Shown here piece after piece: positions 1-64,000 of a stretch of DNA of 64,000 nt. The stretch covers positions 22,046 through 86,045 of the forward strand of contig CASDWJ010000019.1 in NCBI GenBank assembly GCA_949284695.1, written 5' to 3'. Source of the DNA: an uncultured Christensenella sp. GTDB lineage: Bacteria > Bacillota > Clostridia > Christensenellales > UBA3700. The notes under the pieces were generated by a model that saw only the letters and a list, made by a program, of their open reading frames with translations, made no database searches and had not been told where the DNA came from. The translations under genes and the position numbers were made by a program. The first letter of the stretch is position 1. Each line of letters begins with the position of its first letter.

Positions 1-1526
1 CCGTCGCCTATGATCGCAACGTTGGAAATGACGAACTCCGCGCCGTCGTAAGTGCCGCTGAAGTTGTCGACGCAAAGCCACTCATAACCGCCGAAATCGA
101 TATTCGCGCCCTGCTTGTAGTTCGCATCCGGCTCCTTGGCGATATACGCAAGTTCCGCCGCAGAAGTGATCAGATAAGCGCCGCTTGTCTCGTCTATGCC
201 CGGTTTCTTATAGCTGAGATACTGTTCCTCTGCTTTGACAGAAGTGCCCGCCATAACGCCGTTGCCGTTGCGCGTCGCGCTGAGCTCTGCGGTATAGCGC
301 TTGCCGTAATAAGCGATATTGAGAAGGAGGTCGGTCGTGCCGTCCTCGCCCGTTTCGTAGAACTGGTTATCCACGACGTAGGAATATTCGGTATACCCCG
401 TGCCCTCGACGATCGTGAGTTTTGCCTTGTCGCTTTCGCTCTCAAGGTTGAAGGTCACTCTCTTTGCCGAAAGCACCGCGTCGCCTGACGAATCGTAAGG
501 AGTGAGAACGAGTGTGAAAGAATTGATGAGCCCGATCTGCTCCTCGGTGTATTCTCCCTGCTCTATTCTCCACACCGCGCTTGTCGTGCCGTCCGCATTC
601 TCTACGAGCTTCAGGCAATCCTCTGCAAGCTGGGGCAGTTTGTATATTTTGAAATTCTCGTTGACGTCGCTCATCGCGCTGTCCTTGTATACCTCGCCGT
701 CGCCGACCGTCTTGATGTGAACGGTGTAAGTGCCGGGCGTGACGATGTTGAAATTGGTCAGAAGCACGCTTACGCTCGTGCTCGAAGTAGCGTTGACGGT
801 CGTGCTGTAGATCTCGTCGGGGTTGGCGGTATTCCTCGCCTCGAGATAATAAGAAGTCGCGTTGGCAACCGAGTTCCAGTACACTCTGGTGCTCGTAACG
901 CTGTTGAGGACGGGAGTCGAAAGCTGTGCGTCATTGGTGAAAGTACATGCCTCGCTGTATGCGCTGTCCTTATAAACAGAGCCTTCGGAAGCGAGCGCCT
1001 TGACTTGTATCACGAATTTGCCGGGATCGGAATATTCCTCTTTCTCGAGTTTGTAGGACGTGCCGCTGACCTCCGACATTTCGATGACTGCGTCGTCAAG
1101 GGAGAGGCTCTCGTCGCCGTTGATGACTCTGACGAGATAGCCGGAGGCGCCTTCTACGGCGTTCCAGCTGACGGTCTTGTTCTCAAGCGTAAACGTCGCT
1201 ACGGGTTTTTCGAGCATTTTGTCGACAATATAGACGTAGACGTCGCTGTAGTCGCTGTAAACGTTGCCTATTTTGGCTCTGACGCGGATCTCGTACGTGC
1301 CGGTCTCCTCGACCTCTATAAAGTACGTAGTGTTCTTAGTCTCGAAAGTACCGAGGTTTTTGACCTCGATCTCATAACTTTCCGCGCCTTCGACAGCCTG
1401 CCAGCTGAGGACGTTTCCGCTCATCGCCAGATCCGACGGTGCGGGAAACTCCGAACACGCGACGAATGCGAGCGCGAAACAGACAACAAGCAGTATGATC
1501 GTAGTGATTGCAATTTTGTTTTTCAT
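1..1526 (-). CDS. Fn3-repeat surface lipoprotein, 3' end beyond the window
   Basis: Open frame of about 508 codons from ATG at 1526 running off the left edge without a stop. The N-terminus is a lipoprotein signal: MKNK, a hydrophobic stretch, and lipobox FVAC with Cys24, so the product should be lipid-anchored on the outer face of the membrane. After it come about three modules of roughly 90 residues, each with the pattern P-x-L..W..V..A..Y-x-(L/I/V) (SWQAVEGAESYEIEV, SWNAVEGASGYLVRV, YWNSVANATSYYLEA), typical of fibronectin type III-like beta-sandwiches. The last visible part (AELAYIAKEP, then a GTYDGAEFVI stretch) resembles the lead-in to GLUG-type repeats. AAAGG lies 9 nt before the start. 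Function is probably adhesion or glycan binding; the ligand cannot be told. Confidence 0.85.
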   Translation of the reverse strand, partial: MKNKIAITTIILLVVCFALAFVACSEFPAPSDLAMSGNVLSWQAVEGAESYEIEVKNLGTFETKNTTYFIEVEETGTYEIRVRAKIGNVYSDYSDVYVYIVDKMLEKPVATFTLENKTVSWNAVEGASGYLVRVINGDESLSLDDAVIEMSEVSGTSYKLEKEEYSDPGKFVIQVKALASEGSVYKDSAYSEACTFTNDAQLSTPVLNSVTSTRVYWNSVANATSYYLEARNTANPDEIYSTTVNATSSTSVSVLLTNFNIVTPGTYTVHIKTVGDGEVYKDSAMSDVNENFKIYKLPQLAEDCLKLVENADGTTSAVWRIEQGEYTEEQIGLINSFTLVLTPYDSSGDAVLSAKRVTFNLESESDKAKLTIVEGTGYTEYSYVVDNQFYETGEDGTTDLLLNIAYYGKRYTAELSATRNGNGVMAGTSVKAEEQYLSYKKPGIDETSGAYLITSAAELAYIAKEPDANYKQGANIDFGGYEWLCVDNFSGTYDGAEFVISNVAIIGD

Positions 1527-1783
1527 AGATACTTACCTTTAGTCCGCAAATTTGTCAAACTATGTATTTCTATCATATCAAAATCGGACATAAAATACAA
1601 GTATTATAATATTATTATTTTATACGACGGCAATAATATCCGTATGATACGGTCTTTTCTTTTCACGATTTCTACGATACACCCTTTTTTCGCAATACGT
1701 GTCCGCTGTTTTCCTTGTCAGCCGCAAAACTGCGTGCGCCGCGCGGACAAAAAAGGCGGAAAACGCAAAAAATCCGCTTAGCG

Positions 1784-1812
1784 TTGACTTATGTATATTA
1801 GTGTGGTATATT
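1784..1812 (+). promoter_or_regulatory. Sigma-70 promoter giving a probably leaderless mRNA
   Basis: TTGACT at 1784-1789, a 17-nt spacer, and TATATT at 1807-1812. Transcription should start about 6-7 nt after the -10, at or next to the ATG at 1819. No purine-rich ribosome binding site lies between. Confidence 0.75.
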
Positions 1813-1818
1813 TGATTT

Positions 1819-2796
1819 ATGGCAGTAAGAAGAAACATTTCACAAAAAGATCTGCTCGCAGAGGACAAAAAGCCGTTGACGGACGCGTCTTGTGACGTTG
1901 CGCCCGAAACGGAAGAAAAAACCGGGCAGAGCGAGAAGAAAAAGAAAGAAAAAACTCATATCCTCCCCGTCGGAGATAAGGACGAATATCCCGAAAACGA
2001 GGACGAGCATATGATCGAGAGCAATACGTTCCTTGACGTAGTGTTCGACGAAAATTTCGAATATATCATCAGAAACCCGATCAAAAAGTTCTTCGGATGT
2101 CTGCTTTGGATGTTCGGCATGACCTTGCTCCCGATAGTCACCTTCTTTATGTACGGCTTCAAGGTCAAAAACAAAAAGTATATCAGGCGCATAATAAAGT
2201 CGGGGTCGGGCGCTTTGACGGTCAGCAACCACGTGCATATCATGGACTGCGTTATGGCTTGTCAGGCCAACTGGCCCAAGATGAGTTATCTGCCCACTCT
2301 GCACACGACTTTCCAGCTCCCCTACGTCAGGCATATCGTGCATCTGCTCAACGCTTTCCCGATACCCAATACGACGTCGGGCACAAAAAAGTTCATAGAA
2401 GAAATGGACGGGCTTCTCAAGCGCGGTAAATTCGTGCACTTCTTCCCCGAAGGCGCGCTGTGGCCGTGGTATGACAAGATCAGGACGTTCAAACCCGGCG
2501 CATTCCACTTTGCAGTCAAGAACAACGTGCCCGTCATACCTCTCGCGATCAAATACCGTCCGCGCAAACTGACAAAGATTTTCAGCAAACGCCCGCTGGT
2601 AAGCATAGAGGTGCTCCCGCCCGTCTATCCCAATACGGAGCTCCCCGCCAAGAAAAGCGTTTACGATCTGACCCAGCGCGTACACGACGCGATCGCGCAA
2701 TGCGTAGAGTTCAACAACGAAAAATACTTTTCGCCCAAGGTCAAGAAAAAGCGTTTCTGGCAACGCTCTACCAAATACGACACCGCACAAAATTGA
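1819..2796 (+). CDS. 1-acyl-sn-glycerol-3-phosphate acyltransferase family protein (PlsC-like)
   Basis: 325 residues. The acyltransferase signature is clear: block I NHVHIMD (NHx4D) near residue 136, and block III FPEGALWPWY near residue 211. Family members transfer an acyl chain to lysophosphatidic acid at the inner membrane face in phospholipid synthesis. A hydrophobic segment (residues about 90-112, around LLWMFGMTLLPIVTFFMYGF) should place it in the membrane. The first ~70 residues are a charged, Lys/Glu-rich extension not usual in PlsC. The ATG is the first in frame and has no Shine-Dalgarno sequence; the promoter suggests leaderless translation. It is a single gene followed by a strong terminator. 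The family is secure; the exact acyl acceptor is not. Confidence 0.88.
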   Translation: MAVRRNISQKDLLAEDKKPLTDASCDVAPETEEKTGQSEKKKKEKTHILPVGDKDEYPENEDEHMIESNTFLDVVFDENFEYIIRNPIKKFFGCLLWMFGMTLLPIVTFFMYGFKVKNKKYIRRIIKSGSGALTVSNHVHIMDCVMACQANWPKMSYLPTLHTTFQLPYVRHIVHLLNAFPIPNTTSGTKKFIEEMDGLLKRGKFVHFFPEGALWPWYDKIRTFKPGAFHFAVKNNVPVIPLAIKYRPRKLTKIFSKRPLVSIEVLPPVYPNTELPAKKSVYDLTQRVHDAIAQCVEFNNEKYFSPKVKKKRFWQRSTKYDTAQN

Positions 2797-2803
2797 TATT
2801 CAC

Positions 2804-2829
2804 CCGCCGCTTGAAGCGGCGGTTTTTTT
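2804..2829 (+). terminator. Intrinsic terminator of the acyltransferase gene
   Basis: CCGCCGC-TTGAA-GCGGCGG stem at 2804-2822 followed by seven T. Confidence 0.92.
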
Positions 2830-2841
2830 ATCCTTTCCAAT

Positions 2842-3014
2842 GCAGAACATATGGCGGTCTTTAAACGCGTCTTTCCGTTGATTTTCGCCGCAGTCACGGC
2901 AAAAATCATTCGGAAATGCGCACAAATTACTTTTTCTGCCGAAGAAAACTGAGGTGAACGAGCTGTACTCTAAACCGTTTTATAATTACTTGTATAAAAC
3001 TGCCGTTGCCCAAG
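2842..3014. repeat. 173-bp intergenic repeat, copy A
   Basis: Begins GCAGAACATATGGCGG and ends GTTGCCCAAG. It is directly abutted by copy B with the same length and only about six substitutions. No convincing reading frame runs through it. Confidence 0.9.
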
Positions 3015-3187
3015 GCAGAACATATAGCGGTCTTTAAACGCGTCTTTCCGTTGATTTTCGCCGCAGTCACAGCAAAAATCATTCGGAAATGCGCACAAAT
3101 TACTTTTTCTGCCGAAGAAAACTGAGGTAAACGAGCTGTACTCTAAACCGTTTTATAATTACTTGCATAAACCTGTCGTTGCCCAAG
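3015..3187. repeat. 173-bp intergenic repeat, copy B
   Basis: Tandem copy of the preceding unit, same boundaries (GCAGAACATATAGCGG to GTTGCCCAAG). The start of a third unit follows at 3188 (GCAGAACAGATAGCGG) and then diverges. Confidence 0.9.
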
Positions 3188-3243
3188 GCAGAACAGATAG
3201 CGGATTTTGAGTGATACATTTGCACTGATACTTCGTTGAACTC

Positions 3244-3274
3244 CGCGGGTAATACCGCAAGAGTATTACCCGCG
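3244..3274. other. Perfect 12-bp hairpin inside the repeat field
   Basis: CGCGGGTAATAC, a 7-nt loop, then GTATTACCCGCG. No U-run follows, so it is not a terminator. Confidence 0.8.
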
Positions 3275-3322
3275 AATTTCGCCTTGTCTAAGCGCAAATC
3301 TATCTGCTCAAAATTGCTTGCA

Positions 3323-3433
3323 TCTTTAAACGCGTCTTTCCGTTGATTTTCGCCGCAGTCACGGCAAAAATCATTCGGAAATGCGCACAAATTACTTTTT
3401 CTGCCGAAGAAAACTGAGGTGAACGAAGCTGTG
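3323..3433. repeat. Core of the 173-bp repeat, copy C
   Basis: Repeats the section from TCTTTAAACGCGTCTTTCCG to AACTGAGGTGAACGA seen in copies A and B. A shortened inverted copy of its end (CTCATTTTCTTCGGCAG) lies at about 3543-3560, and GCCGCAGGC/GCCTGCGGC arms pair between, so the 3400-3560 stretch can fold into a long stem. Confidence 0.82.
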
Positions 3434-3566
3434 ACAGAGGAAGTTTTGTCACAGGCAAGACGAGCGCCGCAGGCAATACTTGCCGTATTGTCAAGGCGGT
3501 CAACACAGCCTGCGGCAAAAATGACCTGCCACAGCCCGCGAGCCTCATTTTCTTCGGCAGACCAAC

Positions 3567-3595
3567 AAAAAACAGGTCGGGAATATCCCGACCTG
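3567..3595 (-). terminator. Terminator of the GH3 gene
   Basis: On the minus strand CAGGTCGGG-ATAT-TCCCGACCTG is followed by six T; it lies 20 nt past the GH3 stop. Confidence 0.9.
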
Positions 3596-3614
3596 CCTTT
3601 TAGAAGGGGGTAGG

Positions 3615-6032
3615 CTATTGTTTTTTAATAGCCTTGAGTAAAGCAAACAGACCTTTGAAGAAATGACCGTTAAGCATAATGACGACGCCGTCGACCATCT
3701 TCATATTGAACATACCCTGCGAACTGAATGCCAGCGACCTGAGCGGCGAAGTCTTCATGACCTCGTATATCATCAGATAGTTGGGATCGTACTTATCTGC
3801 ATTCATCGACATGCGGATAAAGGGTTTTGCTACTTTGAGAAGGAACCTTGCCAGACCGCTTGTGTGAGCCATATCCTCGAAGCTGTCGTCAGAGGTAAAC
3901 GAGCCTTTGACGCACTCGTGCTTCACGCAGCTGATCTTGCCGTCTTTGAACAGAGCCGCAAACTCCTCGTCTGAGACAGGCTTCTTGACGTCGGGGTTGA
4001 AGTACCACGTCCTGCCCGCCGCAGACGGCTCTGTGCCGCCCTCTACGGTCACCGTCGTCCTGCACTTGAGTTCTCTTACGTTGCCTCCGACAGCGATCTC
4101 GTAATCGCCGTTTTCGACGACCCAGTCCTTTTCATTAACATCATAAAACGCGAATGCTCTTTTGTCAAGCATAAACTTGACCGTGACAGAACTTTTCGCT
4201 TTCACTTCGACCTTGTCGAAAGCGCGCAGCTGTACCTTGGGCATATATACGGTTTTGCCGTCGTGCACGACATAGAGCTGCATGGTTTCCTTGCCGTCTC
4301 TGTCACCCGTATTCTCAACGGTGACCGACACTTCGAGCGTGTCTCCCGCATTGATCTTCTTCTTGTCGACGGCGATGTCCTTATACGAATAGGTCGTATA
4401 GGAAAGTCCGTAACCGAACGGGAAAAGCACGGGGGCGTCTACGCTCTCGAAATATCTGTAACCGACGTAAAGTCCCTCTCTGTACTCGACGTTGTATCTC
4501 TCGCCCGGGAAATACGCGCTTGACGGCACGTGAGACAGCTTGATCGGATAGGTCTCTGCGAGCTTGCCGCTCGGGTTGACCTTGCCGTACAGCACGTCGA
4601 CGACCGCGCCTCCGCTGTTCTGACCCGCAAGTCCCGCGAGGATCACTCCCTTGACGTCGTTGATCCACGGCATCGTGACGACCGCGCCCGTCGAGAGGAC
4701 GACGACGACGTTTTTATTGACCTTGGCGATCTCTGAAATCAGCGTGTTGTGCGAAGCGGGCATATCCATATCCTTGCGGTCGAAGCCCTCTGCCTCATAC
4801 TCGCCGGGCAGGCCTGCGAACACTATGACTTTATCGAAATTCTTTGCGCGCGCGACCGCCTTTTCTATCAGCTCGGAGCAGTCCTTGCGCGTCTTTTTAT
4901 AATAGCCTTCCTCGAACTCGAACGCGACGCCCTCTGCGGTAAGCGCGTCGAGCGCCGAAGTGATCTTATGACAGTTAATGAAAGAACTTCCCGCGCCCTG
5001 GAATCTCGGATTGCGAGCCATGTCTCCGACGACGAGGATCTTGTCCTTCTTGCCGAGCGGGAGCACCTTGTTCTTATTCTTGAGCAGAACGCAACACTCG
5101 GACGCAGCCTTGCGCGCAAACTCGTCGTGCTCTTTTATATCGTAAGTAGCGCCCTGTTTGCGCTTGCCGTAGAGATCGAAAACCGTGCCGAGAATTCGGT
5201 CCACCCTTTCGTCGAGCACCTTTTCGTCGAGACTGCCGTTCTTGACGGCTTCGACGATCAGCGCGTCGTTCATACCGCCGCTCGAAGGCATTTCTACGTG
5301 CATGCCCGCCTTTACGCCGTCAACTCTGTGATTGACCGCGCCCCAGTCGCTGATGACGATGCCCTTGTATCCCCACTCTTTTTCGAGGATCTCGTCGAGA
5401 ATATGTACGTTTTCGCTCGCCGACTGACCGTTGACGAGGTTGTATGAAGCCATAACGGTCGAGGGCGCGCTCTTCTTGACGACCGTCTCGAATGCGGGCA
5501 GATATATCTCCCTCATCGTGCGCTCGTCTGCGACCGCGTTGACCGACATGCGGTAAGTTTCCTGATTGTTGACTGCGAAATGTTTGACCGAAGTGCCTAT
5601 CCCCTGCGACTGCACGCCGTCCACGAACGCCGCTCCCAGCTCTCCGCTGAGAAGAGGATCTTCTGAAAAATACTCAAAATTTCTGCCGCAAAGCGGAGAA
5701 CGCTTTATATTGACGCCGGGACCGAGCACGACCTGTACGTCCTCATGCTGAGCCTCCTCGGCGATCCTTTTGCCTATCTCTCTGAGCAGATCTCTGTCCC
5801 AGGAACAAGCCGTCGAACAAGCAAGCGGAAAACAAGTTGCGTCCACAGACACGTTCATCTTCGTACTGACGCCGGAATCCTTTTGCGTTCTCAGACCGTG
5901 AGGACCGTCGGACACCATTATCGCGGGTATACCGAGTCTTTCGATACCCTTGAAATGCCACATATCGTTCCCCGAACAAAGCGATGCTTTTTCTTCCAAC
6001 GTCATCTTTGCTATCAAATCAGCGTACTTCAT
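3615..6032 (-). CDS. Glycoside hydrolase family 3 (beta-glucosidase type)
   Basis: 805 residues, the usual length for a cytoplasmic GH3 enzyme. In order: GH3 N-terminal barrel (about 1-300) with KHFAVN at 150-155, RNFEYFSEDP at 117-126 and the nucleophile motif VISDW with Asp229; GH3 C-terminal sandwich (about 320-540) with GLPGEYEAEGFDR; Fn3-like domain (about 570-680). A further ~100-residue tail rich in Met and Phe follows and is not part of the standard family. No signal peptide, so it acts on imported oligosaccharides, releasing glucose or another beta-linked sugar. GGAGAG precedes the ATG. Substrate cannot be set from sequence. Confidence 0.93.
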   Translation of the reverse strand: MKYADLIAKMTLEEKASLCSGNDMWHFKGIERLGIPAIMVSDGPHGLRTQKDSGVSTKMNVSVDATCFPLACSTACSWDRDLLREIGKRIAEEAQHEDVQVVLGPGVNIKRSPLCGRNFEYFSEDPLLSGELGAAFVDGVQSQGIGTSVKHFAVNNQETYRMSVNAVADERTMREIYLPAFETVVKKSAPSTVMASYNLVNGQSASENVHILDEILEKEWGYKGIVISDWGAVNHRVDGVKAGMHVEMPSSGGMNDALIVEAVKNGSLDEKVLDERVDRILGTVFDLYGKRKQGATYDIKEHDEFARKAASECCVLLKNKNKVLPLGKKDKILVVGDMARNPRFQGAGSSFINCHKITSALDALTAEGVAFEFEEGYYKKTRKDCSELIEKAVARAKNFDKVIVFAGLPGEYEAEGFDRKDMDMPASHNTLISEIAKVNKNVVVVLSTGAVVTMPWINDVKGVILAGLAGQNSGGAVVDVLYGKVNPSGKLAETYPIKLSHVPSSAYFPGERYNVEYREGLYVGYRYFESVDAPVLFPFGYGLSYTTYSYKDIAVDKKKINAGDTLEVSVTVENTGDRDGKETMQLYVVHDGKTVYMPKVQLRAFDKVEVKAKSSVTVKFMLDKRAFAFYDVNEKDWVVENGDYEIAVGGNVRELKCRTTVTVEGGTEPSAAGRTWYFNPDVKKPVSDEEFAALFKDGKISCVKHECVKGSFTSDDSFEDMAHTSGLARFLLKVAKPFIRMSMNADKYDPNYLMIYEVMKTSPLRSLAFSSQGMFNMKMVDGVVIMLNGHFFKGLFALLKAIKKQ

Positions 6033-6195
6033 TTCTCTCTCCCTGTCGGCATATGCCTTGCGCCTTAAGGCGCTCTTATCCCAACTTCCCGTAAAAAATT
6101 TTTGCTTTTCGAAGAATAACTGACATATGTTGTCGTATTATATCTCCTATTATGAAGATACAAAGGACGTCGGGTCCACAAAGGAGGACAAACAT

Positions 6196-6447
6196 ATGTC
6201 ATTTATAACTTACGACCTCACAGAGGAAAAAAACGTTTTTGCAGGCAACGCGGCGCGTCGCGGCGGCATGAGCAATGCCGACAAGATCTTTGCCCGTTCT
6301 GTCGTAAAAAGGCAGCTGCTCGTTGTCAAAGACCTTATGGCTCTTGACAAGACTTATCCGGGCATGATCGACAAAGACGTCGTCGGCGGGCTTTACGCGT
6401 TGTACACTTTATTGGAGGACAACGTGCAGTCGGTCACGTCACACTGA
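6196..6447 (+). CDS. Small conserved-looking protein of unknown function
   Basis: 83 residues from the ATG at 6196, chosen because AAGGAGG at 6181-6187 sits 8 nt before it; an upstream in-frame ATG at 6127 lacks such a site. The protein is mostly helical and charged, with no membrane segment. Its 3' end overlaps by 9 bp, tail-to-tail, the end of the XRE gene on the other strand. I do not recognise the family. Confidence 0.7.
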   Translation: MSFITYDLTEEKNVFAGNAARRGGMSNADKIFARSVVKRQLLVVKDLMALDKTYPGMIDKDVVGGLYALYTLLEDNVQSVTSH

Positions 6448-6642
6448 GACGTGGCCGAGGAGTTCGTCCGTAGAAACCCCCAGAAAAGCGGCGATTTTGC
6501 ACAAGCAGACGAGCGAAGGTTCGCTCTCCCCCTTTTCGTAATGAGATATCGTGCGTTGAGAGACACCTATCTCCTTTGCGATTCTCTGTTGCGAAATATT
6601 TCTGACCTTGCGCAACCTTTTCAGATTTTTTCCGAATTCCAT
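6439..6642 (-). CDS. XRE/Cro-CI family regulator (single HTH domain)
   Basis: 67 residues, almost all one HTH_3 domain: LKRLRKVRNISQQRIAKEIG, then VSQRTISHYEKGESEPS as recognition helix region, then LVCLCKIAAFLGVSTDELLG. It should bind DNA as a dimer. No effector domain. It converges on the 83-residue gene; the two transcripts would overlap at their ends. The target is unknown. Confidence 0.9.
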   Translation of the reverse strand: MEFGKNLKRLRKVRNISQQRIAKEIGVSQRTISHYEKGESEPSLVCLCKIAAFLGVSTDELLGHVSV

Positions 6643-7250
6643 AACCTTTTACTCTGCACAGCGTGCACCCTTCCTAAATGTAATACGTATTTTAATACAA
6701 CAAATTCGTACCTTTTTCATTATAGCACACATATTTTGACTATTTCAATGTTATTCGTTAATTTTTTTACAAATTTTAATCCTATTTTATACATATTGCG
6801 CACCGATAACGTTACCTTTTGATAAAAAAAACCGTGAATAACCCGCTAACACGTTCGTTTTCCCGTTTGATAACGCTAATCGCAGTTTGTTCCGCAGTCT
6901 GCATTAAACGCATTTTGCCGAAAATCGGCTGATTCTTCCCGTTTTTTCCATATCCGCAAAACAGGTCGACACACTCAAAAAAAACGTGGCAAGCAGGAGT
7001 CCCCGTCGCATTTTACGCGCCGTAAAACCTTTTTGCGCCGTGCCGTCATACGGGCAGCTTAAACCGTGTTTTGCCTTTTTTAGCGGTAAGAGCGGTTTTT
7101 TTACAGCGCGCCGACCCGATTTTAAGAGTATTCGGAGCAAAAGCGGCGTTATTTCAACCCGGATTTATCAAAATCGGGATTTTTTGTCGGTCTTACCCTT
7201 TTTGCGAACTACAAGTGCATATTTATACCGTTTATCCACGCTTATTATGC
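6643..7250. other. Non-coding stretch without recognised features
   Basis: About 600 bp between the XRE start and the rho terminator. The first 180 bp are strongly AT-rich and probably hold the XRE promoter; the rest has short GC-rich inverted motifs but no frame with a ribosome binding site, no tRNA fold and no riboswitch I recognise. Confidence 0.6.
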
Positions 7251-7279
7251 AAAAAAATACGGACGGCAATGCCGTCCGT
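7251..7279 (-). terminator. Terminator of rho
   Basis: ACGGACGGCAATGCCGTCCGT (7259-7279) folds into a long stem; on the minus strand it is followed by T-rich sequence (A-run 7251-7257 on plus). Confidence 0.9.
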
Positions 7280-7306
7280 TTCAAAATCTCTGTCACAGGA
7301 AGGTCG

Positions 7307-8800
7307 TCAGACGGGTTTTCTGAAGCTGAACCCTTCCTTCTCCCATCTCGATACCTGAGAGGTTATTATACCTATAAATTCGTCGTTGTTCTTGGTCTTG
7401 ACGATATAATCTATCAGCTTTTCCGTAGCTTCCTGACTGTCCATCGCGCTTAACATCTTTCTGACAGAGAAAACACCCTCGAGTTCTTTCTGAGTAAGCA
7501 ACATGTCTTCCCTTCTCGTACTCGATCTGTTGATGTCGATCGCGGGGAATATCCTTCTTTCGCTGAGTTTGCGGTCGAGGTGAATTTCCATATTTCCCGT
7601 GCCCTTGAACTCCTCGTAGATGACGTCGTCCATACGGCTGCCCGTATCTATAAGCGCGGTTGCGATTATGGTCAGAGAGCCGCCATTCTCGATATTTCTC
7701 GCACTGCCGAAAAATCTCTTGGGACTGTGGAGCGCGCCCGGGTCGATACCGCCCGACAACGTCCTGCCTGTGGGCGGGATCGTCAGGTTGTATGCCCTTG
7801 CAAGCCTCGTCAGCGAATCCATGATGATGACGACGTCTTTGCCGAGCTCTACGTTGCGCTTTGCCCTTTCGATCAGCAGTTCTGCCGATTTGCAGTGGTG
7901 CTCGGGCGTCTCGTCAAACGTCGAATAGATGACCTCGCCGTTGATGCTCCTCTGCATATCGGTCACTTCTTCCGGTCTCTCGTCAACGAGAAGGACGAAA
8001 AGAAGCACGTCGGGATAATTGACGGAAATGCTGTTGGCGATCTTCTTGAGAAGGGTCGTCTTTCCTGCCTTGGGCGGCGAGACGATCATCGCTCTCTGCC
8101 CCTTTCCTATAGGCGCGACGAGGTCGATGCACCTGATCGCGAAGTCGCTCTTGCCCGTCTTGAGTTCGAGCCTGAGCCTCTCGTCGGGATATATCGGCAC
8201 GAGGTTGTCGAAGTTGGGACGGTAACGCAGGTTTTCAGGCGGATTGCCGTTGACCTCCTCCACGGTTACGAGTGCGGGCGGCTTGTTTTCCGCATTTCTG
8301 CGCGCCCTGCCGACGACTTTGTCGCCCGCTCTGAGTCCCATCGACTTGATCAGCTTGGCGGACACATAAGTATCCTTGTTGCCGTACTCGCAATTTTCCG
8401 CCCTGAGGAAGCCGTAGCCGTCGGCATGGATGTCGAGCACGCCGTGCTTTTCCTCGAGTTCGTCCTGCGGCTCGTCGCTCGGTGCGTTGCTCTGCGATCC
8501 GCTCTGCACGTTGTCGCGCTCCTGACGTCTTTTGCCGCCCTTGCCGTCATCCTGCGGGGCAGGCTTTTTTTCCTGCTTACCGTCGTCCTCAAGCTCTCTC
8601 GGCTTGTTGACGGGACGGCGTCCGCGCGTGGTACGGGTGGGCATTATCTCTCCCTCCGCAATACCGCGGTACTGTGCGATGATATCCTCTTTCTTTTTTG
8701 AAGTCGGAGACCTGACGCCTATGTCGCGCGCCACTTCTCTAAGCTGAAAAACGGTCATTTTGTTCAACTCGTCCTCGGTGTAGAATTTTTTATCGCTCAT
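7307..8800 (-). CDS. rho: Transcription termination factor Rho
   Basis: 497 residues. N-terminal Rho_N helix bundle (about 8-48: LNKMTVFQLREVARDIGV), a disordered Lys/Asp/Gln-rich insert (about 55-118), the cold-shock-like RNA-binding fold (118-195, VLDIHADGYGFLR), and the RecA-type ATPase with Walker A PPKAGKTT (242-249) and Walker B VVIIMDSLTRLARA (Asp327). Rho is a hexameric RNA translocase that ends transcription and also acts in the cytoplasm on horizontally acquired genes. The insert makes it longer than the 420-residue E. coli type, as in many Firmicutes and Actinobacteria. AGGAG lies upstream of the ATG. Monocistronic, with its own intrinsic terminator. Confidence 0.98.
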   Translation of the reverse strand: MSDKKFYTEDELNKMTVFQLREVARDIGVRSPTSKKKEDIIAQYRGIAEGEIMPTRTTRGRRPVNKPRELEDDGKQEKKPAPQDDGKGGKRRQERDNVQSGSQSNAPSDEPQDELEEKHGVLDIHADGYGFLRAENCEYGNKDTYVSAKLIKSMGLRAGDKVVGRARRNAENKPPALVTVEEVNGNPPENLRYRPNFDNLVPIYPDERLRLELKTGKSDFAIRCIDLVAPIGKGQRAMIVSPPKAGKTTLLKKIANSISVNYPDVLLFVLLVDERPEEVTDMQRSINGEVIYSTFDETPEHHCKSAELLIERAKRNVELGKDVVIIMDSLTRLARAYNLTIPPTGRTLSGGIDPGALHSPKRFFGSARNIENGGSLTIIATALIDTGSRMDDVIYEEFKGTGNMEIHLDRKLSERRIFPAIDINRSSTRREDMLLTQKELEGVFSVRKMLSAMDSQEATEKLIDYIVKTKNNDEFIGIITSQVSRWEKEGFSFRKPV

Positions 8801-8941
8801 TTTTTTCTCCTGATAATATGTACTCTGCCAAGCACGGATTTATTTGCATTTTGATAAAAACCGTCAAAAAACGTGCTTTTTAATCGTTTGTGGATTGATT
8901 TTGAAATGAAAACGAGAAATGAAATCTCTTGTATTTTTGCC

Positions 8942-8969
8942 CGGTACGCGCAGTAATATGCGCGTACCG
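8942..8969. other. Perfect 10-bp hairpin downstream of the UPF0173 gene
   Basis: CGGTACGCGC, 8-nt loop, GCGCGTACCG. It may end or stabilise the prs-UPF0173 transcript on the minus strand, but no clear U-run follows. Confidence 0.6.
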
Positions 8970-8982
8970 TCAATTTATTTAA

Positions 8983-9639
8983 TCAGAATTTTTCGTCCGA
9001 AAACACGAAAACCTTCGTGCAGTCGCCGTCGAAATAATCGCGGTGCACTTCTATCGTATCGCCGTCAATGCGTACGATCTGTTCCTCATCGAAAAGCTCG
9101 AGGAATTTGTCGACTTTGTCAACGTCTATCTTGCAGGAAGGAGTCTCGTAGTGCATCGGTATGACGATGTCCGGCATGAGAAAATCAACGTACTCCTTGG
9201 CTTGCTCCGCGTCTATCGTATAGTTGCCGCCGACCGGGATCATCAGCACGTTGACCGAGCCTATCGAATCGCCCAGTTTCACCGTACATTCTTCTCCCAC
9301 GTCACCGAGGTGACAGAGGTCGACGCCGTCTATCCTGAATTTGAAGATCAGGTTTTCGCCTCTCTTTTTACCGCCCTCGTTGTCGTGGTAGCTGAGCAGC
9401 GAAGATACGTCGATACCTTTGACTTCCCAGTACCCCAGAGAGTCGATAACCTGCACGTCGGCGTTGAGTTTTTTCAGGTCGTCGTGATCGTTGTGGTGGT
9501 GGCTTAGAGTCACGGCGTCGGCGTTGACGTCCTGCATCTCGTAACCGACCAGCTTCTTACTGTAAGGGTCCGTCACTACGACGGTGCCCGTGGACTCTTC
9601 CAGTTTAAAAGCCGAGTGACCCAGCCAAGTAATTTTCAT
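8983..9639 (-). CDS. UPF0173 family metallo-beta-lactamase-fold hydrolase
   Basis: 218 residues, the full length of the family. It starts MKITWLGHSAFKLE, typical of UPF0173, and carries the metal motif SHHHNDHDD (about 47-54; HxHxDH type), GDVGE for the next metal ligand and MHYE near residue 164 as the distal His. Members are presumed Zn-dependent hydrolases of unknown substrate in the cytoplasm. The start lies 3 nt after the stop of prs, so the two genes are co-transcribed and perhaps coupled. Confidence 0.93.
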   Translation of the reverse strand: MKITWLGHSAFKLEESTGTVVVTDPYSKKLVGYEMQDVNADAVTLSHHHNDHDDLKKLNADVQVIDSLGYWEVKGIDVSSLLSYHDNEGGKKRGENLIFKFRIDGVDLCHLGDVGEECTVKLGDSIGSVNVLMIPVGGNYTIDAEQAKEYVDFLMPDIVIPMHYETPSCKIDVDKVDKFLELFDEEQIVRIDGDTIEVHRDYFDGDCTKVFVFSDEKF

Positions 9640-9642
9640 AAT

Positions 9643-10839
9643 TTATTCCTCTATATCCAAAGCAATCTGCTCCGGTTTGTTAGCGTTGAATTTTGCGATA
9701 AGTTCGTGGATCTTGTCGTGCGGGTCGAGCAATTCGCTGAGCGACTTGTTCTGATCGCAAGCGGAGATGATGTACGCAAGGAACTTGGACATATCCGCCT
9801 GTATGAACCACTTTCTTTCAAGCAGCTCCTTGGGAGCGTAAGTCAGATTCGTGCTGATGACCGCGGTGAAAAGTCCCTGCTCGTAAGCGTCGTCGAACTT
9901 CTTGAGTCCCTCGGTGAACAGCGCATAGGTCGCCGAAAGGAATATCTTGCCGCAACCTCTTTCCTTGAGCTCGTTGCACAGCTTGAGCATCGAATCGCCT
10001 GTCGCGATGATGTCGTCGGCGACGAAGATGTCCTTGTTGTGGACGTCATTGCCGATATACTCGTGCGCGACGATCGGGTTCCTGCCGTTGACGACGTTGG
10101 CGTAGTCCCTTCTCTTGTAGAACATGCCGAGGTCTGTGCCGAGCACCGAAGCGTAATAGATGTTACGACTCATAGCGCCTTCGTCTGGGCTGACGATCAT
10201 AAATCTTTCTCTGGTCATGTCGAGGTCTGTATAAGAACGCAGCATCGCCTTGAGTATCTGATAGGTGGGCAGGAAGTTGTCGAAGCCCATGAGGGGCACC
10301 GCGTTCTGCACGCGCGGATCGTGAGCGTCAAAGGTGATGATCTCGCTTACGCCCATCGACGTGAGTTCCTGAAGCATCTGCGCGCAGTCGAGAGACTCTC
10401 TCGCATTGCGGCGGTGCTGTCTGCCGCCGTAAAGGCTGGGCATTACCACGGTGATCGACTTCGCCTTGCCGCCGCACGCCGCTATGACTCTCTTGAGGTC
10501 GCAGTAGTGGTCGTCGGGCGACATATTGTTTTCAAAGCCGAACATATTGTATGTGATAGAATAATTGCCCACGTCGCAGAGGATATAGAGATCCTTGCCT
10601 CTGATCGTCTCCATAACGAGTCCCTTGCCGTCTCCCGTGGTGAATCTGGGGCATACGTTCTTTATAAGGAATGTATCGCGGTGAAAGTTCTTGCCCTGCG
10701 CCTTCGCCTCCTGGTTGTACCAGTTGACGAGGTAGTAGTCAACCTTGTCGCCGAGTTCTTTCGCACCCGCAAGCGCGATCAGCGCCATGTTGGAAGTGTC
10801 TTTGTCAAAATTGAATATAGACTCAAAAAACGGTCTCAT
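9643..10839 (-). CDS. prs: Ribose-phosphate pyrophosphokinase (PRPP synthetase), long form
   Basis: 398 residues, against about 315 for the usual enzyme. The product makes PRPP from ribose 5-phosphate and ATP, feeding purine, pyrimidine, His, Trp and NAD synthesis. Both phosphoribosyltransferase-type halves are visible; ITFDAHDPRVQNA (168-180) matches the conserved DxHxxQxQ-type segment, SLYGGRQHRR (135-144) the ATP loop, and DDIIATGDS (275-283) the PRPP loop, which normally reads DDMIDTxGT. The extra length is at the N-terminus and in the last 60 residues. GGAGG precedes the ATG. Longer variants of this kind are known to me from clostridia; whether it is fully active is not shown here. Confidence 0.9.
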   Translation of the reverse strand: MRPFFESIFNFDKDTSNMALIALAGAKELGDKVDYYLVNWYNQEAKAQGKNFHRDTFLIKNVCPRFTTGDGKGLVMETIRGKDLYILCDVGNYSITYNMFGFENNMSPDDHYCDLKRVIAACGGKAKSITVVMPSLYGGRQHRRNARESLDCAQMLQELTSMGVSEIITFDAHDPRVQNAVPLMGFDNFLPTYQILKAMLRSYTDLDMTRERFMIVSPDEGAMSRNIYYASVLGTDLGMFYKRRDYANVVNGRNPIVAHEYIGNDVHNKDIFVADDIIATGDSMLKLCNELKERGCGKIFLSATYALFTEGLKKFDDAYEQGLFTAVISTNLTYAPKELLERKWFIQADMSKFLAYIISACDQNKSLSELLDPHDKIHELIAKFNANKPEQIALDIEE

Positions 10840-11109
10840 TCTTGCCTCCGTATTTATAAATATTGTCTTTGGATTTCACGGTATAAGAGTATTCGGCGTC
10901 TGCACTTTTGCGACGCGATAGATATAAAATTGTATTTTGAAGTCGGTCGTCAGGTAAGTGATCCATAACTCCTCTCAGAATAAATATAATCGCGGCAACT
11001 GCCTCGGTTACATAAATATATTATCATTTAATAAGTTTTATTTCAACTAAAAAACAGAGTGAATTTTCAATAATTTTCGTCAATATTTTAACGCAAGCGC
11101 GAAAACTCT

Positions 11110-11835
11110 TTACGCCTGCGCTTTTTTAAACACCTCGCCTATCGGCTCGTCGAACACGAGCGTCGCGTCGCTTCTGAACAGCGCGGTTTTGTTTATCAGC
11201 ACGAGATCTTTGCCGTGAAAATACCTGACAAGATCCGCCGCGGGATATACTCTCAGCGATGTTCCGCCGATTATCAGAGTGTCAGCCTCGGACACGTATT
11301 CTATCGCTCTTTCAAACACACCTTCGGGCAACTGCTCGCCGTAAAGCACTACGTCGGGCTTGATCAGTCCGCCGCATTCGCATACGGGCACTCCGCCAGA
11401 GTCCGCAACGTAACGGGCGTCGTATTTTCTGCCGCATACGGTACACGTATTGCTATGTATGGTGCCGTGAAGTTCCAGCACACTCCTGCTGCCAGCTGCC
11501 TGATGCAGACCGTCGATATTCTGCGTTATCACGGCTTTCACAAGCTCTTTCTTCTCCAGATCGGCAAGCGCGAGGTGCGCCGCGTTGGGCTTTGCGGAAA
11601 GCGGCAGCATATACTTTTTGTAGAAGTCGTAAAAATACTCCGTATGACTGTAAAAAAAGTCGTGCGAAAGTATTATCTCGGGCGGAATGTCGTATTTTTT
11701 TGCAAATATTCCTCCCGCAGAACGAAAATCCGGCACTCCGCTTTCGGTAGAAACGCCCGCGCCGCCGAAAAAGACGACGTTGCCTTTTGACAACATATCT
11801 TTCAATGCGTTTACTCTTTTAGCAAAATCTTCCAT
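11110..11835 (-). CDS. cobB: NAD-dependent protein deacylase, Sir2 family
   Basis: 241 residues, normal for a bacterial class U/III sirtuin. NAD loop GAGVSTESGVPDFRS (25-39), TQNIDGLH (104-111), catalytic His in ELHG (His123), and a zinc ribbon of C131-x2-C134 and C152-x-C154. It removes acetyl or other acyl groups from lysines at the cost of NAD. It starts 13 nt after the stop of the GH30 gene and so is likely in the same transcript, an unexpected pairing. Confidence 0.94.
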   Translation of the reverse strand: MEDFAKRVNALKDMLSKGNVVFFGGAGVSTESGVPDFRSAGGIFAKKYDIPPEIILSHDFFYSHTEYFYDFYKKYMLPLSAKPNAAHLALADLEKKELVKAVITQNIDGLHQAAGSRSVLELHGTIHSNTCTVCGRKYDARYVADSGGVPVCECGGLIKPDVVLYGEQLPEGVFERAIEYVSEADTLIIGGTSLRVYPAADLVRYFHGKDLVLINKTALFRSDATLVFDEPIGEVFKKAQA

Positions 11836-11848
11836 TTTTCCTTATTTG

Positions 11849-13474
11849 TTATTTCGTGAGCACATATGTCGTTATGCTCTGCGCGGGAAGGGTGACTTTG
11901 CCCGTCCATTCTCCCGCGACTTCGTTCCAACCCGTCTGCGTCTCACCGGTCGTGCATACCGTCGTCGCGTTCTTGTAGTCGTACAGACCGCCTACGGTCA
12001 CGTTCTTTTCGCTTTTAGAATTGTTGATGACGACAAGCACTACGCTGCCGTCGGCTTTTTTGAACGCGCTGTAATCCAGCCCCGCCCAGCCCGTCAGGTC
12101 AGAACACGTCGCGTCCACGCGCACGTCGCCTTTGTCGATATAACGCGAGAACTGTCCCATCACGTAGTATCTCTTGAGAACGGAAAGTTTCTGCGTGCCG
12201 TCGTCGAGTACGTCCCAGTAAACGAGACCGTCGTTGTAATCGCACGGCGAGACCGCGAGCCACCAGTTCCAGTCCACGGCGCTCAGCATAGTCAGATCGC
12301 GGCTTATCACGTTGCCGAGAAGAAGTCCACTCTCAATAGTATCGCTTCTGCCGCCGACCATCTCGCAATATTCAGTTATCGAAATGCCGAGTCCGGGGAA
12401 ATTCTTGTCAATGTAATCCTGATATTTGTCTCTGTGCATTTTGCTGTCGTCCGCGCCGTAAGAATGGGCAGAGATATACTTGATGTCGTCGAAATAGTCG
12501 TATTCGCTCATCGCCTCGAGATATTCTTTTATATCTTTGCGGTCGATATAGAATTTATAGTTTCCGCTTTCCAGCACGTCGCACTCGTAAGAAGTGCCGT
12601 TAGCCGCGTTGTACGCTTCGAGCTTGTCGAAAAACACGTCGTAAAATTTCGCAAGAGGCTCCGGATCGAAATGACAGCCTTCCTGCGAAGAACCTTCTCC
12701 GCCCCAGTCCCACTGCGGCTCGTTGACAGGACTTATCACGACCTCGGGCACATTTTCGAGTGCCGACAGGTGTTTCTCGACAAGGTTGTCGACTATGATG
12801 AGTATATAATCACAATACGCCTCGTAAAATTCCTCTTTGAGATTATTCTGCTGTACTTCCGCGCCCGTACACGTGCCCGATACCGTCATAAGATAATGCG
12901 GAGAATTGGCAAAGAAAACTATTTTGTCTATGCTGCCCGTAGCAAGCGCCATATCGAGCATTTCAAGCGCGCCCGCGTCGCGGGTAAAATCGTAATTGCT
13001 CTCGTCGGCGAAAGCGGCTTTGAGCTGTTCGTCGGACGCGTCGAGGAAGTTCTCCGCCATAAAGAAGCTCTCCGCGCGCCTGTCGGGATCGAAATCCGAT
13101 TTATTGTAAGGGAATACGTCGTCGAGGTTCTCGTCCGCAGAACCGCCGCCGATATTGAATCTCGCGATATTCAGCCTGAGTCCGTCCTCGCCGTAAAGCA
13201 TAGCGATCGACTGTTCTTTGACCTCGTCGGTGCCTTCAAGCCCGAGTCTCTGGAACGTCCACGCCATAGAAGCTCCGAATCCCTGCACCGTCTGCATCTC
13301 GCTGCCGAGATCGACGCTGATGCGCAGATTCGCATATGCGGCTACGCAATAAATACTCAGGCAGATCGCGGCGATAATGACAAGCACCAAAACCGTCAAT
13401 CCCGTCTTTTTCGCGATATTTTTGCCGTTGTCTCTGAAAAACGTCTTTATTTCTTCTTTGGAAATCCTGTTCAA
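11849..13474 (-). CDS. Membrane-anchored glycoside hydrolase family 30
   Basis: 541 residues. The start is TTG at 13474 with GGGGAG 7 nt upstream. An uncleaved anchor (residues 24-47) follows a basic N-terminus, so the enzyme faces outward. Then a (beta/alpha)8 barrel with the GH30 opening motif TVQGFGASMAW (62-72), acid/base Glu252 in SPVNEPQW and nucleophile Glu368 in ITEYCEM, ending in a beta-sandwich (about 440-541). GH30 members cleave glucosylceramide, beta-1,6-glucan or glucuronoxylan; the subfamily is not clear. A TTGCGC-17-TATAAT promoter lies upstream and the sirtuin gene follows. Confidence 0.92.
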   Translation of the reverse strand: MNRISKEEIKTFFRDNGKNIAKKTGLTVLVLVIIAAICLSIYCVAAYANLRISVDLGSEMQTVQGFGASMAWTFQRLGLEGTDEVKEQSIAMLYGEDGLRLNIARFNIGGGSADENLDDVFPYNKSDFDPDRRAESFFMAENFLDASDEQLKAAFADESNYDFTRDAGALEMLDMALATGSIDKIVFFANSPHYLMTVSGTCTGAEVQQNNLKEEFYEAYCDYILIIVDNLVEKHLSALENVPEVVISPVNEPQWDWGGEGSSQEGCHFDPEPLAKFYDVFFDKLEAYNAANGTSYECDVLESGNYKFYIDRKDIKEYLEAMSEYDYFDDIKYISAHSYGADDSKMHRDKYQDYIDKNFPGLGISITEYCEMVGGRSDTIESGLLLGNVISRDLTMLSAVDWNWWLAVSPCDYNDGLVYWDVLDDGTQKLSVLKRYYVMGQFSRYIDKGDVRVDATCSDLTGWAGLDYSAFKKADGSVVLVVINNSKSEKNVTVGGLYDYKNATTVCTTGETQTGWNEVAGEWTGKVTLPAQSITTYVLTK

Positions 13475-13503
13475 AGTCTTTCTCCCCCGTGCCGATTTAC
13501 TTA

Positions 13504-13532
13504 ATTATACCAAACGCAGCCGCACCGCGCAA
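13504..13532 (-). promoter_or_regulatory. Promoter of the GH30-sirtuin operon
   Basis: Minus strand TTGCGC (13532-13527), 17-nt spacer, TATAAT (13509-13504). Confidence 0.7.
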
Positions 13533-13643
13533 CAAAAAATAAAAAAGGCGGCGCAAAACGAGAGTATCGTTTTATGCCGTTATTTCACCGAAATATCCAT
13601 ATTTGCGGGTTATAACGCCCGCACATTTCCGCACCGACGTTTT

Positions 13644-14123
13644 TCAGGCGCGCGCTATTTTTGCAAATAAAGCCTGCGTCGCTCTCGCCAGATCCTCGGG
13701 GGAAGTCTCCACCTGCCGTCCCACCTTTCCCGCGCTGTAAACTATCTTTTCCTTGTCTTTCGCGCTCTCGTCGATGACGGTGACGAACTTCTTCTTCATA
13801 CCTATCGGACTGCAACCGCCGTGGATATATCCCGTCAGCGGAAGAAGCTGTTTTTGCGGTATCATCTCAACGTTTTTGACCCCGACGCTCGCCGCCGCCG
13901 CTTTGAGATCGAGAGACCCTGTGACGGGCACGACGAATACGTAATTCCTGCGGTCGTGTCCTTCCGTCACAAGCGTCTTGAACACGCATGACGGGTCTTT
14001 GCCGAGCGCTTTGGCTACAAGCGCGCCGTCCGTGGTCGTATTGTCGTACTCGTACGCCTCGTATGCTATGCCGAGAGTATCGAGCGTTCTCATCACGTTG
14101 GTCTTGTCTGTCTTCTTGCTCAT
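13644..14123 (-). CDS. ybaK: Cys-tRNA(Pro)/Cys-tRNA(Cys) deacylase, YbaK/EbsC family
   Basis: 159 residues, full length for the family. The YbaK fold is shown by VFKTLVTEG, YVFVVPVTGSLDLKAAA, and the LTGYIHGGCSPIG loop, which matches the conserved GYxxGgxsPig segment. It hydrolyses mischarged Cys-tRNA(Pro) and works in trans with prolyl-tRNA synthetase. The ATG overlaps the stop of the upstream PHP gene by 4 nt (ATGA), so translation is coupled. Confidence 0.94.
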   Translation of the reverse strand: MSKKTDKTNVMRTLDTLGIAYEAYEYDNTTTDGALVAKALGKDPSCVFKTLVTEGHDRRNYVFVVPVTGSLDLKAAAASVGVKNVEMIPQKQLLPLTGYIHGGCSPIGMKKKFVTVIDESAKDKEKIVYSAGKVGRQVETSPEDLARATQALFAKIARA

Positions 14124-14824
14124 CTCTTTTTTATCACCTCGTAATCGCCACTTCTCAGTATCGAAACAAGGTCTTTTTCATCCTTTGGCGCACGTCTGAG
14201 AAGCACTCCTCCTCCCTGACCGCCTTCGCAATGAAAATCGCTTCCTCCCGTCGGGATAAGCCCTCGTCTCGTACAGACTTTTTCCGCTTTTTTGTTGTGC
14301 GAATTGTGACCGGGATGCAGATTTGCGATCTCGACGCCGTCCACGTAATTGTAATCCACCTCTGTGCATATCGACCTGTAAGGATGCGCCACGACGAGCA
14401 GACAGCCGTGTTTTTCCGCCCAGTCGTGAAACTGCTTGAGATCGTCGAAATTGAGTATGTCGTAACCGTACTCGAGAAGGAGCTCGGGCGTAATGCCGTA
14501 GACGAGTATCTCCGCATAGGGAGGCGCATACTTGTAATAGGTACAGAAATCGGGCGCCGCTTCCAGCCCGAAAAACACGTCGATGCCGTATCTTGCGCAC
14601 TCGTCTTTCAGCTGATAGTAGTCGTGCATATAGTCGGTCATGACGTTGAGTCTGCTGCCGAAACACTGCGCGACGTAACCGAACAGATCTGTCCTATTGA
14701 AATGATTGGTCACCACGATACCGTTGTAACCCGCCTCTGCGTAAATACGCGCTATATCGCAAGGATCTTCCTGCCCGCAGTGGCTGTTGTGAATCGTATG
14801 CAAATGCATTTCCAGTTTATACAT
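14120..14824 (-). CDS. PHP-domain metal-dependent phosphoesterase
   Basis: 234 residues. PHP motifs in order: MHLHTIHNSHC (motif I, HxH), GYNGIVVTNH (II), GLEAAPDF (acidic ligand), VVAHPYRS (III), and GSDFHCE (IV, SDxH). The family hydrolyses phosphate mono- or diesters at a trinuclear metal site; the substrate of this one is unknown. GGAG precedes the ATG. It overlaps ybaK by 4 nt, so the pair forms one operon. Confidence 0.9.
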   Translation of the reverse strand: MYKLEMHLHTIHNSHCGQEDPCDIARIYAEAGYNGIVVTNHFNRTDLFGYVAQCFGSRLNVMTDYMHDYYQLKDECARYGIDVFFGLEAAPDFCTYYKYAPPYAEILVYGITPELLLEYGYDILNFDDLKQFHDWAEKHGCLLVVAHPYRSICTEVDYNYVDGVEIANLHPGHNSHNKKAEKVCTRRGLIPTGGSDFHCEGGQGGGVLLRRAPKDEKDLVSILRSGDYEVIKKR

Positions 14825-14961
14825 GTTGATCTCCGTGCTCCCCCTTCACGCACCTCGTCGGGCTTTCCGTCCGCTCCAATCCGACAGCGGATTTTATCTG
14901 CCCGTGTTGGTTTTAGATGTTTTACCCGCGCAACGCGTCAGCACGCGGGCGCAATGCACGC

Positions 14962-15846
14962 TCAGGCGTCAAAGGACACTTTATAAGTATAGCTGAACGT
15001 CTTGCCCGGCTCGAGCATATGCACAAACGCCTTGTCCTTGAGTTCTCTGTCCGGATTCAGCTTATCGGGAGCGCCGTGCCACGGCTCTACGCATACGTAA
15101 GCGCCGCTCTCCTCCATGCTCCAGAACGCAAGCACGTCCACCTCTCCGAAATCGAAATAGACGCTCTCTCCGTCAGCGAGTCTGAGCGCGAGCTTGTCTG
15201 TGCCGACGTCTGTCAGCATTACGGTCTTGTATTTTATCATCACGTCCTTGCCCGTACTCAGCCTGCTTATGGTGCCGAAGGGCGCTTTGCCCGTGATGTA
15301 ATGTCCTTTTTCTTCGAGCGTCAGGTAATCGGGCGAGATCTCTTTGAGAAAATCTATATAGTTGCCGTCAGTATTTATCCTGCCGTTTTCGTAGGTCGCG
15401 CACACGTTGAAAGCGGGATGCGCTCCCATCATGAAATACATGAGTTTGTCGTCGACGTTCTTCGCGGTATGGGTCACAGTCAGCGAGCCGTCCTCGACTT
15501 TGAACCTGACCGAATACTCGTATTTGTAGGGATATTTTGTTAGCGAATCCTCGTTCCATACGTTGGTCAGCACGGTCTCGCTGTCAGAGATCCTCGTCTC
15601 CGAGAAGGGCTGATGTCTGCACACGCCGTGCAAAGGCACGTCATAGCGTTTGCCATCCACGGTATACCAGCCGTCTTTCTGTCTCGCGACAAACGGGAAT
15701 ATAACGACGTCCTGCTCAGTCCACGAATCCGCGCTCCCCTGCCAGAGGAACTCTCTGCCGTCTCTCGTTCTCTTGAGCGACGAGAGGGTCGCTCCGTCGG
15801 AATTGACCGACACGCTCAATTTGCCGTCAGATATTGTCGATATCAT
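14962..15846 (-). CDS. Aldose 1-epimerase family protein (LacX-like)
   Basis: 294 residues. The galactose-mutarotase fold is seen in GATLSSLKRTRDGREFLWQG near the start, PFVARQKDGWY, LHGVCRHQPF (first active-site His), FMMGAHPAFNV (second His) and the terminal ESGAYVCVEPWHG (Glu general base region). This LacX branch is often near sugar-use genes and may interconvert anomers of sugars or sugar phosphates. GGAGGTGAA precedes the ATG. No downstream partner. Confidence 0.9.
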   Translation of the reverse strand: MISTISDGKLSVSVNSDGATLSSLKRTRDGREFLWQGSADSWTEQDVVIFPFVARQKDGWYTVDGKRYDVPLHGVCRHQPFSETRISDSETVLTNVWNEDSLTKYPYKYEYSVRFKVEDGSLTVTHTAKNVDDKLMYFMMGAHPAFNVCATYENGRINTDGNYIDFLKEISPDYLTLEEKGHYITGKAPFGTISRLSTGKDVMIKYKTVMLTDVGTDKLALRLADGESVYFDFGEVDVLAFWSMEESGAYVCVEPWHGAPDKLNPDRELKDKAFVHMLEPGKTFSYTYKVSFDA

Positions 15847-15870
15847 AAATTCACCTCCGCAATATCAATA

Positions 15871-15899
15871 ATTATATCACACCGCGCGTTTTTTGTCCA
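15871..15899 (-). promoter_or_regulatory. Promoter of the LacX-like gene
   Basis: Minus strand TGGACA (15899-15894), 17 nt, TATAAT (15876-15871). Confidence 0.7.
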
Positions 15900-15981
15900 T
15901 AACCTGAGCACGCGTAAACCGCCTTTTCCGGCTTTTAACCCGCTTTTAACGCCGCCGCGCGCGCAATAAATAAATCACGTC

Positions 15982-16010
15982 TTGACAACGCCCGACGAAT
16001 ATAAGATAAT
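15982..16010 (+). promoter_or_regulatory. Promoter of the aminopeptidase-YhhN operon
   Basis: TTGACA (15982-15987), 17 nt, GATAAT (16005-16010); leader of about 50 nt before the ATG at 16070. Confidence 0.8.
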
Positions 16011-16069
16011 AATAATGTACGGGGGAATGTATACGCCCGCGCAAGTTGCTTACTAAGTTGGAGTGGAAT

Positions 16070-17293
16070 ATGAAGTCGACAATCAGAAGGTATGCAAAAT
16101 TGATGGTCAAGACGGGTGCCTGCGTCCGCAAGGACGACGACGTCCTCATCATCTCCTCGATAGAGGGAGCGCCTCTCGCGCAGGCGATCACGGAATTCTG
16201 TTATAAAGCCAAGGCAAAGCGCGTGACGCTGGTCTATTCGGACGACAAGGCGAGCCGCCTGCACTTCCTTTATCAGGACGAGGCAACGCTGACCGATATC
16301 CCGTCCTGGGAAGCGGAAATGAAAAACTCTTACAAGGGCAAGCATGCCGTTACGATACGCATCCTCACCGAGGATCCTCACCTGTACGACGGCGTCGACC
16401 CGCACAAGGTAGCCGCGCGCTCGAGAGCGGCGCACAAGGCTTTCGCCGAATATTACGACAACGCGATGTCCAACAAGATCCGCTGGACTCTTTGCGCTGT
16501 CCCCGGTAAAGAATGGGCAAAGACGGTGTTCCCCGACCTCTCGCCGTCGAAGGCGGTGGCAAAGCTGTGGGAACTGATAATAAAGGCGATGCGTCTCGAC
16601 GAAAAGGATTGCGTAAAGGCCTGGCAGGATTTTCAGAACGCGTCCGTCGCGAGAATAGACAAACTCAATTCGTTCGGGCTTAAGGAGCTGAGATACAAAA
16701 ACTCTCTCGGCACAGATTTCACCGTGGGTCTGCCCGAGGGCGCTTATTTCAGCGGAGCGAAAGAATACACGGTATACGGCGCGCCCTTCTGCGCGAATAT
16801 GCCGACAGAGGAGATCTTCACCCTGCCCGACAAGAATACGGGCAACGGCAAGATCGTCGCTTCGATGCCTCTCGTGCACAACGGCACGGTTATCGAAGAT
16901 TTCTGGCTGAAGATCGAAAACGGCGTCATAGTGGATTTCAACGCGAGGAAGGGCTACGAGACTCTGAAAAACATAATCGGAACCGACGAAGGTTCAAGGA
17001 GACTGGGCGAGATAGCGCTCGTGCAGTACGACTCCCCCATTCAGAATCTGAAGACCCTTTTCTACAACACTCTGTTCGACGAAAACGCAAGCTGTCACTT
17101 CGCGATCGGAGAAGCGTATCCGCTGATACGCGGCGCAGAAAAGATGTCGCGCGAGCAACTCGACGCCCTCGGCGTGAACCGCTCGGGCGAACACGTGGAT
17201 TTTATGGTCGGCACACCCGATCTCGACATAACGGGCATTACGGCAGACGGAGCCGAGGTCCCGATCTTCAGAGACGGCAATTTCTGTTTCTGA
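16070..17293 (+). CDS. M29 family aminopeptidase (aminopeptidase T type)
   Basis: 407 residues from the ATG at 16070, preferred over an upstream ATG at 16046 because GGAG sits just before it. Typical M29 length. Metal-ligand segments of the family are present: NMPTEEIFTLP (TEE), then the C-terminal ASCHFAIGEAYP, ending with VNRSGEHVDFMVGTPDLDITGI, which matches the conserved HxDxMxGtxdldi region. The enzyme removes N-terminal residues from peptides in the cytoplasm, using Co or Zn. YhhN follows 30 nt downstream in the same transcript. Confidence 0.93.
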   Translation: MKSTIRRYAKLMVKTGACVRKDDDVLIISSIEGAPLAQAITEFCYKAKAKRVTLVYSDDKASRLHFLYQDEATLTDIPSWEAEMKNSYKGKHAVTIRILTEDPHLYDGVDPHKVAARSRAAHKAFAEYYDNAMSNKIRWTLCAVPGKEWAKTVFPDLSPSKAVAKLWELIIKAMRLDEKDCVKAWQDFQNASVARIDKLNSFGLKELRYKNSLGTDFTVGLPEGAYFSGAKEYTVYGAPFCANMPTEEIFTLPDKNTGNGKIVASMPLVHNGTVIEDFWLKIENGVIVDFNARKGYETLKNIIGTDEGSRRLGEIALVQYDSPIQNLKTLFYNTLFDENASCHFAIGEAYPLIRGAEKMSREQLDALGVNRSGEHVDFMVGTPDLDITGITADGAEVPIFRDGNFCF

Positions 17294-17323
17294 CATACGT
17301 GCAAAAACGCGTGAGGTAAACTG

Positions 17324-18019
17324 ATGACAGGCATTTACGTTATTTCGGGAATAATGATAGTGACGGCTTTTCTGACCGCCGCTTTCTACGTCAACGAACA
17401 CCGCGTGGTCGCGACGATAGCAAAAGTCGTGTCCTCGCTCGGATTTATGCTCATCGGTTTCATAGCTCTGAGCAAGAATTTCGACAATCTGCTCAACCTC
17501 AAATACGGCATCGTAATGCTGACGGGACTTATGCTCTGTTTCGTCGGAGACGTGTTCCTGATGATAAAAGAACTGTTCACGGAGCGCACCGCCAACCTCT
17601 ACCTTCTCCTCGGCGTCGGCGCGTTTTCACTCGCTCAGATCATGTTCGCGATCCGCTTCATCATGTATGCCGACAGATTCATCTTCTGGCTGTTGCCGAT
17701 AGTGCTGATCGCTCCCGCGATACTTCTCGTCTCGCACAAACTCAAAATTGTCAGACTTGAAAAGACGGCGACAGGGCTCATCGCGTATTCTGTGATCATA
17801 GGATTTACCACGGTCTGCGCGCTCAATCTGCTGATAGTCAACCCGTCCGCGCGTTCGGTCGCGCTGCTTGTCGCGATGGCGGCGTTTATGATATCGGATA
17901 CCGCGCTGTGCTACACATATTACGGCAGATCGGTCACTCTGCGCCGCATACTCAATTATCTCGTAATGCTGTTTTATTACGCGGCTACAATACTTCTCGC
18001 ATACTCGATGTTGCTGTAA
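17324..18019 (+). CDS. YhhN family membrane protein (lysoplasmalogenase-like)
   Basis: 231 residues with about eight hydrophobic helices. The family pattern is present: GLMLCFVGDVFLM (conserved GDxxL), LLGVGAFSLAQIMFAI, and AFMISDTALCYTYY (SD motif). Eukaryotic relatives (TMEM86) hydrolyse the vinyl ether of lysoplasmalogens; bacterial ones are mostly uncharacterised. It may act on ether lipids in this anaerobe, which is inference. It is the second gene of the operon and is followed by a terminator. Confidence 0.85.
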   Translation: MTGIYVISGIMIVTAFLTAAFYVNEHRVVATIAKVVSSLGFMLIGFIALSKNFDNLLNLKYGIVMLTGLMLCFVGDVFLMIKELFTERTANLYLLLGVGAFSLAQIMFAIRFIMYADRFIFWLLPIVLIAPAILLVSHKLKIVRLEKTATGLIAYSVIIGFTTVCALNLLIVNPSARSVALLVAMAAFMISDTALCYTYYGRSVTLRRILNYLVMLFYYAATILLAYSMLL

Positions 18020-18051
18020 AACCCGATACATATCGCAAGAACTTATGTTCT

Positions 18052-18076
18052 CCTCCGATTTTTATCGGAGGTTTTT
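18052..18076 (+). terminator. Terminator of the aminopeptidase-YhhN operon
   Basis: CCTCCGAT-TTTT-ATCGGAGG stem followed by TTTTTC. Confidence 0.92.
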
Positions 18077-18111
18077 CTTTCTCCCGCAATCGCAGACCAC
18101 CGCGCGCGGAT

Positions 18112-18137
18112 AAAAAATCCGCTCCTTTCGGAGCGGA
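18112..18137 (-). terminator. Terminator of the 212-residue gene
   Basis: Minus strand TCCGCTCC-GAAA-GGAGCGGA followed by six T. Confidence 0.92.
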
Positions 18138-18148
18138 ACTTTTCTTGT

Positions 18149-18787
18149 TTACTGAAGATCCTTGATCCTCTTTCTTCTCGGACGCTTTTTGGGGATATTG
18201 AAATTGTCCATCATGTAATCGATGACCCTGCAAGCCTTTCTGACGGCAAGCGAAGAACGTATCGGGAGCATAAACGGCACTTCCTGATATGCGCTTGTCT
18301 CGCTGAGGTCGCGCTGGTGATATTTGCCGTCGTCGAGCGCCGCGTCCTCGGGGTCGACTGCAAGATACAGCTTGAGCGTCTTGCCGCCGATAGCCATCTT
18401 TGCGAGCAGTTCTCTGCCGCAACGGTAGCTGTCGCAACGCGCGCTGTAACGGCTCTTGACTTTGCGGTAGGACGTGAGATGTTCCTGAAGCTGATCGTGC
18501 CATTCGATAACGCTCTCGTCCATCTCCATAAGTCTTTCGATAAAGCTGAGGCGGATATCTATGCTGCCGACAACGCCCTGTGCTGTGACGCCGTCCGGCT
18601 CTATGTACGTTTCCTCCTCGTATGCTTCTGCCGCAGGTTCTTCTTCGTAAACGGGCTGTTGCGCCGTTTGCTCACGGACGACCTCGGTAGGAGCGACTTC
18701 CTGTTCTTCTTCTATATCGAACTCGGAGAGGTCCTCGAACTCTTCGTTCTCATTGTAAGAGAATTTGTTTTTGCCGTCTATTTTCAT
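18149..18787 (-). CDS. Acidic protein with conserved C-terminal domain, unknown function
   Basis: 212 residues. The first ~75 are a Glu-rich, low-complexity tail. The remaining ~130 form a conserved helical domain I have seen in clostridial and mollicute hypothetical proteins: SFIERLMEMD, LQEHLTSYRKVKSRYSARCDSYRCGRELLAKMAIGGKTLKLYLAV split as consecutive blocks, then FMLPIRSSLAVRKACRVIDYMM. I know no function or name for it. The C-terminus is strongly basic (KKRPRRKRIK). Soluble and cytoplasmic. Single gene with its own TTGACA-17-TAATAT promoter and terminator. Confidence 0.75.
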   Translation of the reverse strand: MKIDGKNKFSYNENEEFEDLSEFDIEEEQEVAPTEVVREQTAQQPVYEEEPAAEAYEEETYIEPDGVTAQGVVGSIDIRLSFIERLMEMDESVIEWHDQLQEHLTSYRKVKSRYSARCDSYRCGRELLAKMAIGGKTLKLYLAVDPEDAALDDGKYHQRDLSETSAYQEVPFMLPIRSSLAVRKACRVIDYMMDNFNIPKKRPRRKRIKDLQ

Positions 18788-18832
18788 AATTCCTCCTGAT
18801 CACACTGTGCTTTTTTGAAAAGCGGTATTCTT

Positions 18833-18861
18833 ATATTACTACAACGCCCGCGCCGTGTCAA
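18833..18861 (-). promoter_or_regulatory. Promoter of the 212-residue gene
   Basis: Minus strand TTGACA (18861-18856), 17 nt, TAATAT (18838-18833). Confidence 0.75.
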
Positions 18862-18883
18862 TGAAAAACCGCAGACAAAAATT

Positions 18884-19138
18884 TCAATTTTCTTGGCTAT
18901 ATGCTTGTAAAACGGCTTTAGCAAGCTGATCGGCGCACGACGTACCCTTGCCCGCGCAGTTCACGCCGCCACATTTTTCGACGACCTCGTCCACCGTCAT
19001 TCCCTCTACGAGACGGGGGATCGCGATCAGATTGCCGGGGCAACCGCCGTAAAACACGACGTTTTTGACGACGTTGCCTTCAAGTTCAAAGTCTATTCTG
19101 CGGGAGCAGGTTCCTTTTGTCATATACGTGTGTTTCAT
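18884..19138 (-). CDS. TSCPD domain protein (TIGR03905 type)
   Basis: 84 residues, one domain. Family features: VCSRRIDFE-like start (GTCSRRIDFELEG), VFYGGCPGNLIAI, and the closing GVNCAGKGTSCADQLAKAV. The TSCPD domain also occurs at the end of class II ribonucleotide reductases and YdfZ-like proteins and is thought to bind nucleic acid or metal through its cysteines; the role of stand-alone forms is unknown. It begins 6 nt after the PfkB stop and is the last gene of the operon. Confidence 0.92.
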   Translation of the reverse strand: MKHTYMTKGTCSRRIDFELEGNVVKNVVFYGGCPGNLIAIPRLVEGMTVDEVVEKCGGVNCAGKGTSCADQLAKAVLQAYSQEN

Positions 19139-19144
19139 AGCGCC

Positions 19145-20038
19145 TCACAGATATTCGGGATAGAATTGTCCGATATAAGCCTCGACGTCCTTTCTCTTGC
19201 CCTTGTACGGACCGGGGTTTTCCATCTTGTTAGAGACGAGAGCCGTTGCCCAGAGGAGCGCCTTGTCCATAGGCTGATTTATCCTCTCGGTGATGTATCC
19301 CGCGAACGTCGTGTCTCCCCTGCCGCTTCTTCCCGAAAGATTTCTCGCTTTTATCGGGCAGGTGCAGAGTTTTACGCCGTCGTATGCGATGACCTCGGTG
19401 TTGTGCGTGATGACGACCTCTTTCGCGCCCCACTGATGCAACAACTTTGCCGCGACCACTCTGTCGGGCTGACCCGTAAGTATCTCGGCTTCCGCCGCGT
19501 CGGTCTTGAGATAGGTGATGTAAGGCAATATCTCCTTTTTCTCCGCCCAGTCCTCGAAATACATCGCGCCCGTCTTCTTGTCGGCGTGTCTCAGAAGCGC
19601 CTGAACGTCAACGGCAACCTTGCCTTTCGCGTCGAGAGCCTTGATCAGCTCCCCGTCGAAATCGCCGTAAATGAGCCCTGCAAGGTGATATACGTCGCAG
19701 TCGACGTCAGGGATATCCTCTATTCTGAAAGGATCCGCCTGACCTATGCAGATGCAGGTGCGCCTCTCCTTGTCTGGGGTATGGTACTTGTTGCGGATAG
19801 ACGTGCTCGCGCCCGACGGGATATAGAAGATATCCTCTTTGTCGATGACGAACTCGTTGAGTCTGTCCTTGTCGCAGGGCGCGACCTTGGTGACGACTCC
19901 GACTTTGTAGCCGCCCGCATACGCCGCCGCGGAAGAATAGATGACCGCGCCTCCGACCTCTATGATCTGATTGTCGAGATAGTCGATATTGTAGTCGAGC
20001 GATATATGCCCGATAGTCAACGTGTCGTATTTTTTCAT
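19145..20038 (-). CDS. PfkB family carbohydrate/nucleoside kinase
   Basis: 297 residues, normal length. Ribokinase-like fold with N-terminal GHISLDYNI, VGGAVIYSSAAAYAGG (substrate-side GG), LKTDAAEAEIL, and the signature SGRSGRGDTTFAGYI near residue 232, where the family usually has DTxGAGD; here the anion hole and catalytic Asp are in GRGD. It phosphorylates a sugar or nucleoside in the cytoplasm. It starts 18 nt after the giant gene, so it is co-transcribed with a cell-surface protein. Confidence 0.92.
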   Translation of the reverse strand: MKKYDTLTIGHISLDYNIDYLDNQIIEVGGAVIYSSAAAYAGGYKVGVVTKVAPCDKDRLNEFVIDKEDIFYIPSGASTSIRNKYHTPDKERRTCICIGQADPFRIEDIPDVDCDVYHLAGLIYGDFDGELIKALDAKGKVAVDVQALLRHADKKTGAMYFEDWAEKKEILPYITYLKTDAAEAEILTGQPDRVVAAKLLHQWGAKEVVITHNTEVIAYDGVKLCTCPIKARNLSGRSGRGDTTFAGYITERINQPMDKALLWATALVSNKMENPGPYKGKRKDVEAYIGQFYPEYL

Positions 20039-20056
20039 ATTCTTCTCAACTCTCCG

Positions 20057-23000
20057 TTAGTTATTGATGTTTTTTAAGATCTCCTCTGTAAGATCGATCG
20101 TATTTTCGTAGCGCAGATAACCCAAGCCGAATCTTCTCGCATCGCCCTCTCCGTCAAACGTCTTATCTGCCTCGTCCATAATATACTTTCTTCTGTCGTC
20201 TGACGAACTGCTTGCCGTATCGTACAGCGAGCAGTACCAGACCTTGCTCGAATTCACGACGTCGCCGACCGTGATATTTAACGTATACGTTCCGCTATAC
20301 GTTCCGTATCCGGGGATCTCTATGTCGGTGTATGAGTACTCGTATTCGTCGACGAGCTTGGTGGCGAATATCTGATCGATCATCTTATCTCTTTCCGTCT
20401 TGCCGCTCTCATCGGTTTCGTCGCCGAACAGATCCTTCTCGTAACCCGCACTCTTGAGGATATTGTTCATGATCTGACATTCGCTGTAAGACAAACGGTT
20501 GACGAAGATCTCGGTTTGCTGCGTCGAATCGGCGTTCGACGCGCTTTCAAGCGCGATGAGCGCGTTGATATATATCACTTGGGGCACGAGTTTGTTGTTT
20601 GTACCCGTCGCGCCTGCGCCCGTGAACAGGTTGTCGGTAGCGACCTCAAGCGTAACGAGCAGATAAGAATTGACGTTGTCGATACCTACGTATCCGTCAG
20701 ACATTTTCACGCCGCTGTAATAGTCTTTGACCGCGGCTGTCTGTTCCGTCTCTATCGCAGAACCGTTGTCGTACCTGGGCAGGATATAACTCTGATAGAA
20801 AGTGATGTCCCCGGCGTTGCCTCCTACGATGCCTGCGAACTGATCGCCCTTCATCTTCGTCGCCATATAAGCGTCGAGGAACTGAGCGTTGACCGTAATG
20901 GTTGTACCGCTCAGAGGAGAGACCATGAACGTGGAGTTGTCTTCGCCCTGACTTCCTTCGTCTATCGGAGACGTGTAGTCGCCGTTTGCGAGCGTGTAAC
21001 CTTCAAGTCCCGCGTGCAGTCCTTTTATGGTGAGACGCATATCTTCGCCATCGGGCTTAACGTCGTCGGTATTAGTATAAATATTGTTGACCGCGAGTTC
21101 GAACACGGTGGAGAACTCCATGCCCCCGTCAACGAAGTCTTTCGATACCTTGCCGTCGGCATTCATATCGTTGAACGCCTTGGTGAGTTTTCTCTCTATG
21201 GTCAGTTCGAGCCCCTCTTTGGAGAAATCCTGTTTGTCTTCGCTATCGCCTATCGAAGTCTGACCCGAGAATCTCTTGACGAAGAAAAGCATTTTGCCGA
21301 GAAGCTCGTCTCCTATATCGTTGATATCCACCTTTGCGTCGTAGATCTCGTTGCCGTATTCGTCGTAACTTACAGCAATTTCCACGATCATGTCTACGTC
21401 GTACGGGAACAGGGTCTCGTACTTCTTGTTCTGCTCGACCTCTCCCGTCACATTCTCAAACGAGATCGCGCCGTTTATCCTCATCCTGATCTTGGGCGTA
21501 TTTCCGTCAAGATAGATCGCGATATATTGCACTTTACCCTCGGGCATTATCTGCATAATATTGTTGAGCTTACCCGAATCGTTGACTATGTTCGCAAACT
21601 CAAACTGACTGAGATAGGGTTTGAGATCGTCATATAACGCGTCGTCGTCGAGAAGCCCGACTTTGATAACGCTGCCGTCTTCCTGCGACACGACGTTCTC
21701 CATTCTCAGTCTCGTCTCGTATTCTCCGCTGACCGTCTTGAGCATATTCTCGATGTTGGTCGTGGACCAGTCGTCTCCCGCAAGGTCGGTGTCGATATAA
21801 TATTTGCCGTCGATTTCCTTAACGAACGCCGTGACTCCCTGCTCCGCAACGGCTTCGTCGACGTTTGTCTTGACGTCGCTGTCCGCTTCTTCGGGATCGT
21901 ATTTATACGTCTGCGACAGTATCAGGTACATCTCCTCGCCGGTGATTTTTCCGTTCTCGGCATAGAATGCTTCTTCGCTTTCATATCCGGTACCCGTCTC
22001 GGGATCGTAAGCGTCGGTCTCGGGATTGTACTTGAGTTTTTCGTTGGCGGCAAGCACCTCGAAGATATTTGGAAGTATCGCGCCGCCGTCGTCTTCGCTG
22101 TTTGCGCTGACAAACTCTATCTTTGCGCCCATATTCTTTTCAATGTCTACGAACGCGTCGTATATCTTCTGATTGAGCTGTGCCTGCAACTCGTCGAAAG
22201 TCATCTCGGTGACTTCCTCGCCGGTGCCGTCTCCCTCAGAGCCTTCGCCACTTTCGGTACCCTCTCCCTCGCCGGAAGCCGTGCCGTTCTTCTTCTCGAC
22301 CGCATTGAGGAGACTCATCAGCGTCTCGAAGTGCTGACGGCTCATCTCGTTGCCCTTTTTGTTGATATCCACGGTCGCCGTACTGGGAGTGACCGCCGTG
22401 CCCGAATACTGCGTGTAGGTAAGGAACACGTAGATATTGTCGGGAAGGAGCTGTTTGACGAGCTTTTTCATGCTCTCGTTGTCCTTGAGCTGAGCGTCTA
22501 TACTGCCTGTGAGATCGAGCTCAATCGTTATGTTGAGCACGAAATAGTCGCCCTTTTCGTCGTCGGTGCCCGTCTCGGAGCATGCGACGTTCATTATCCA
22601 GGGTTCCATATTCTCGATCTTGTATTCCTGATTTTTGAGATAGCCGTTGAGGAGCGCCGCAAGCGTATCGGTATCGGCATAAGGTCTGAAATCGCCGCCG
22701 TCGGCATATTCTTTTCCCGCCTCTATCCTGTCGCGGATCATGATCCTCTTGAGCGTTTCTTCGTCCTCGGAGAAAGTGTTGATCTTGGAGAACAGGTTGG
22801 AAGCGGTGATGTAATACTCGTCGGTCTCCGCATTCACGACGTTGTCAAAGTAATATTTACTGCTGAATTCGCCGTTGATAAAAGTCGTCGCGGCGAGAGT
22901 CTGCGCTTCCTGAGTGAAGCCGTCCACCCCGAGAGATTCGGGCGTGGGCAGTTTTACGTCTCGTATCAGCGCGAGGAAGTCGCCTTGCGTGAGGTTTTCC

Positions 23001-24304
23001 GCGCCCAGCATATTGATGACCGCCTGTACCGGCTTGGTCTCGAAACTGCCGCTCGCGCCGTCCGAACTGGGAACGAAATTGATCGGCACGAGTTCATCCA
23101 CCTTCATTATCGTGTCGAATATCTTCTGATTGATGCTTTGCATGAACGGGATCTTGTTGCCGTCCGCATCTTCAGCCGCTATCAGATTGTTGAGAAGCAT
23201 ATTGACAGCCGTCTGCTGTTTTTCGTTCATATCGTTGACGGCGACGTTGGCTTCCCAGGTCTGCATATTGGGATATATGCTTGCGGTGACGTAAAGCGTC
23301 TCGGGAAGTATCATCGGGAGCGTGTCGACTAAAGACGAAACGATATCGGGCACCTGCTTGTCTCCGAAAAGATTTGCAAGAAGCTGCGACTTGTTCTTGC
23401 TTATAGCCGCTTTTGCCGCGTCGCGCAGGTTGAGCGCTACGGTCGCGCGGATGCGTACGCCCTGCTGTTCGAGCACCGTCGCGTTGTCGATGATGACCTG
23501 ACGGACAGAAGCCACGTTGGCTATCACTATGCCGTACTGTTCCTCGATATTCTTGAGCGCGTCGATCCCGGATATCTCGCCGAGCGCCTCGTTGAGCACC
23601 GCCGCGAGCTCTTTGTCTGAAAGCTCGAGCATCTCTCTTTCAAGCGTATCCTGATCTCTGCCTTCGAGCACGCTGAAGTCGAAATCGAGACTCTCGAGCA
23701 GACCGTCGAGCGCCGTATTGCCCGTTATCGACCCGTTGGCGCCGATCTCGGGCGCGGTTTCGTCCGCAAGAATGAGCGGACTGCCGTCAGACAGCGTCAG
23801 TTCCTGCCCGTCGCCCGAAGTCTCCCCGTTTTCGGAGCCGGTAAGACTTGACAACAGACCGCTGACAATATCGGAGATCGTTACGTTGCAATCCTCAGAA
23901 AGATAAAGCGCCGTCTTGAGATCGGCATAAAAATTGTCGAGATCTTCTTGACCGTAAGGGTTGGTGACGACTCCCGAGCCGTCCCCGTAAAGTTTTGCGA
24001 ACATGCCGACTGCCTCGAGCAGACTGAGCCCGGTCACGTCCTTGAGGCTCGACTTTCCTTCTTCGCCTCCCAGCATGTCGTAATCCCATGCAACGAGCGC
24101 GCCCAGAAATACGGACGCGATCAGTATCACGACAAGGCTTACGCACGCAAACCCTGTAAAAAAGCGTCTTTTCGACTTCTTCTTTTTGATTTTTTCGGCT
24201 TCCTGTTCGCTGATAAAGCCGCCGCTTGTATAGAGCGAGTCGTTGTTTGTCCTCTCCTCGGAACCTACCTTTTTTATCTTCAGATCCTTGATTAAATTAC
24301 TCAT
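20057..24304 (-). CDS. Giant membrane-anchored extracytoplasmic protein, unknown family
   Basis: 1415 residues. A basic cytoplasmic stretch (KKKKSKRRFF, 40-49) precedes one transmembrane anchor (about 49-73); the rest should lie outside. The outer part is acidic, with alternating alpha and beta segments, and contains repeated phrases such as LxxxLPDxIYV / LPETLYVTASIYPN and VDINDIGDELLGKMLFF that suggest at least two or three divergent copies of one domain. A Gly/Glu/Ser low-complexity linker lies near residues 680-705. No catalytic motif, sorting signal or known repeat family is recognised. First gene of an operon with PfkB and TSCPD genes. The minus-strand TATAAT near 24347 may be its -10. 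Structural or secretion-related roles are both possible. Confidence 0.85.
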   Translation of the reverse strand: MSNLIKDLKIKKVGSEERTNNDSLYTSGGFISEQEAEKIKKKKSKRRFFTGFACVSLVVILIASVFLGALVAWDYDMLGGEEGKSSLKDVTGLSLLEAVGMFAKLYGDGSGVVTNPYGQEDLDNFYADLKTALYLSEDCNVTISDIVSGLLSSLTGSENGETSGDGQELTLSDGSPLILADETAPEIGANGSITGNTALDGLLESLDFDFSVLEGRDQDTLEREMLELSDKELAAVLNEALGEISGIDALKNIEEQYGIVIANVASVRQVIIDNATVLEQQGVRIRATVALNLRDAAKAAISKNKSQLLANLFGDKQVPDIVSSLVDTLPMILPETLYVTASIYPNMQTWEANVAVNDMNEKQQTAVNMLLNNLIAAEDADGNKIPFMQSINQKIFDTIMKVDELVPINFVPSSDGASGSFETKPVQAVINMLGAENLTQGDFLALIRDVKLPTPESLGVDGFTQEAQTLAATTFINGEFSSKYYFDNVVNAETDEYYITASNLFSKINTFSEDEETLKRIMIRDRIEAGKEYADGGDFRPYADTDTLAALLNGYLKNQEYKIENMEPWIMNVACSETGTDDEKGDYFVLNITIELDLTGSIDAQLKDNESMKKLVKQLLPDNIYVFLTYTQYSGTAVTPSTATVDINKKGNEMSRQHFETLMSLLNAVEKKNGTASGEGEGTESGEGSEGDGTGEEVTEMTFDELQAQLNQKIYDAFVDIEKNMGAKIEFVSANSEDDGGAILPNIFEVLAANEKLKYNPETDAYDPETGTGYESEEAFYAENGKITGEEMYLILSQTYKYDPEEADSDVKTNVDEAVAEQGVTAFVKEIDGKYYIDTDLAGDDWSTTNIENMLKTVSGEYETRLRMENVVSQEDGSVIKVGLLDDDALYDDLKPYLSQFEFANIVNDSGKLNNIMQIMPEGKVQYIAIYLDGNTPKIRMRINGAISFENVTGEVEQNKKYETLFPYDVDMIVEIAVSYDEYGNEIYDAKVDINDIGDELLGKMLFFVKRFSGQTSIGDSEDKQDFSKEGLELTIERKLTKAFNDMNADGKVSKDFVDGGMEFSTVFELAVNNIYTNTDDVKPDGEDMRLTIKGLHAGLEGYTLANGDYTSPIDEGSQGEDNSTFMVSPLSGTTITVNAQFLDAYMATKMKGDQFAGIVGGNAGDITFYQSYILPRYDNGSAIETEQTAAVKDYYSGVKMSDGYVGIDNVNSYLLVTLEVATDNLFTGAGATGTNNKLVPQVIYINALIALESASNADSTQQTEIFVNRLSYSECQIMNNILKSAGYEKDLFGDETDESGKTERDKMIDQIFATKLVDEYEYSYTDIEIPGYGTYSGTYTLNITVGDVVNSSKVWYCSLYDTASSSSDDRRKYIMDEADKTFDGEGDARRFGLGYLRYENTIDLTEEILKNINN

Positions 24305-24511
24305 CCCCGCATCTCCCCGATATGAGATTTTTATTTTATTTTAATTTATTATAACACACTTTTCTTTATTTGTATATATATTTTTATTAGCGCACGCGAG
24401 AAAAATTATGTAATTTCCGGCACAACGACGCTCAAAACGTCGATTTTCTGCATACGGCAACGAATTTACCGTGATTTTACATACGTTGAACGACCTCTGC
24501 GCCCGCGTTTG

Positions 24512-24541
24512 TTGACAAATGCCGCCTTTTCAGTCTATAAT
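24512..24541 (+). promoter_or_regulatory. Promoter of the SGNH hydrolase gene
   Basis: TTGACA (24512-24517), 18 nt, TATAAT (24536-24541). It rules out an in-frame ATG at 24519 as the start. Confidence 0.88.
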
Positions 24542-24590
24542 CTGCTTACACGCCGATAACGATCGCATATGTTTTATGGAGAAAACGGAT

Positions 24591-25325
24591 ATGTCAAAAG
24601 ACTTCAAAAGAGAAAAAATCAGGCTTGCGGTATTTTTTACGTCTATCTCTCTGGTATTGCTTGTGCTGGCTCTTTTTCTCGCATATTATTCGGCTTACGG
24701 CGATATTCTGTTTGTCATAACAGGCAATAAAAACGCAAAAAAAGAGAGATATGACGAAATGAATAAATCTGCGCAACAAGGTCAGACCGTGTTTTTCGGG
24801 GACTCTCTGACAGAGTTTTACGACACGGACGCGGCATTCCCCTCTTTTACGAGTTACAACCGCGGAATATCGGGCGATACCACTCAAGGCATGCTGGACA
24901 GGCTGGACAACAACGTATTGTCGATCAATCCGTCCAGGATCGTATTCCTTGGCGGCGCTAACGACCTCAATCACGGCCTCACTCCCGACGAGATCGTCGC
25001 CAACATACGCGAGATACTCACGAGAATAAAAACCGCTCTTCCCGACTGCGAAGTTTATGTAGAGTCGTTGTATCCTGTCAATCCGTATACGCATCCGATA
25101 TATCTTAACAGCGTCGCCGACCGCAAAAACGTCGATATCCTCGCAATCAACGAGTCTCTCATCCCTCTTTGCGAAGAACTGGGCTGTACTTATATAAACA
25201 TGCACGATCTTTTGACCGACGGAAACGGAGACCTGCGCGAAGATCTGACCATGGACGGTCTGCACATCAACGCCGAGGGTTACGCTATCGTGACAGAAAT
25301 ACTCTCCCGATATCTGACCGAGTAA
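24591..25325 (+). CDS. Membrane-anchored SGNH/GDSL hydrolase
   Basis: 244 residues from ATG 24591, with GGAG at 24578-24581 spaced 9 nt; the in-frame ATG at 24576 is less well placed. One N-terminal anchor (about 11-43) puts the catalytic part outside. Block I FFGDSLTEF holds the nucleophile Ser72, block II is RGISGDT (Gly), block III GGANDL (Asn), and block V DGLHINAEGY the Asp/His pair. Such enzymes remove acyl groups from lipids, polysaccharides or peptidoglycan. It stands among glycosidases, so carbohydrate deacetylation is plausible but not proven. Monocistronic. Confidence 0.93.
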   Translation: MSKDFKREKIRLAVFFTSISLVLLVLALFLAYYSAYGDILFVITGNKNAKKERYDEMNKSAQQGQTVFFGDSLTEFYDTDAAFPSFTSYNRGISGDTTQGMLDRLDNNVLSINPSRIVFLGGANDLNHGLTPDEIVANIREILTRIKTALPDCEVYVESLYPVNPYTHPIYLNSVADRKNVDILAINESLIPLCEELGCTYINMHDLLTDGNGDLREDLTMDGLHINAEGYAIVTEILSRYLTE

Positions 25326-25342
25326 ATCCCGACAAACGCAAA

Positions 25343-25366
25343 AGACGGGGCGACCCGTCTTTTTTC
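25343..25366 (+). terminator. Terminator of the SGNH hydrolase gene
   Basis: AGACGGG-GCGA-CCCGTCT followed by a T-run. Confidence 0.9.
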
Positions 25367-25520
25367 ATGCCTTTATATCAAATGAAGCTGCGCGGAGAAG
25401 CCGAAACGCGGCGCAGCTGCGCACGCTGTCTCTCACCGTATTCTGACTCACGAAGGCGCTCAGGGCTTTATGCCGCGCCCGTTTTTTTTTGCGATTTTCA
25501 CGACAAATTTTGATTTTTAC

Positions 25521-25572
25521 AAAAAAAGTACACCCTTCTCGCAAGCAAAAAAGTTGCGTGCAAAAAGGGTGT
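25521..25572 (-). terminator. Terminator of the four-helix membrane gene
   Basis: Minus strand ACACCC (25572-25567) pairs with GGGTGT (25535-25530) around a shorter GCAA/TTGC stem, followed by seven T. Confidence 0.75.
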
Positions 25573-25595
25573 TCTTTTCAATTTTAAGACTTCCG

Positions 25596-26123
25596 TCAGC
25601 TCTTGACCGCGCCGCCTATAGCCGCCGCACCGCCGAGTACGCCGCCTACCGCAAGCAGGTAACAGCCTATCGCAGGCATTGTGGTGGAGTTGGCGATCAC
25701 CCCGATGTCAAGTCCGTATTCCTTGCCCATAAGGACTGTAAATACGATCGCGAGAACTCCGCAAACAATGGCAACAATACCTGCCACGCCTCCGAGAGTG
25801 CCGAGCAGCTTGAGCCTGATCACGAGTTTGAGAATGAACAGCACCGCAGCTACCGCAACCGCCGCCGCAGTAATCCATGCGAACAAGTTGGTCACGACGA
25901 AATATTTGACCTCACTGTCGAGCTTTGCAGCCGCTTCGTTGCTGTCAGCCCAGTCCTGCAACGTCATCTTGCTGTCTGCGGATGCGCCGATCAGTTCCGA
26001 ACCTGTCTCGGTATTCGTCCAGTCAAGGAAAAGCCCCGTAAAAGCGAGAGCCGCGCCGACTATCATAACGAGTACGAGTACGAGCGAAAGGGTGGTTATG
26101 CCCTTCTTATTTTTCTTTGCCAT
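25596..26123 (-). CDS. Four-helix integral membrane protein, unknown function
   Basis: 175 residues. Helices at about 9-32, 76-99, 103-130 and 146-170, with a ~45-residue polar loop between the first and second that should face outward (NTETGSELIGAS and onward). The loops between later helices are short. Ala/Gly/Val-rich composition. No recognised family; perhaps a small tetraspan protein. AAGGAGG precedes the ATG. It has its own promoter and terminator. Confidence 0.8.
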   Translation of the reverse strand: MAKKNKKGITTLSLVLVLVMIVGAALAFTGLFLDWTNTETGSELIGASADSKMTLQDWADSNEAAAKLDSEVKYFVVTNLFAWITAAAVAVAAVLFILKLVIRLKLLGTLGGVAGIVAIVCGVLAIVFTVLMGKEYGLDIGVIANSTTMPAIGCYLLAVGGVLGGAAAIGGAVKS

Positions 26124-26194
26124 AAATACAAACCTCCTTTAAAAAAAACAGAGACGGGCGCAATACTGCTACACCATCTCAAATCTACGCATAT

Positions 26195-26223
26195 ATTTTA
26201 TCACTTTCCGCACGTCATGTCAA
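26195..26223 (-). promoter_or_regulatory. Promoter of the four-helix membrane gene
   Basis: Minus strand TTGACA (26223-26218), 17 nt, TAAAAT (26200-26195). Confidence 0.85.
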
Positions 26224-26268
26224 CGGGCAAATTTTACCGATAAGTGTCTTACTTTACAAATGTACAAA

Positions 26269-26751
26269 TTACGCTTTTGCGCGTTTTATCCGTCTTTTGC
26301 CCGTAATGCTTTCCGCTTCGAGCACGAATACGGCAGTCCTCGGCACCACGGCGGGATTGAAAGCGAAGTCTTCTCTGCCGTAATGCTTCATAAGTATCCT
26401 CAGCGCCTCTGTTTTCTCCTCGTCGCCGTAAACGAAAGAAATTCTGCCGACGCCTATAACGCTCTCGTATTCGGTCGTGCAATTGCCCTGTTCTTCGTCC
26501 AGCGCCAACCTGTGCGAGCAGTCCGCCTCGAAGCAGACGCGGTTGTCTTTCTCTATCAGATCTATTTTTCTGCCCTCGCACGCGCTGTGAAAATAAAGCC
26601 TGAGCCTGCCGTCCTGCACCCTCATACCGAAACTTAGCGGTACTACGTAAGGATAGTCCTCGCCGTTGAACGCGATCCTCACCGCGTCGCACTTTTCAAG
26701 CACCTTTACTATTTCATCAAAATCCTTTATCTCTCTGTCAGATCTTCTCAT
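26269..26751 (-). CDS. Pyridoxamine 5'-phosphate oxidase-like flavin-binding protein (NimA type)
   Basis: 160 residues from ATG 26751, preceded by GGAG; the frame is open 13 codons further but without a better site. Split-barrel features: VRIAFNGEDYPYVVPLSFGM, LYFHSACEGRKIDLI (with the H-S-A cluster that binds FMN phosphate) and VCFEAD, then YESVIGVGRISFV. Relatives include nitroimidazole reductases (Nim) and many uncharacterised flavoproteins. It probably binds FMN or haem and acts in the cytoplasm. It follows guaA, but a terminator separates them. Confidence 0.88.
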   Translation of the reverse strand: MRRSDREIKDFDEIVKVLEKCDAVRIAFNGEDYPYVVPLSFGMRVQDGRLRLYFHSACEGRKIDLIEKDNRVCFEADCSHRLALDEEQGNCTTEYESVIGVGRISFVYGDEEKTEALRILMKHYGREDFAFNPAVVPRTAVFVLEAESITGKRRIKRAKA

Positions 26752-26790
26752 GCTTCTCCGTTTTCCGCTCCGCAAGCTCCTTGCGGGCAT

Positions 26791-26815
26791 AAAAATACGG
26801 GCGCGCAGCCCGTAT
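26791..26815 (-). terminator. Terminator of guaA
   Basis: ATACGGGC-GCGCA-GCCCGTAT stem; on the minus strand followed by five T. Confidence 0.88.
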
Positions 26816-26829
26816 TTTATCTGTTTATA

Positions 26830-28107
26830 TCATTCCCACTCGATGGTACCCGTCGGCTTCGGAGTCATGTCGAAGCAGACGCGGTTGACGCCCTTGACCT
26901 CGGTGATTATCCTCTTGACGATCTTGTCGAGCACCGCCCAGTCGACGTGCTCTATCGTTGCAGTCATGGCATCTACGGTATTTACCGCCCTGATGATAAC
27001 CGGCCACTCGAAGGAGCGCGCATTGTCTCTTACGCCGACAGACTTGACGTCGGGGATAAGCGTGAAATACTGCCAAACCTTGCCCTGCAGACCCGCATTG
27101 GCGAATTCTTCGCGAAGTATTGCGTCAGACTCTCTGACCGCTTCCAGTCTGTCTCTCGTGATCGCACCGAGGCATCTTACGCCGAGACCGGGACCGGGGA
27201 ACGGCTGACGGTATACCATATCGTCGGGAAGTCCGAGCGCCTTGCCGCACGCGCGCACTTCGTCCTTGAACAGATATTTGAGAGGCTCGACCAGCTCGAA
27301 CTTGAGGTCGTCGGGAAGACCGCCCACGTTGTGGTGCGACTTGACGATCTTATTGGTCTTGGTGCCGCTCTCGACTATATCGGGATATATCGTGCCCTGT
27401 GCGAGGAAGTCGATGCCGTCGAGTTTTCTCGCTTCTTCTTCAAATACTCTTATAAATTCCGCACCGATGATCTTTCTCTTCTTTTCGGGATCTTCGACGC
27501 CTGCGAGCTTGTCGAGGAATCTGTCCACGCTGTCGGAATATATAAGCGTTGCGCCCAGTTCTTCTCTGAATACTCTGACGACCTGTTCCGGCTCTCCCTT
27601 TCTCAGAAGTCCGTGATTGACGTGTACGCAGACGAGCTGTTTGCCTATCGCTTTTATGAGGAGCGCCGCGACGACGGAGCTGTCAACGCCGCCGGAGAGC
27701 GCGAGGAGTACCTTTTTGTCCCCTATCTGCTTTCTGAGAAGCTCGACCTGATCGTCGATGAAGTTCTGCATATTCCAGTTGGCATCTGCTTTGCAGGTAT
27801 CGAAAACGAACGATTTGAGATCGCTCTCTTGGATCGCGGGGCACTTGTCGGTAGCGTGACCCAGCGCAACGACGGGAACGCTCGCTTTGTATATATCGTC
27901 CGCAACGTCTATCTTTACGCCGTCTATAATGTTGTTGGGGCCGCCGCTTAGGATAACGCCCTTTACGTTGGGGATCTCCGCGAGCTGCTTTGCCGTAATG
28001 TCGTGCGGATATATCTCGCTGTAAACGCCGAGAGCGCGGATTTCTCTGGCAAGCGCAGAGTTGTTTTCGCTGCCCAGATCGAGTATGACTATCATGTCTT
28101 GTTTCAT
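26830..28107 (-). CDS. guaA: GMP synthase with eroded glutaminase domain
   Basis: 425 residues, about 85 shorter than usual. The ATP pyrophosphatase half is intact: P-loop SGGVDSS (138-144), HVNHGLLRKGE, GADFL/FLAQGTIYPD, KSHHNVGGLP, and the GMP-synthase dimerisation domain ending TGTIEWE. The N-terminal class I glutamine amidotransferase part is only ~105 residues: it starts normally (VILDLGS, VYSEIYPHDIT, GVILSGGPN), but the nucleophile elbow GICYG is ALGHA (81-85), and the section with the SHGD motif and catalytic His/Glu is absent. It should therefore use free ammonia to aminate XMP unless another subunit supplies it. AAGGAG lies before the ATG. The reading frame is unbroken. Confidence 0.95.
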   Translation of the reverse strand: MKQDMIVILDLGSENNSALAREIRALGVYSEIYPHDITAKQLAEIPNVKGVILSGGPNNIIDGVKIDVADDIYKASVPVVALGHATDKCPAIQESDLKSFVFDTCKADANWNMQNFIDDQVELLRKQIGDKKVLLALSGGVDSSVVAALLIKAIGKQLVCVHVNHGLLRKGEPEQVVRVFREELGATLIYSDSVDRFLDKLAGVEDPEKKRKIIGAEFIRVFEEEARKLDGIDFLAQGTIYPDIVESGTKTNKIVKSHHNVGGLPDDLKFELVEPLKYLFKDEVRACGKALGLPDDMVYRQPFPGPGLGVRCLGAITRDRLEAVRESDAILREEFANAGLQGKVWQYFTLIPDVKSVGVRDNARSFEWPVIIRAVNTVDAMTATIEHVDWAVLDKIVKRIITEVKGVNRVCFDMTPKPTGTIEWE

Positions 28108-28134
28108 ATCTGTTCTCCTTGGTTTTATGTAATA

Positions 28135-28164
28135 AATGTATCACCAAACGGACGCGCGTGTCAA
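28135..28164 (-). promoter_or_regulatory. Promoter of guaA
   Basis: Minus strand TTGACA (28164-28159), 18 nt, TACATT (28140-28135). No guanine riboswitch core is visible between it and the ATG. Confidence 0.65.
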
Positions 28165-28204
28165 TCCGTTTGAATTTATTTGCTTTTCCTTTTTACGACA
28201 GTAC

Positions 28205-29827
28205 TCAAAAATCAGTACTAACCGAAGAATTCACTTTGCCGTCGCGTTCGTCGAAAGTTCCCGCGTTGGTGAACGGGCGGGTATTTACGCTCCTGGGCGC
28301 TACTCTGAAAGAAGTCGCCTGGACGTTTTCGACGTTGTAAAGATACAGACCGTAAACGGGCATGTCGTGGTAGGCGCTCAGCTCGTGGGAAATAAAATAA
28401 CTGTGCGACACGCGCGTTATTTCGGGATATCCGTCCATGTTTGCGTGCAGAACGTCATTCCCGTTGTAAATATCGAGATCTTCTCCGCACTCGCGGTATG
28501 CGATATTGATATTATCCAAAGTCACGTTTTTCACGGGATATACAGTATTCTTGTAATCGCAACCGACGACCGCGCTTGCAATATCGACGTCTTTAGCATA
28601 AACGTTGCTGATCGTAACGCCGTCTATGCTGCCCATCGTCCCGTCGCTTCCTTTGTCCTCGTCGAGTCTGCAACCGAGCCATATCAGAATCGCGGACGGC
28701 ACGTTGTTCATCACTATATCGCTGACGGTAACGTCCGATACGTTTGCGCCGTCGACAGACTCTATCGCTATGCCGGAATATCCTCCCGCGATCTCTGCGC
28801 AGAAGAAATAACAGTCGCTGACGGTTACGTTTTTCACGTCGTATCCCGTCTCTGTACCTATCTTGAAGTTGTTGGCAAGCGACATTATCTCGCAATCGCT
28901 GACAGTCACGTTCTCTATCTCTCCGACGTTGGATTTGAGTACTATTCCGTCATCGCCCGTCGCAATAAAGCAATGCTCTATATTTACATTGCTTGTGCCG
29001 CATATATCGAAGCCGTCGCTGTTTGCAACGTAGATATTGTTGTCGATAACCACGTCTGAAATCTCTACACCGTCGCAAAGTTCGAATTTTACCGTCCACG
29101 TTGACGGCTCGTAGAGCACGAGATTGTAAAGCGACACGTTTTGACAATCAATCGCGTATATCAGATTGCAACCGAATTCTTCGCTCTTTCTCTCTCTTAT
29201 CCTTGCACGGTAAGATAGCACTTTTTCTTTCAGGTTGAAGGTCTCCTGCGGCAGATTCTTGGTCGGGTTTTCGCTCTCTTTCGTATAATCGGTGCCGTTG
29301 CCGTCGAGTTTTCCCGGTCCGACTATGCTCCAGTCGTCGACGCCTTCTGCTCTTATCAGCGCACCGTCGAGCAGCTGTCTTTTTTCTGCGGTCGTATATT
29401 CGTCGTAATCGGGAAGTTTAAGCGCGCTTCCCTCTGCGATACACATCGTCACCCCGCTTTTCATATACAGCGTGCCGGTATAGTAAACGCCGCCGCTGAC
29501 TTCGACCGCGCCGCGCCCGTCACCGTTTGCGGAAGCCTCGTCTATCGCCGCCTGCAACAACGCGGTGTTTTCTTTTGCGCTCTTATCGGGAGACGCGCCG
29601 AAATCTTTCGCCGATACCCAATAGAGGTCGTCGGTAAAAGCGGCAACCTGAAGATATTCGTCGTAAGGTACGTCTGCGACGTGCGCGCCGTCGCCGTCCG
29701 TAAGCGAATACTCCTTCATCTCGGGGAAATCAATTTCCGTTGTTTTCTCTCCGCAACCTGCAAAAGTAACCGATACCGAACACGTGAGCACCGCCGCAAG
29801 AGTCAGCGCCACGGATTTTATTTTCAT
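28205..29827 (-). CDS. Secreted GH28 (polygalacturonase-type) lipoprotein
   Basis: 540 residues from ATG 29827 (GAGGAAAAT upstream; the frame extends 16 codons further without support). Lipoprotein signal with lipobox TFAGC (Cys25). A Pectate_lyase_3-type start (VSAKDFGASPDKSAKENTALLQAAID) leads into a right-handed beta-helix. GH28 motifs: NSDGFDI, then TGDDGIVLKS with the catalytic Asp pair, then NNFKIGTETG where the family usually has a GHG. The RIK-type motif is not evident, so activity on standard polygalacturonan is uncertain; rhamnogalacturonan or xylogalacturonan are options. It lies 118 nt after the GH95 gene, same strand. Confidence 0.9.
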   Translation of the reverse strand: MKIKSVALTLAAVLTCSVSVTFAGCGEKTTEIDFPEMKEYSLTDGDGAHVADVPYDEYLQVAAFTDDLYWVSAKDFGASPDKSAKENTALLQAAIDEASANGDGRGAVEVSGGVYYTGTLYMKSGVTMCIAEGSALKLPDYDEYTTAEKRQLLDGALIRAEGVDDWSIVGPGKLDGNGTDYTKESENPTKNLPQETFNLKEKVLSYRARIRERKSEEFGCNLIYAIDCQNVSLYNLVLYEPSTWTVKFELCDGVEISDVVIDNNIYVANSDGFDICGTSNVNIEHCFIATGDDGIVLKSNVGEIENVTVSDCEIMSLANNFKIGTETGYDVKNVTVSDCYFFCAEIAGGYSGIAIESVDGANVSDVTVSDIVMNNVPSAILIWLGCRLDEDKGSDGTMGSIDGVTISNVYAKDVDIASAVVGCDYKNTVYPVKNVTLDNINIAYRECGEDLDIYNGNDVLHANMDGYPEITRVSHSYFISHELSAYHDMPVYGLYLYNVENVQATSFRVAPRSVNTRPFTNAGTFDERDGKVNSSVSTDF

Positions 29828-29944
29828 ATTTTCCTCTTTGCGGTGATCTTTGCAGATCCGAAATCGGCATTGCAAACTTATCCTGCCCGCATTTATCAGT
29901 TTTTATAGTCAAAATACGACGACGCAAAGATACCGCCGCAAAAC

Positions 29945-32680
29945 TCAGCCTTTTATATCGAAATCCACCGTCACGCTTTCGCCCGCCTTGAGCGTCACGC
30001 TCTTGCTTGCCGACGACAGTCCGCACGATATCTCTATCGTCTGATCGATATCGCTCCTGACGGTAACGCTCGCCTTGCCCGTCTTGAGCGACCAGCTGAG
30101 GTTGGTGACCTCTGCGCGCGTACGGCACATTATGCCCTTGATATATCCCTCGTCGAAGCCGCTTGTAGGCAGCGCGGGCAGAACTTCTATTTCTCCGACG
30201 TTGGAATATACGAGCGCTTCGTTGACCATGCCGAGGTAGCCAATCGCAAAGTCGGTACAATAGCAACTGCTTCTGTTTGTATGGTGATTTGTCATAAGAG
30301 AGTTGTAGTATATCGTCCACAGTTCTCTGCCGTTCATCAGCCCGACCATCGCCTCTGTCACGCTGTCTCTGTCCTTGAGTCTCGCGGCGATAAGCGAGCG
30401 GTGTATCAGCGCATGGCTTGCCTCGTTTTCACTCTCTCTGTTGGCGATGGCCTGTATCGCCGCATTGCGGAGCGCTTCGTCGTCCTGCGTTTCAAACAGA
30501 GGCCATACCATATACATATGGCTGAGATGTCTGTGAGTGTTGTTTTCTTCAAACTGATTTGCCGCCCATTCCTTGATCGCACCGCTCTCGTCGTACAGAT
30601 ACGGCGGTATCTTTTCAAGCAGGCTTTCCCACTTGCTTACGTCAGCCGTCGGATTTACCGAACGCCATATCTCGATGAGCATTTCGAGGTTGCTCCTGCA
30701 CGCCGCTATGTCTATCGCCGAGTTTGCGCAGGACGGCGACGGATAGTTGGACGGGTTGTTCTCGGGCGAATAGGACGGGATTATGCAATAAGTCTCGCCT
30801 TCTGCAAGAGCGGTCTTGCCCTCCTCGTAACGGATGTTGCCGTCCGCGTCGGTGTAATACTCGGGCACCATAAGCTGATCCCAGTAATTTGCCGACTTAA
30901 GGAGAAGCGGCAAGAGAATCTCGCTCCTCAGGTCGAGGTAACCTTTCGCCTTTATCTCCGCGATCTTCTCGTCTGTGAGCGGCACGTTTGTCATTGAGAG
31001 CGCCGCGCGGATATCCTCGAGACTGAATTCGTCCGAGAGCGGTATCTGCACGTCGCCGTAGCATTGCAGAGTCTCGTAAAGCGGCTGAAGCATCCAGCTT
31101 GCGCCAGCATTCCAGTATCTGAACGGATAGGGGTAACAGCTCTCGGTCAGCAGCGCCATGTCGCCGTCGCTGTTGACGGGAGCCTGAATCGCGTCCTCGT
31201 AGCCGTGAGACGCGTACGCGTTGTCCATCCAGTCGTCAACCTGCCTCAGAATAAAGTTGACGTAGCCGACGTATGCGTCGCTTATGTTGCCCGTATTCAT
31301 CGAAGAAGTCTGAAGGTTGACGTTGGCGTCCATGGTATACTTGCTTCCCCAGTCGCGCACCCACTCGCCCGTCCACATGCCGAACAGTCTGCTCGTACTC
31401 GTGCCCGCGCAACACAGATATGCGTATCTGCCGGAATAGTACGCTCTTTCCGCAAGAGTATTGTTGACCGTGGTGTTGTTGACCTTTCTTTTGGTCAGCT
31501 CCTCGTTGGGCACGGTTATGTCCGCGCCGAGAGAGAACTCCACCGCATTGTACTGCGGCGTGAAAATGTCGGTATGGCTCTTGAGCGCGCCCTCGTAATC
31601 GAACACTCCGTCTTTGTTGTATTTGTCTACGACCGCCTTGACTTTCTCACGGAGCGAAGTCTCGATCGCATAGCTTTCCTGCCCCGCAAAGTCGTTGTAT
31701 GCGCCCATATCGTAAGTGCGGTCGGACGCGGTCACGACATAGATCTTCGTCGCGCCGCTGACCTTTATGCCGGGGATATCGTCTCCGATATACTGTTCTT
31801 CGGCTTTCCCTTCCACGGTGACGAGTTCTTTGGTGCCGCCCTCGCAGAATATATAGCTGACCGTCGCGTAGCCGCCGTCTTTGAGTTCGCTTCCTTCATA
31901 GGACGGATAATGCGCGACAAAGCCGAGATACTCAAGGCTGCCGTCCACCGTTCTTTTATAGCGGATATCTTTTTCGCTGGGATACACGTCTCCCGTCTTG
32001 CCGAAGTTCGCCATCGTCGAAAGGCTGTCGTAAGAGAACGTCACATTGAGTTTCGCGCCCGTTGACGAAGCGGTGAGCTGAGTGATCGTCACGTCGTCCG
32101 CCTTGGAAGTAAAAGTCAGCCTGTCCCACTGCCCGTCGCCGTCAGTGTACCTCGTACCCACCTGCGCGGTGTCATAGTCGGTATATCTCATATATCCGCT
32201 CGGCTCGGTCTCCGCGGCTATCTTGTCCGTCTGTGCCATTCTGAGAATAGCGCCCGCATGATAGGAGTAGACGTCCATATAGTTCTGCGTATCGACGATG
32301 TCTTTGCCGTTGATTATGTTCTGTCTGACCGTCTCGAGTTCGTCATAAGTGACGGGGTTCTCTCTGGGGTTGGGATTGGGCAGAATGAAATGTATGTTCT
32401 GAAAAATGACCGTGTCGTTATACGGCGAGCCTGCGATTATCGCACCCTGCTTTCCGTTGCCCGTGACCATGCCTTGCCTCCAGTACTGGTTGCTGTTGGT
32501 CTTGGTCGCGCTGAGTTCGGAATAAGTCTCGGCATAAGAGGACTTCGCGTCGCTCTCGAAAAGCGCGCCGCTGTACTCTTGTTTTTCGTCTTTGTTTTTG
32601 CATGAAGCCGCAAACATCACGGCAAAAACCGTAACCGCCAGAACGGCGAGAACAGTGAAAAATCTTCTGGTTTTTATCAT
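29945..32680 (-). CDS. GH95-type alpha-L-fucosidase/galactosidase lipoprotein
   Basis: 911 residues from ATG 32680, with GAGGGA 7 nt upstream. Signal MIKTRRFF plus hydrophobic stretch and lipobox FAASC. The N-terminal beta domain contains WRQGMVTGNGKQGAII and ENPVTYDELETVRQ, typical of GH95 (WxxALPIGNGxxGAmv, LNexTLW region). The (alpha/alpha)6 barrel includes MWTGEWVRDWGSKYTMDANVN, PVNSDGD, NNPSNYPSPSCANSAID and NTHRHLSHMYMVWPL, the last being the conserved HRH-x-SHLY segment. GH95 inverting enzymes remove terminal alpha-1,2-fucose from mucin glycans or alpha-L-galactose from plant glycans. Exposed on the cell surface. Confidence 0.9.
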   Translation of the reverse strand: MIKTRRFFTVLAVLAVTVFAVMFAASCKNKDEKQEYSGALFESDAKSSYAETYSELSATKTNSNQYWRQGMVTGNGKQGAIIAGSPYNDTVIFQNIHFILPNPNPRENPVTYDELETVRQNIINGKDIVDTQNYMDVYSYHAGAILRMAQTDKIAAETEPSGYMRYTDYDTAQVGTRYTDGDGQWDRLTFTSKADDVTITQLTASSTGAKLNVTFSYDSLSTMANFGKTGDVYPSEKDIRYKRTVDGSLEYLGFVAHYPSYEGSELKDGGYATVSYIFCEGGTKELVTVEGKAEEQYIGDDIPGIKVSGATKIYVVTASDRTYDMGAYNDFAGQESYAIETSLREKVKAVVDKYNKDGVFDYEGALKSHTDIFTPQYNAVEFSLGADITVPNEELTKRKVNNTTVNNTLAERAYYSGRYAYLCCAGTSTSRLFGMWTGEWVRDWGSKYTMDANVNLQTSSMNTGNISDAYVGYVNFILRQVDDWMDNAYASHGYEDAIQAPVNSDGDMALLTESCYPYPFRYWNAGASWMLQPLYETLQCYGDVQIPLSDEFSLEDIRAALSMTNVPLTDEKIAEIKAKGYLDLRSEILLPLLLKSANYWDQLMVPEYYTDADGNIRYEEGKTALAEGETYCIIPSYSPENNPSNYPSPSCANSAIDIAACRSNLEMLIEIWRSVNPTADVSKWESLLEKIPPYLYDESGAIKEWAANQFEENNTHRHLSHMYMVWPLFETQDDEALRNAAIQAIANRESENEASHALIHRSLIAARLKDRDSVTEAMVGLMNGRELWTIYYNSLMTNHHTNRSSCYCTDFAIGYLGMVNEALVYSNVGEIEVLPALPTSGFDEGYIKGIMCRTRAEVTNLSWSLKTGKASVTVRSDIDQTIEISCGLSSASKSVTLKAGESVTVDFDIKG

Positions 32681-32701
32681 AATACTTCCCTCACTCATTT
32701 T

Positions 32702-32730
32702 ATTTTAACAAAGCGCGCAATGCGTGTCAA
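32702..32730 (-). promoter_or_regulatory. Promoter of the GH95-GH28 genes
   Basis: Minus strand TTGACA (32730-32725), 17 nt, TAAAAT (32707-32702). Confidence 0.85.
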
Positions 32731-33173
32731 TTACGCAAATATGCATAATGGTGTGTATTTAGTCCATAAAACGCGCAAAATAAATAGCGCCCTTTTTCGG
32801 CGGTACAGTAACCGTTGTAATGACAGGGTACGGTATCGGGAGAAAATATCCTCGCTATCACGGCGGTAAGCAACGGAAACAGCGCGGCGATAAGAAGCAA
32901 AGTGAAAGATATTTTTCCTGCCCGTGTTCGTTTAGCGCAGTTTATATCGTCAACTTTCTTCGCGCCTCTGCTTTCTACGAAGAAGTCCATGTCTACCCCG
33001 AAAAGTTCGGAAAGCCGTTTCAGATAAAAGACGTCCGGCACGCCTCTGCCGCATTCCCACTTGCTGACGTTTTTGTCGCTGACGTGGAGCATTTCCGCAA
33101 GTTCGCGCTGAGTCCAGCCCTTTTCCTTACGCTTTTCCGCGATCTTGTCTCCTATCTCTTTCATAACGTCCAT
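32727..33173 (-). CDS. XRE regulator with truncated DUF1648-like membrane tail
   Basis: 148 residues from ATG 33173 (GAGGAGG upstream). HTH domain at 1-62 (IAEKRKEKGWTQRELAEML, VSDKNVSKWECGRGVPD). A linker leads to one transmembrane helix (about 86-107: FTLLLIAALFPLLTAVIARI), then SPDTVPCHYNGYCTAEKGRY, which matches the start of DUF1648 (LPxxVPxHyn..G). Related clostridial proteins go on with several more helices; here translation stops soon after, so the protein looks cut short. Its 3' end overlaps the -35 of the GH95 promoter. It may sense membrane state or be a remnant. Confidence 0.82.
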   Translation of the reverse strand: MDVMKEIGDKIAEKRKEKGWTQRELAEMLHVSDKNVSKWECGRGVPDVFYLKRLSELFGVDMDFFVESRGAKKVDDINCAKRTRAGKISFTLLLIAALFPLLTAVIARIFSPDTVPCHYNGYCTAEKGRYLFCAFYGLNTHHYAYLRN

Positions 33174-33204
33174 TGTGTTTTCCTCCTCGCGGCTCCTCAT
33201 CTCA

Positions 33205-33233
33205 ATTCTATTGAACTACCCGACGCATGTCAA
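33205..33233 (-). promoter_or_regulatory. Promoter of the XRE-DUF1648 gene
   Basis: Minus strand TTGACA (33233-33228), 17 nt, TAGAAT (33210-33205). Confidence 0.82.
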
Positions 33234-33329
33234 TAACAAATGCAAAAATGCGCTCTCTACTATCGGCAGAGTGCGTTTTTTGCACAAAAAAAGAGAAGCT
33301 CCTCTCCTTCCGAATCATGATAAGACGTG

Positions 33330-33563
33330 TTAATCTCCCGGGTTTTCTTCGTCAAAAAGTGACGAGTCGAAAAATTCGTTGAGAGAAATTTTAAATCCCT
33401 GACAGATGCCGTATACGGTAGCAAGCGTAACCGTTTTGCTGTTTCTCATAGTCGCCAACGTTGAATACGGAATACCGCCCTCTATGCAGAGTTTGTACAT
33501 GGTAATGCACTTTTCTTTCAAAAGTTCTTCCGTTCCCGCATAAACCGCGTCTACAAGCCGCAT
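33330..33563 (-). CDS. Small XRE-type regulator
   Basis: 77 residues from ATG 33563, preceded by AGGGG; the frame opens 27 codons further upstream through the presumed promoter. One helix-turn-helix domain: LLKEKCITMYKLCIEGGIPYSTLATM, then VTLATVYGICQGFKISLNEFF. This matches the short HTH_26-like XRE proteins common in Firmicutes. An acidic tail (DEENPGD) follows. An 18-bp palindrome upstream may be its own operator. Confidence 0.82.
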   Translation of the reverse strand: MRLVDAVYAGTEELLKEKCITMYKLCIEGGIPYSTLATMRNSKTVTLATVYGICQGFKISLNEFFDSSLFDEENPGD

Positions 33564-33622
33564 TTTTGCCCCTACGCATATTGTTATATCGGTTTTATTA
33601 TAAGAAATCAGATATAAAAAAT

Positions 33623-33640
33623 ATGTTGGTATACCAACAT
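33623..33640. promoter_or_regulatory. 18-bp perfect palindrome upstream of the small XRE gene
   Basis: ATGTTGGTATACCAACAT. It lies about 25 bp upstream of a minus-strand TATAAT (around 33594-33599), so a bound dimer would sit at the -35 region. Likely autoregulatory operator. Confidence 0.65.
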
Positions 33641-33702
33641 GCAATTGACCTTATATAACGCAATCTTTTTCAAAGCACAAAATAACGGTCAACCTTTTTA
33701 CA

Positions 33703-33734
33703 AAATAAAGACCCTCCCTACGCGGGAAGGTCTT
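33703..33734 (-). terminator. Terminator of ddh
   Basis: Minus strand AAGACCTTCCCGCG-TAGGGAGGGTCTT, imperfect stem, followed by TTATTTTG. Confidence 0.7.
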
Positions 33735-33750
33735 TTGCGTTGAAAAACAA

Positions 33751-34734
33751 TCAAAGCATGCTCTTTCTGAGTTCCGCTCCGCTCTTTGCGCTGAGGTATG
33801 CGGGAGGCACGTCCAGTACGGTCACGCAACCTGTCCTGCCCTCTTTGCTCATCTTCGCTACCGCACGCGCATACGCGACCAATACGCTGGAAGTGAAAGC
33901 AGGATTGGAATCCAGCTTAAGAGAATATTCGACCACGTTGTCGTATTCGTCGTTTGCGCCCGTCTTGCCGCTTCTGATGACAAAGCCGCCGTGAGGTATA
34001 CCCTTGTGCTTTGAGTCGAGTTCTTCCTGAGAAATAAAGTTGACGGTAGTGTCGTAGTCGGCAAAATAGTTGGGCATCTCCTTGATCTCCTTTTCTATCC
34101 TCGCCTTGTCCGCGCCTTCCTCTACCACGACGTAGCACTCTCTGGTGTGCTTCTGACGGGTGGAAAGATCGGGATTGCTACCGCTTCTGACAGCGTCCAG
34201 AGCCGCCTGAACGGGCACGGTGTACTGTCTCGCGTCGACGACGCCTTTCACTCTCCTTATCGCGTCGGAATGTCCCTGACTCACGCCCTTGCCCCAGAAC
34301 GTGTATGTCGCGCCGCCGGGGAGCACGCTGTCGCCGTATACGCGGGCGATAGAGAACATACCGGGATCCCAGCCGCAGCTGATGAGGGCAAGTTTTCCGC
34401 TCTCCTTTGCCGCCTTGTCTACCGCGTCGAAATGCGCGGGGATATTAGCGTGAGTATCGAAGCTGTCGACCACGTTGAAATCAGCCGCATACGCGGGAGT
34501 CTGCACGGGCAGATCTGTTGCCGAGCCGCCGCACAGGATGAGTACGTCTATTTCGTCCTTATAAGCCTTCGCGTTCTCGGTCTTGTCGACTTTTACGCCT
34601 TTAGTCAAAGGCTTTATCGACGCGGGATCTCGCCTTGTCAAGATGACTTTGAGTTGAAAATCGGGGTTGTGCATGACCGCCGCTTCGACTCCTCTGCCCA
34701 GATTGCCGTAACCTGAAATGCCTAATCTTATCAT
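33751..34734 (-). CDS. ddh: meso-Diaminopimelate dehydrogenase
   Basis: 327 residues from ATG 34734 (AAGGAG upstream); the frame continues 83 codons upstream but that part has no dehydrogenase similarity. Rossmann start MIRLGISGYGNLGRGVE binds NADPH. Family segments VILTRRDP, VLILCGGSATDLPVQTP, VDSFDTHANIPAHF, ISCGWDPGMFSI, and FWGKGVSQGHSDAIRRVKGV are all there. It makes meso-DAP in one step from tetrahydrodipicolinate, ammonia and NADPH, for lysine and peptidoglycan. Like the ammonia-dependent GuaA, it uses free ammonia. Monocistronic. Confidence 0.97.
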   Translation of the reverse strand: MIRLGISGYGNLGRGVEAAVMHNPDFQLKVILTRRDPASIKPLTKGVKVDKTENAKAYKDEIDVLILCGGSATDLPVQTPAYAADFNVVDSFDTHANIPAHFDAVDKAAKESGKLALISCGWDPGMFSIARVYGDSVLPGGATYTFWGKGVSQGHSDAIRRVKGVVDARQYTVPVQAALDAVRSGSNPDLSTRQKHTRECYVVVEEGADKARIEKEIKEMPNYFADYDTTVNFISQEELDSKHKGIPHGGFVIRSGKTGANDEYDNVVEYSLKLDSNPAFTSSVLVAYARAVAKMSKEGRTGCVTVLDVPPAYLSAKSGAELRKSML

Positions 34735-34918
34735 AAACCGCTCCTTGAAAAAATTTATTTTATTATATAATACGCAAGCCGCATTTGTCAAAAATACGAC
34801 GGAAAAAACCTTTATCTCACGCAAAAAAACGTGCATTTTCGCCGTCGCCGAATTCAGATCCCGCTTCTGCACGGCGCCGCTTTGCAAATACCTGCATTTT
34901 ATTTTTATCCCTGCGTAC

Positions 34919-34945
34919 AAAAAAAGAGAGGGACGCGCCCTCTCT
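34919..34945 (-). terminator. Terminator of the membrane sialidase gene
   Basis: AGAGAGGG-ACGCG-CCCTCTCT stem; minus strand continues with seven T. Confidence 0.9.
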
Positions 34946-34960
34946 TTTCTTTTGTCGATT

Positions 34961-36607
34961 TTATTTCGTATCGAGTTTTGCAAAGACTATCGCGTCGCTA
35001 TAATTGACCTTGCCTATCTCTGCCAGCACATATACGTTGCCGTCCTTGTCGCCGTCCATACACGAGTAGCCCGCCGCTCCGCCGTAGATAAGTTTGCTCG
35101 TCCAGTTCTCTCCGTCGGTCGTAGTGCCCACCGACAGATTGACTCTCGTATGGAACGAGTCGGGGTAACTGAGCATCAGTTTGCCGTCGTGTACGTAGAG
35201 CGACGCCATACATATGGGAGTTTTGAGCGTCGTGAATTTTTCTTTGATATACCAGGTCGCGCCGCCGTCTTTAGAATACGACAGCTTCTGGAACTGTCTG
35301 GGGTGGTAATCGCAGCAGCCCGCACCGTCTCTGACGACCATCACCACTTCACCGCTCTCCAGCACCGCCGCTTCGCATTCGTTGCCGCTGCCCGCGACTT
35401 CGCTTCTCTGCCAGGTCAGACCGTGGTCGTCGCTGTATATAACGAAAGAACTGCCGTTGTTGCTTGCGGGTACGATTATCCTGCCGTCGAACTCTCCGCC
35501 TCTGATCTGTACCGCCTTGCCGGGACCGACCATCAGAGTATCCGCGCGCACTCCGTCAGCCGCGCCTCTCTTGATGTTGGGATCTTTGGGCAGGCTGATA
35601 TTGATCGGCTCTTCCCAGTCAAAAGTCAGATCATCTTTGAGCCTGCCTCTGATATTGAAAGTGTTGTAGTTGAAACCCGTCGACTTGGTCGCACTCATGT
35701 GCACTATGTTGAGAAGTCCCGTATCCCTGTCCAGCACCACGGTCGGGTTGCCGTACTTGCCTACTTCTTCGCCGAACGTGAATATGGTTTTCTGCTCTCC
35801 CCAGGTCTTGCCTCCGTCGAGCGAGAATTTGCCCAGCATATCCACTACGCCTACGTCGTGAGCAGAATTTTTTCTGCCCTCCACGAGCGCGAGGAGCACG
35901 TCTCTTTCAAAGTGCGTGCCGCATTTTGCATTGAGTATATCCTTATCCATTACGATAAGCGACGGGATCCTGTATGCGGAATAACCGTCCGTCTTGCCCT
36001 CGAAAAGCAGATAGGGTGCGCCGTCGGTATTGTGGAACTTGCCGTACTTCTGGCTTCTCGCCCATGCTGCGCCGACAAGCATGGTGAGCACGATGGTAGC
36101 GGATATAATGCAGGACATCACGTACGCTTTCGTCACTATCGCGACGAGTGCCGCCACGAGCATGAACACCGCGCCAGCGATGAGCATTATCATATTGAGC
36201 GTGTTGAGCGCTATGGGTTGGAAAAGGTCGACCACCAGCGCTTTTATGATTATATACACGAGAAAAGCCGCGCCCAGCACAAGCAGGACTATCGAACTGA
36301 CGAGCGCGTCTGCTCCCGACTCTACGCCCGTAATCGCCACAATTAGTCCCACTACGGGAAGCACCGCCATCGCACAGCAGAACAACGCCGACATCGCCGT
36401 CGACGAAAAGAACAACCCGTCGTTGAAGATCAGGAACATAAAGACCGCCACTGCAAGTACGAGAAACGCAATCGCTGCCACGACGAACGTCCATATATTG
36501 TCGAAACACGCGTCGGAAAAAACACCGCAAAGCACGGCTGCGACGATCAGCATCGCGATAAACGCACCGAGCACCGCGAGTTGCGGCGCATGTTTTTTGT
36601 CAAACAT
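34961..36607 (-). CDS. Six-helix membrane domain fused to GH33 sialidase
   Basis: 548 residues. Residues 8-182 contain six hydrophobic helices (about 8-30, 39-61, 70-93, 103-125, 137-159, 163-182). The rest is a sialidase beta-propeller: YRIPSL (212-217; the FRIP motif with the catalytic Arg), EGRKNSAHDVG (the Glu/Asp region), and Asp boxes SLDGGKTW, SDDHGLTW and SKDGGATW. Sialidases release terminal sialic acid from glycans. With an even helix number and a short N-terminus, the propeller side of the membrane is not certain; outward is expected for substrate access. GGAGG precedes the ATG. The YhcH gene nearby belongs to sialic acid use in other bacteria. Confidence 0.9.
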   Translation of the reverse strand: MFDKKHAPQLAVLGAFIAMLIVAAVLCGVFSDACFDNIWTFVVAAIAFLVLAVAVFMFLIFNDGLFFSSTAMSALFCCAMAVLPVVGLIVAITGVESGADALVSSIVLLVLGAAFLVYIIIKALVVDLFQPIALNTLNMIMLIAGAVFMLVAALVAIVTKAYVMSCIISATIVLTMLVGAAWARSQKYGKFHNTDGAPYLLFEGKTDGYSAYRIPSLIVMDKDILNAKCGTHFERDVLLALVEGRKNSAHDVGVVDMLGKFSLDGGKTWGEQKTIFTFGEEVGKYGNPTVVLDRDTGLLNIVHMSATKSTGFNYNTFNIRGRLKDDLTFDWEEPINISLPKDPNIKRGAADGVRADTLMVGPGKAVQIRGGEFDGRIIVPASNNGSSFVIYSDDHGLTWQRSEVAGSGNECEAAVLESGEVVMVVRDGAGCCDYHPRQFQKLSYSKDGGATWYIKEKFTTLKTPICMASLYVHDGKLMLSYPDSFHTRVNLSVGTTTDGENWTSKLIYGGAAGYSCMDGDKDGNVYVLAEIGKVNYSDAIVFAKLDTK

Positions 36608-36667
36608 AATACCTCCTTATCGGCAGACAGCCGCGGATACGTCGTATCCGTATCTTTATCTTTTATA

Positions 36668-36696
36668 TTTTACCATATAAAAACGCAATTGTCCAA
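36668..36696 (-). promoter_or_regulatory. Promoter of the membrane sialidase gene
   Basis: Minus strand TTGGAC (36696-36691), 17 nt, TAAAAT (36673-36668). Confidence 0.7.
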
Positions 36697-36747
36697 AAAT
36701 ATCTCCGTATTGTGAATTTTATATGCCGCGCACCCGACAGACGCACA

Positions 36748-36776
36748 TTGACAGCGCAGCGCGCACGTTATATAAT
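36748..36776 (+). promoter_or_regulatory. Full-consensus sigma-70 promoter
   Basis: TTGACA (36748-36753), exactly 17 nt, TATAAT (36771-36776). It drives the EEP-family lipoprotein gene at 36801. Confidence 0.92.
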
Positions 36777-36800
36777 ATTATCGGTGACGGAGGGAGTTTT

Positions 36801-37706
36801 ATGAAGAAGATTTACTCATTTACTATTGTCGTTCTCATCCTTGCCTGCTTGATCTTGTCGTTTTGCGCCTGCGACGACGCGCCGCCGTCTTACGACGGTT
36901 ACAGAGTATACGACGTGATGAGCATGAACATAAGAATGGACGCAATAATCGACTTCAACGAAAAAAACTGGGATGACGGCAGAGGCGCGCTCGTATGCGA
37001 CTATATCAGGAACAGCGGAGCCGACGTGGTCTGTCTGCAGGAAGTCTGCCTCAATCAGCACGAAGACATCCTTAACGCTCTCGGCGACGTCTATTCCGTG
37101 ATATACTACCAACGCGAAGCTGAAGGACGCAATCCGGAAGGGCTTGCTATCCTTTACAGCAACGAGTTCGAGCTTGTCGAAAGCAACCGCTTCTGGCTGA
37201 GTTCCACTCCCGACACAGAGTCGAAGGACTGGGGAGCCGCATATAAAAGGATAAGCGTGAACGCCGTACTCCGAGACAAGACGACGAGTCGGGAAATCAA
37301 CGTCTTCACCGTACATCTCGACCATATCAGCGAGCTGTCGCGCGAAAACGGTCTGTCTCTTATCCTCGAACGCGCGGCGCAGTACGACTGCCCCGCCATA
37401 CTCGCGGGAGACTTCAACACTAACGAAAACAGCGACTGCTATTCTATCGTCGCAGAGCAGATGCAGGACTGCCGCAAGGTCGCGCCCGTGACCGACAGCG
37501 GTCTTACATATCAGAACTTCGGCTCGATAAAACAAACCGAAGAAAGTTTGCCGATAGACTTCTGCTTTGCCGATAACTCATTCAGCGTGTTCGAATTCGA
37601 TATAAAAGCAGAAACTACGGACGACGGCGTTTATTACTCCGATCACTATGCGATAACAGCAAAGCTCGGGCTTCCGCTCCCCGAAACTGCAGAAGGATCG
37701 GCTTGA
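36801..37706 (+). CDS. Endonuclease/exonuclease/phosphatase (EEP) family lipoprotein
   Basis: 301 residues from ATG 36801 (GAGGGAG upstream). Signal MKKIYSFTIVVLILACLILSFCAC with lipobox, Cys24 region. EEP motifs: MSMNIRMD (Asn metal ligand), DVVCLQEV (Glu), VFTVHLDH (catalytic His), AILAGDFNTNEN (Asp/Asn), IDFCFA, and YYSDHYAI (SDHxP-type His). Members cleave phosphodiesters in nucleic acids, sphingomyelin or inositol phosphates. As an exported lipoprotein it may scavenge phosphate or nucleotides, or act on host lipids. Single gene. Confidence 0.92.
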   Translation: MKKIYSFTIVVLILACLILSFCACDDAPPSYDGYRVYDVMSMNIRMDAIIDFNEKNWDDGRGALVCDYIRNSGADVVCLQEVCLNQHEDILNALGDVYSVIYYQREAEGRNPEGLAILYSNEFELVESNRFWLSSTPDTESKDWGAAYKRISVNAVLRDKTTSREINVFTVHLDHISELSRENGLSLILERAAQYDCPAILAGDFNTNENSDCYSIVAEQMQDCRKVAPVTDSGLTYQNFGSIKQTEESLPIDFCFADNSFSVFEFDIKAETTDDGVYYSDHYAITAKLGLPLPETAEGSA

Positions 37707-37834
37707 CGGATCACCCCGACAAGACAACTAAAAAATATAAGACAATGCAAAACGGGATCCGCAGATACGGGTCCCGTTCTGAACGATTATCTGTCAGCCA
37801 TGCCGTTCCGGTCAACAGCGACATCTGAACCGTC

Positions 37835-38281
37835 TCATCTGTATTTTATTTTGAAAACCGCCTTTTTGACCTGTCTGCAACAGGTCGAATCGTCTCGTAT
37901 GCTCGGCGCGTGCGCTTCTCCCGGCATAAACATACACCAATCGCCTGCTTTCATCGTAAGATAAGCGAATTCTCCGCTCCAGATCGCGATGTCTTTTTCT
38001 GCGGAATACGGCGTCACTTCTCCGAGCTTGCCTGCGGGCACTCCCATGAGCTCCTCGCCCTCGAGTATAAGCTGTATGTCCGCATAATTCTCGTGCGTTT
38101 CCGCTGTCGCGCCCTCTTTGGGTCTCGGCTCGTAGGTCATCACGTTGACGAACACTCCGTCCGCAATGTCGTGTCTGCCGAGCGAAAAATCTGCGTTCTT
38201 GTCTTTTGCCATTGCCATACACAGCGCGACTTTTTCGTCGAGATCGTCGTAAAAGTCGTCTGCAAGTTTTGAATATATCAT
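37835..38281 (-). CDS. YhcH/YjgK/YiaL family cupin (DUF386)
   Basis: 148 residues from ATG 38281 with AAAGGAG upstream; the frame stays open far upstream through the preceding gene. Family marks: MTYEPRPKEGATAETHENYADIQLIL split over two strands (H..D metal site), EGEELMGV, and GDWCMFMPGEAHAPSI (second His). YhcH in E. coli is in the sialic acid operon and related proteins act on sugar anomers or as EbgC-type subunits. With the sialidase 7 kb away this fits use of N-acetylneuraminate, although no nan lyase or kinase gene is in view. It starts 11 nt after the PD-(D/E)XK-like gene. Confidence 0.92.
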   Translation of the reverse strand: MIYSKLADDFYDDLDEKVALCMAMAKDKNADFSLGRHDIADGVFVNVMTYEPRPKEGATAETHENYADIQLILEGEELMGVPAGKLGEVTPYSAEKDIAIWSGEFAYLTMKAGDWCMFMPGEAHAPSIRDDSTCCRQVKKAVFKIKYR

Positions 38282-38292
38282 CTTTTCTCCTT

Positions 38293-39408
38293 TTATTCTT
38301 CGGGCGCGAACGTCGCTTCGAGCCTCTCGGTAAAGCGTTGCACGTCGTCCATATTGTCGAATCTGTACGCAACGTATTCGGTCTTTCCGTTCTGAATCGT
38401 GCAGATGAATTTTTTCTCGTCGTCGTAGTCGTACTGCGGCAGATTTGCGTCCTTGAGTATCGCCATTACGACCGCCTGTTCGCGTTGCAGGAACATTATC
38501 TTGGCGTACGTCACGTTGCCCACGCGGTAACTGTAAGAGCCTTGCAACTGCTCCACTTCTTTGACCACGTTGGCGCAGTCGTCGAGTACGGTGATAAGGC
38601 TCGGCACGAGTTCGCAGAGCGCCTCGGCGACGGCTATGTATCTGTCTCCCCATTCGTCAGTATTGAATCCGCGCAGATTTCTGATCTTGGAATATGCGAT
38701 GTCGCTTTCGCCGTTCACGTCGCCCTCCGTCAGCATCAGCCTCGACGGCAGAGCGAACGCGCCTTCGTTCTCGTCCACTATGCCCGCGGCTATCAGCTTG
38801 CGATAAGTCAGGAAGCCGAAATTCAGTCTTTCCTTATACCACGTCTCGCCGATCAGTTCTTTCAGCACGGGGTCGTCGTCAAAAGGCGGATTGTCGAGAT
38901 ACTTGTCACCCGTCAGCGCTACGAAATAATATCCCGCCGCGCCCGCCAGAGTCTCTCTGCAATAGGTGACAAGTCTGCCTTTGTTGAGCTTTCTCATCCT
39001 GTCTCCGCAGGGCGGCATTTTGACTTCGACAATGCGCAGATAATCCTTGTGATTGTACTTCAGCGCCTCCTTGAATCTCCACTTCAAAGCAAGCTGTACG
39101 TTGAGACAGCCTGCGTCGGCATAACTTTCTCTCGTCGAGACCGCGTTTTTATATTCCACCACTTTCGCTTCGGTAAACACCACGTATTTTGCATCTTGCG
39201 TATATGCGACTATGATCAGATCGGGACTGCCGAACTCGCCCAAAGAAAACTCGACCAGATATTCGCATCTGACGACTTTGTCTATGAAAGACGGCGCTTC
39301 TCCGACCCATTGGATCTGTCTCAGAATAGCATTGGGAGCCTTGTCGGCGGCGTCGATCAGGATGGCGTTGACCAGCCCTCTTTCGCCGTAAAGAAATACG
39401 TTGTCCAT
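38293..39408 (-). CDS. Uncharacterised protein with PD-(D/E)XK nuclease-like motif
   Basis: 371 residues, soluble. Near the N-terminus, SPDLIIVAY (Asp63) followed by YVVFTEAKV (Glu80-x-Lys82) has the spacing and hydrophobic pattern of a PD-(D/E)XK nuclease core, and RGLVNAIL/IDAADKAPNAIL could be the preceding helix. The remaining 280 residues match no family I know; they are helical with a DFDNMDDVQRFTERL-like end. It is in an operon with YhcH. Nuclease activity is inference from the motif alone. Confidence 0.72.
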   Translation of the reverse strand: MDNVFLYGERGLVNAILIDAADKAPNAILRQIQWVGEAPSFIDKVVRCEYLVEFSLGEFGSPDLIIVAYTQDAKYVVFTEAKVVEYKNAVSTRESYADAGCLNVQLALKWRFKEALKYNHKDYLRIVEVKMPPCGDRMRKLNKGRLVTYCRETLAGAAGYYFVALTGDKYLDNPPFDDDPVLKELIGETWYKERLNFGFLTYRKLIAAGIVDENEGAFALPSRLMLTEGDVNGESDIAYSKIRNLRGFNTDEWGDRYIAVAEALCELVPSLITVLDDCANVVKEVEQLQGSYSYRVGNVTYAKIMFLQREQAVVMAILKDANLPQYDYDDEKKFICTIQNGKTEYVAYRFDNMDDVQRFTERLEATFAPEE

Positions 39409-39822
39409 AATTTTCTCCTTCGCAACAAAGTTGCCTTTTTATACTTTTATTAGATCCCAAAAAGCGGTCTTTGTCAATAGCGACCGACAAAATTTTACAT
39501 ATTTTTCAACAATGCTCCGCGCGCGCGATAATACGCGTATCTTTTTGCACTTCCCCGCCCGACTCCCGGGAAAGTATCGCCACCGCAGCGGACGAACGGC
39601 TCAAACCCGCAAAGACGCGCTCGTCCGCGGCAAGGCTTTTGCGGGAGAGCATATGCATTATCCGACAACGCACGATTATCTCATAAATCAAAAGAAATGA
39701 GTCCTGTACAATACAGAACTCACTCAAAATGCAATTCAATGGTTTTTGTCCGACTTTTTGGTCGGTGGTTGCGGTGAGGCGTTTTCCGCAAACGTATCGT
39801 GACAATTCAAACGATTGCGCGC
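39409..39822. other. Intergenic stretch with one promoter and two hairpins
   Basis: Contains a minus-strand promoter TTGACA (39477-39472), 17 nt, TCTAAT (39454-39449) for the PD-(D/E)XK-like gene; an inverted repeat GAGTCCTG...CAGAACTC at 39699-39721; and CCGACTTTTTGGTCGG at 39752-39767, a possible weak terminator after the fucosidase gene. No coding frame is supported. Confidence 0.65.
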
Positions 39823-41403
39823 TTATTTTGCGTACAGCTCCACGCACCTCAGTACGGGCACGCTCCTTGACTGCCTGACCACTATCCTCACGACGTCGCT
39901 CGCGGGCGCGTTCTCGAACATGAGTATCCTGCGGTTGCCTATGACGGTGCTGTCGCCGATCAGTTTCCATTTGCCTTCAGACCTGACCCACACTTCGAAC
40001 GCTTCAACTCTCTGCGAAGATCTGAGATCTTCTCTGAGATCTATCCTGCCGAGGCTTGTCGGCTCTTTGAGATAGAAATCGAGTATGTATTCCGAAGAAG
40101 TGAACGTATATCCGTCTCTTTCGTTGTCGAGAAGCGCGTAAAGCTCCTGCTTTTCCTGCATCGAGTCGTTGTCTCCGACCTCTATCCTCTCCACCTCTAT
40201 CGGCTTTGCCGTCGTCGCCGCTATCGCGTCGCCGAATTCTTTGAGGATCTTTACGTCCTTATCCGCGATCCTGCCGCTCTTGTCGGGCGGGACGTTGAGG
40301 AGCAGACTGCTGTTGCCGCCGACAGACGTGAAGTATATCTGCAACAGTTGTTCAAGGCTCTTGGGGTTCTGATACCAGTGGTAGAACCAGCCTTTTCTGA
40401 TGCTGACGTCCACTTCTGCGGGATAGAACGCGAGATCTTTGTAATTTGCAAGCAGTTCTCTGCTTCCTCTGTCAGCCGCTTCCGCGCTTACAGACTGAAG
40501 CGCTTCCGCTCCGTCCTCGCTCGTCTGGAAATGCTCTGTGGACGCGTTGGACATGCTGACCACGCTCCACTCGCTTTCGCGCGCGATACCCGCTTCGTTG
40601 CCTACCCACCTGACGTCAGTGCCCTGTATCGCGGTCACGCATCCCGGCTGAAGGTCGTTGATGAGCTGTTCGTAGCCTTCCATATCATACTCAAAGCCCG
40701 GCTCTATGTCCGCATCCTCTCCGCGCGCGCCGTCCATCCATACGCAGAAGATCTCGCCGTAGTCGCCGCAAAGCAATTCTCTGAGCTGTTCTTTATAAAA
40801 ATCGTTGTACGCGTCCGTGCCGTAGCACTCTGCGTTCATATCCCACGGCGACAGATAGATGCCGAATTTGAGACCATATTTCTTGCAGCTCTCGGACAGT
40901 TCCTTGACGATGTCTCCCTGCCCGTTCTTGTAAGGACTTGCCGCAATGCTGTGCTCCGTCGTCTTGGTCTGCCACAGGCAGAAGCCGTCGTGATGCTTCG
41001 CCGTGAAGATGACTCCTTTGCTTCCCGACGCTTTGAGCGCCTCGCACCACTGATCGGTATCGAGATCCTCGGGGTTGAACTTGGACGGAGACTCCTCTCC
41101 CGTGCCCCATTCTTTGCCCGTCATCGTGTTCATACCGAAGTGTATAAAATTGTAATACTCGAGTTCGAGATAATCGAGTTGCTTCTCGGACGGCAAAACG
41201 CCGATGAGCCTGTCGACCTCCTCGCTCTCCTTGTCGTAGCCGTTGTTGTAATTGCCGCAGCCTTGCACAAATTCTTCACCCTCGGCATAGCTCTTTTCGG
41301 GCACTTCGTAATAATTGTATTTGTTCTTATCGCATCCTGCGAACGAAAAAAACGAGCACATGGCAACTCCGACTACGGTCAATACCGCAAATAACTTTTT
41401 CAT
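39823..41403 (-). CDS. GH29 alpha-L-fucosidase lipoprotein
   Basis: 526 residues. Lipoprotein signal with lipobox SFAGC (Cys24). GH29 features: FIHFGMNTMTGKEWG (86-100), VIFTAKHHDGFCLW (131-144), the nucleophile Asp224 in VWMDGARG, then GNSSLLLNVPPD. The last ~120 residues form a beta-sandwich of the F5/8 type (DFYLKEPTSLGRIDLRED, RFEVWV) that probably binds sugar. It removes terminal alpha-L-fucose from glycans at the cell surface, complementing the GH95 enzyme. Monocistronic with promoter TTTACA-17-TACAAT. Confidence 0.93.
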   Translation of the reverse strand: MKKLFAVLTVVGVAMCSFFSFAGCDKNKYNYYEVPEKSYAEGEEFVQGCGNYNNGYDKESEEVDRLIGVLPSEKQLDYLELEYYNFIHFGMNTMTGKEWGTGEESPSKFNPEDLDTDQWCEALKASGSKGVIFTAKHHDGFCLWQTKTTEHSIAASPYKNGQGDIVKELSESCKKYGLKFGIYLSPWDMNAECYGTDAYNDFYKEQLRELLCGDYGEIFCVWMDGARGEDADIEPGFEYDMEGYEQLINDLQPGCVTAIQGTDVRWVGNEAGIARESEWSVVSMSNASTEHFQTSEDGAEALQSVSAEAADRGSRELLANYKDLAFYPAEVDVSIRKGWFYHWYQNPKSLEQLLQIYFTSVGGNSSLLLNVPPDKSGRIADKDVKILKEFGDAIAATTAKPIEVERIEVGDNDSMQEKQELYALLDNERDGYTFTSSEYILDFYLKEPTSLGRIDLREDLRSSQRVEAFEVWVRSEGKWKLIGDSTVIGNRRILMFENAPASDVVRIVVRQSRSVPVLRCVELYAK

Positions 41404-41438
41404 AAATACCTCTCAGACAAAATCTGCCTTACATTTTG

Positions 41439-41467
41439 ATTGTACCATACTGCCGCTTCTTTGTAAA
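41439..41467 (-). promoter_or_regulatory. Promoter of the GH29 gene
   Basis: Minus strand TTTACA (41467-41462), 17 nt, TACAAT (41444-41439). Confidence 0.8.
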
Positions 41468-41655
41468 CACTCTTTTTTATATCCGTCCCTCCGTTTCCCG
41501 CACGCGGCAACCTCGCGTCGTCCCGTTCGCCGCCTCTGCACTCTCTCGGTCCCTCTACCGCCGCGGTCTTTTTCGCGGTCTTTCAATTATTTTTTTGCCA
41601 AATCCCGAAAATCGGTTTACTTTTTTATCCGATTGTGATATATTCAATCGTGCTT

Positions 41656-41892
<237 letters not shown>

Positions 41893-41999
41893 ATTATCTC
41901 TGCCTTATCCTTATATAACAGGCAACCCGGTTGTGCTATGCGTGGGCGACTAATGCTCTTTATCAGTTACACCCAAAAATGTTACTGTCAATGAATCAC

Positions 42000-42986
42000 T
42001 TATATACGAAAATATCTCTGATTCCTGCTTGTCGGTTTGTCAGGCTGAGTCATACCGATCAGTCCCGCTTCTATCGCCGGCGCGAGGTAGTGTTTTCTGA
42101 AACCGTCTCTCGATTTCAGTCCCAGCTTGTCCATAAGCTCTTTTGCAGTCATCGGATAACTTTGCAGAACGCCGAGAAGCGCAGTGACCTGGGTGCTGAT
42201 ATGGTTCTGATGTTCGTGCGTTTCGTGCAGTATATCGTTGACCGCGTTCAGGATGGTGTTGAGCATAAACACTATAAACGCGTTGGACTTCCCTTGACTT
42301 GTCGATATTTTTATCGCCTTGTAATACTCTTCCTGACGGTCTTTTATTATGCTCTCTATCGGTATCCACGCAAATATCGGCTTCCAGCTTGCGAGCAGTG
42401 CCGTCTGCCACAGCCTGCCCATTCTGCCGTTGCCGTCGCAAAACGGATGTATAAACTCAAATTCGTAATGGAACACGCTTGACTTTATCAGCATATTCAC
42501 CTTGCTTTCTTTGAGCCACGCAAAAAGCTGATTGACAAGCGGACTCACCATATCGTGCGGCGGGGCGACGTGTATGACCTCGCCGTTCTGATTGTAAACG
42601 CCCACTTGCGTGGAGCGCAGTTTGCCGCACTCTCTGACAAGCCCGTTCATCATGATCTTGTGTATTCTCAATAGGTCTTCGACGCTGTACGGGTCGATAT
42701 TGTCGATCTCTTTGTATGCGTCGAATGCGTTTCTAACCGCGCAGACGTCTTCTTCGGGGGCAAGCACCCTCTTGCCGTTGAGTACCTCAGTTACCTGCTG
42801 CATAGTCAGCGTATTGTTTTCGATCGCAAGCGACGAGTGTACCGACTTAATGCGCGACACCTTGCGAAGCCTCGGCAATCTTTCAAGATCGTTTACGCTG
42901 TCAAGCCTGCCGATCTTTTCCATTATCTGCGCCGTCAGATCGAACATTTCGTCTGTCAGATCGTACGGCGGAATATATTTGTCCAT
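42000..42986 (-). CDS. Fic family protein (class II, self-inhibited)
   Basis: 328 residues. Fic core motif HPFCDGNGRMGR at 180-191, complete with His, Asp/Asn and Arg. The inhibitory helix motif S-x3-E-N is upstream at SLAIEN (52-57), so it is a class II Fic that shuts itself by placing Glu56 in the active site. The flap and the C-terminal winged helix (about 265-328, MTAKELMDKLGLKSRDGFRKHYL) match the Fic-wHTH architecture. The reaction is transfer of AMP to a Tyr, Ser or Thr of a target; the target is unknown. It lies alone between two direct repeats attached to tRNA-Ala. Confidence 0.95.
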   Translation of the reverse strand: MDKYIPPYDLTDEMFDLTAQIMEKIGRLDSVNDLERLPRLRKVSRIKSVHSSLAIENNTLTMQQVTEVLNGKRVLAPEEDVCAVRNAFDAYKEIDNIDPYSVEDLLRIHKIMMNGLVRECGKLRSTQVGVYNQNGEVIHVAPPHDMVSPLVNQLFAWLKESKVNMLIKSSVFHYEFEFIHPFCDGNGRMGRLWQTALLASWKPIFAWIPIESIIKDRQEEYYKAIKISTSQGKSNAFIVFMLNTILNAVNDILHETHEHQNHISTQVTALLGVLQSYPMTAKELMDKLGLKSRDGFRKHYLAPAIEAGLIGMTQPDKPTSRNQRYFRI

Positions 42987-43122
42987 ACTTTTTCTCCTTA
43001 ATTTGTATTATACCCAAACCCTTATCACGATGTCAATGTCTTACATATTATCTTACGCATTATCTTGAATCGGTAAACTGATAAAATAATCGACCTGAAC
43101 TATTCGACTTTGTATAAATACG

Positions 43123-43294
43123 CTCCACCAGGACGGCAAAACGGCACCTTAATCGGGTGCCTTTTTTGCTCGTCTTGGGGAGATAAGGGGGACAAGAACC
43201 CTGTTATTTATAACGGGTGCGGCGCGGCAGTACCGATATTGTCAGTCGCAATATCACCCGATGCCGCGGTTTTTCGCCACAGGGCGAAACTCCC
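43123..43294. repeat. Direct repeat, right copy, with orphan tRNA 3' end
   Basis: Starts CTCCACCAGGACGGCAAAACGG as in the left copy but with no tRNA body before it, and ends GCGAAACTCCC. Differences from the left copy are a few single-base changes. It contains an orphan terminator (GGCACC...GGGTGCC plus T-run at 43143-43167). Confidence 0.9.
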
Positions 43295-43424
43295 CTTCTT
43301 ACTATACTAAATAAATCCTGACGGAGTGTAAATGCCGTAAAATATCCGATATGTATTTTGATATTGCAAAAAACGAAGCCCTCGTATATGAAGGCTTCGC
43401 TTTTATATTGCTGATGGATTGACG

Positions 43425-43880
43425 TTATACGGTGCGTTTTTTGCGGCGGATGAGGAACCAGACGAGCGCGCCTATTCCACCCGCTCCCGCAACGGATCCG
43501 ACCGCGACGCCCGCTATTTCGCCGCCCGAAAGACCGGCGGGCGCGACAGAGACGGTGATCTCCATTTCTATCACCTGATAGTTGTCGGTATCGGACGGGG
43601 TATAGATCGCGGTATAAGTGATTTTGCCGTCGCTGCCGACAGAGACGGAGCCGTCCTTCCAAGTCCAGCCTTCGGGCAGAGTGATCTCGGACAGAGACTG
43701 CCCTTCCGTGACCTCGATCGTAGCGGGGGGCGTGACCTGCGGCTTAGCTTTTTCCACGGTCACTACCAAAGATTTGGTCACCGAAACGTAATTCTCGTTA
43801 TCGTTCGGCGTAAACACGGCGATAAAGGATTTCTGCCCTGCAGATCCCACAAGCTGGGTATTGTCCTGCCCGCCTGCAAC
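43425..43880 (-). pseudogene. C-terminal remnant of a repeat-containing surface protein
   Basis: About 150 codons in frame to the stop at 43425. Two beta-rich units with the closing phrase (I/F)xAVFTPNDNENY and YTAIYTPSDTDNY, typical of Ig-like/MBG surface repeats, are followed by a transmembrane helix (GVAVGSVAGAGGIGALVWFLI) and RRKKR stop-transfer end. There is no signal peptide; a frame extension to 43976 codes unrelated Cys/Phe-rich residues and lacks a ribosome site. The 5' part of the gene has been lost, with the break near 43880. Confidence 0.75.
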
Positions 43881-44011
43881 GCGGATACTCCTTCTTCTTT
43901 GTAAGTATAGTATCTTCAAAAGAAAAAGGCAACTGAATTGCACGCCTTGTGCATTATGTGCAAAAGAAAATCGCAAGACATGGCGTCAATTCTTCTTTTT
44001 TCTCAAAGAAA

Positions 44012-44040
44012 AGCCCGCAGAACGCTTCTGCGGGCTTTTG
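44012..44040 (-). terminator. Terminator of the coupling-ATPase operon
   Basis: AGCCCGCAGAA-CGC-TTCTGCGGGCT with T-runs on both sides; it lies just past the stop at 44061. Confidence 0.9.
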
Positions 44041-44060
44041 CTTTTCACTACCGTGCATTT

Positions 44061-45248
44061 TCAGATCATGATATTGGCGACTGCGTCTATCGCAACCACA
44101 AAGCGCATAAAACTGATGAGCGCCGTATACGGATCGCAAGGAACTCTCGCCATAAGCTGTCCCCCGACGAGTTCCACCGAATAGTTCGCCGCAGTACGCC
44201 TTATCTCCGCGACCACTTTGTCGTCAGCCGCGTTCATTCTCTCTGCCAGAAAGTCGATAGTCTTACCGTTGTCTGTCAGAAAATGGTCGAACATCAGACT
44301 TATATCATAACGGGTGCCGTCAGGATAAGACATATCCGCCTTTATGTCGTCGTAATATTCATGTTGTTCAACACTTATCTCGTCTATTACCGCGCAGATG
44401 AAATGTCTGAACCCTTCTGCCATCGATCTTCCTCCCTCGGAGCCTTCTGCGACCGCCTCGCCTTCTATTCTCATAATCCGATCGATCAACTCGACCTTCT
44501 TATCCTGCAATGCGCCGCCCAGGACAGACTCGCCCGTCTTCTCTCCCTTGTCGAACAAGCCGTCAAGTTCACATATCAACGGGTCTCTCTGTGCATCGAC
44601 TGCCTTTTCAAGTTCACTATAAGTCGCCGCTTCTCCGTCGACCTCGTCCATAAGTTCGTCGTCCGACTCCCCGGAGTTTTCGTCAGCGTCGACATTTTCA
44701 TCCTCTTCTTCTGCCGTCTGTTGCGTTCTTTTTTTGCTGTCAGACAACGCGCGTTTTGCCTTTTCGATCTGAGCTTCAAGAGTGGTCGCAGAGCTCTCGT
44801 CGGCTTCGCTGTCATCTTTGTTTCCTTGCTTTTCTTTGTCTTCGGAGAACCTTTTGATAATCCTCTCCAACAGCCTTTTTCTGTGTTCTTCGAAACTTTC
44901 GTCGCTCACGGAATCGTCTTTATTGTCGTCTTCAGAATCCTCCTCGTCTTCAGAATCCTCCTCGTCTTCAGAATCCTTCTCGTCCTCAAAATCCTCGTCC
45001 TCAAAATCTTCGTCCTCAAAATCTTCGTCTTCGACATCCTCCTCGTCCTCAAAATCTTCGTCTTCAAAGTCGTCGCCCATGCCGCGATAGACAAATCCGC
45101 CGCCCTCGATCTTTACGAGATTTTTCTTCTCGAGTTCAGCAATAAAATCCCTGGCTTCGTTGTAGCCGACGCCGAATTTCCGACGGATTTCAGGGATCGT
45201 AACTTTTTCTTTATCTCTGACGTATTCCAGAAGTTGTACTATATTCAT
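44061..45248 (-). CDS. Winged-helix protein with acidic repeat and DUF1828-like end
   Basis: 395 residues. Residues 1-55 are a winged helix of the FtsK-gamma/DprA-tail type (VTIPEIRRKFGVGYNEARDFIAELEKKNLV). Residues 58-118 are an almost pure Asp/Glu/Phe tract with repeated DFEDE and DSEDE units, mirrored at DNA level. A coiled-coil region follows (about 145-185), then a C-terminal ~110 residues with YDISLMFDHFLTDNGKTIDFL and YSVELVGGQLMARV, which resembles DUF1828 (LSDxG...). Third gene of an operon with the VirD4-like ATPase (38-nt gap). It may tether DNA or partner proteins; function unknown. Confidence 0.8.
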   Translation of the reverse strand: MNIVQLLEYVRDKEKVTIPEIRRKFGVGYNEARDFIAELEKKNLVKIEGGGFVYRGMGDDFEDEDFEDEEDVEDEDFEDEDFEDEDFEDEKDSEDEEDSEDEEDSEDDNKDDSVSDESFEEHRKRLLERIIKRFSEDKEKQGNKDDSEADESSATTLEAQIEKAKRALSDSKKRTQQTAEEEDENVDADENSGESDDELMDEVDGEAATYSELEKAVDAQRDPLICELDGLFDKGEKTGESVLGGALQDKKVELIDRIMRIEGEAVAEGSEGGRSMAEGFRHFICAVIDEISVEQHEYYDDIKADMSYPDGTRYDISLMFDHFLTDNGKTIDFLAERMNAADDKVVAEIRRTAANYSVELVGGQLMARVPCDPYTALISFMRFVVAIDAVANIMI

Positions 45249-45286
45249 AACGGTGTCACCTCTGTCTGAAAATTATCCTCTGCGGG

Positions 45287-46948
45287 TCAGAAATTGTAAA
45301 CATATTTCTTTTCCAGCGGATTGACGGGCGGGACGTATTCTTTCTCGCTCGTAGTCGGAAGGCCTTTGAATTCTTTGCAAAGATAATACCTTTCCAGTTT
45401 GGACAACATCACATAACCGCAATTGGCTTCTGTGATAACGCATTCGCCCGGTTCGAAATGTGCAAGTCTGCTCTTGGAAACGAGCGGTATCGTCTCGATA
45501 TGATACTGACCTATGACTCTTTCGTTGCCGTTGAGCGCGCTGACGGGCGACACTCTGGCGAATTCGCCGCATTCTTCCGAAAAATCTTTGAGAGTGCGGT
45601 AGTTGTTACTGCCGAAGAACACGTGCACGTTGAGGTTGTCCTTGATGATCTCTGCGACGTAATCGCCGTATACGTTGTTGAGCTGGGCGTAAGACTGTAT
45701 TATCAGAATGAAGAATATCTGTCTGCCCGCACACGCCGAGATCGTAGTTTCAAAATCCACGATCTTCGGGAAATTGCCGAATTCGTCAAGTATAAAGTAG
45801 AACGGCACGTCGAGTTTGCCTTCGGGACTGTTGTTGGCTGTGTCGATCAGGTATTTGTATGCGTCTTTGACGAAAAGACTGATTATTTTATAATGCGCCT
45901 TTATTTCGTCCTTATAGTTTATAAAAAATGCCACCGGTTTTTTCGTCAGATCAGAGACTTCGAACGAATTGCAGGACGTGACGAGCCTCATCGCGCTTTC
46001 GTTGAATACCGATATCTTGGAGAAAAACATTGCGAGAATACATCTTCTCGTCGTAGGCGCGTTGCCCGTAAGTACGGCCTGAGCTATTTGTTTTGCCTTG
46101 GACGTTATTTTTCTTTCTGTAAAATAGCCGCCGTCATTGTAACTGTATCTTTCCGAATCGTCAAATGTGGCCATGACCTTGAGAATTGTGCTGAACGAGA
46201 ACGTATCCTCCGTGATCTTTTTCTTTGCGCCGTCCGGCAGATCGCTGTCCTCGAGCATTGCCCACAAAAAGGCTTTGAACAGATCCCTTGCGCTGTCTTC
46301 CCAATAAGGATCTTTTTCGTTCTGATTATCGACGATCATGATCGCGATGTTGTCTATGGCATTGCCGACTTCTGCGGTCAGGATGGTCTTTTCGTTTTCT
46401 ATCTCCACGTCAAGATCTGCCTGCGACTCGTATACGACGCCCTTGTATCTGCTGAGCAATCTGCCGTCTTCCGTCTCGACGATCTCTACGTCGTCTCCTA
46501 CGCTCCGCGCCTTTCTGTACGCTCTGAAAATGGGCGTCAGCGGGTTCCAGCACTCGCTGTGCAGGTAGTTGCGGAAATTGAGCAGTTTGACGTCGTATCC
46601 CTCCTGTCTGAGCGTCTCTGCGGTATAACGGTAAAGCTCACCCTTGGGGTCGGAAATTATCATCGACTTCTTGACTTTCTGCCTTGCGAAAGAGATGATC
46701 GTCGGTATGACGTAAGAAGTCGTCTTCCCCAGTCTCGTGCCTGCAATGACTCCGACGTGGTTGCCGTTTTCGCTGTATATCTGCATCAGCTTGCCGTCCT
46801 TGTACATGTTCATTTTGAGCACGCCGGGGATAGTCTCCTTGCCGAGATCGTCGTAAGCGACCGTTCTCAGTCCCTCCCCGTCGACCTCCTTGTAATGTAC
46901 CAGTCTGCTGCTTTCGTAAGCCTCGAGAAATTTCTTGTTAACCTTCAT
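45287..46948 (-). CDS. VirD4/TraG-like coupling ATPase without membrane domain
   Basis: 553 residues. Walker A GTRLGKTT (70-77), SMIISDPKGELYRYTAETL (95-113, the classic DPKGEL motif of VirD4/TraG), Walker B FILDEFGNFPKI (385-396), and the late motif IIQSYAQLNNVYG. In conjugation such ATPases bring DNA or protein to a type IV channel at the membrane. Here the N-terminal membrane helices are missing and no mating-channel, relaxase or secretion gene lies nearby. The ATG overlaps the end of the upstream gene by 11 nt, so the two are translationally coupled; GGAGG lies inside that gene. Confidence 0.93.
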   Translation of the reverse strand: MKVNKKFLEAYESSRLVHYKEVDGEGLRTVAYDDLGKETIPGVLKMNMYKDGKLMQIYSENGNHVGVIAGTRLGKTTSYVIPTIISFARQKVKKSMIISDPKGELYRYTAETLRQEGYDVKLLNFRNYLHSECWNPLTPIFRAYRKARSVGDDVEIVETEDGRLLSRYKGVVYESQADLDVEIENEKTILTAEVGNAIDNIAIMIVDNQNEKDPYWEDSARDLFKAFLWAMLEDSDLPDGAKKKITEDTFSFSTILKVMATFDDSERYSYNDGGYFTERKITSKAKQIAQAVLTGNAPTTRRCILAMFFSKISVFNESAMRLVTSCNSFEVSDLTKKPVAFFINYKDEIKAHYKIISLFVKDAYKYLIDTANNSPEGKLDVPFYFILDEFGNFPKIVDFETTISACAGRQIFFILIIQSYAQLNNVYGDYVAEIIKDNLNVHVFFGSNNYRTLKDFSEECGEFARVSPVSALNGNERVIGQYHIETIPLVSKSRLAHFEPGECVITEANCGYVMLSKLERYYLCKEFKGLPTTSEKEYVPPVNPLEKKYVYNF

Positions 46949-48548
46949 TTATAGTACCTCCGAATCCGAGACGATGCCCGCCTTTTGTCTTTGCCGCGAC
47001 GACGTCGTTTGCCGTAAGCGTGATCTCACCGCCGACGACGCGGTTTTTGCGCACTCCGCGATCTATCGAAGCAACCGCTTCGTCTATCTTTCCCGCCAGA
47101 AGTTTTTCTTTTAGAGCTTCGTCGACCGAAATCTTGGCGAGACCGTACTCTGCCGCTTTTCTCGATAACACCGCGTCGAGAAGCGCAGGCATTTCTTCTT
47201 TCTTCGCGTCCTCGATCTTCACGACTTCACAAGCGTCTGCAAGAAGCTCGGCATGATACTCGTCGGCTACGACCACGGGAAGAACGAGACTGAGATCGAT
47301 GGTCACGCCCGGCATGTTGAGTCTGAAAGCCGACCTGCTCTCTGTCCTGAGAAATTCTTTCATTTCTTCTACCACTTCGCGTCCTATCCTGCCTCTGAAA
47401 AACATCATATAAGCGTTGTCGCAATTTTCGTCGCAGAATCTTACGAGCACGTTGTTGCACGACGCTTCGAAATCGCTGTTGTTGAGTTCCGATATCTCGA
47501 TCCTTGCGACGTTCATGTTTTCAAGACTCTTTGCCACCGCCTCGGTATACAGTTCGAGCAAGAACGCGCCGGGCGACGTGAGAAGCAAAGGACGATAGAC
47601 CTTCCTTGCCCTGAGGTCTGCGTTGCGTATCGCCTGCAAAACGTCTTTCCTTTCTTTTTCACGCACGACGGGTATGTCTGAGAACACGTCTTCCCTCCGC
47701 ACCGTCTTTCTGTCTCTGAGCGCAAGCGGAAGTTCGTCAAGCCGTAATCCTTCTCCCCTGTCTGCCGCGAGCACCTGACACTTGTCGTTATAACTCAATA
47801 CTCCGCTGAATATCAGACGCGCGTGTTCGATCGAGTACTTCTCGCGTTTCAGCTTCCCTTCTGCGAACATCTTCTCGAGCAGCGCCGCCTCTTTGGGCGT
47901 TTTAAAAGTTTCGCTCAGTTCGTATCCGCCCAGCTTTTTTATCTCGCCCCGGAGATTGTGACAAGCGAGAAGATACGCAAGTTTGTTGAGATCCTCTTTT
48001 ACGTCGTCGACGCCTTGTGAATAATATATCTTCGCGATCAGCGCGCCGATATCGTTCCACTCTGCGGCCTTTGCGATCAATCTGAGTCCCGTTTCTCTGT
48101 CCTTGCCGAAGAATATGCCTTCCGTCATGAGCAATCCGACAAGCTTCATAAGACTCACGTTGCCTCTGACAGCCGCCTGCATAAGCACTTTTTTCATCAT
48201 GACGGAAGTGTATTCTTTCTCAAGTTCCTTCTCTTCTGCGACAAGCGCGCTTATCGCTTCGCCTTTTATTATGATCGCCTCGTCGATATCGGAACTTTCT
48301 TCTTCCTCTCCGATATCTCTGAGAAAGATCTTTTCTCTGCAATATCTGAAATAATCTTTTTCGTTGCTGACATCCGTCACCAATTCGTCCGTACACTTTT
48401 CATACAGAGCTTTGATCTCTTTGGCGGGAATAAAAAGCGACTTGCCGAGCGCGGTCATCAGTTTTTCGGTATCGGCACAAAATTTCCCGATCAGAAATTC
48501 AAGCGTAAAATATTCCGAGCAACACTGTTCGTTTAAGAATTCACCCAT
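46938..48548 (-). CDS. Sel1-like and degenerate AAA+-like protein
   Basis: 536 residues from ATG 48548 with AAGGAGAGG upstream. The N-terminal half is helical; AAVRGNVSLMKLVGLLMTEG and ETGLRLIAKAAEWNDIGAL (125-172) look like Sel1/TPR repeats. Residues ~318-500 follow the layout of a Lon/Clp-type AAA+ module: LLLTSPGAFLLELYTEAVA sits where a P-loop would be but has no GKT; VTIDLSLVLPVVVADE resembles sensor 1; and CEVVKIEDAKKEEMPALLDAVLSRKAAEYGL resembles the Lon lid. ATP hydrolysis is thus unlikely. First gene of the operon and coupled to the VirD4-like ATPase, which may be its partner. No known name. Confidence 0.78.
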   Translation of the reverse strand: MGEFLNEQCCSEYFTLEFLIGKFCADTEKLMTALGKSLFIPAKEIKALYEKCTDELVTDVSNEKDYFRYCREKIFLRDIGEEEESSDIDEAIIIKGEAISALVAEEKELEKEYTSVMMKKVLMQAAVRGNVSLMKLVGLLMTEGIFFGKDRETGLRLIAKAAEWNDIGALIAKIYYSQGVDDVKEDLNKLAYLLACHNLRGEIKKLGGYELSETFKTPKEAALLEKMFAEGKLKREKYSIEHARLIFSGVLSYNDKCQVLAADRGEGLRLDELPLALRDRKTVRREDVFSDIPVVREKERKDVLQAIRNADLRARKVYRPLLLTSPGAFLLELYTEAVAKSLENMNVARIEISELNNSDFEASCNNVLVRFCDENCDNAYMMFFRGRIGREVVEEMKEFLRTESRSAFRLNMPGVTIDLSLVLPVVVADEYHAELLADACEVVKIEDAKKEEMPALLDAVLSRKAAEYGLAKISVDEALKEKLLAGKIDEAVASIDRGVRKNRVVGGEITLTANDVVAAKTKGGHRLGFGGTINEG

Positions 48549-48762
48549 CGTTTTTCCTCTCCTTATTTTCATCTCGCGTTTCGCGCCTTAGGCAACGTCC
48601 GTATTCAAGCGCAGGCAAACGCACGTTATATAATAATTTTAACTGTTTTGCCCGTCGTTGTAAAGAAGTTTTGGTTATTTTTTTGTTGTTTTACACAGCG
48701 TGCTTATTTATTCGGTCAAAAGATCTTTTTGCAGCGGTATATCGGATTTTTTTCAAAACCCC

Positions 48763-48791
48763 TTGAAACCGCCCTGCGGCAGTGCTAAAAT
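48763..48791 (+). promoter_or_regulatory. Promoter of the TetR operon
   Basis: TTGAAA (48763-48768), 17 nt, TAAAAT (48786-48791). Confidence 0.85.
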
Positions 48792-48813
48792 GAACATTAG
48801 AAGGAAATGTTCA
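48791..48813. promoter_or_regulatory. Probable TetR operator
   Basis: Perfect inverted repeat TGAACATT-N7-AATGTTCA starting at the last base of the -10 and covering the transcription start. The position suits autorepression by the TetR protein encoded just downstream. Confidence 0.8.
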
Positions 48814-48832
48814 TAAAAGGAGAGGAGAATCT

Positions 48833-49363
48833 TTGCCCAAGAGGATAGACGTATCTCAAGACAAAATACTCGATATAACCGACCGTATCCTTCAGACCGG
48901 CGGATACAGAGCTTTGTCCGTCAGGAAGATCGCTCAGATGAACGGCATGGCGACGGGCACGTTTTATCTCTACTTCCCGTCCAAAGAAGCGCTCGTGGCG
49001 GCCACTCTCGCGAGGACGTGGAGCAGGACTACCGCCGAGATGAAAGAAATATCCTCCGTCTGCGCCGATTTCAACGAGGGCGTGAAAAAACTCTATTCTT
49101 CACTCTGCGCATTTCTTCGGAAATACGCCGCCACTTTTGCCGAATACGCCAAAGCGGTCGGCTCACACGAGACTCTCGCGTCCCGCCACATAATGCTTCG
49201 CAGCCAGATCGCGGAAAGGCTGAAAGAACTGTCCGTCTCGTCGGACAGACAACTTCTTATCCCGCACTGCGATTTGCTTGCAGAATGTATGCTGGCGGTC
49301 CTCAATCAACCCGACATGGACGAAAGCACGCTCTGTTCTTTCGTATCTCTTATCGAAAAATAA
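48833..49363 (+). CDS. TetR family transcriptional regulator
   Basis: 176 residues, TTG start at 48833 with AGGAGAGGAG upstream. The N-terminal TetR HTH is clear: ILDITDRILQTGGYRALSVRKIAQMNGMATGTFYLYFPSKEALVAATL (residues 12-59, given here as the usual run of helices 1-4). The C-terminal ligand domain is variable. It probably represses itself and the flavin-reductase-like gene 13 nt downstream through the palindrome at its start site, released by an unknown small molecule that the enzyme may handle. Confidence 0.94.
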   Translation: MPKRIDVSQDKILDITDRILQTGGYRALSVRKIAQMNGMATGTFYLYFPSKEALVAATLARTWSRTTAEMKEISSVCADFNEGVKKLYSSLCAFLRKYAATFAEYAKAVGSHETLASRHIMLRSQIAERLKELSVSSDRQLLIPHCDLLAECMLAVLNQPDMDESTLCSFVSLIEK

Positions 49364-49376
49364 AGGAGGATTTTTT

Positions 49377-50312
49377 ATGAGCAGTTATAAAGATCTGCGC
49401 ATAGTAGACAACTTTTATCAGACTTCGGCGTTTTTTCCGATGCCGACAGTCATGATAGGCACTCTTACCGACGACGGCAAGACCACTTTCGGTCCCTACT
49501 CGCTTATACAACCTTATTATATCGCGGGCAAGGATTATTACGCGATGTTGCTCTGTTGCCGCAACTCGTCCAATACGGCGCAGAACTTGCTCAAACGCAA
49601 GAAATGCACGATCAACTTCATCTACGACAAGCGCAAGTATTTCAAAGAAGCGGTGCGCATGGGCTTCCCCGGCGACACTCCGGAAGAAAAGATGAAAGAC
49701 TGCATCTTCACGCTTGAGGACGGACTCAGAAAAGAAGCCGATCCCGACGGAGAATATCCTCAGGTCATCAAAGAGTGCTTTCAGGTGTTCGAATGCACCT
49801 GGGTCGACACTCTCGACAACGCGCAGGACGACAAGCCGGGAGAACTCAACGGCTACCCGGGTCCCTATCACGACTTCAACGGCATAACTTCGAAATTCGG
49901 CGCGCATTTCATTCTGAGAGTCGACAAGATTCTGATGAAAGAGAAATACTATAATGCGATAGTCAACGGAGTCAAGGCGGGCGACTTCCCTCCCGTACCC
50001 GTGGATTACGGTTATCGTGATTCGAAAAACTTCTGGTACACCAGACATCGCCGCCCGATACCCGAACTGCTGCCCATCCGCGAAACCAGTCTCGAGTCGG
50101 TCCAGTACGCGGCAAAGCGCATCGACCCCGCCGTGCAGTTCACGGACGAAGCGTGCGCAAAGCTGGTCAAGGTCCCGCGCATCTTCCTGCCGCTCGTACT
50201 CAAAGGCTGCGTGTCCTGGGCGAAGGAAAACAACGTATCTCTCATCACCGCCGAACATATGGACATAATCAACGACAAGCGCGCTAAAGAGAAAGACAAA
50301 AAGAAAAAATGA
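49377..50312 (+). CDS. Flavin-reductase-like protein with PCP_red-type C-terminus
   Basis: 311 residues from ATG 49377 (AAAGGAGG upstream). Residues ~15-215 form an FMN-binding split barrel: MPTVMIGTLTDDGKTTFGPYS, AMLLCCRNSSNTAQNLL, CTINF. The last ~50 residues (FTDEACAKLVKVPRIFLPLVLKGC and onward, ending VSLITAEHMDII) fit the PCP_red helical domain best known from light-independent protochlorophyllide reductase B and some flavoproteins. Reduction of a flavin, quinone or nitro compound is plausible. It is cotranscribed with TetR, which suggests induction by its substrate. Terminator follows. Confidence 0.85.
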   Translation: MSSYKDLRIVDNFYQTSAFFPMPTVMIGTLTDDGKTTFGPYSLIQPYYIAGKDYYAMLLCCRNSSNTAQNLLKRKKCTINFIYDKRKYFKEAVRMGFPGDTPEEKMKDCIFTLEDGLRKEADPDGEYPQVIKECFQVFECTWVDTLDNAQDDKPGELNGYPGPYHDFNGITSKFGAHFILRVDKILMKEKYYNAIVNGVKAGDFPPVPVDYGYRDSKNFWYTRHRRPIPELLPIRETSLESVQYAAKRIDPAVQFTDEACAKLVKVPRIFLPLVLKGCVSWAKENNVSLITAEHMDIINDKRAKEKDKKKK

Positions 50313-50348
50313 TGCAATAAACGGCTTTTCTTTATAATAAATGATAAA

Positions 50349-50377
50349 AAACGGACGCCCGAGGGCGTCTGTTTTTT
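50349..50377. terminator. Bidirectional terminator between flavoprotein and GH18 genes
   Basis: CGGACGCCC-GA-GGGCGTCTG with T-runs in both directions. Confidence 0.9.
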
Positions 50378-50386
50378 GTCGTTAAA

Positions 50387-51784
50387 TCAGATTATATACT
50401 CCCCTTTTATCGCCGCGGAGATCTGACCGAACAGCGAAAGCTCCGGATCCTGAGAATCGCACCCGAAATGCCATATCATCACGCCGCCCACACCGCAATC
50501 TATCGCGTATCTCGTCTTGTCGTAGATCATCTGCCTGCCGTTGTAATAGTTGGCGATATCCTGACGCTCTGCGCCGTCCTTGTTGGTAAACGTTTCGATC
50601 ACGGTATTTTCGTAAGGCGACAGCTTGTCTGCAACGTTAGCGTAACTGCCCCAGTAAGAATCCTTGTCAGTCGGGCGCGAGTAGAACGCAAGCCCCAGAT
50701 TGACCTTGGACAGATCGACGCCTCTCTTTCTCAGATATTCTATTACCTTGTAACAGGTATTGTAGAACGCGGCATGATTGCCCCTGTCGTCAAACAGGTC
50801 GTAAGACATTATCTCTATGCGGTCGAGCACTTCGAGATCTTTTGCAGAATACCCGAAGGTGCGTATACACCAGTCCGAGATCGCCGCCGTCAGCAGTTTT
50901 CCCGACGGGAGCGCCGCGTCGAGCGACTTTATATAGTCGGCAAAGCACTCGAAATCCTTGGATTTTTCAGGATATTCGTAATCAAAAGACACTCCGTCCA
51001 GCCCGTAATCTTCAATGAGCGCGATAAGGTTGGCTGTCAGCACAGAAGAACGCTCTCCCATTGCCGCATTGTGCCGCTCCACGGTCGTCAGTCCGTCGCC
51101 GAAATCGCGGTTGGCGAGCACCGTCACGACCACCGTTGCCAAAGGGTTGCTCTCTCTTAAGTTCGCGACCGCACCTTTCAGCACGTCGCTTCCGGACACC
51201 GTCTCTCCGTTGATTGTATAATCGGCGAATCTTACGTTGCCCTGACCGTCAAAATAGGTACTGCCGAACACGTTGAACTGCGTCACGACCTTCGCGAGGT
51301 CTTTCTGCGCGTCCGTCATAAGATAAGCCGTATCCGCGTTGATATAGCTCATCACGTCAAAATTTTCGGCTTGCTTTATGATGAGATAGGCTTCGAGCGC
51401 CGTCAACTTCCATTCGCCGTCGCAAGAGAGCACTTCTATCCTCAACTTTTCGGTCTCGACCGCTCCGAAAGCGCAGTAGCGGTAACCTTCTATATAATCG
51501 TTGCCGTATATCGGCTCGTCAGATCCGTCTGCGTATATCCTGAACGACGTGATATTGCTTCCCTTTTCTTTAAGCACGACGGTATTTATCAGCACTTTTT
51601 TGCCGAAATCGAAAACGGCGCTGTCGCCCGCGGCGCCGCTTGCGGTAACGAAACCGCCCCCTTCCGCGACGTTTTCGTAGCGCGAAGAGATCGCATCGGG
51701 AGTCTTGTCGGAACATGCGCCGAACAAACATGCGCACGTCAGTATTACTGTCAACACGGTCAAAATACAAATCTTCTTTTTCAT
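50387..51784 (-). CDS. GH18 family lipoprotein (chitinase or endo-N-acetylglucosaminidase type)
   Basis: 465 residues from ATG 51784 (GAGG upstream). Signal MKKKICILTVLTV and lipobox LFGAC (Cys24). Residues ~30-140 look like an F5/8-type sugar-binding sandwich (AVFDFGKKVLINTVVLKEKG, FRIYADG). The catalytic barrel carries DGVSFDYEYPE, the GH18 DxxDxDxE motif with Glu as acid, preceded by VTVLANRDFG and followed by IEIMSYDLFD and VGGVMIWHFGCD. GH18 cleaves beta-1,4 bonds in chitin or the core of N-glycans. Surface-exposed. Promoter TTGACA-17-TATAAT immediately upstream. Confidence 0.93.
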   Translation of the reverse strand: MKKKICILTVLTVILTCACLFGACSDKTPDAISSRYENVAEGGGFVTASGAAGDSAVFDFGKKVLINTVVLKEKGSNITSFRIYADGSDEPIYGNDYIEGYRYCAFGAVETEKLRIEVLSCDGEWKLTALEAYLIIKQAENFDVMSYINADTAYLMTDAQKDLAKVVTQFNVFGSTYFDGQGNVRFADYTINGETVSGSDVLKGAVANLRESNPLATVVVTVLANRDFGDGLTTVERHNAAMGERSSVLTANLIALIEDYGLDGVSFDYEYPEKSKDFECFADYIKSLDAALPSGKLLTAAISDWCIRTFGYSAKDLEVLDRIEIMSYDLFDDRGNHAAFYNTCYKVIEYLRKRGVDLSKVNLGLAFYSRPTDKDSYWGSYANVADKLSPYENTVIETFTNKDGAERQDIANYYNGRQMIYDKTRYAIDCGVGGVMIWHFGCDSQDPELSLFGQISAAIKGEYII

Positions 51785-51800
51785 GACGGTCCTCGCGGAT

Positions 51801-51829
51801 ATTATATTATATCGCGACCTGTCTGTCAA
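51801..51829 (-). promoter_or_regulatory. Full-consensus promoter of the GH18 gene
   Basis: Minus strand TTGACA (51829-51824), exactly 17 nt, TATAAT (51806-51801). Confidence 0.92.
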
Positions 51830-51924
51830 TAATCGCTTTTATCAGGCTCTTTCCTCTCCCGACTCAAACTGTCGTTGACTACGTAAAATTTTTTGTGTCC
51901 GTGTCGATAATATCGCTTTTTTCT

Positions 51925-53589
51925 TTACTTTTTCAAATGCTCTCCCACACCGTTGACATACCTGAATCCTCCTGCCGTGACGGTGAGAAGCGGGCAGGAA
52001 GCAAACGAGTTTATCTCAAGTCCGACGATATCCTCGGGAATGCGGAGCTCCCTTAAGTTTTCGCAACCGAAGAAGCCTCCTTCGGTCATTTTCTTGACGC
52101 TGTCGGGGATAAAAACTCTCTCCAGCGACGTACAGCCGTTGAACACAGCCTCTCCCAATTCTTCGATGCCGTACGGGATAAGGGCTTCCACAAGCGATAT
52201 GCAACCTCTGAAAAACGCTTCGGGGATCCTTTTTAAGCCGGACGGCAATCCGACGCTTTTTATCGAAGTGCACTCCCTGAACACCGCGGCGCCCGCTTGG
52301 TCGAGCGTCTGAGGAAAGACTACTTCTTCCAGAGCCGCATTCTCGCGGAAAGCACCGGCACCTATGCGCCTGACACAAAACGGCAAAACTATCTTCTTTA
52401 TCGAATTGTTTCTGCAGATTGCGTTGTCGCCTATTTCCACAACTGGTTTGCCGCTTATCCTCGCGGGGACCGTCACGGTTTCGGAAGTCCCGTTGTAAAA
52501 TGTTATTTTCACTCCGTCGTTTACGATCTCGTAATGGAAATCGTCATATATCCCGCTTAAAGCCACGACCCCGAGTTTCCTGCCAGTCTCAGCTATCTCC
52601 TCTATCGCGTCGCATACCGCGGGTACTGCAGATCGGGATATGAATTTGCATCTGTCGTCAAGCAGTGCGGAACAATTTTTTCCTTTTGAACTGCCGACGT
52701 ATCCTTGCAGAGGTTTTCCCCCGATATGGATCGGAAATATCGGTACTTTGCATTTTTTTGCCTGCAACAACTCTTTCTCTACAGCGTCTGACGAGAGCGA
52801 ATCTTTACTGACGTACAGCAACATTGCCACGCAGTTATGTCTTGCAATTACTCCGAGAGCCTCCTCGTCCCACTTTTTGCCGTACATGATAGATTTGTCG
52901 TACCACAACGCGATACCGTGCCTTTTGAGTTCTACGATATCGCTGAGTACAAGGTCTCTGTCTCCGTGGGAATAACTTATAAAAACAAACTTTTCTTCTC
53001 CGACCGCCGCCTCGGGCAAGCTGTCCAATGCCGTCTTATGTCCTTTTCCCAGCTCAACGCCTCTTACCAAGTCTGCCAGATCCTTCCTCTTTCTGTCGAC
53101 AGACGCGTCGTCGTGATAGCCGAGTAAAAACAATGCGGTTATCTCCGACGTTGTGCCCACAACTGTGCGCGCCTCTTTCTCGACGCACCATACGTCACAC
53201 ACGATCAGACTGCCCAAACCGATATCGACCGCTTTCAGACTCATATTCTCGAGACACGCACCTATAGAAATGTAATCGCTTTGCGGCCACTCTTTTTCAA
53301 CGGGAGAACACACAGCTATCACTACGGGAGCATTCTTCGTTATCCTTGCGGATTCTCTGACGCTTCCGCTTTTGTCGCTTTGCAAATCCGCCCAATCGCA
53401 CATAAGTGACGCAAGCTTGTCTGTCTCCGCTTTGCCGAGTCTGACAAAAGACCAGGGTTGACGGTTTTTTGCCGACGGAGCTTCTGTCCCCGCCCTGAGC
53501 ACAGCTTCGATATCTTCTTCTTTAACTTCTTTGCTCAGAAAATCCCTTACGCTTTTTCTGAACTTTACAGCTTCGTCTAAAAACAGCAT
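51925..53589 (-). CDS. Nitroreductase-TIR-leucine-rich-repeat fusion protein
   Basis: 554 residues from ATG 53589; the frame is open 30 codons more but through the promoter. Residues 5-165: nitroreductase fold (RKSVRDFL for FMN phosphate, APSAKNRQPWSFV, IGACLENMSLKAVDIGLG). Residues 199-335: TIR-like domain (KFVFISYSHGDRD, HGIALWYDKSIMYGKKWDEEA, AMLLYVSKDSLSSDAVEKELLQAKK with a candidate catalytic Glu, PIFPIHIG). Residues 360-545: BspA-type LRR_5 repeats (CVRRIGAGAFRENAAL, LKRIPEAFFRGCISL, EELGEAVFNGCTSLERVFIP, MTEGGFFGCENLRELRIP). No signal peptide, so cytoplasmic. TIR domains can hydrolyse NAD or make signalling nucleotides; the mix with a sensor-like LRR suggests an immune or stress role. 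Monocistronic. Confidence 0.9.
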   Translation of the reverse strand: MLFLDEAVKFRKSVRDFLSKEVKEEDIEAVLRAGTEAPSAKNRQPWSFVRLGKAETDKLASLMCDWADLQSDKSGSVRESARITKNAPVVIAVCSPVEKEWPQSDYISIGACLENMSLKAVDIGLGSLIVCDVWCVEKEARTVVGTTSEITALFLLGYHDDASVDRKRKDLADLVRGVELGKGHKTALDSLPEAAVGEEKFVFISYSHGDRDLVLSDIVELKRHGIALWYDKSIMYGKKWDEEALGVIARHNCVAMLLYVSKDSLSSDAVEKELLQAKKCKVPIFPIHIGGKPLQGYVGSSKGKNCSALLDDRCKFISRSAVPAVCDAIEEIAETGRKLGVVALSGIYDDFHYEIVNDGVKITFYNGTSETVTVPARISGKPVVEIGDNAICRNNSIKKIVLPFCVRRIGAGAFRENAALEEVVFPQTLDQAGAAVFRECTSIKSVGLPSGLKRIPEAFFRGCISLVEALIPYGIEELGEAVFNGCTSLERVFIPDSVKKMTEGGFFGCENLRELRIPEDIVGLEINSFASCPLLTVTAGGFRYVNGVGEHLKK

Positions 53590-53606
53590 ACGACACCTCT
53601 CACAAT

Positions 53607-53635
53607 ATTTTACATTATGCGATCGGATCTGTAAA
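53607..53635 (-). promoter_or_regulatory. Promoter of the nitroreductase-TIR-LRR gene
   Basis: Minus strand TTTACA (53635-53630), 17 nt, TAAAAT (53612-53607). Confidence 0.75.
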
Positions 53636-53746
53636 CGATATTGCGATAAATAACTTATAATTTTACAAGTCGGTTTCAAAAAAGAGACGCATAGTACGCC
53701 TCTTTTCGACCTATATAAAATTCATCCTACAAAACTATGCGATGTT

Positions 53747-53962
53747 TTACTTCTCTTCGTTCTTCTCGTCGAAACCGAGCATATAATCGGTACTCTTTCC
53801 AAACAATTGCGACAAATCCACGAGCGCCTGATAGCTGGGTTCTTTCAATCCTCTTTCCCAGTTGCTGATAGACACCTGAGACACTTTCATATACGTGGCT
53901 ACGTACTGTTGGTTGAAACCGTGTTTGATTCTCTGTTCCTTCAATCTTTCTGCAAATTTCAT
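53747..53962 (-). CDS. XRE family regulator
   Basis: 71 residues, one HTH_3 domain: LKEQRIKHGFNQQYVATYM, VSQVSISNWERGLKEPS, LVDLSQLFGKSTDYMLGF. AAAGGAGG lies before the ATG. It starts 39 nt after the stop of the kinase-like gene and is cotranscribed with it. The kinase-like protein may control it, which is inference from adjacency. Confidence 0.93.
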   Translation of the reverse strand: MKFAERLKEQRIKHGFNQQYVATYMKVSQVSISNWERGLKEPSYQALVDLSQLFGKSTDYMLGFDEKNEEK

Positions 53963-54001
53963 TTTATATTGCCTCCTTTGCCGATTACGGCATAAATATT
54001 T

Positions 54002-54697
54002 TTATTCATTCGAACTTTGAGACTTTATCATCTCCCAGTCGAACGCTTTGTCATCAAAACTCAACAGCACCGCCTCGATCCTCTCTCTGTCCACGGGCAA
54101 GCCTTTTTCTTCAGAATAAACCGTGAAATACTCGTCCATGTCGTTGATTATGTCGAGTGCCCCGAGGTGGAAGCAATCGAGTACCTTTCTCACAAACGGA
54201 TAGGCGCTGTAATAATTGCCTACGGCGTTGCACATCGCGTATGCGACTATACCTGCGATATCCTGAAAAGGCAGACCCTCTTTGACTCCCGAAAAACTTA
54301 CGCAACAGCATCTGCCACCGACGATGACGAAATCGTCGAAATCGGCTTTGCCGAGGATAAGCCCCTCGTGGAGGGTATAGAACATCTGCAGGAATATGCA
54401 CAGCCTGCTTGCGAGATTTTCAAGCGCCTTTTCGTCGTCGCTCATCGTTGCCGCCCTGTACAGATCGGCAAACGGCTGACCGTCTATATACTCCGATATG
54501 AAGTAGTTGCCGTGAGTCTCAAGCACTTCGGGCGCATAACCCGTCCTCGAAACCGCCTGCATTATCTTAGCTTCCCTCGCAGGACGTTCTTCGTCCGGAT
54601 ATACCTTTATAACGCACTTGCGACCTTTGAAAGTCGTGATCGATATGCTTTTGCGGCCACCGTGCTGTTGTTCTGTTGCATTATAACTATTTGACAT
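54002..54697 (-). CDS. Protein-kinase/APH-fold protein lacking catalytic residues (pseudokinase)
   Basis: 231 residues. The N-lobe is recognisable: KCVIKVY (Lys31 in the VAIK position), RPAREAKIM (Glu42), and hinge NYFISEYIDGQPF. In the C-lobe FYTLHEGLILGKADFDDFVIV takes the place of the HxDxxxxN loop but lacks the pattern, and the DFG/DFE site reads VSFSG (133-137). LPFQDIAGIVAYA matches the later helix-F Asp. It may bind nucleotide without transferring phosphate. Its own promoter is TTGACA-17-CATAAT. Partner: the XRE gene downstream. Confidence 0.75.
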   Translation of the reverse strand: MSNSYNATEQQHGGRKSISITTFKGRKCVIKVYPDEERPAREAKIMQAVSRTGYAPEVLETHGNYFISEYIDGQPFADLYRAATMSDDEKALENLASRLCIFLQMFYTLHEGLILGKADFDDFVIVGGRCCCVSFSGVKEGLPFQDIAGIVAYAMCNAVGNYYSAYPFVRKVLDCFHLGALDIINDMDEYFTVYSEEKGLPVDRERIEAVLLSFDDKAFDWEMIKSQSSNE

Positions 54698-54713
54698 AAT
54701 TTTCCCTAAAACT

Positions 54714-54742
54714 ATTATGCGTTATTTAGTCCGATTTGTCAA
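54714..54742 (-). promoter_or_regulatory. Promoter of the pseudokinase-XRE operon
   Basis: Minus strand TTGACA (54742-54737), 17 nt, CATAAT (54719-54714). Confidence 0.8.
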
Positions 54743-54985
54743 AGATTTTTTTTGATTTTTTTATAAGCACGTGCCGGCTATCATCCTGACCCGGTGTCTG
54801 CGGCGCACTCCGTTGACACCTGAACGGCGCTGTTTTCGTTGAAAACGTACGATTGGTATGCGATTTTACATTTTTTGATAAAATGCATCTTTTTTATACC
54901 TAAGGTTATAATATCAGATTTTAAAAGTCTTGTCAACTGTTTTGAATAGATAGCCAGTAAAATGCTATTATCTTAAAGAATCCTG
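54743..54985. other. Non-coding stretch, nothing recognised
   Basis: AT-rich with a short GC-rich centre (about 54765-54840). No frame with a ribosome site, no tRNA, no strong hairpin. Together with flanking promoter and terminator it makes up the 54698-55073 gap. Confidence 0.55.
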
Positions 54986-55049
54986 AAAAAAGACGGCTAA
55001 CCCACAATTATACGTTATTTTTATTCACGTATTATACAGGTTGTCCGTC
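54986..55049 (-). terminator. Probable terminator of the csoR-metal ATPase operon
   Basis: Minus strand GACGGACAACC (55049-55039) pairs with GGTTAGCCGTC (55002-54992) with one internal mismatch, followed by six T. The loop is long and AT-rich. Confidence 0.65.
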
Positions 55050-55073
55050 TTTTTACGATTTGTACTGAGAGTT

Positions 55074-57242
55074 TTAGCGTCTCACACTGTTGATTATTGC
55101 AACGATACAAACGCCCACGTCGGCGACTACGGCAAGCCACATCATCGGATCGAATACTATCGAAAGCACCATGATCGCGAGTTTTACGGCAAGAGATATG
55201 ACGATATTGCCCGTCACGCGGTTTTTGGTCGTCTTTGCGACCACAAAAGCCGCAGGCAGTCCGGACACGGAGCCTCCCGACAATACCATGTCGCTCGCCT
55301 CGACCGACGCGTCGTTGCCGAGACCTCCGACGCATACGCCGAGATTTGCCGCCTTTATCGCGGGAGCGTCGTTTAATCCGTCGCCGACGAACATCACGTT
55401 TGCCCCTTCAGCCTTGCATTTTTCCACATAAGCGTATTTATCCTCAGGCAGTAGCGACGCATGATATTCTTCTATCCCGACCTCATTCGCGACGTGTTCC
55501 GCCGTCTTTTCGCCGTCGCCTGTCAGCATTATCACCCTCTTGCCCTGCGCTTTGAGAGCGGACACGACCTCTTTTGCGTCCTCTTTCACCGTATCGCTCA
55601 GAGTCACGTATCCGAGCGCTTTGCCGTCTTCTGCGAAGTACACGACGCTGCCGAACCCTTCGTGAACGTCGGTCACGACTACGCCGTTGTCGTACATCAG
55701 CCTGAGATTGCCGCCAAGAAGTTTTCTGCCGTTGTACGTGCATCCGACTCCCCTTCCCGAGTATTCGCGGTAATCTTCTATCCCCGCGACGTCGCGGCTA
55801 CCGACGTACCTCAGCACAGACAGCGCGATCGGATGGGTAGACATGCTCTCGCATACCGCGGCGACTTCAAGGAGACGTTCCTCGCCGACTCCTGCGGCTG
55901 GCACCGCGCTCGTGACTTCGAAAACGCCCTTGGTAAGCGTGCCCGTCTTGTCCATACATATTACGTCTATGCCTCTCATCGCCTCGAGGTAATTGCCGCC
56001 CTTGACGAGTACGCCCTTTGCCGAGCATTTGCCTATGCCCGCAAAAAACGCGAGCGGTATGGATATCACGAGTGCGCACGGGCAGGATATCACGAGAAAT
56101 ACGAGCGCTTTTTTGAGCCATATCTCTGTCAGAGCCGTCGCGTACGAGTCGTAGAACAACGGCGGGATAAACGCCACTATAAGCGCCAGAGCGAACACCG
56201 CGGGAGTGTAAACTGAAGCGAATTTCGTGATCAGCTTCTGCGCCTTGGGCTTGTTGTCCTGCGCTTCTTCCACGAGTTTCAATATCTTAGATGCCTGCGT
56301 GTCCTCGAATTTTTTCGTTATCCTTACCCTGATCGTGTCTCCCGTATTGACGGTGCCGCCCGACACTTCGCTGCCCTCGCTCACCGCAACTGGTACGCTT
56401 TCGCCCGTCATACTGCTGCAGTCGACCGCGCTTTCGCCGTCTTCGACCACGCCGTCCGACGGGATCTTCTCTCCGCGCCTAACTATGACAACGTCGCCTA
56501 CGGCGAGAGACTCGCTGTCGACTTCTTCGGTGTTCTCTCCTACGACGCGCAGGCATCTGTCGACCTTGAGATCGAGCAGTCTGACGATATTTCCTTTAGA
56601 TCTCGCGATCGCCGCATCCTGCAAAGTCTCTCCTATACAATACAGAAGCATAACAGCGACGCCTTCGGCATACTCGCCGAGCGCCATCGCACCTATCGAC
56701 GCAACCGTCATAAGCATATTTTCGTTGAACACGTCGCCTCTGAACACGCCTTTGACCGCCTGAAAAACGTACCCGTATCCGACGACGACGTAGGATACGC
56801 AGTGCAGCACTATCGAAGCAATCCCGAGACCGCCGCTCGGGTCGTCCTTTGCGCCGAATCCGCACATCGCCGCCATCATCAGAAGTACCGCCGACACGGC
56901 GATCTGCATTATCGGCTTTATGAATTGAGATATGTTGAGTTTTCTGCTTTCGGAGATATCGACGTGTCCTTTCTGCGCGCAACACTCGCAACCGCCGTCA
57001 TCGGAACGGTCATGGTCGTGCCCGTGACAATGCCCGCAGGAACAACCCTCCGCCTCGCCGTGACCGCGCCCGTGTTCGTGACCGTGCTTATGATCGTGAC
57101 CGCAGTCATGACCGTGCTTATGATCGTGACCGCAGTCGTGACCGTGCTCGTGATCGTGACCGCAGGAGCAAACTCCCGCGCCGTGATCGCATTCTTCATG
57201 CGCGCCTTCGACTCTCTTGTCTATATTTTTTTTATCGTCCAT
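55074..57242 (-). CDS. Heavy-metal P1B-type ATPase with His-rich N-terminus (ZntA/CadA class)
   Basis: 722 residues. Residues 18-90 are packed with His, Cys, Asp and Gly, including a decapeptide HDCGHDHKHG repeated about 2.5 times, in place of an HMA domain. The pump core is complete: TGES (279-282), metal site CPC (387-389) in helix 6, phosphorylated Asp431 in DKTGTLTKG, then the HP motif (THPIAL) and GDGLNDAPA. It exports Zn, Cd, Pb or Co at the cytoplasmic membrane at the cost of ATP. CPC fits both Cu and Zn/Cd groups; the His-rich end and class favour Zn/Cd, while the CsoR partner favours Cu. It starts 7 nt after csoR. Confidence 0.93.
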   Translation of the reverse strand: MDDKKNIDKRVEGAHEECDHGAGVCSCGHDHEHGHDCGHDHKHGHDCGHDHKHGHEHGRGHGEAEGCSCGHCHGHDHDRSDDGGCECCAQKGHVDISESRKLNISQFIKPIMQIAVSAVLLMMAAMCGFGAKDDPSGGLGIASIVLHCVSYVVVGYGYVFQAVKGVFRGDVFNENMLMTVASIGAMALGEYAEGVAVMLLYCIGETLQDAAIARSKGNIVRLLDLKVDRCLRVVGENTEEVDSESLAVGDVVIVRRGEKIPSDGVVEDGESAVDCSSMTGESVPVAVSEGSEVSGGTVNTGDTIRVRITKKFEDTQASKILKLVEEAQDNKPKAQKLITKFASVYTPAVFALALIVAFIPPLFYDSYATALTEIWLKKALVFLVISCPCALVISIPLAFFAGIGKCSAKGVLVKGGNYLEAMRGIDVICMDKTGTLTKGVFEVTSAVPAAGVGEERLLEVAAVCESMSTHPIALSVLRYVGSRDVAGIEDYREYSGRGVGCTYNGRKLLGGNLRLMYDNGVVVTDVHEGFGSVVYFAEDGKALGYVTLSDTVKEDAKEVVSALKAQGKRVIMLTGDGEKTAEHVANEVGIEEYHASLLPEDKYAYVEKCKAEGANVMFVGDGLNDAPAIKAANLGVCVGGLGNDASVEASDMVLSGGSVSGLPAAFVVAKTTKNRVTGNIVISLAVKLAIMVLSIVFDPMMWLAVVADVGVCIVAIINSVRR
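57081..57170. repeat. Three 30-bp tandem repeats in the metal ATPase gene
   Basis: Units at 57081-57110, 57111-57140 and 57141-57170 (ACCGTGCTTATGATCGTGAC start). They code for the His-rich decapeptide on the minus strand and could expand or contract by slippage. Confidence 0.88.
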
Positions 57243-57249
57243 AAAAGCC

Positions 57250-57534
57250 TCACTTGGATTTTATATATTTGCCTATACTGCCGACGAGATTTTCCACCGT
57301 CTTTTCGTATTCTCCGCTCTCGAGCCCCTCTTTCACGCAATGCCCGACGTGCCCGAACAAAACGTCTTTCGCCACGCCGTCCAACGCGCATCTGACCGCG
57401 CTGATCTGAGTCAGGATGTCGTCGCACGGGCGGTTTTCAAGCACCATTTTGCTAATGCCGTTGACCTGCCCCTGTATGCGGTTGAGTTTTTTCTCGATGC
57501 TGACAGAAAGTCCGTCCTGAAGTTTGCAATCCAT
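57250..57534 (-). CDS. csoR: CsoR/RcnR family metal-sensing repressor
   Basis: 94 residues, full length. All-helical DUF156 domain: KKLNRIQGQVNGISKMV, RPCDDILTQISAVRCAL, and GHVGHCV. Ligands Cys37, His62 and Cys66 form the Cys-His-Cys set of Cu(I)-sensing CsoR proteins. The apo-protein binds G/C-tract operators and leaves when metal binds. Two such operators flank its promoter. It is the first gene of the operon with the P-type ATPase. Confidence 0.95.
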   Translation of the reverse strand: MDCKLQDGLSVSIEKKLNRIQGQVNGISKMVLENRPCDDILTQISAVRCALDGVAKDVLFGHVGHCVKEGLESGEYEKTVENLVGSIGKYIKSK

Positions 57535-57545
57535 AATTACCTCCT

Positions 57546-57562
57546 ATACCCTCATGGGGTAT
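57546..57562. promoter_or_regulatory. CsoR operator, downstream copy
   Basis: ATACCCTCATGGGGTAT, dyad of the TACCC/GGGTA type, just downstream of the expected start site of csoR. Confidence 0.8.
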
Positions 57563-57578
57563 ATTGTTTTCTATATAC

Positions 57579-57607
57579 AATATATACCCCGTGGGGGTAT
57601 TTGTCAA
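57579..57607 (-). promoter_or_regulatory. Promoter and upstream CsoR operator
   Basis: Minus strand TTGACA (57607-57602), 17 nt, TATATT (57584-57579). The spacer is filled by the dyad ATACCCCGTGGGGGTAT (57584-57600), so repressor and polymerase exclude each other. Confidence 0.88.
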
Positions 57608-57745
57608 CAGTTTTCGAGACTTATTAATTACAATTTACTATAATTATCTTAGTTAACAAAATAGATATACAAAAATACGCTTTTTAATTTTTATGACATG
57701 TCAATTAATATATAAAATATAAATGCCACTATATATTCTATCGTC

Positions 57746-59053
57746 TCATTTTTTTGAATATTCAAGCATCCAGTCTAGCCATGACTTAATGGTCGACGCT
57801 CTTCTAGACACGGTTGACGACGACAATGACGAATAGGTTTTAGTAATTTCTTCTTCTATTTCTTTTTTAGTGATTTTTGATGCCTGAGTTTTTGATTTTA
57901 AGTATAAAACGTTAAATATATTCTTTCTATTTAATTGCTCAAAAATATCTTTTTCGATTAAATCTCTGTTTCCATCGAATTGTAAAAGGTTTTGAGAAAC
58001 TGTATGCTGTTGCGTTATATAATTTAAAAACTGTAGCGCAGATAAATAATATGCGACCTGTCTCTCGGTGCCAAGATTTAAATCGTCTCGTATTTTTTGT
58101 ACATCTTTTATATATTCATCATTACATTTGCATGCAAAAGTTATAAGTTTGTTTATATCGTTTACTTGAGGTAGCGAATTTAACACACCCCATATTATTA
58201 CTTCTTCACCGGTGTGTCTTGAATCCGCCTTGCAATTTATCATTCTCAAAGTGGATATTTTGGTTACATTATAGTAGACGCGATACTTTGAATCCTGTGA
58301 AAATAAATCAATAACCTTATCCGTAGCATTATTACTTATTATTACGGTTGCACCTTTATCAATAGCTTTATCGCAACACTCTTTTAACTCTACAAAATCT
58401 AAAAATGAAAACCCTTTCATTTGATATTTTGTAAATCCATCATCGTCGTTATAATCATACGGCGGATCAACGTATATGATATCCCCGTCCCTCGCTTTCT
58501 CTATTGCATGTTCATACGATTGATTTAAAATCATAATTTCATTATTAGGATCCGAAAGATAATTATGAACTTCTGTTATGGTTTGCTCATCGCAAATGGT
58601 CGGATTTGTATATCTCCCGATAGGAGTATTAAACTCACCTTTCCCATTAACTCTATAAAGCCCGTTATAGCATGTCCTATTTAAAAAAATCATCCGTGCT
58701 GCACGCTCAACGTCTGTAACATATTGCCATTCCGGTTCACGATCTCTTCTACGAGTCTCATAATAAAACTCATCGCTGTCTACACGATATTGACGCTCGT
58801 ATTCCTTCAATCTGTTTATTAGATTGGTATAACTTTCAGATTTAATAACATTATAAGCGTTCATTAAATCAGAATTCAAGTCATTAACAATTGCTTTTTT
58901 TGGCTTTAATTCAAAAAACACAGCTCCGCCGCCCAAAAATGGCTCTATGTAGAAAAATGAATCGTCACATTCGTTAATCGATTCTTTTACAAATTTAATA
59001 ATTGTGGGCAGGATCTGTCTTTTACCTCCTGCCCATTTCACAAAAGGTTTCAT
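57746..59053 (-). CDS. D12-class DNA adenine-N6 methyltransferase
   Basis: 435 residues. N-terminal KPFVKWAGGKRQILP, motif I EPFLGGGAVFFEL (AdoMet binding), IVNDLNSDLMNAY, catalytic motif IV YVDPPYDY, and RYTNPTICDE are as in M.DpnII/Dam. It methylates adenine, with GATC-like sites as the default guess. The domain should end near residue 285; the last ~150 residues (from NDINKLITFACKCNDEYI, with EEEITKTYSSLSSSTVSRRASTIKSWL as a winged-helix-like end) resemble tails fused to restriction proteins and could read a target or act as partner. Strongly AT-rich. Last gene of the foreign operon, 23 nt after the DUF6339-like gene. The ribosome site is weak. Confidence 0.93.
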   Translation of the reverse strand: MKPFVKWAGGKRQILPTIIKFVKESINECDDSFFYIEPFLGGGAVFFELKPKKAIVNDLNSDLMNAYNVIKSESYTNLINRLKEYERQYRVDSDEFYYETRRRDREPEWQYVTDVERAARMIFLNRTCYNGLYRVNGKGEFNTPIGRYTNPTICDEQTITEVHNYLSDPNNEIMILNQSYEHAIEKARDGDIIYVDPPYDYNDDDGFTKYQMKGFSFLDFVELKECCDKAIDKGATVIISNNATDKVIDLFSQDSKYRVYYNVTKISTLRMINCKADSRHTGEEVIIWGVLNSLPQVNDINKLITFACKCNDEYIKDVQKIRDDLNLGTERQVAYYLSALQFLNYITQQHTVSQNLLQFDGNRDLIEKDIFEQLNRKNIFNVLYLKSKTQASKITKKEIEEEITKTYSSLSSSTVSRRASTIKSWLDWMLEYSKK

Positions 59054-59076
59054 TTACTATCTCGAACTTTATTATA

Positions 59077-59814
59077 TCATTTATTATACAATTCCGTCAT
59101 TTTATTGTAAACCATATTTTCGATATCATTTTCCTCTATTACGTCTAGCAATCTTACGCTACCTATTTGAGAAATATATTTTGCTATTTCCGCATAAAAA
59201 TCATTATTTTCATAGCCGTATTCATCTACAGCTTTTTTCTCTGCTCTTATTATTCCTCTTACCAAATGCTTTTCAGACGAAAAAGATCGCCAAGTTAAGT
59301 TCCTGTATCTCTCAGGAGATTGTATTATCCACCTCGTTAATTCATATTTATCGGGTTTATATTCCTCAACAGTTAAGGCCACTCTATAAAAACATCTTGA
59401 CAGCACGCCAAACATTAATCCCCTTCTGACGCCTTGTTCAAAAGTCCAATGATCTTTTATCGTTGACGCACCTTTTATCTTCATCATAGATTTTGTCACT
59501 TTATAAAATTTTTCAAAATAAAGCCAAAGCCAAAACTTTTCATCCGTCAAAATATAATTTGGCAAGTCTTTTAGCGCTTCATATAGAATTATTGAATTTT
59601 TAAAATCTATTTCCTTGTCCACAAGATCCGGATTCTCAGACAGCTCAATATCATCAATCATATAATTCTTTTCAACAAAAATCGGTTGTTTAAAATCTTT
59701 ATACACCCAATCGTTCGTCTCGTTGCTCTTAATTTTATCCGTTACGATTTCTATATTTTTCTTTAAATATGCAAGTGCCGAGTCGCTCATCAGCTTAATA
59801 TTTATTTTATTCAT
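59077..59814 (-). CDS. DUF6339-like protein of the methylase operon
   Basis: 245 residues from ATG 59814, chosen over ATG 59820 because GGAGG is 9 nt from it but only 3 nt from the other. The pattern DFKNSIILYEALKDL, DEKFWLWLYF, EQGVRRGLMFGVLSRCFYRVALT and KYELTRW matches from memory the DUF6339 family, which I associate with DNA-modification and restriction loci. All helical, cytoplasmic, no catalytic motif evident. The start overlaps the end of the upstream gene by 8 nt, so translation is coupled. Confidence 0.78.
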   Translation of the reverse strand: MNKINIKLMSDSALAYLKKNIEIVTDKIKSNETNDWVYKDFKQPIFVEKNYMIDDIELSENPDLVDKEIDFKNSIILYEALKDLPNYILTDEKFWLWLYFEKFYKVTKSMMKIKGASTIKDHWTFEQGVRRGLMFGVLSRCFYRVALTVEEYKPDKYELTRWIIQSPERYRNLTWRSFSSEKHLVRGIIRAEKKAVDEYGYENNDFYAEIAKYISQIGSVRLLDVIEENDIENMVYNKMTELYNK

Positions 59815-60721
59815 TTGCATTTTCCTCCTTGTTTTCACGGATTACTTCAATAATATTTACCAAGGACGGACCAAACGGCTTTCCAAGCAATTCTTGAGCC
59901 AATGTCACCGACGGAATATCCAAAAAACTTTCTTTAGTTAATTCTGTTGAAAAAGTTTTCTTATATCCATTTTTAACCGAATAAAACCATGTATAATCGC
60001 CACAAACATCATCCAAATCATAATCTTCATCAGACAATGATCTTTTTATTGTTGAAAATATTTCAGCCAACACTGGCACTAACAACATATTAAAAAACAC
60101 TTCTTTGAAATTAGTCGAATTGAAAACTATGCTGTAATTTTCATACTGCTCCCGAGGTAAATAAATAATAATTTTCTTCCCTTCATAGAACGCATAATAA
60201 GCATCACTCGGCTTTAAATTCTCATCGACTACAATATTAAAAATAGATCTAACTACATTATCGTCTGTATCTAAATGATCAAATTTAACAGTTACACCGT
60301 CGTTTACCGCCAAAACATCATATTTGTCTATTTGAAAAGTTATGCCTTTATAATCATCCAAAAACTCATCGGAACTAATAGAAAAATCTTTTTTTGCATA
60401 TGCAAACATTGATATTTCGACCTTACCGTTAAAATCATCTGATTCAAGTACTATTGCTCTCCCCAATGAATTCGTCAAAGGATAACATTTCCTAAAAACA
60501 GTATACGAGCATTCAACAATACACACCACTCCAATAAGACCGGCATCATAAAGATCCATTATATATTTACTATTCGTTTCGAAATGTATATTATTTAATT
60601 TTAATTCTTCTTTTGTTTTCTCACTATCAAAACACAGTTGAAAACACTTATTAAAAAAAGTCGAATTAATTAAATTATCATTTAATACGGGATAAGGATA
60701 CAGCTTATTCTTTACTTGCAT
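59807..60721 (-). CDS. Unknown protein of the methylase operon
   Basis: 304 residues. Starts with a YPYPVL motif, then mixed alpha/beta with many Phe, Tyr and Asn (VECSYTVFRKCYPL, FQIDKYDVLAVNDGVTVKFD), and a helical C-terminal part (FFNMLLVPVLAEIFSTIKRSL...LGKPFGPSLVNIIEVI). No family is recognised with confidence and no nuclease motif stands out. The ATG lies 17 nt inside the end of the ATPase gene with GAGGT upstream, and its own end overlaps the DUF6339-like gene, so all three are coupled and probably form one complex. Confidence 0.75.
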   Translation of the reverse strand: MQVKNKLYPYPVLNDNLINSTFFNKCFQLCFDSEKTKEELKLNNIHFETNSKYIMDLYDAGLIGVVCIVECSYTVFRKCYPLTNSLGRAIVLESDDFNGKVEISMFAYAKKDFSISSDEFLDDYKGITFQIDKYDVLAVNDGVTVKFDHLDTDDNVVRSIFNIVVDENLKPSDAYYAFYEGKKIIIYLPREQYENYSIVFNSTNFKEVFFNMLLVPVLAEIFSTIKRSLSDEDYDLDDVCGDYTWFYSVKNGYKKTFSTELTKESFLDIPSVTLAQELLGKPFGPSLVNIIEVIRENKEENANE

Positions 60722-62657
60722 ACAATTTTACCTCGCTAGCAAAATAATCAGTTTGATTTGTCTTTAATTCCAATTCTATTTTTTCGCCATCTTTCATGCT
60801 GAACGGTCCACACTCCAAATCGCTATCAGATTCCATCTCTTTACCATTACATTTCAAAGAAATTATCCTCAGTTGTGTCTTTTGAGAAAGTTCATCTCCC
60901 AACATATACAGTGTAAGATAACATTTATCATTAGTTACTGGAGAAATAAATGTAATCTTATATCTGCCATCCGTTTTATCTAAAACGATAAACCTATATC
61001 TTATCCCCGCTATCTGAGCTTTTTTCATTATTATATTATCCCCTGGTTTACTTCCACCGATTTCTTCGCCAGCAGAATATCCACCTCCACTCCCGCTGTT
61101 GTGACCTGTCGGATGCAACACATCGTCACCATCATCTTCGGATTCTCCGATATCCGGCTGAACACCTGCTCCGTCATTTCTTTTAGCGTTAGCATTTCTT
61201 TCAATATTTACTGCTGGCTTGAATTCAGATATTTCTACTACTTCCTTTTCATTCATTTTTGATGAAGACTTGTCTCCTCCAATATCCCCGTTGCCCTCTG
61301 TTTCTGATAGATATTCTCCCGCGCCATACGGATCAATAATTTCTTGCACGGATGTTTTAAAACACTGCAAAACAGCATTTTCAATCTGTTCTTTTATGCT
61401 CTCGACAGTATAGTTTATTTTGTCTCTATCCGGTTGAGCTATTCGTTTAGGCTCCCATGCATTATGTTGGGGATTTTCGATTTCGCGTAGTCTTTTTCCA
61501 AGTTCGCCTCTTTCAATAATGCAAACTGCTGACGCGTTTAAATGTTTTGGCAACGAAATATCAAATATTTTCATATATGGATACCGAATCATTACACATT
61601 TATGCGTTGCCATCCATTTTGTAGTTTCATCTAATACCAAAATCTTTAAATAAGCGGTTCCATATTCTGTATCTATATCAAAGGCCTGTACATTTCCGAT
61701 ACCTCTTAAAATGTTGTATTGCGAAAGATAGTACGCTCTTTTTTTAGGCGATACATACATGTTATTATTTATTATATCTAAAACGTGATCGCCGTCCAAA
61801 CATATGTTTTGAATCTTTACAACGAGTTGTTTCTTAACAATACTCGCCATAAAAGATTCCAATACGCTATTCAGTATTTCGCTTGACCAAGAATCTTCTT
61901 TATTAAGCCCTAATATATATATATCCGTACCTTTATTTATCTCTCTATTCTTATAGCTCCTGTCCAAATTTAATAATCCTTCAGGAGGAGCATTAAAGTT
62001 GTTTTTTCCAAAATATCCATCTCCCTGAGTATAGTCTCGATGTTCATTATCAACATCGTCTAGAACAAATCCGGATATAAAATCAGCTACGCCAAAATAG
62101 CCTTTTGCACCATCCTCGGTAAACGTAGAATAGAATACGGTTTTGATTCTAGAAAGAAGAAAAGCCGCATTTTTACCAACTCCTTTAGATCCGCCTGCAG
62201 TATCACTGTTTTTATCTGATACCCCCGAAGATTTCGTCAGAGCTAAAAACTTATTATTTTTGCCGTCTTCGGATCTATCTATCCCAGTTAAGCCACTTGT
62301 ATTTGAATCACTTATTCTTAAACACTCGATATTTTTGGAATTTAATATCTTGAGCATTTTACTATATTCATTATAATATAGCGGTTGCGAAGATTTCCAG
62401 AAATCCATGCACCTGTTAATCGCCGCTTTTAATCCATCCAGATCGGGTATCTCTTCGGGAGAAATTTTAAATAGCGAAAATTCTACCGTCACTGGCTCCT
62501 CATCCGATGTTCTCGCATCTATCGAATTTTGTATTACCTCTCGTCCAAAATTACCAAAAGGATTTCTTTTAAAAGTTTCAGAATCTCCGGTACTCAATCC
62601 TTTTCTTTTTCCAAAGCCACTTGGAGCAAATCTCCACTTTAATTCATTTTCGTACAT
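60705..62657 (-). CDS. GHKL/HSP90-type (HATPase_c, MORC-like) ATPase of the methylase operon
   Basis: 650 residues. Bergerat fold: N-box FGREVIQNSIDA (Glu40, Asn44, Asp47), G1 box LRISDSNTSGL (Asp117), and G2 box GGSKGVGKNAAFLL (155-168), as in HSP90, MutL and MORC proteins. A transducer-like middle part (about 200-400) follows, then a disordered Asn/Gly/Glu-rich linker (about 450-540) and a C-terminal beta-rich domain (about 545-650). Such ATPases act as ATP-driven clamps; relatives are found in several anti-phage restriction clusters. It is the largest gene of the operon and overlaps the next by 17 nt. Confidence 0.88.
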   Translation of the reverse strand: MYENELKWRFAPSGFGKRKGLSTGDSETFKRNPFGNFGREVIQNSIDARTSDEEPVTVEFSLFKISPEEIPDLDGLKAAINRCMDFWKSSQPLYYNEYSKMLKILNSKNIECLRISDSNTSGLTGIDRSEDGKNNKFLALTKSSGVSDKNSDTAGGSKGVGKNAAFLLSRIKTVFYSTFTEDGAKGYFGVADFISGFVLDDVDNEHRDYTQGDGYFGKNNFNAPPEGLLNLDRSYKNREINKGTDIYILGLNKEDSWSSEILNSVLESFMASIVKKQLVVKIQNICLDGDHVLDIINNNMYVSPKKRAYYLSQYNILRGIGNVQAFDIDTEYGTAYLKILVLDETTKWMATHKCVMIRYPYMKIFDISLPKHLNASAVCIIERGELGKRLREIENPQHNAWEPKRIAQPDRDKINYTVESIKEQIENAVLQCFKTSVQEIIDPYGAGEYLSETEGNGDIGGDKSSSKMNEKEVVEISEFKPAVNIERNANAKRNDGAGVQPDIGESEDDGDDVLHPTGHNSGSGGGYSAGEEIGGSKPGDNIIMKKAQIAGIRYRFIVLDKTDGRYKITFISPVTNDKCYLTLYMLGDELSQKTQLRIISLKCNGKEMESDSDLECGPFSMKDGEKIELELKTNQTDYFASEVKLYASKE

Positions 62658-62669
62658 AAGTAATCTCCC

Positions 62670-62885
62670 TTATATTTCAATCCTTTTATTATTTTTTCTG
62701 TTAAGCAAAGCTTTCTTTGATTTTTGAGTAGCAAGCTCGATTTCATTAAAGATTTTTTCAATCTCTTCATCTGTGTATTCGTAAAAAGATGTATTAGTTA
62801 AATTAGTCAATTGATTCAAAAGAATAATTATCTTTGAAACCCTGTTTTCTGAAATTCTTTTGAAATTTTGTTTTTTGTTTTCCAT
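62670..62885 (-). CDS. Small conserved protein at the head of the methylase operon
   Basis: 71 residues, AGGAG before the ATG. FKRISENRVSKIIILLNQLTNLTN, then FYEYTDEEIEKIFNEIE and a basic end. This matches a short family I remember from restriction and mobile loci, with the run R-x4-R-x3-I-L...LxNLxNrxxYxYxxxxxxKIF; I know no name or function. Possibly an antitoxin-like or assembly factor. It starts 90 nt from its own promoter and the ATPase gene follows 12 nt later. Confidence 0.78.
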   Translation of the reverse strand: MENKKQNFKRISENRVSKIIILLNQLTNLTNTSFYEYTDEEIEKIFNEIELATQKSKKALLNRKNNKRIEI

Positions 62886-62912
62886 ATATAACTCCTATGT
62901 TGCTACAATAAC

Positions 62913-62941
62913 ATACTATAGCAAACAAAGTCGTTTGTCAA
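62913..62941 (-). promoter_or_regulatory. Promoter of the methylase operon
   Basis: Minus strand TTGACA (62941-62936), 17 nt, TAGTAT (62918-62913). Confidence 0.8.
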
Positions 62942-63018
62942 TACGTTTTTTGCAATATTTATGAAATATTTTTTAAATATTGTAAAATAGTTTAAAAAGG
63001 GGCTTGATAAATTTCGCT

Positions 63019-63759
63019 TTACCTCAATATCTGCTTATAAAATTTTCCTAAATAGTTGAGTGATTTATTACAATTGTTTCTAAATATGGGTTTGTCGACA
63101 TAATGATTATTTATGTATATCATCATATCTTTCCTCATTTTATCGTAAAACAAATATTCATCTAATACAAATATATTATTATATCCGCTACGAGAAAATA
63201 TCTTTGGACACAATTTATTATTAATTGTTTTTAAAAGAGTGATAACTTTATCTATTTGCTCCGGCTGCATGGATGTTGCAAATCCCATATACTCTTTAAA
63301 CTGTATCAAATTTTTCTCGGTGTAATAATTTATTACCTCAGCGATTTCACCTCTCGGTTGCCTATGTATATACAATTGGCATTCGGCCAAATTTATTCCC
63401 CATTCCGACAACAACAACTGAATTGTCCACACGGCATGAACAGAAGTATGGTTTACATTAATGAATAACCCGTAATCAAACTCTTTAAAATTACTTTTTT
63501 GCTGAGTCGAAAAAACTGCTTGTTTCCCCCAATCGTTTTTTATTGTTAACAGGCTTTCTTTTGTTTTTGGATTATATTTATTTAAAAATTCAGCCAACTT
63601 TAGAATCAATCTATTCCAACTAGCTTCTTTTATCTCGTAGTCGTCAACTTTTAATAAATATGGCGTAGAATATTCAAAATCTACCGATCGCACACTCAAA
63701 TCTATCTTATAATATCTCTTACTTTTAACATAAATTATATTATATTTTTCCTCAATCAT
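63019..63759 (-). CDS. Uncharacterised protein upstream of the methylase operon
   Basis: 246 residues. The central stretch PKTKESLLTIKNDWGKQAVF, FKEFDYGLFINVNHTSVHAVWTIQLLLSEWGI, and CQLYIHRQPRGEIAEV resembles hypothetical proteins of Firmicutes that I recall without a function. Mixed alpha/beta, no signal, no membrane helix. AT-rich like the operon downstream, from which it is separated by 133 bp and a promoter. It could be a regulator or effector of the same system or a separate cargo gene. Confidence 0.72.
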   Translation of the reverse strand: MIEEKYNIIYVKSKRYYKIDLSVRSVDFEYSTPYLLKVDDYEIKEASWNRLILKLAEFLNKYNPKTKESLLTIKNDWGKQAVFSTQQKSNFKEFDYGLFINVNHTSVHAVWTIQLLLSEWGINLAECQLYIHRQPRGEIAEVINYYTEKNLIQFKEYMGFATSMQPEQIDKVITLLKTINNKLCPKIFSRSGYNNIFVLDEYLFYDKMRKDMMIYINNHYVDKPIFRNNCNKSLNYLGKFYKQILR

Positions 63760-63903
63760 TTATTGTTTCCCCAATATCTTTTTATTTTTCGGAACTTCAT
63801 CCTTGACATCATTATGATATAACACTTTAATTTTATCTTTTCTTTGCTAAAAAATCAATAATAAATTTCCGTTTATAATAAAACACCGTTATTTAGTGAA
63901 TTG

Positions 63904-64000
63904 TCAAACCAAGTGCAACACTTTTTGCAATTCTTGTTCAAATAAATCTGCCGGTGTTTTGTACCCAAGCACTTTTTTAGGTCTGGCGTTAATTAACGCC
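63904..64000 (-). mobile_element. C-terminal end of an IS30-type transposase, cut by the window edge
   Basis: Minus-strand frame of 31 codons to the TGA at 63906-63904, reading INARPKKVLGYKTPADLF and then EQELQKVLHLV. The phrase LNxRPRKxLGYKTPxE(L/V)F is the hallmark of the IS30 family C-terminus. The rest of the gene and the far inverted repeat lie beyond the window; the near inverted repeat should be in about 63850-63900. Confidence 0.85.

Follow-up and report, generated by a model that had tools for sequence, protein, structure and literature searches.

The closest described system to the locus analysed here is PDC-M33, a candidate defence system of PADLOC-DB 2.0.0 (PDLC04582-PDLC04587), for which we found neither a paper using that name nor a published mechanism or anti-phage experiment. 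Mza systems combine a GHKL/MutL-type ATPase with a Z1 protein. A listed type II restriction-modification (RM) system contains a DUF6996-DUF6997-DUF7226 restriction enzyme (PDLC03513). The paraMORC2 family carries GHKL motifs and a later ExxxH motif, and its neighbourhoods contain methylases and Vsr, according to the available text of its description (PMC2292703, Iyer 2008). RptR is a 79-residue repressor of type I islands whose own promoter contains the three 6-bp palindromes that it binds (available text of PMC12255303). AbiR of Lactococcus is a multigene system said to need a methylase for host protection (available text of PMC2661086), and AbiRc is an SNF2 helicase (available text of PMC10925250).

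The locus lies in the window, by which we mean the whole stretch of 64,000 nucleotides from an uncultured Christensenella sp. that was analysed (contig CASDWJ010000019.1; assembly of 1.85 Mb in 46 contigs, 81% complete). Three adjacent genes, A, B and C, match the three PDC-M33 proteins in order (E 2e-130, 4e-53 and 3e-40 with the PADLOC models). Therefore, the core of this locus is not new. The PDC-M33 models lack four features of the window: a small gene S, a gene U, a palindrome array in front of S and the fusion of a methylase (MT) to DUF7226. We regard S, its array and the methylase fusion as the new parts. The features are as follows:

63019-63759, minus strand: U, open reading frame of 246 aa, found in the corresponding position of the three nearest relatives
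62954-62981, minus strand: array of three AATATT palindromes with an 11-bp period, exact match and conserved 5' of S; candidate S operator
62913-62941, minus strand: candidate promoter TTGACA-17-TAGTAT for S-A-B-C(-MT), from a scan; sites of this class are not above chance
62670-62885, minus strand: S, 71 aa, small conserved M33-locus protein, candidate autoregulator (open reading frame and conservation)
60705-62657, minus strand: A, 650 aa, probable GHKL-type ATPase, PDC-M33A, with ExxxH as in paraMORC2 (model match and motifs)
59807-60721, minus strand: B, 304 aa, PDC-M33B (model match and structure model)
59077-59814, minus strand: C, DUF6339, PDC-M33C, 245 aa from ATG (family match and structure model)
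59083-59111, minus strand: candidate separate methylase promoter TTTACA-17-TATAAT, 11/12 (promoter scan)
57746-59053, minus strand: MT, 435 aa, D12-class N6-adenine methylase with C-terminal DUF7226 (family matches)
57758-58093, minus strand: DUF7226 part of MT, residues 321-432 (family match)

An earlier note on this DNA had described five minus-strand genes, S to MT, and the open reading frame coordinates agree with it; U adds a sixth gene to this picture. We also reproduced the spacings it gave, with 12 nt between S and A, overlaps of 17 nt between A and B and of 8 nt between B and C, and 23 nt between C and the methylase gene. The 8-nt overlap holds for the ATG start of C at 59814, which affords 245 residues; an alternative GTG start would extend C to 59077-59838 and 253 residues. 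The sharp drop in composition at about 57.6 kb is real: the GC content is 50.7% in window positions 1-57600 and 32.3% in 57601-64000, a value outside the spread of 6.4-kb stretches upstream of the drop, of which the lowest has 48.3%. The claim that one promoter serves all five genes did not hold up, since candidates precede both S and the methylase gene, and positions 57200-64000 contain 40 promoter-like sites compared with 32.0 (sd 5.6) in shuffled sequences. The window methylase perhaps has a separate promoter of its own. U is the first gene seen from the contig end, which coincides with window base 64000, and matched nothing in plasmids, viral contigs, 199 other genomes of the order or a PDB profile search.

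By its motifs, A appears to be a GHKL-type ATPase. The GHKL residues D117, T120 and G122 are invariant in 92 of 92 A proteins, and the ExxxH motif is nearly so (E394 in 91/92, H398 in 92/92). The conservation of the N box and of GGSxGxGK is not independent of the sampling, because both served as search patterns for A relatives. Pfam yielded no match to A at E up to 1, and a profile comparison with MutL of related genomes aligned the N box only (E 0.008, probability 5%), so the GHKL label rests on motifs. The only match of note in a PDB profile search was that of residues near 515-613 to a beta-sandwich (E 0.0003), the others being weak or low-complexity, and we found no experimental record of A. 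Mza likewise has a GHKL-type ATPase, but the window contains no Z1 gene and A matches no Mza model. In its GHKL motifs and ExxxH, A resembles paraMORC2, and M33 loci share the methylases and Vsr of that family's neighbourhoods; this identity of A is by motif, and the available text of the paraMORC2 paper (PMC2292703) contains no B, C, S or array.

Structure models were computed for B (pLDDT 88.9, pTM 0.56, which makes its domain arrangement tentative) and C (pLDDT 94.3, pTM 0.90). B is predicted to have an N-terminal part rich in beta-sandwich and a helical C-terminal part, and C, which the earlier note had called DUF6339-like and which we could confirm as DUF6339, is predicted to be all-helical. 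The fold searches that had been proposed for these 304- and 245-residue proteins returned no nuclease fold. Against the PDB neither model matched anything at E up to 0.001, the best being fibronectin-like beta sandwiches for B (E 0.016) and a match of E 0.91 for C, and the comparison of C with BFVD gave no fold match (best 2.7). B and C, both modelled with confidence, thus resemble no nuclease, and the previous remark that they have no visible nuclease motif stands. We rejected a hidden nuclease in B or C on the basis of these models and of PDB profile searches whose matches were weak or low-complexity. The idea that C is BrxA-like received no support from structure comparison, and we found no paper using the term DUF6339. 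Family and PADLOC scans identified no restriction endonuclease among the six proteins of the window. AbiR, as far as the available text describes it, is alike in being multigene with a protective methylase; we rejected A-B-C as an AbiR system since no helicase family occurs among the six proteins, and AbiRc has no counterpart in the window operon.

A scan of genome contigs with the A alignment afforded 439 confirmed stretches. The best 80 of these, five loci from viral contigs, six from a search of 299 genomes and the window constitute the 92 loci compared here. B is present in 89 and C in 81 of them, counts which include contigs that end inside the operon, and both lie downstream of A on the same strand and in one order. 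When B alone was sought in 299 genomes of the phylum, it was found in seven, and A was found in the same seven and in one more as a weak partial match. The distribution is patchy, with A in 4 of 59 relatives (own genome included). Of 72,556 plasmid records, 28 contain a match to A with E no higher than 0.001, and in 14 of these the match spans 80% of A or more; a Priestia copy is accompanied by S and by MutH/Sau3AI-type and dcm genes, and a Ligilactobacillus copy adjoins an N-6 methylase. A, B and C co-diverge: pairwise distances correlate with r 0.945 for A-B (n 79), 0.891 for A-C (75), 0.79 for A-S (46) and 0.69 for MT-A (20), and in each case 0 of 999 permutations reached as high a value. 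Near-duplicates (L036, L060, L072, L073, L085 and L089) were left out of tree, distance and array counts.

We read the locus as a variant of PDC-M33 (paraMORC2-type) that performs methylation-gated exclusion, with A-B-C as one machine and S as its autoregulator, and we assign this reading a probability of roughly 45%. The D12 methylase, judged from its family, would mark the cell's own DNA. A would act as an ATP-driven GHKL clamp with B and C as adaptor subunits, and this machine may act on unmarked DNA by blocking it or handing it on, without a nuclease domain. S, bound to the phased AATATT palindromes of its own promoter, would restrain the S-A-B-C unit until the host DNA is methylated or infection occurs. 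Of 34 S loci, 12 have the methylase gene upstream of S, 11 have it on the opposite strand, nine have it downstream and two between S and A; hence it is mostly outside the S unit (23/34). The ATPase, the methylase link, this placement and the S switch together make the methylation-gated reading the most likely one. Counted against it are the loci in which no methylase was found, the possibility that the tree clustering described below reflects descent, an S protein with no recognised DNA-binding fold, an AT-rich array, a GHKL assignment by motifs and a window methylase located downstream of C, inside the S-A-B-C unit, as in three relatives. The earlier suggestion of a modification-based defence system built around an ATPase survives in that the locus is methylase-linked and probably defensive, but A, B and C are already a PADLOC candidate.

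The partners of A-B-C are diverse. A D12 methylase occurs alone or with the DUF6996-DUF6997-DUF7226 enzyme (six loci), and an m5C methylase occurs with an NgoFVII-like or FokI-like enzyme or with Vsr (Vsr in L014). Other loci contain type III or type I (L086) partners, TIR, or Z1 with a REase-like helicase protein. The earlier note had set this locus apart from Z1 clusters; indeed there is no Z1 gene in the window, but Z1 adjoins the same A, B and C in L009 and L060, the L009 protein matches MzaC, and a cluster relative adjoins them in L093. The A tree (86 rows, 60 labelled) follows methylase chemistry, with two changes each for D12 and m5C partners compared with about 18 in shuffles. One locus labelled "none" in this tree, L012, is properly "other", which does not affect the D12 and m5C counts. 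We take this pattern to reflect a lasting methylase partnership that was lost in some lines, though descent by itself could also have grouped loci with the same methylase type.

Methylases were detected by motif rules and by clusters, followed by family scans for part of the open reading frames. In the 41 loci flanked by 7.5 kb or more on either side, the motif rules found a methylase in 24 and family models in six more (L012, L035, L036, L055, L086 and L087, with L035 counted via its near-identical copy L036). No methylase was found in the remaining 11 of 41 (L009, L010, L013, L019, L032, L039, L040, L043, L047, L060 and L070) by scans that covered part of the open reading frames and listed 25 of 266 families. 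Hence the absence of a methylase near A, B and C is a regular occurrence, the first of two circumstances that the earlier note had named as speaking against its proposal. As to the second, an occurrence outside genomic islands, neighbours of these loci match defence models: SoFic, AbiEii, GajA and AbiD are among the matches listed for 77 neighbouring reading frames (L087 included), so that the surroundings of methylase-less loci do not all resemble ordinary chromosome. Dereplication (without L036 and L060) leaves 10 of 39 loci with no methylase. In 6 of 10 searched genomes of such loci neither a D12 nor an m5C methylase, the two classes searched, was found anywhere; the genome of L012 was dropped from this search on account of its local N6 methylase.

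These numbers, together with the diversity of the neighbours (D12, m5C, type I, type III, Z1, TIR), speak for A-B-C as an independent defence module, for instance an abortive one, which is carried along in RM loci and has no working link with the methylase, the restriction enzymes or U. A Lactococcus plasmid copy that adjoins abiG genes points in the same direction, with no methylase among the 11 features listed in an incomplete PLSDB gene table. On the other hand, the A lineage follows methylase chemistry, MT distances follow those of A, and methylase-less loci mostly also lack S: in the 39 dereplicated well-flanked loci no methylase was found in 1 of 23 with S versus 9 of 16 without it. On earlier labels, which predate the finding of S in more loci and of an N6 methylase in L012, this association had a Fisher p of 0.0003 but was not significant in a relatedness-aware pairs test (5 pairs). 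We consider the independent module a serious if somewhat unlikely alternative.

Several of these loci are of interest in their own right. L032, L039, L040, L043 and L047 form a sub-clade of the D12 branch in which A-B-C has no S, array or nearby methylase and sits before one conserved gene run. In Clostridium bovifaecis a TIR-domain protein (L070:9083-9925) is encoded directly 5' of A, and no B and no methylase were found. A protein with DUF2357 and PD-(D/E)XK_7 (L009:3399-5927) lies 3' of C in a Z1-type M33 locus.

A six-frame search of 98 loci detected S in 59, of which 55 belong to the 92 compared here; S was not found in 198 other sampled genomes of the phylum. The array was initially noticed as a conserved AT block in the four promoters of the window's clade and then tested over all S loci, including these four. 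In the first S set (200 nt), AATATT-N5-AATATT occurs exactly in 27 of 46 loci, and other AATATT spacers in 0-2 of 46, except for a spacer of 16 (= 5+11) in 17. The array often has three copies with an 11-bp period, and 39 of the 41 exact sites within 771 kb of these loci sit at an S promoter. In a wider set, 28 of 54 S loci contain the exact array compared with 0.17 expected from Markov controls (largest 1 in 100 runs), and 41 of 54 contain it within one mismatch compared with 2.27 (largest 8). The value of 28 is a low figure because L015 and L080 were scored as siteless despite having an exact site, their S start probably having been placed too far upstream. The window array is an exact match, with four matches of up to three mismatches where 0.05 are expected, and stands directly 5' of a TTGACA; several relatives have TTGAC within the array itself.

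These observations suggest that S is a fourth component beyond the M33 models of PADLOC and that the array is its candidate DNA target. The nearest precedent is RptR (PMC12255303, available text): both proteins are small (71 and 79 residues), each is a first reading frame of a methylase-linked island or unit, and both have repeated 6-bp palindromes at their own promoters, although those of RptR are TAGCTA in 9-bp repeats and those of S are AATATT with an 11-bp period. The S profile gave no sign of sequence kinship, the RptR structure 9R2Z not being among the 60 of 100 matches listed for it, all of which are weak. Alternatively, the array could play a structural part in an AT-rich promoter, as curved DNA or an UP-like element, or be bound by a protein other than S. 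A/T tracts that recur every 11 bp can cause DNA to bend, and neither family scans nor a profile search detected a recognised DNA-binding fold in S. We consider this explanation unlikely, since the site follows S: within 400 nt 5' of A, the loci first called S-negative have exact sites only in L065 and L071, both of which prove to encode S, so that no truly S-negative locus has an exact site in the vicinity of A. The same site is also shared by loci with D12, m5C and type III partners. As a search handle for new loci in related genomes and viral contigs the array failed: 49 of 59 related genomes contain two-copy sites, at about the control level (own genome 4 vs 1), and none of 74 viral stretches with the three-copy pattern encodes S, A, B or C.

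The window, L015, L016 and L017 form a starred clade of the A tree, with the gene order U-S-A-B-C-MT. U is 34-53% identical across these loci, and all reading frames in the four loci are open. The shared layout and the open frames argue that this arrangement is maintained. The L016 version of U makes up the first half of a longer protein, the rest being the C-terminal domain of c4. The large c4 protein has a match to sigma-70 region 4, and about 33 loci encode it next to A, S or C (37 when the U proteins and the L016 fusion are included in its cluster). U and c4 may fill one role. The c4 proteins have 800-1185 residues (L024:7423-10005, L066:13438-16362, L075:13463-16753 and relatives). That of L075 also matches the RNA polymerase alpha-CTD, which makes it a transcription-machinery-like protein in a defence operon.

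MT belongs to the D12/Dam family (TIGR00571, 238.6 bits; cut-off 114.85), and in 4 of 4 loci of the clade the methylase contains DUF7226 (39.9, 53.1, 56.8 and 56.7 bits; cut-off 27). Elsewhere, in six other M33 loci, this domain ends the DUF6996-DUF6997-DUF7226 restriction enzyme, which is absent from all four loci of the window's clade. The window thus shares a D12 methylase and DUF7226 with the type II RM system PDLC03513 but has no DUF6996-DUF6997 enzyme and no cognate endonuclease. A bolder, improbable version of the methylation-gated reading holds that A-B-C is a nuclease-free silencing machine, a bacterial cousin of the eukaryotic MORC clamps which traps and shuts down unmethylated incoming DNA, that MT in the window's clade took over the DUF7226 of a lost restriction enzyme, and that S and the array form a control switch of a type as yet undescribed for such systems. 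A broken type II RM system that lost its restriction enzyme, had the DUF7226 tail of that enzyme fused to its methylase and left an orphan-methylase regulator set would account for the six loci with D12 methylase and complete enzyme next to a clade with the methylase-DUF7226 fusion only, and for the lack of a PDLC03513 match in the 81%-complete genome (a weak point, as the control matched nowhere), but is quite improbable given that the layout has been maintained in four loci with U at 34-53% identity and open frames, and that D12 loci without this enzyme are common in the D12 branch of the A tree. The clade offers a clean setting for asking if a MORC-like ATPase can exclude unmethylated DNA by itself, a question that dates from the 2008 description of prokaryotic MORC relatives.

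Two observations concern the DNA before the composition drop. Window positions 57545-57600 contain two GC-rich palindromes, TATACCCTCATGGGGTATA and ATACCCCCACGGGGTAT, which resemble CsoR operators; they directly precede the gene of a CsoR-type repressor (PF02583, 57250-57534) and that of a metal P-type ATPase (55074-57242). At 51925-53679 a 584-residue reading frame encodes an unusual combination of nitroreductase, TIR_2 and BspA-type leucine-rich repeats.
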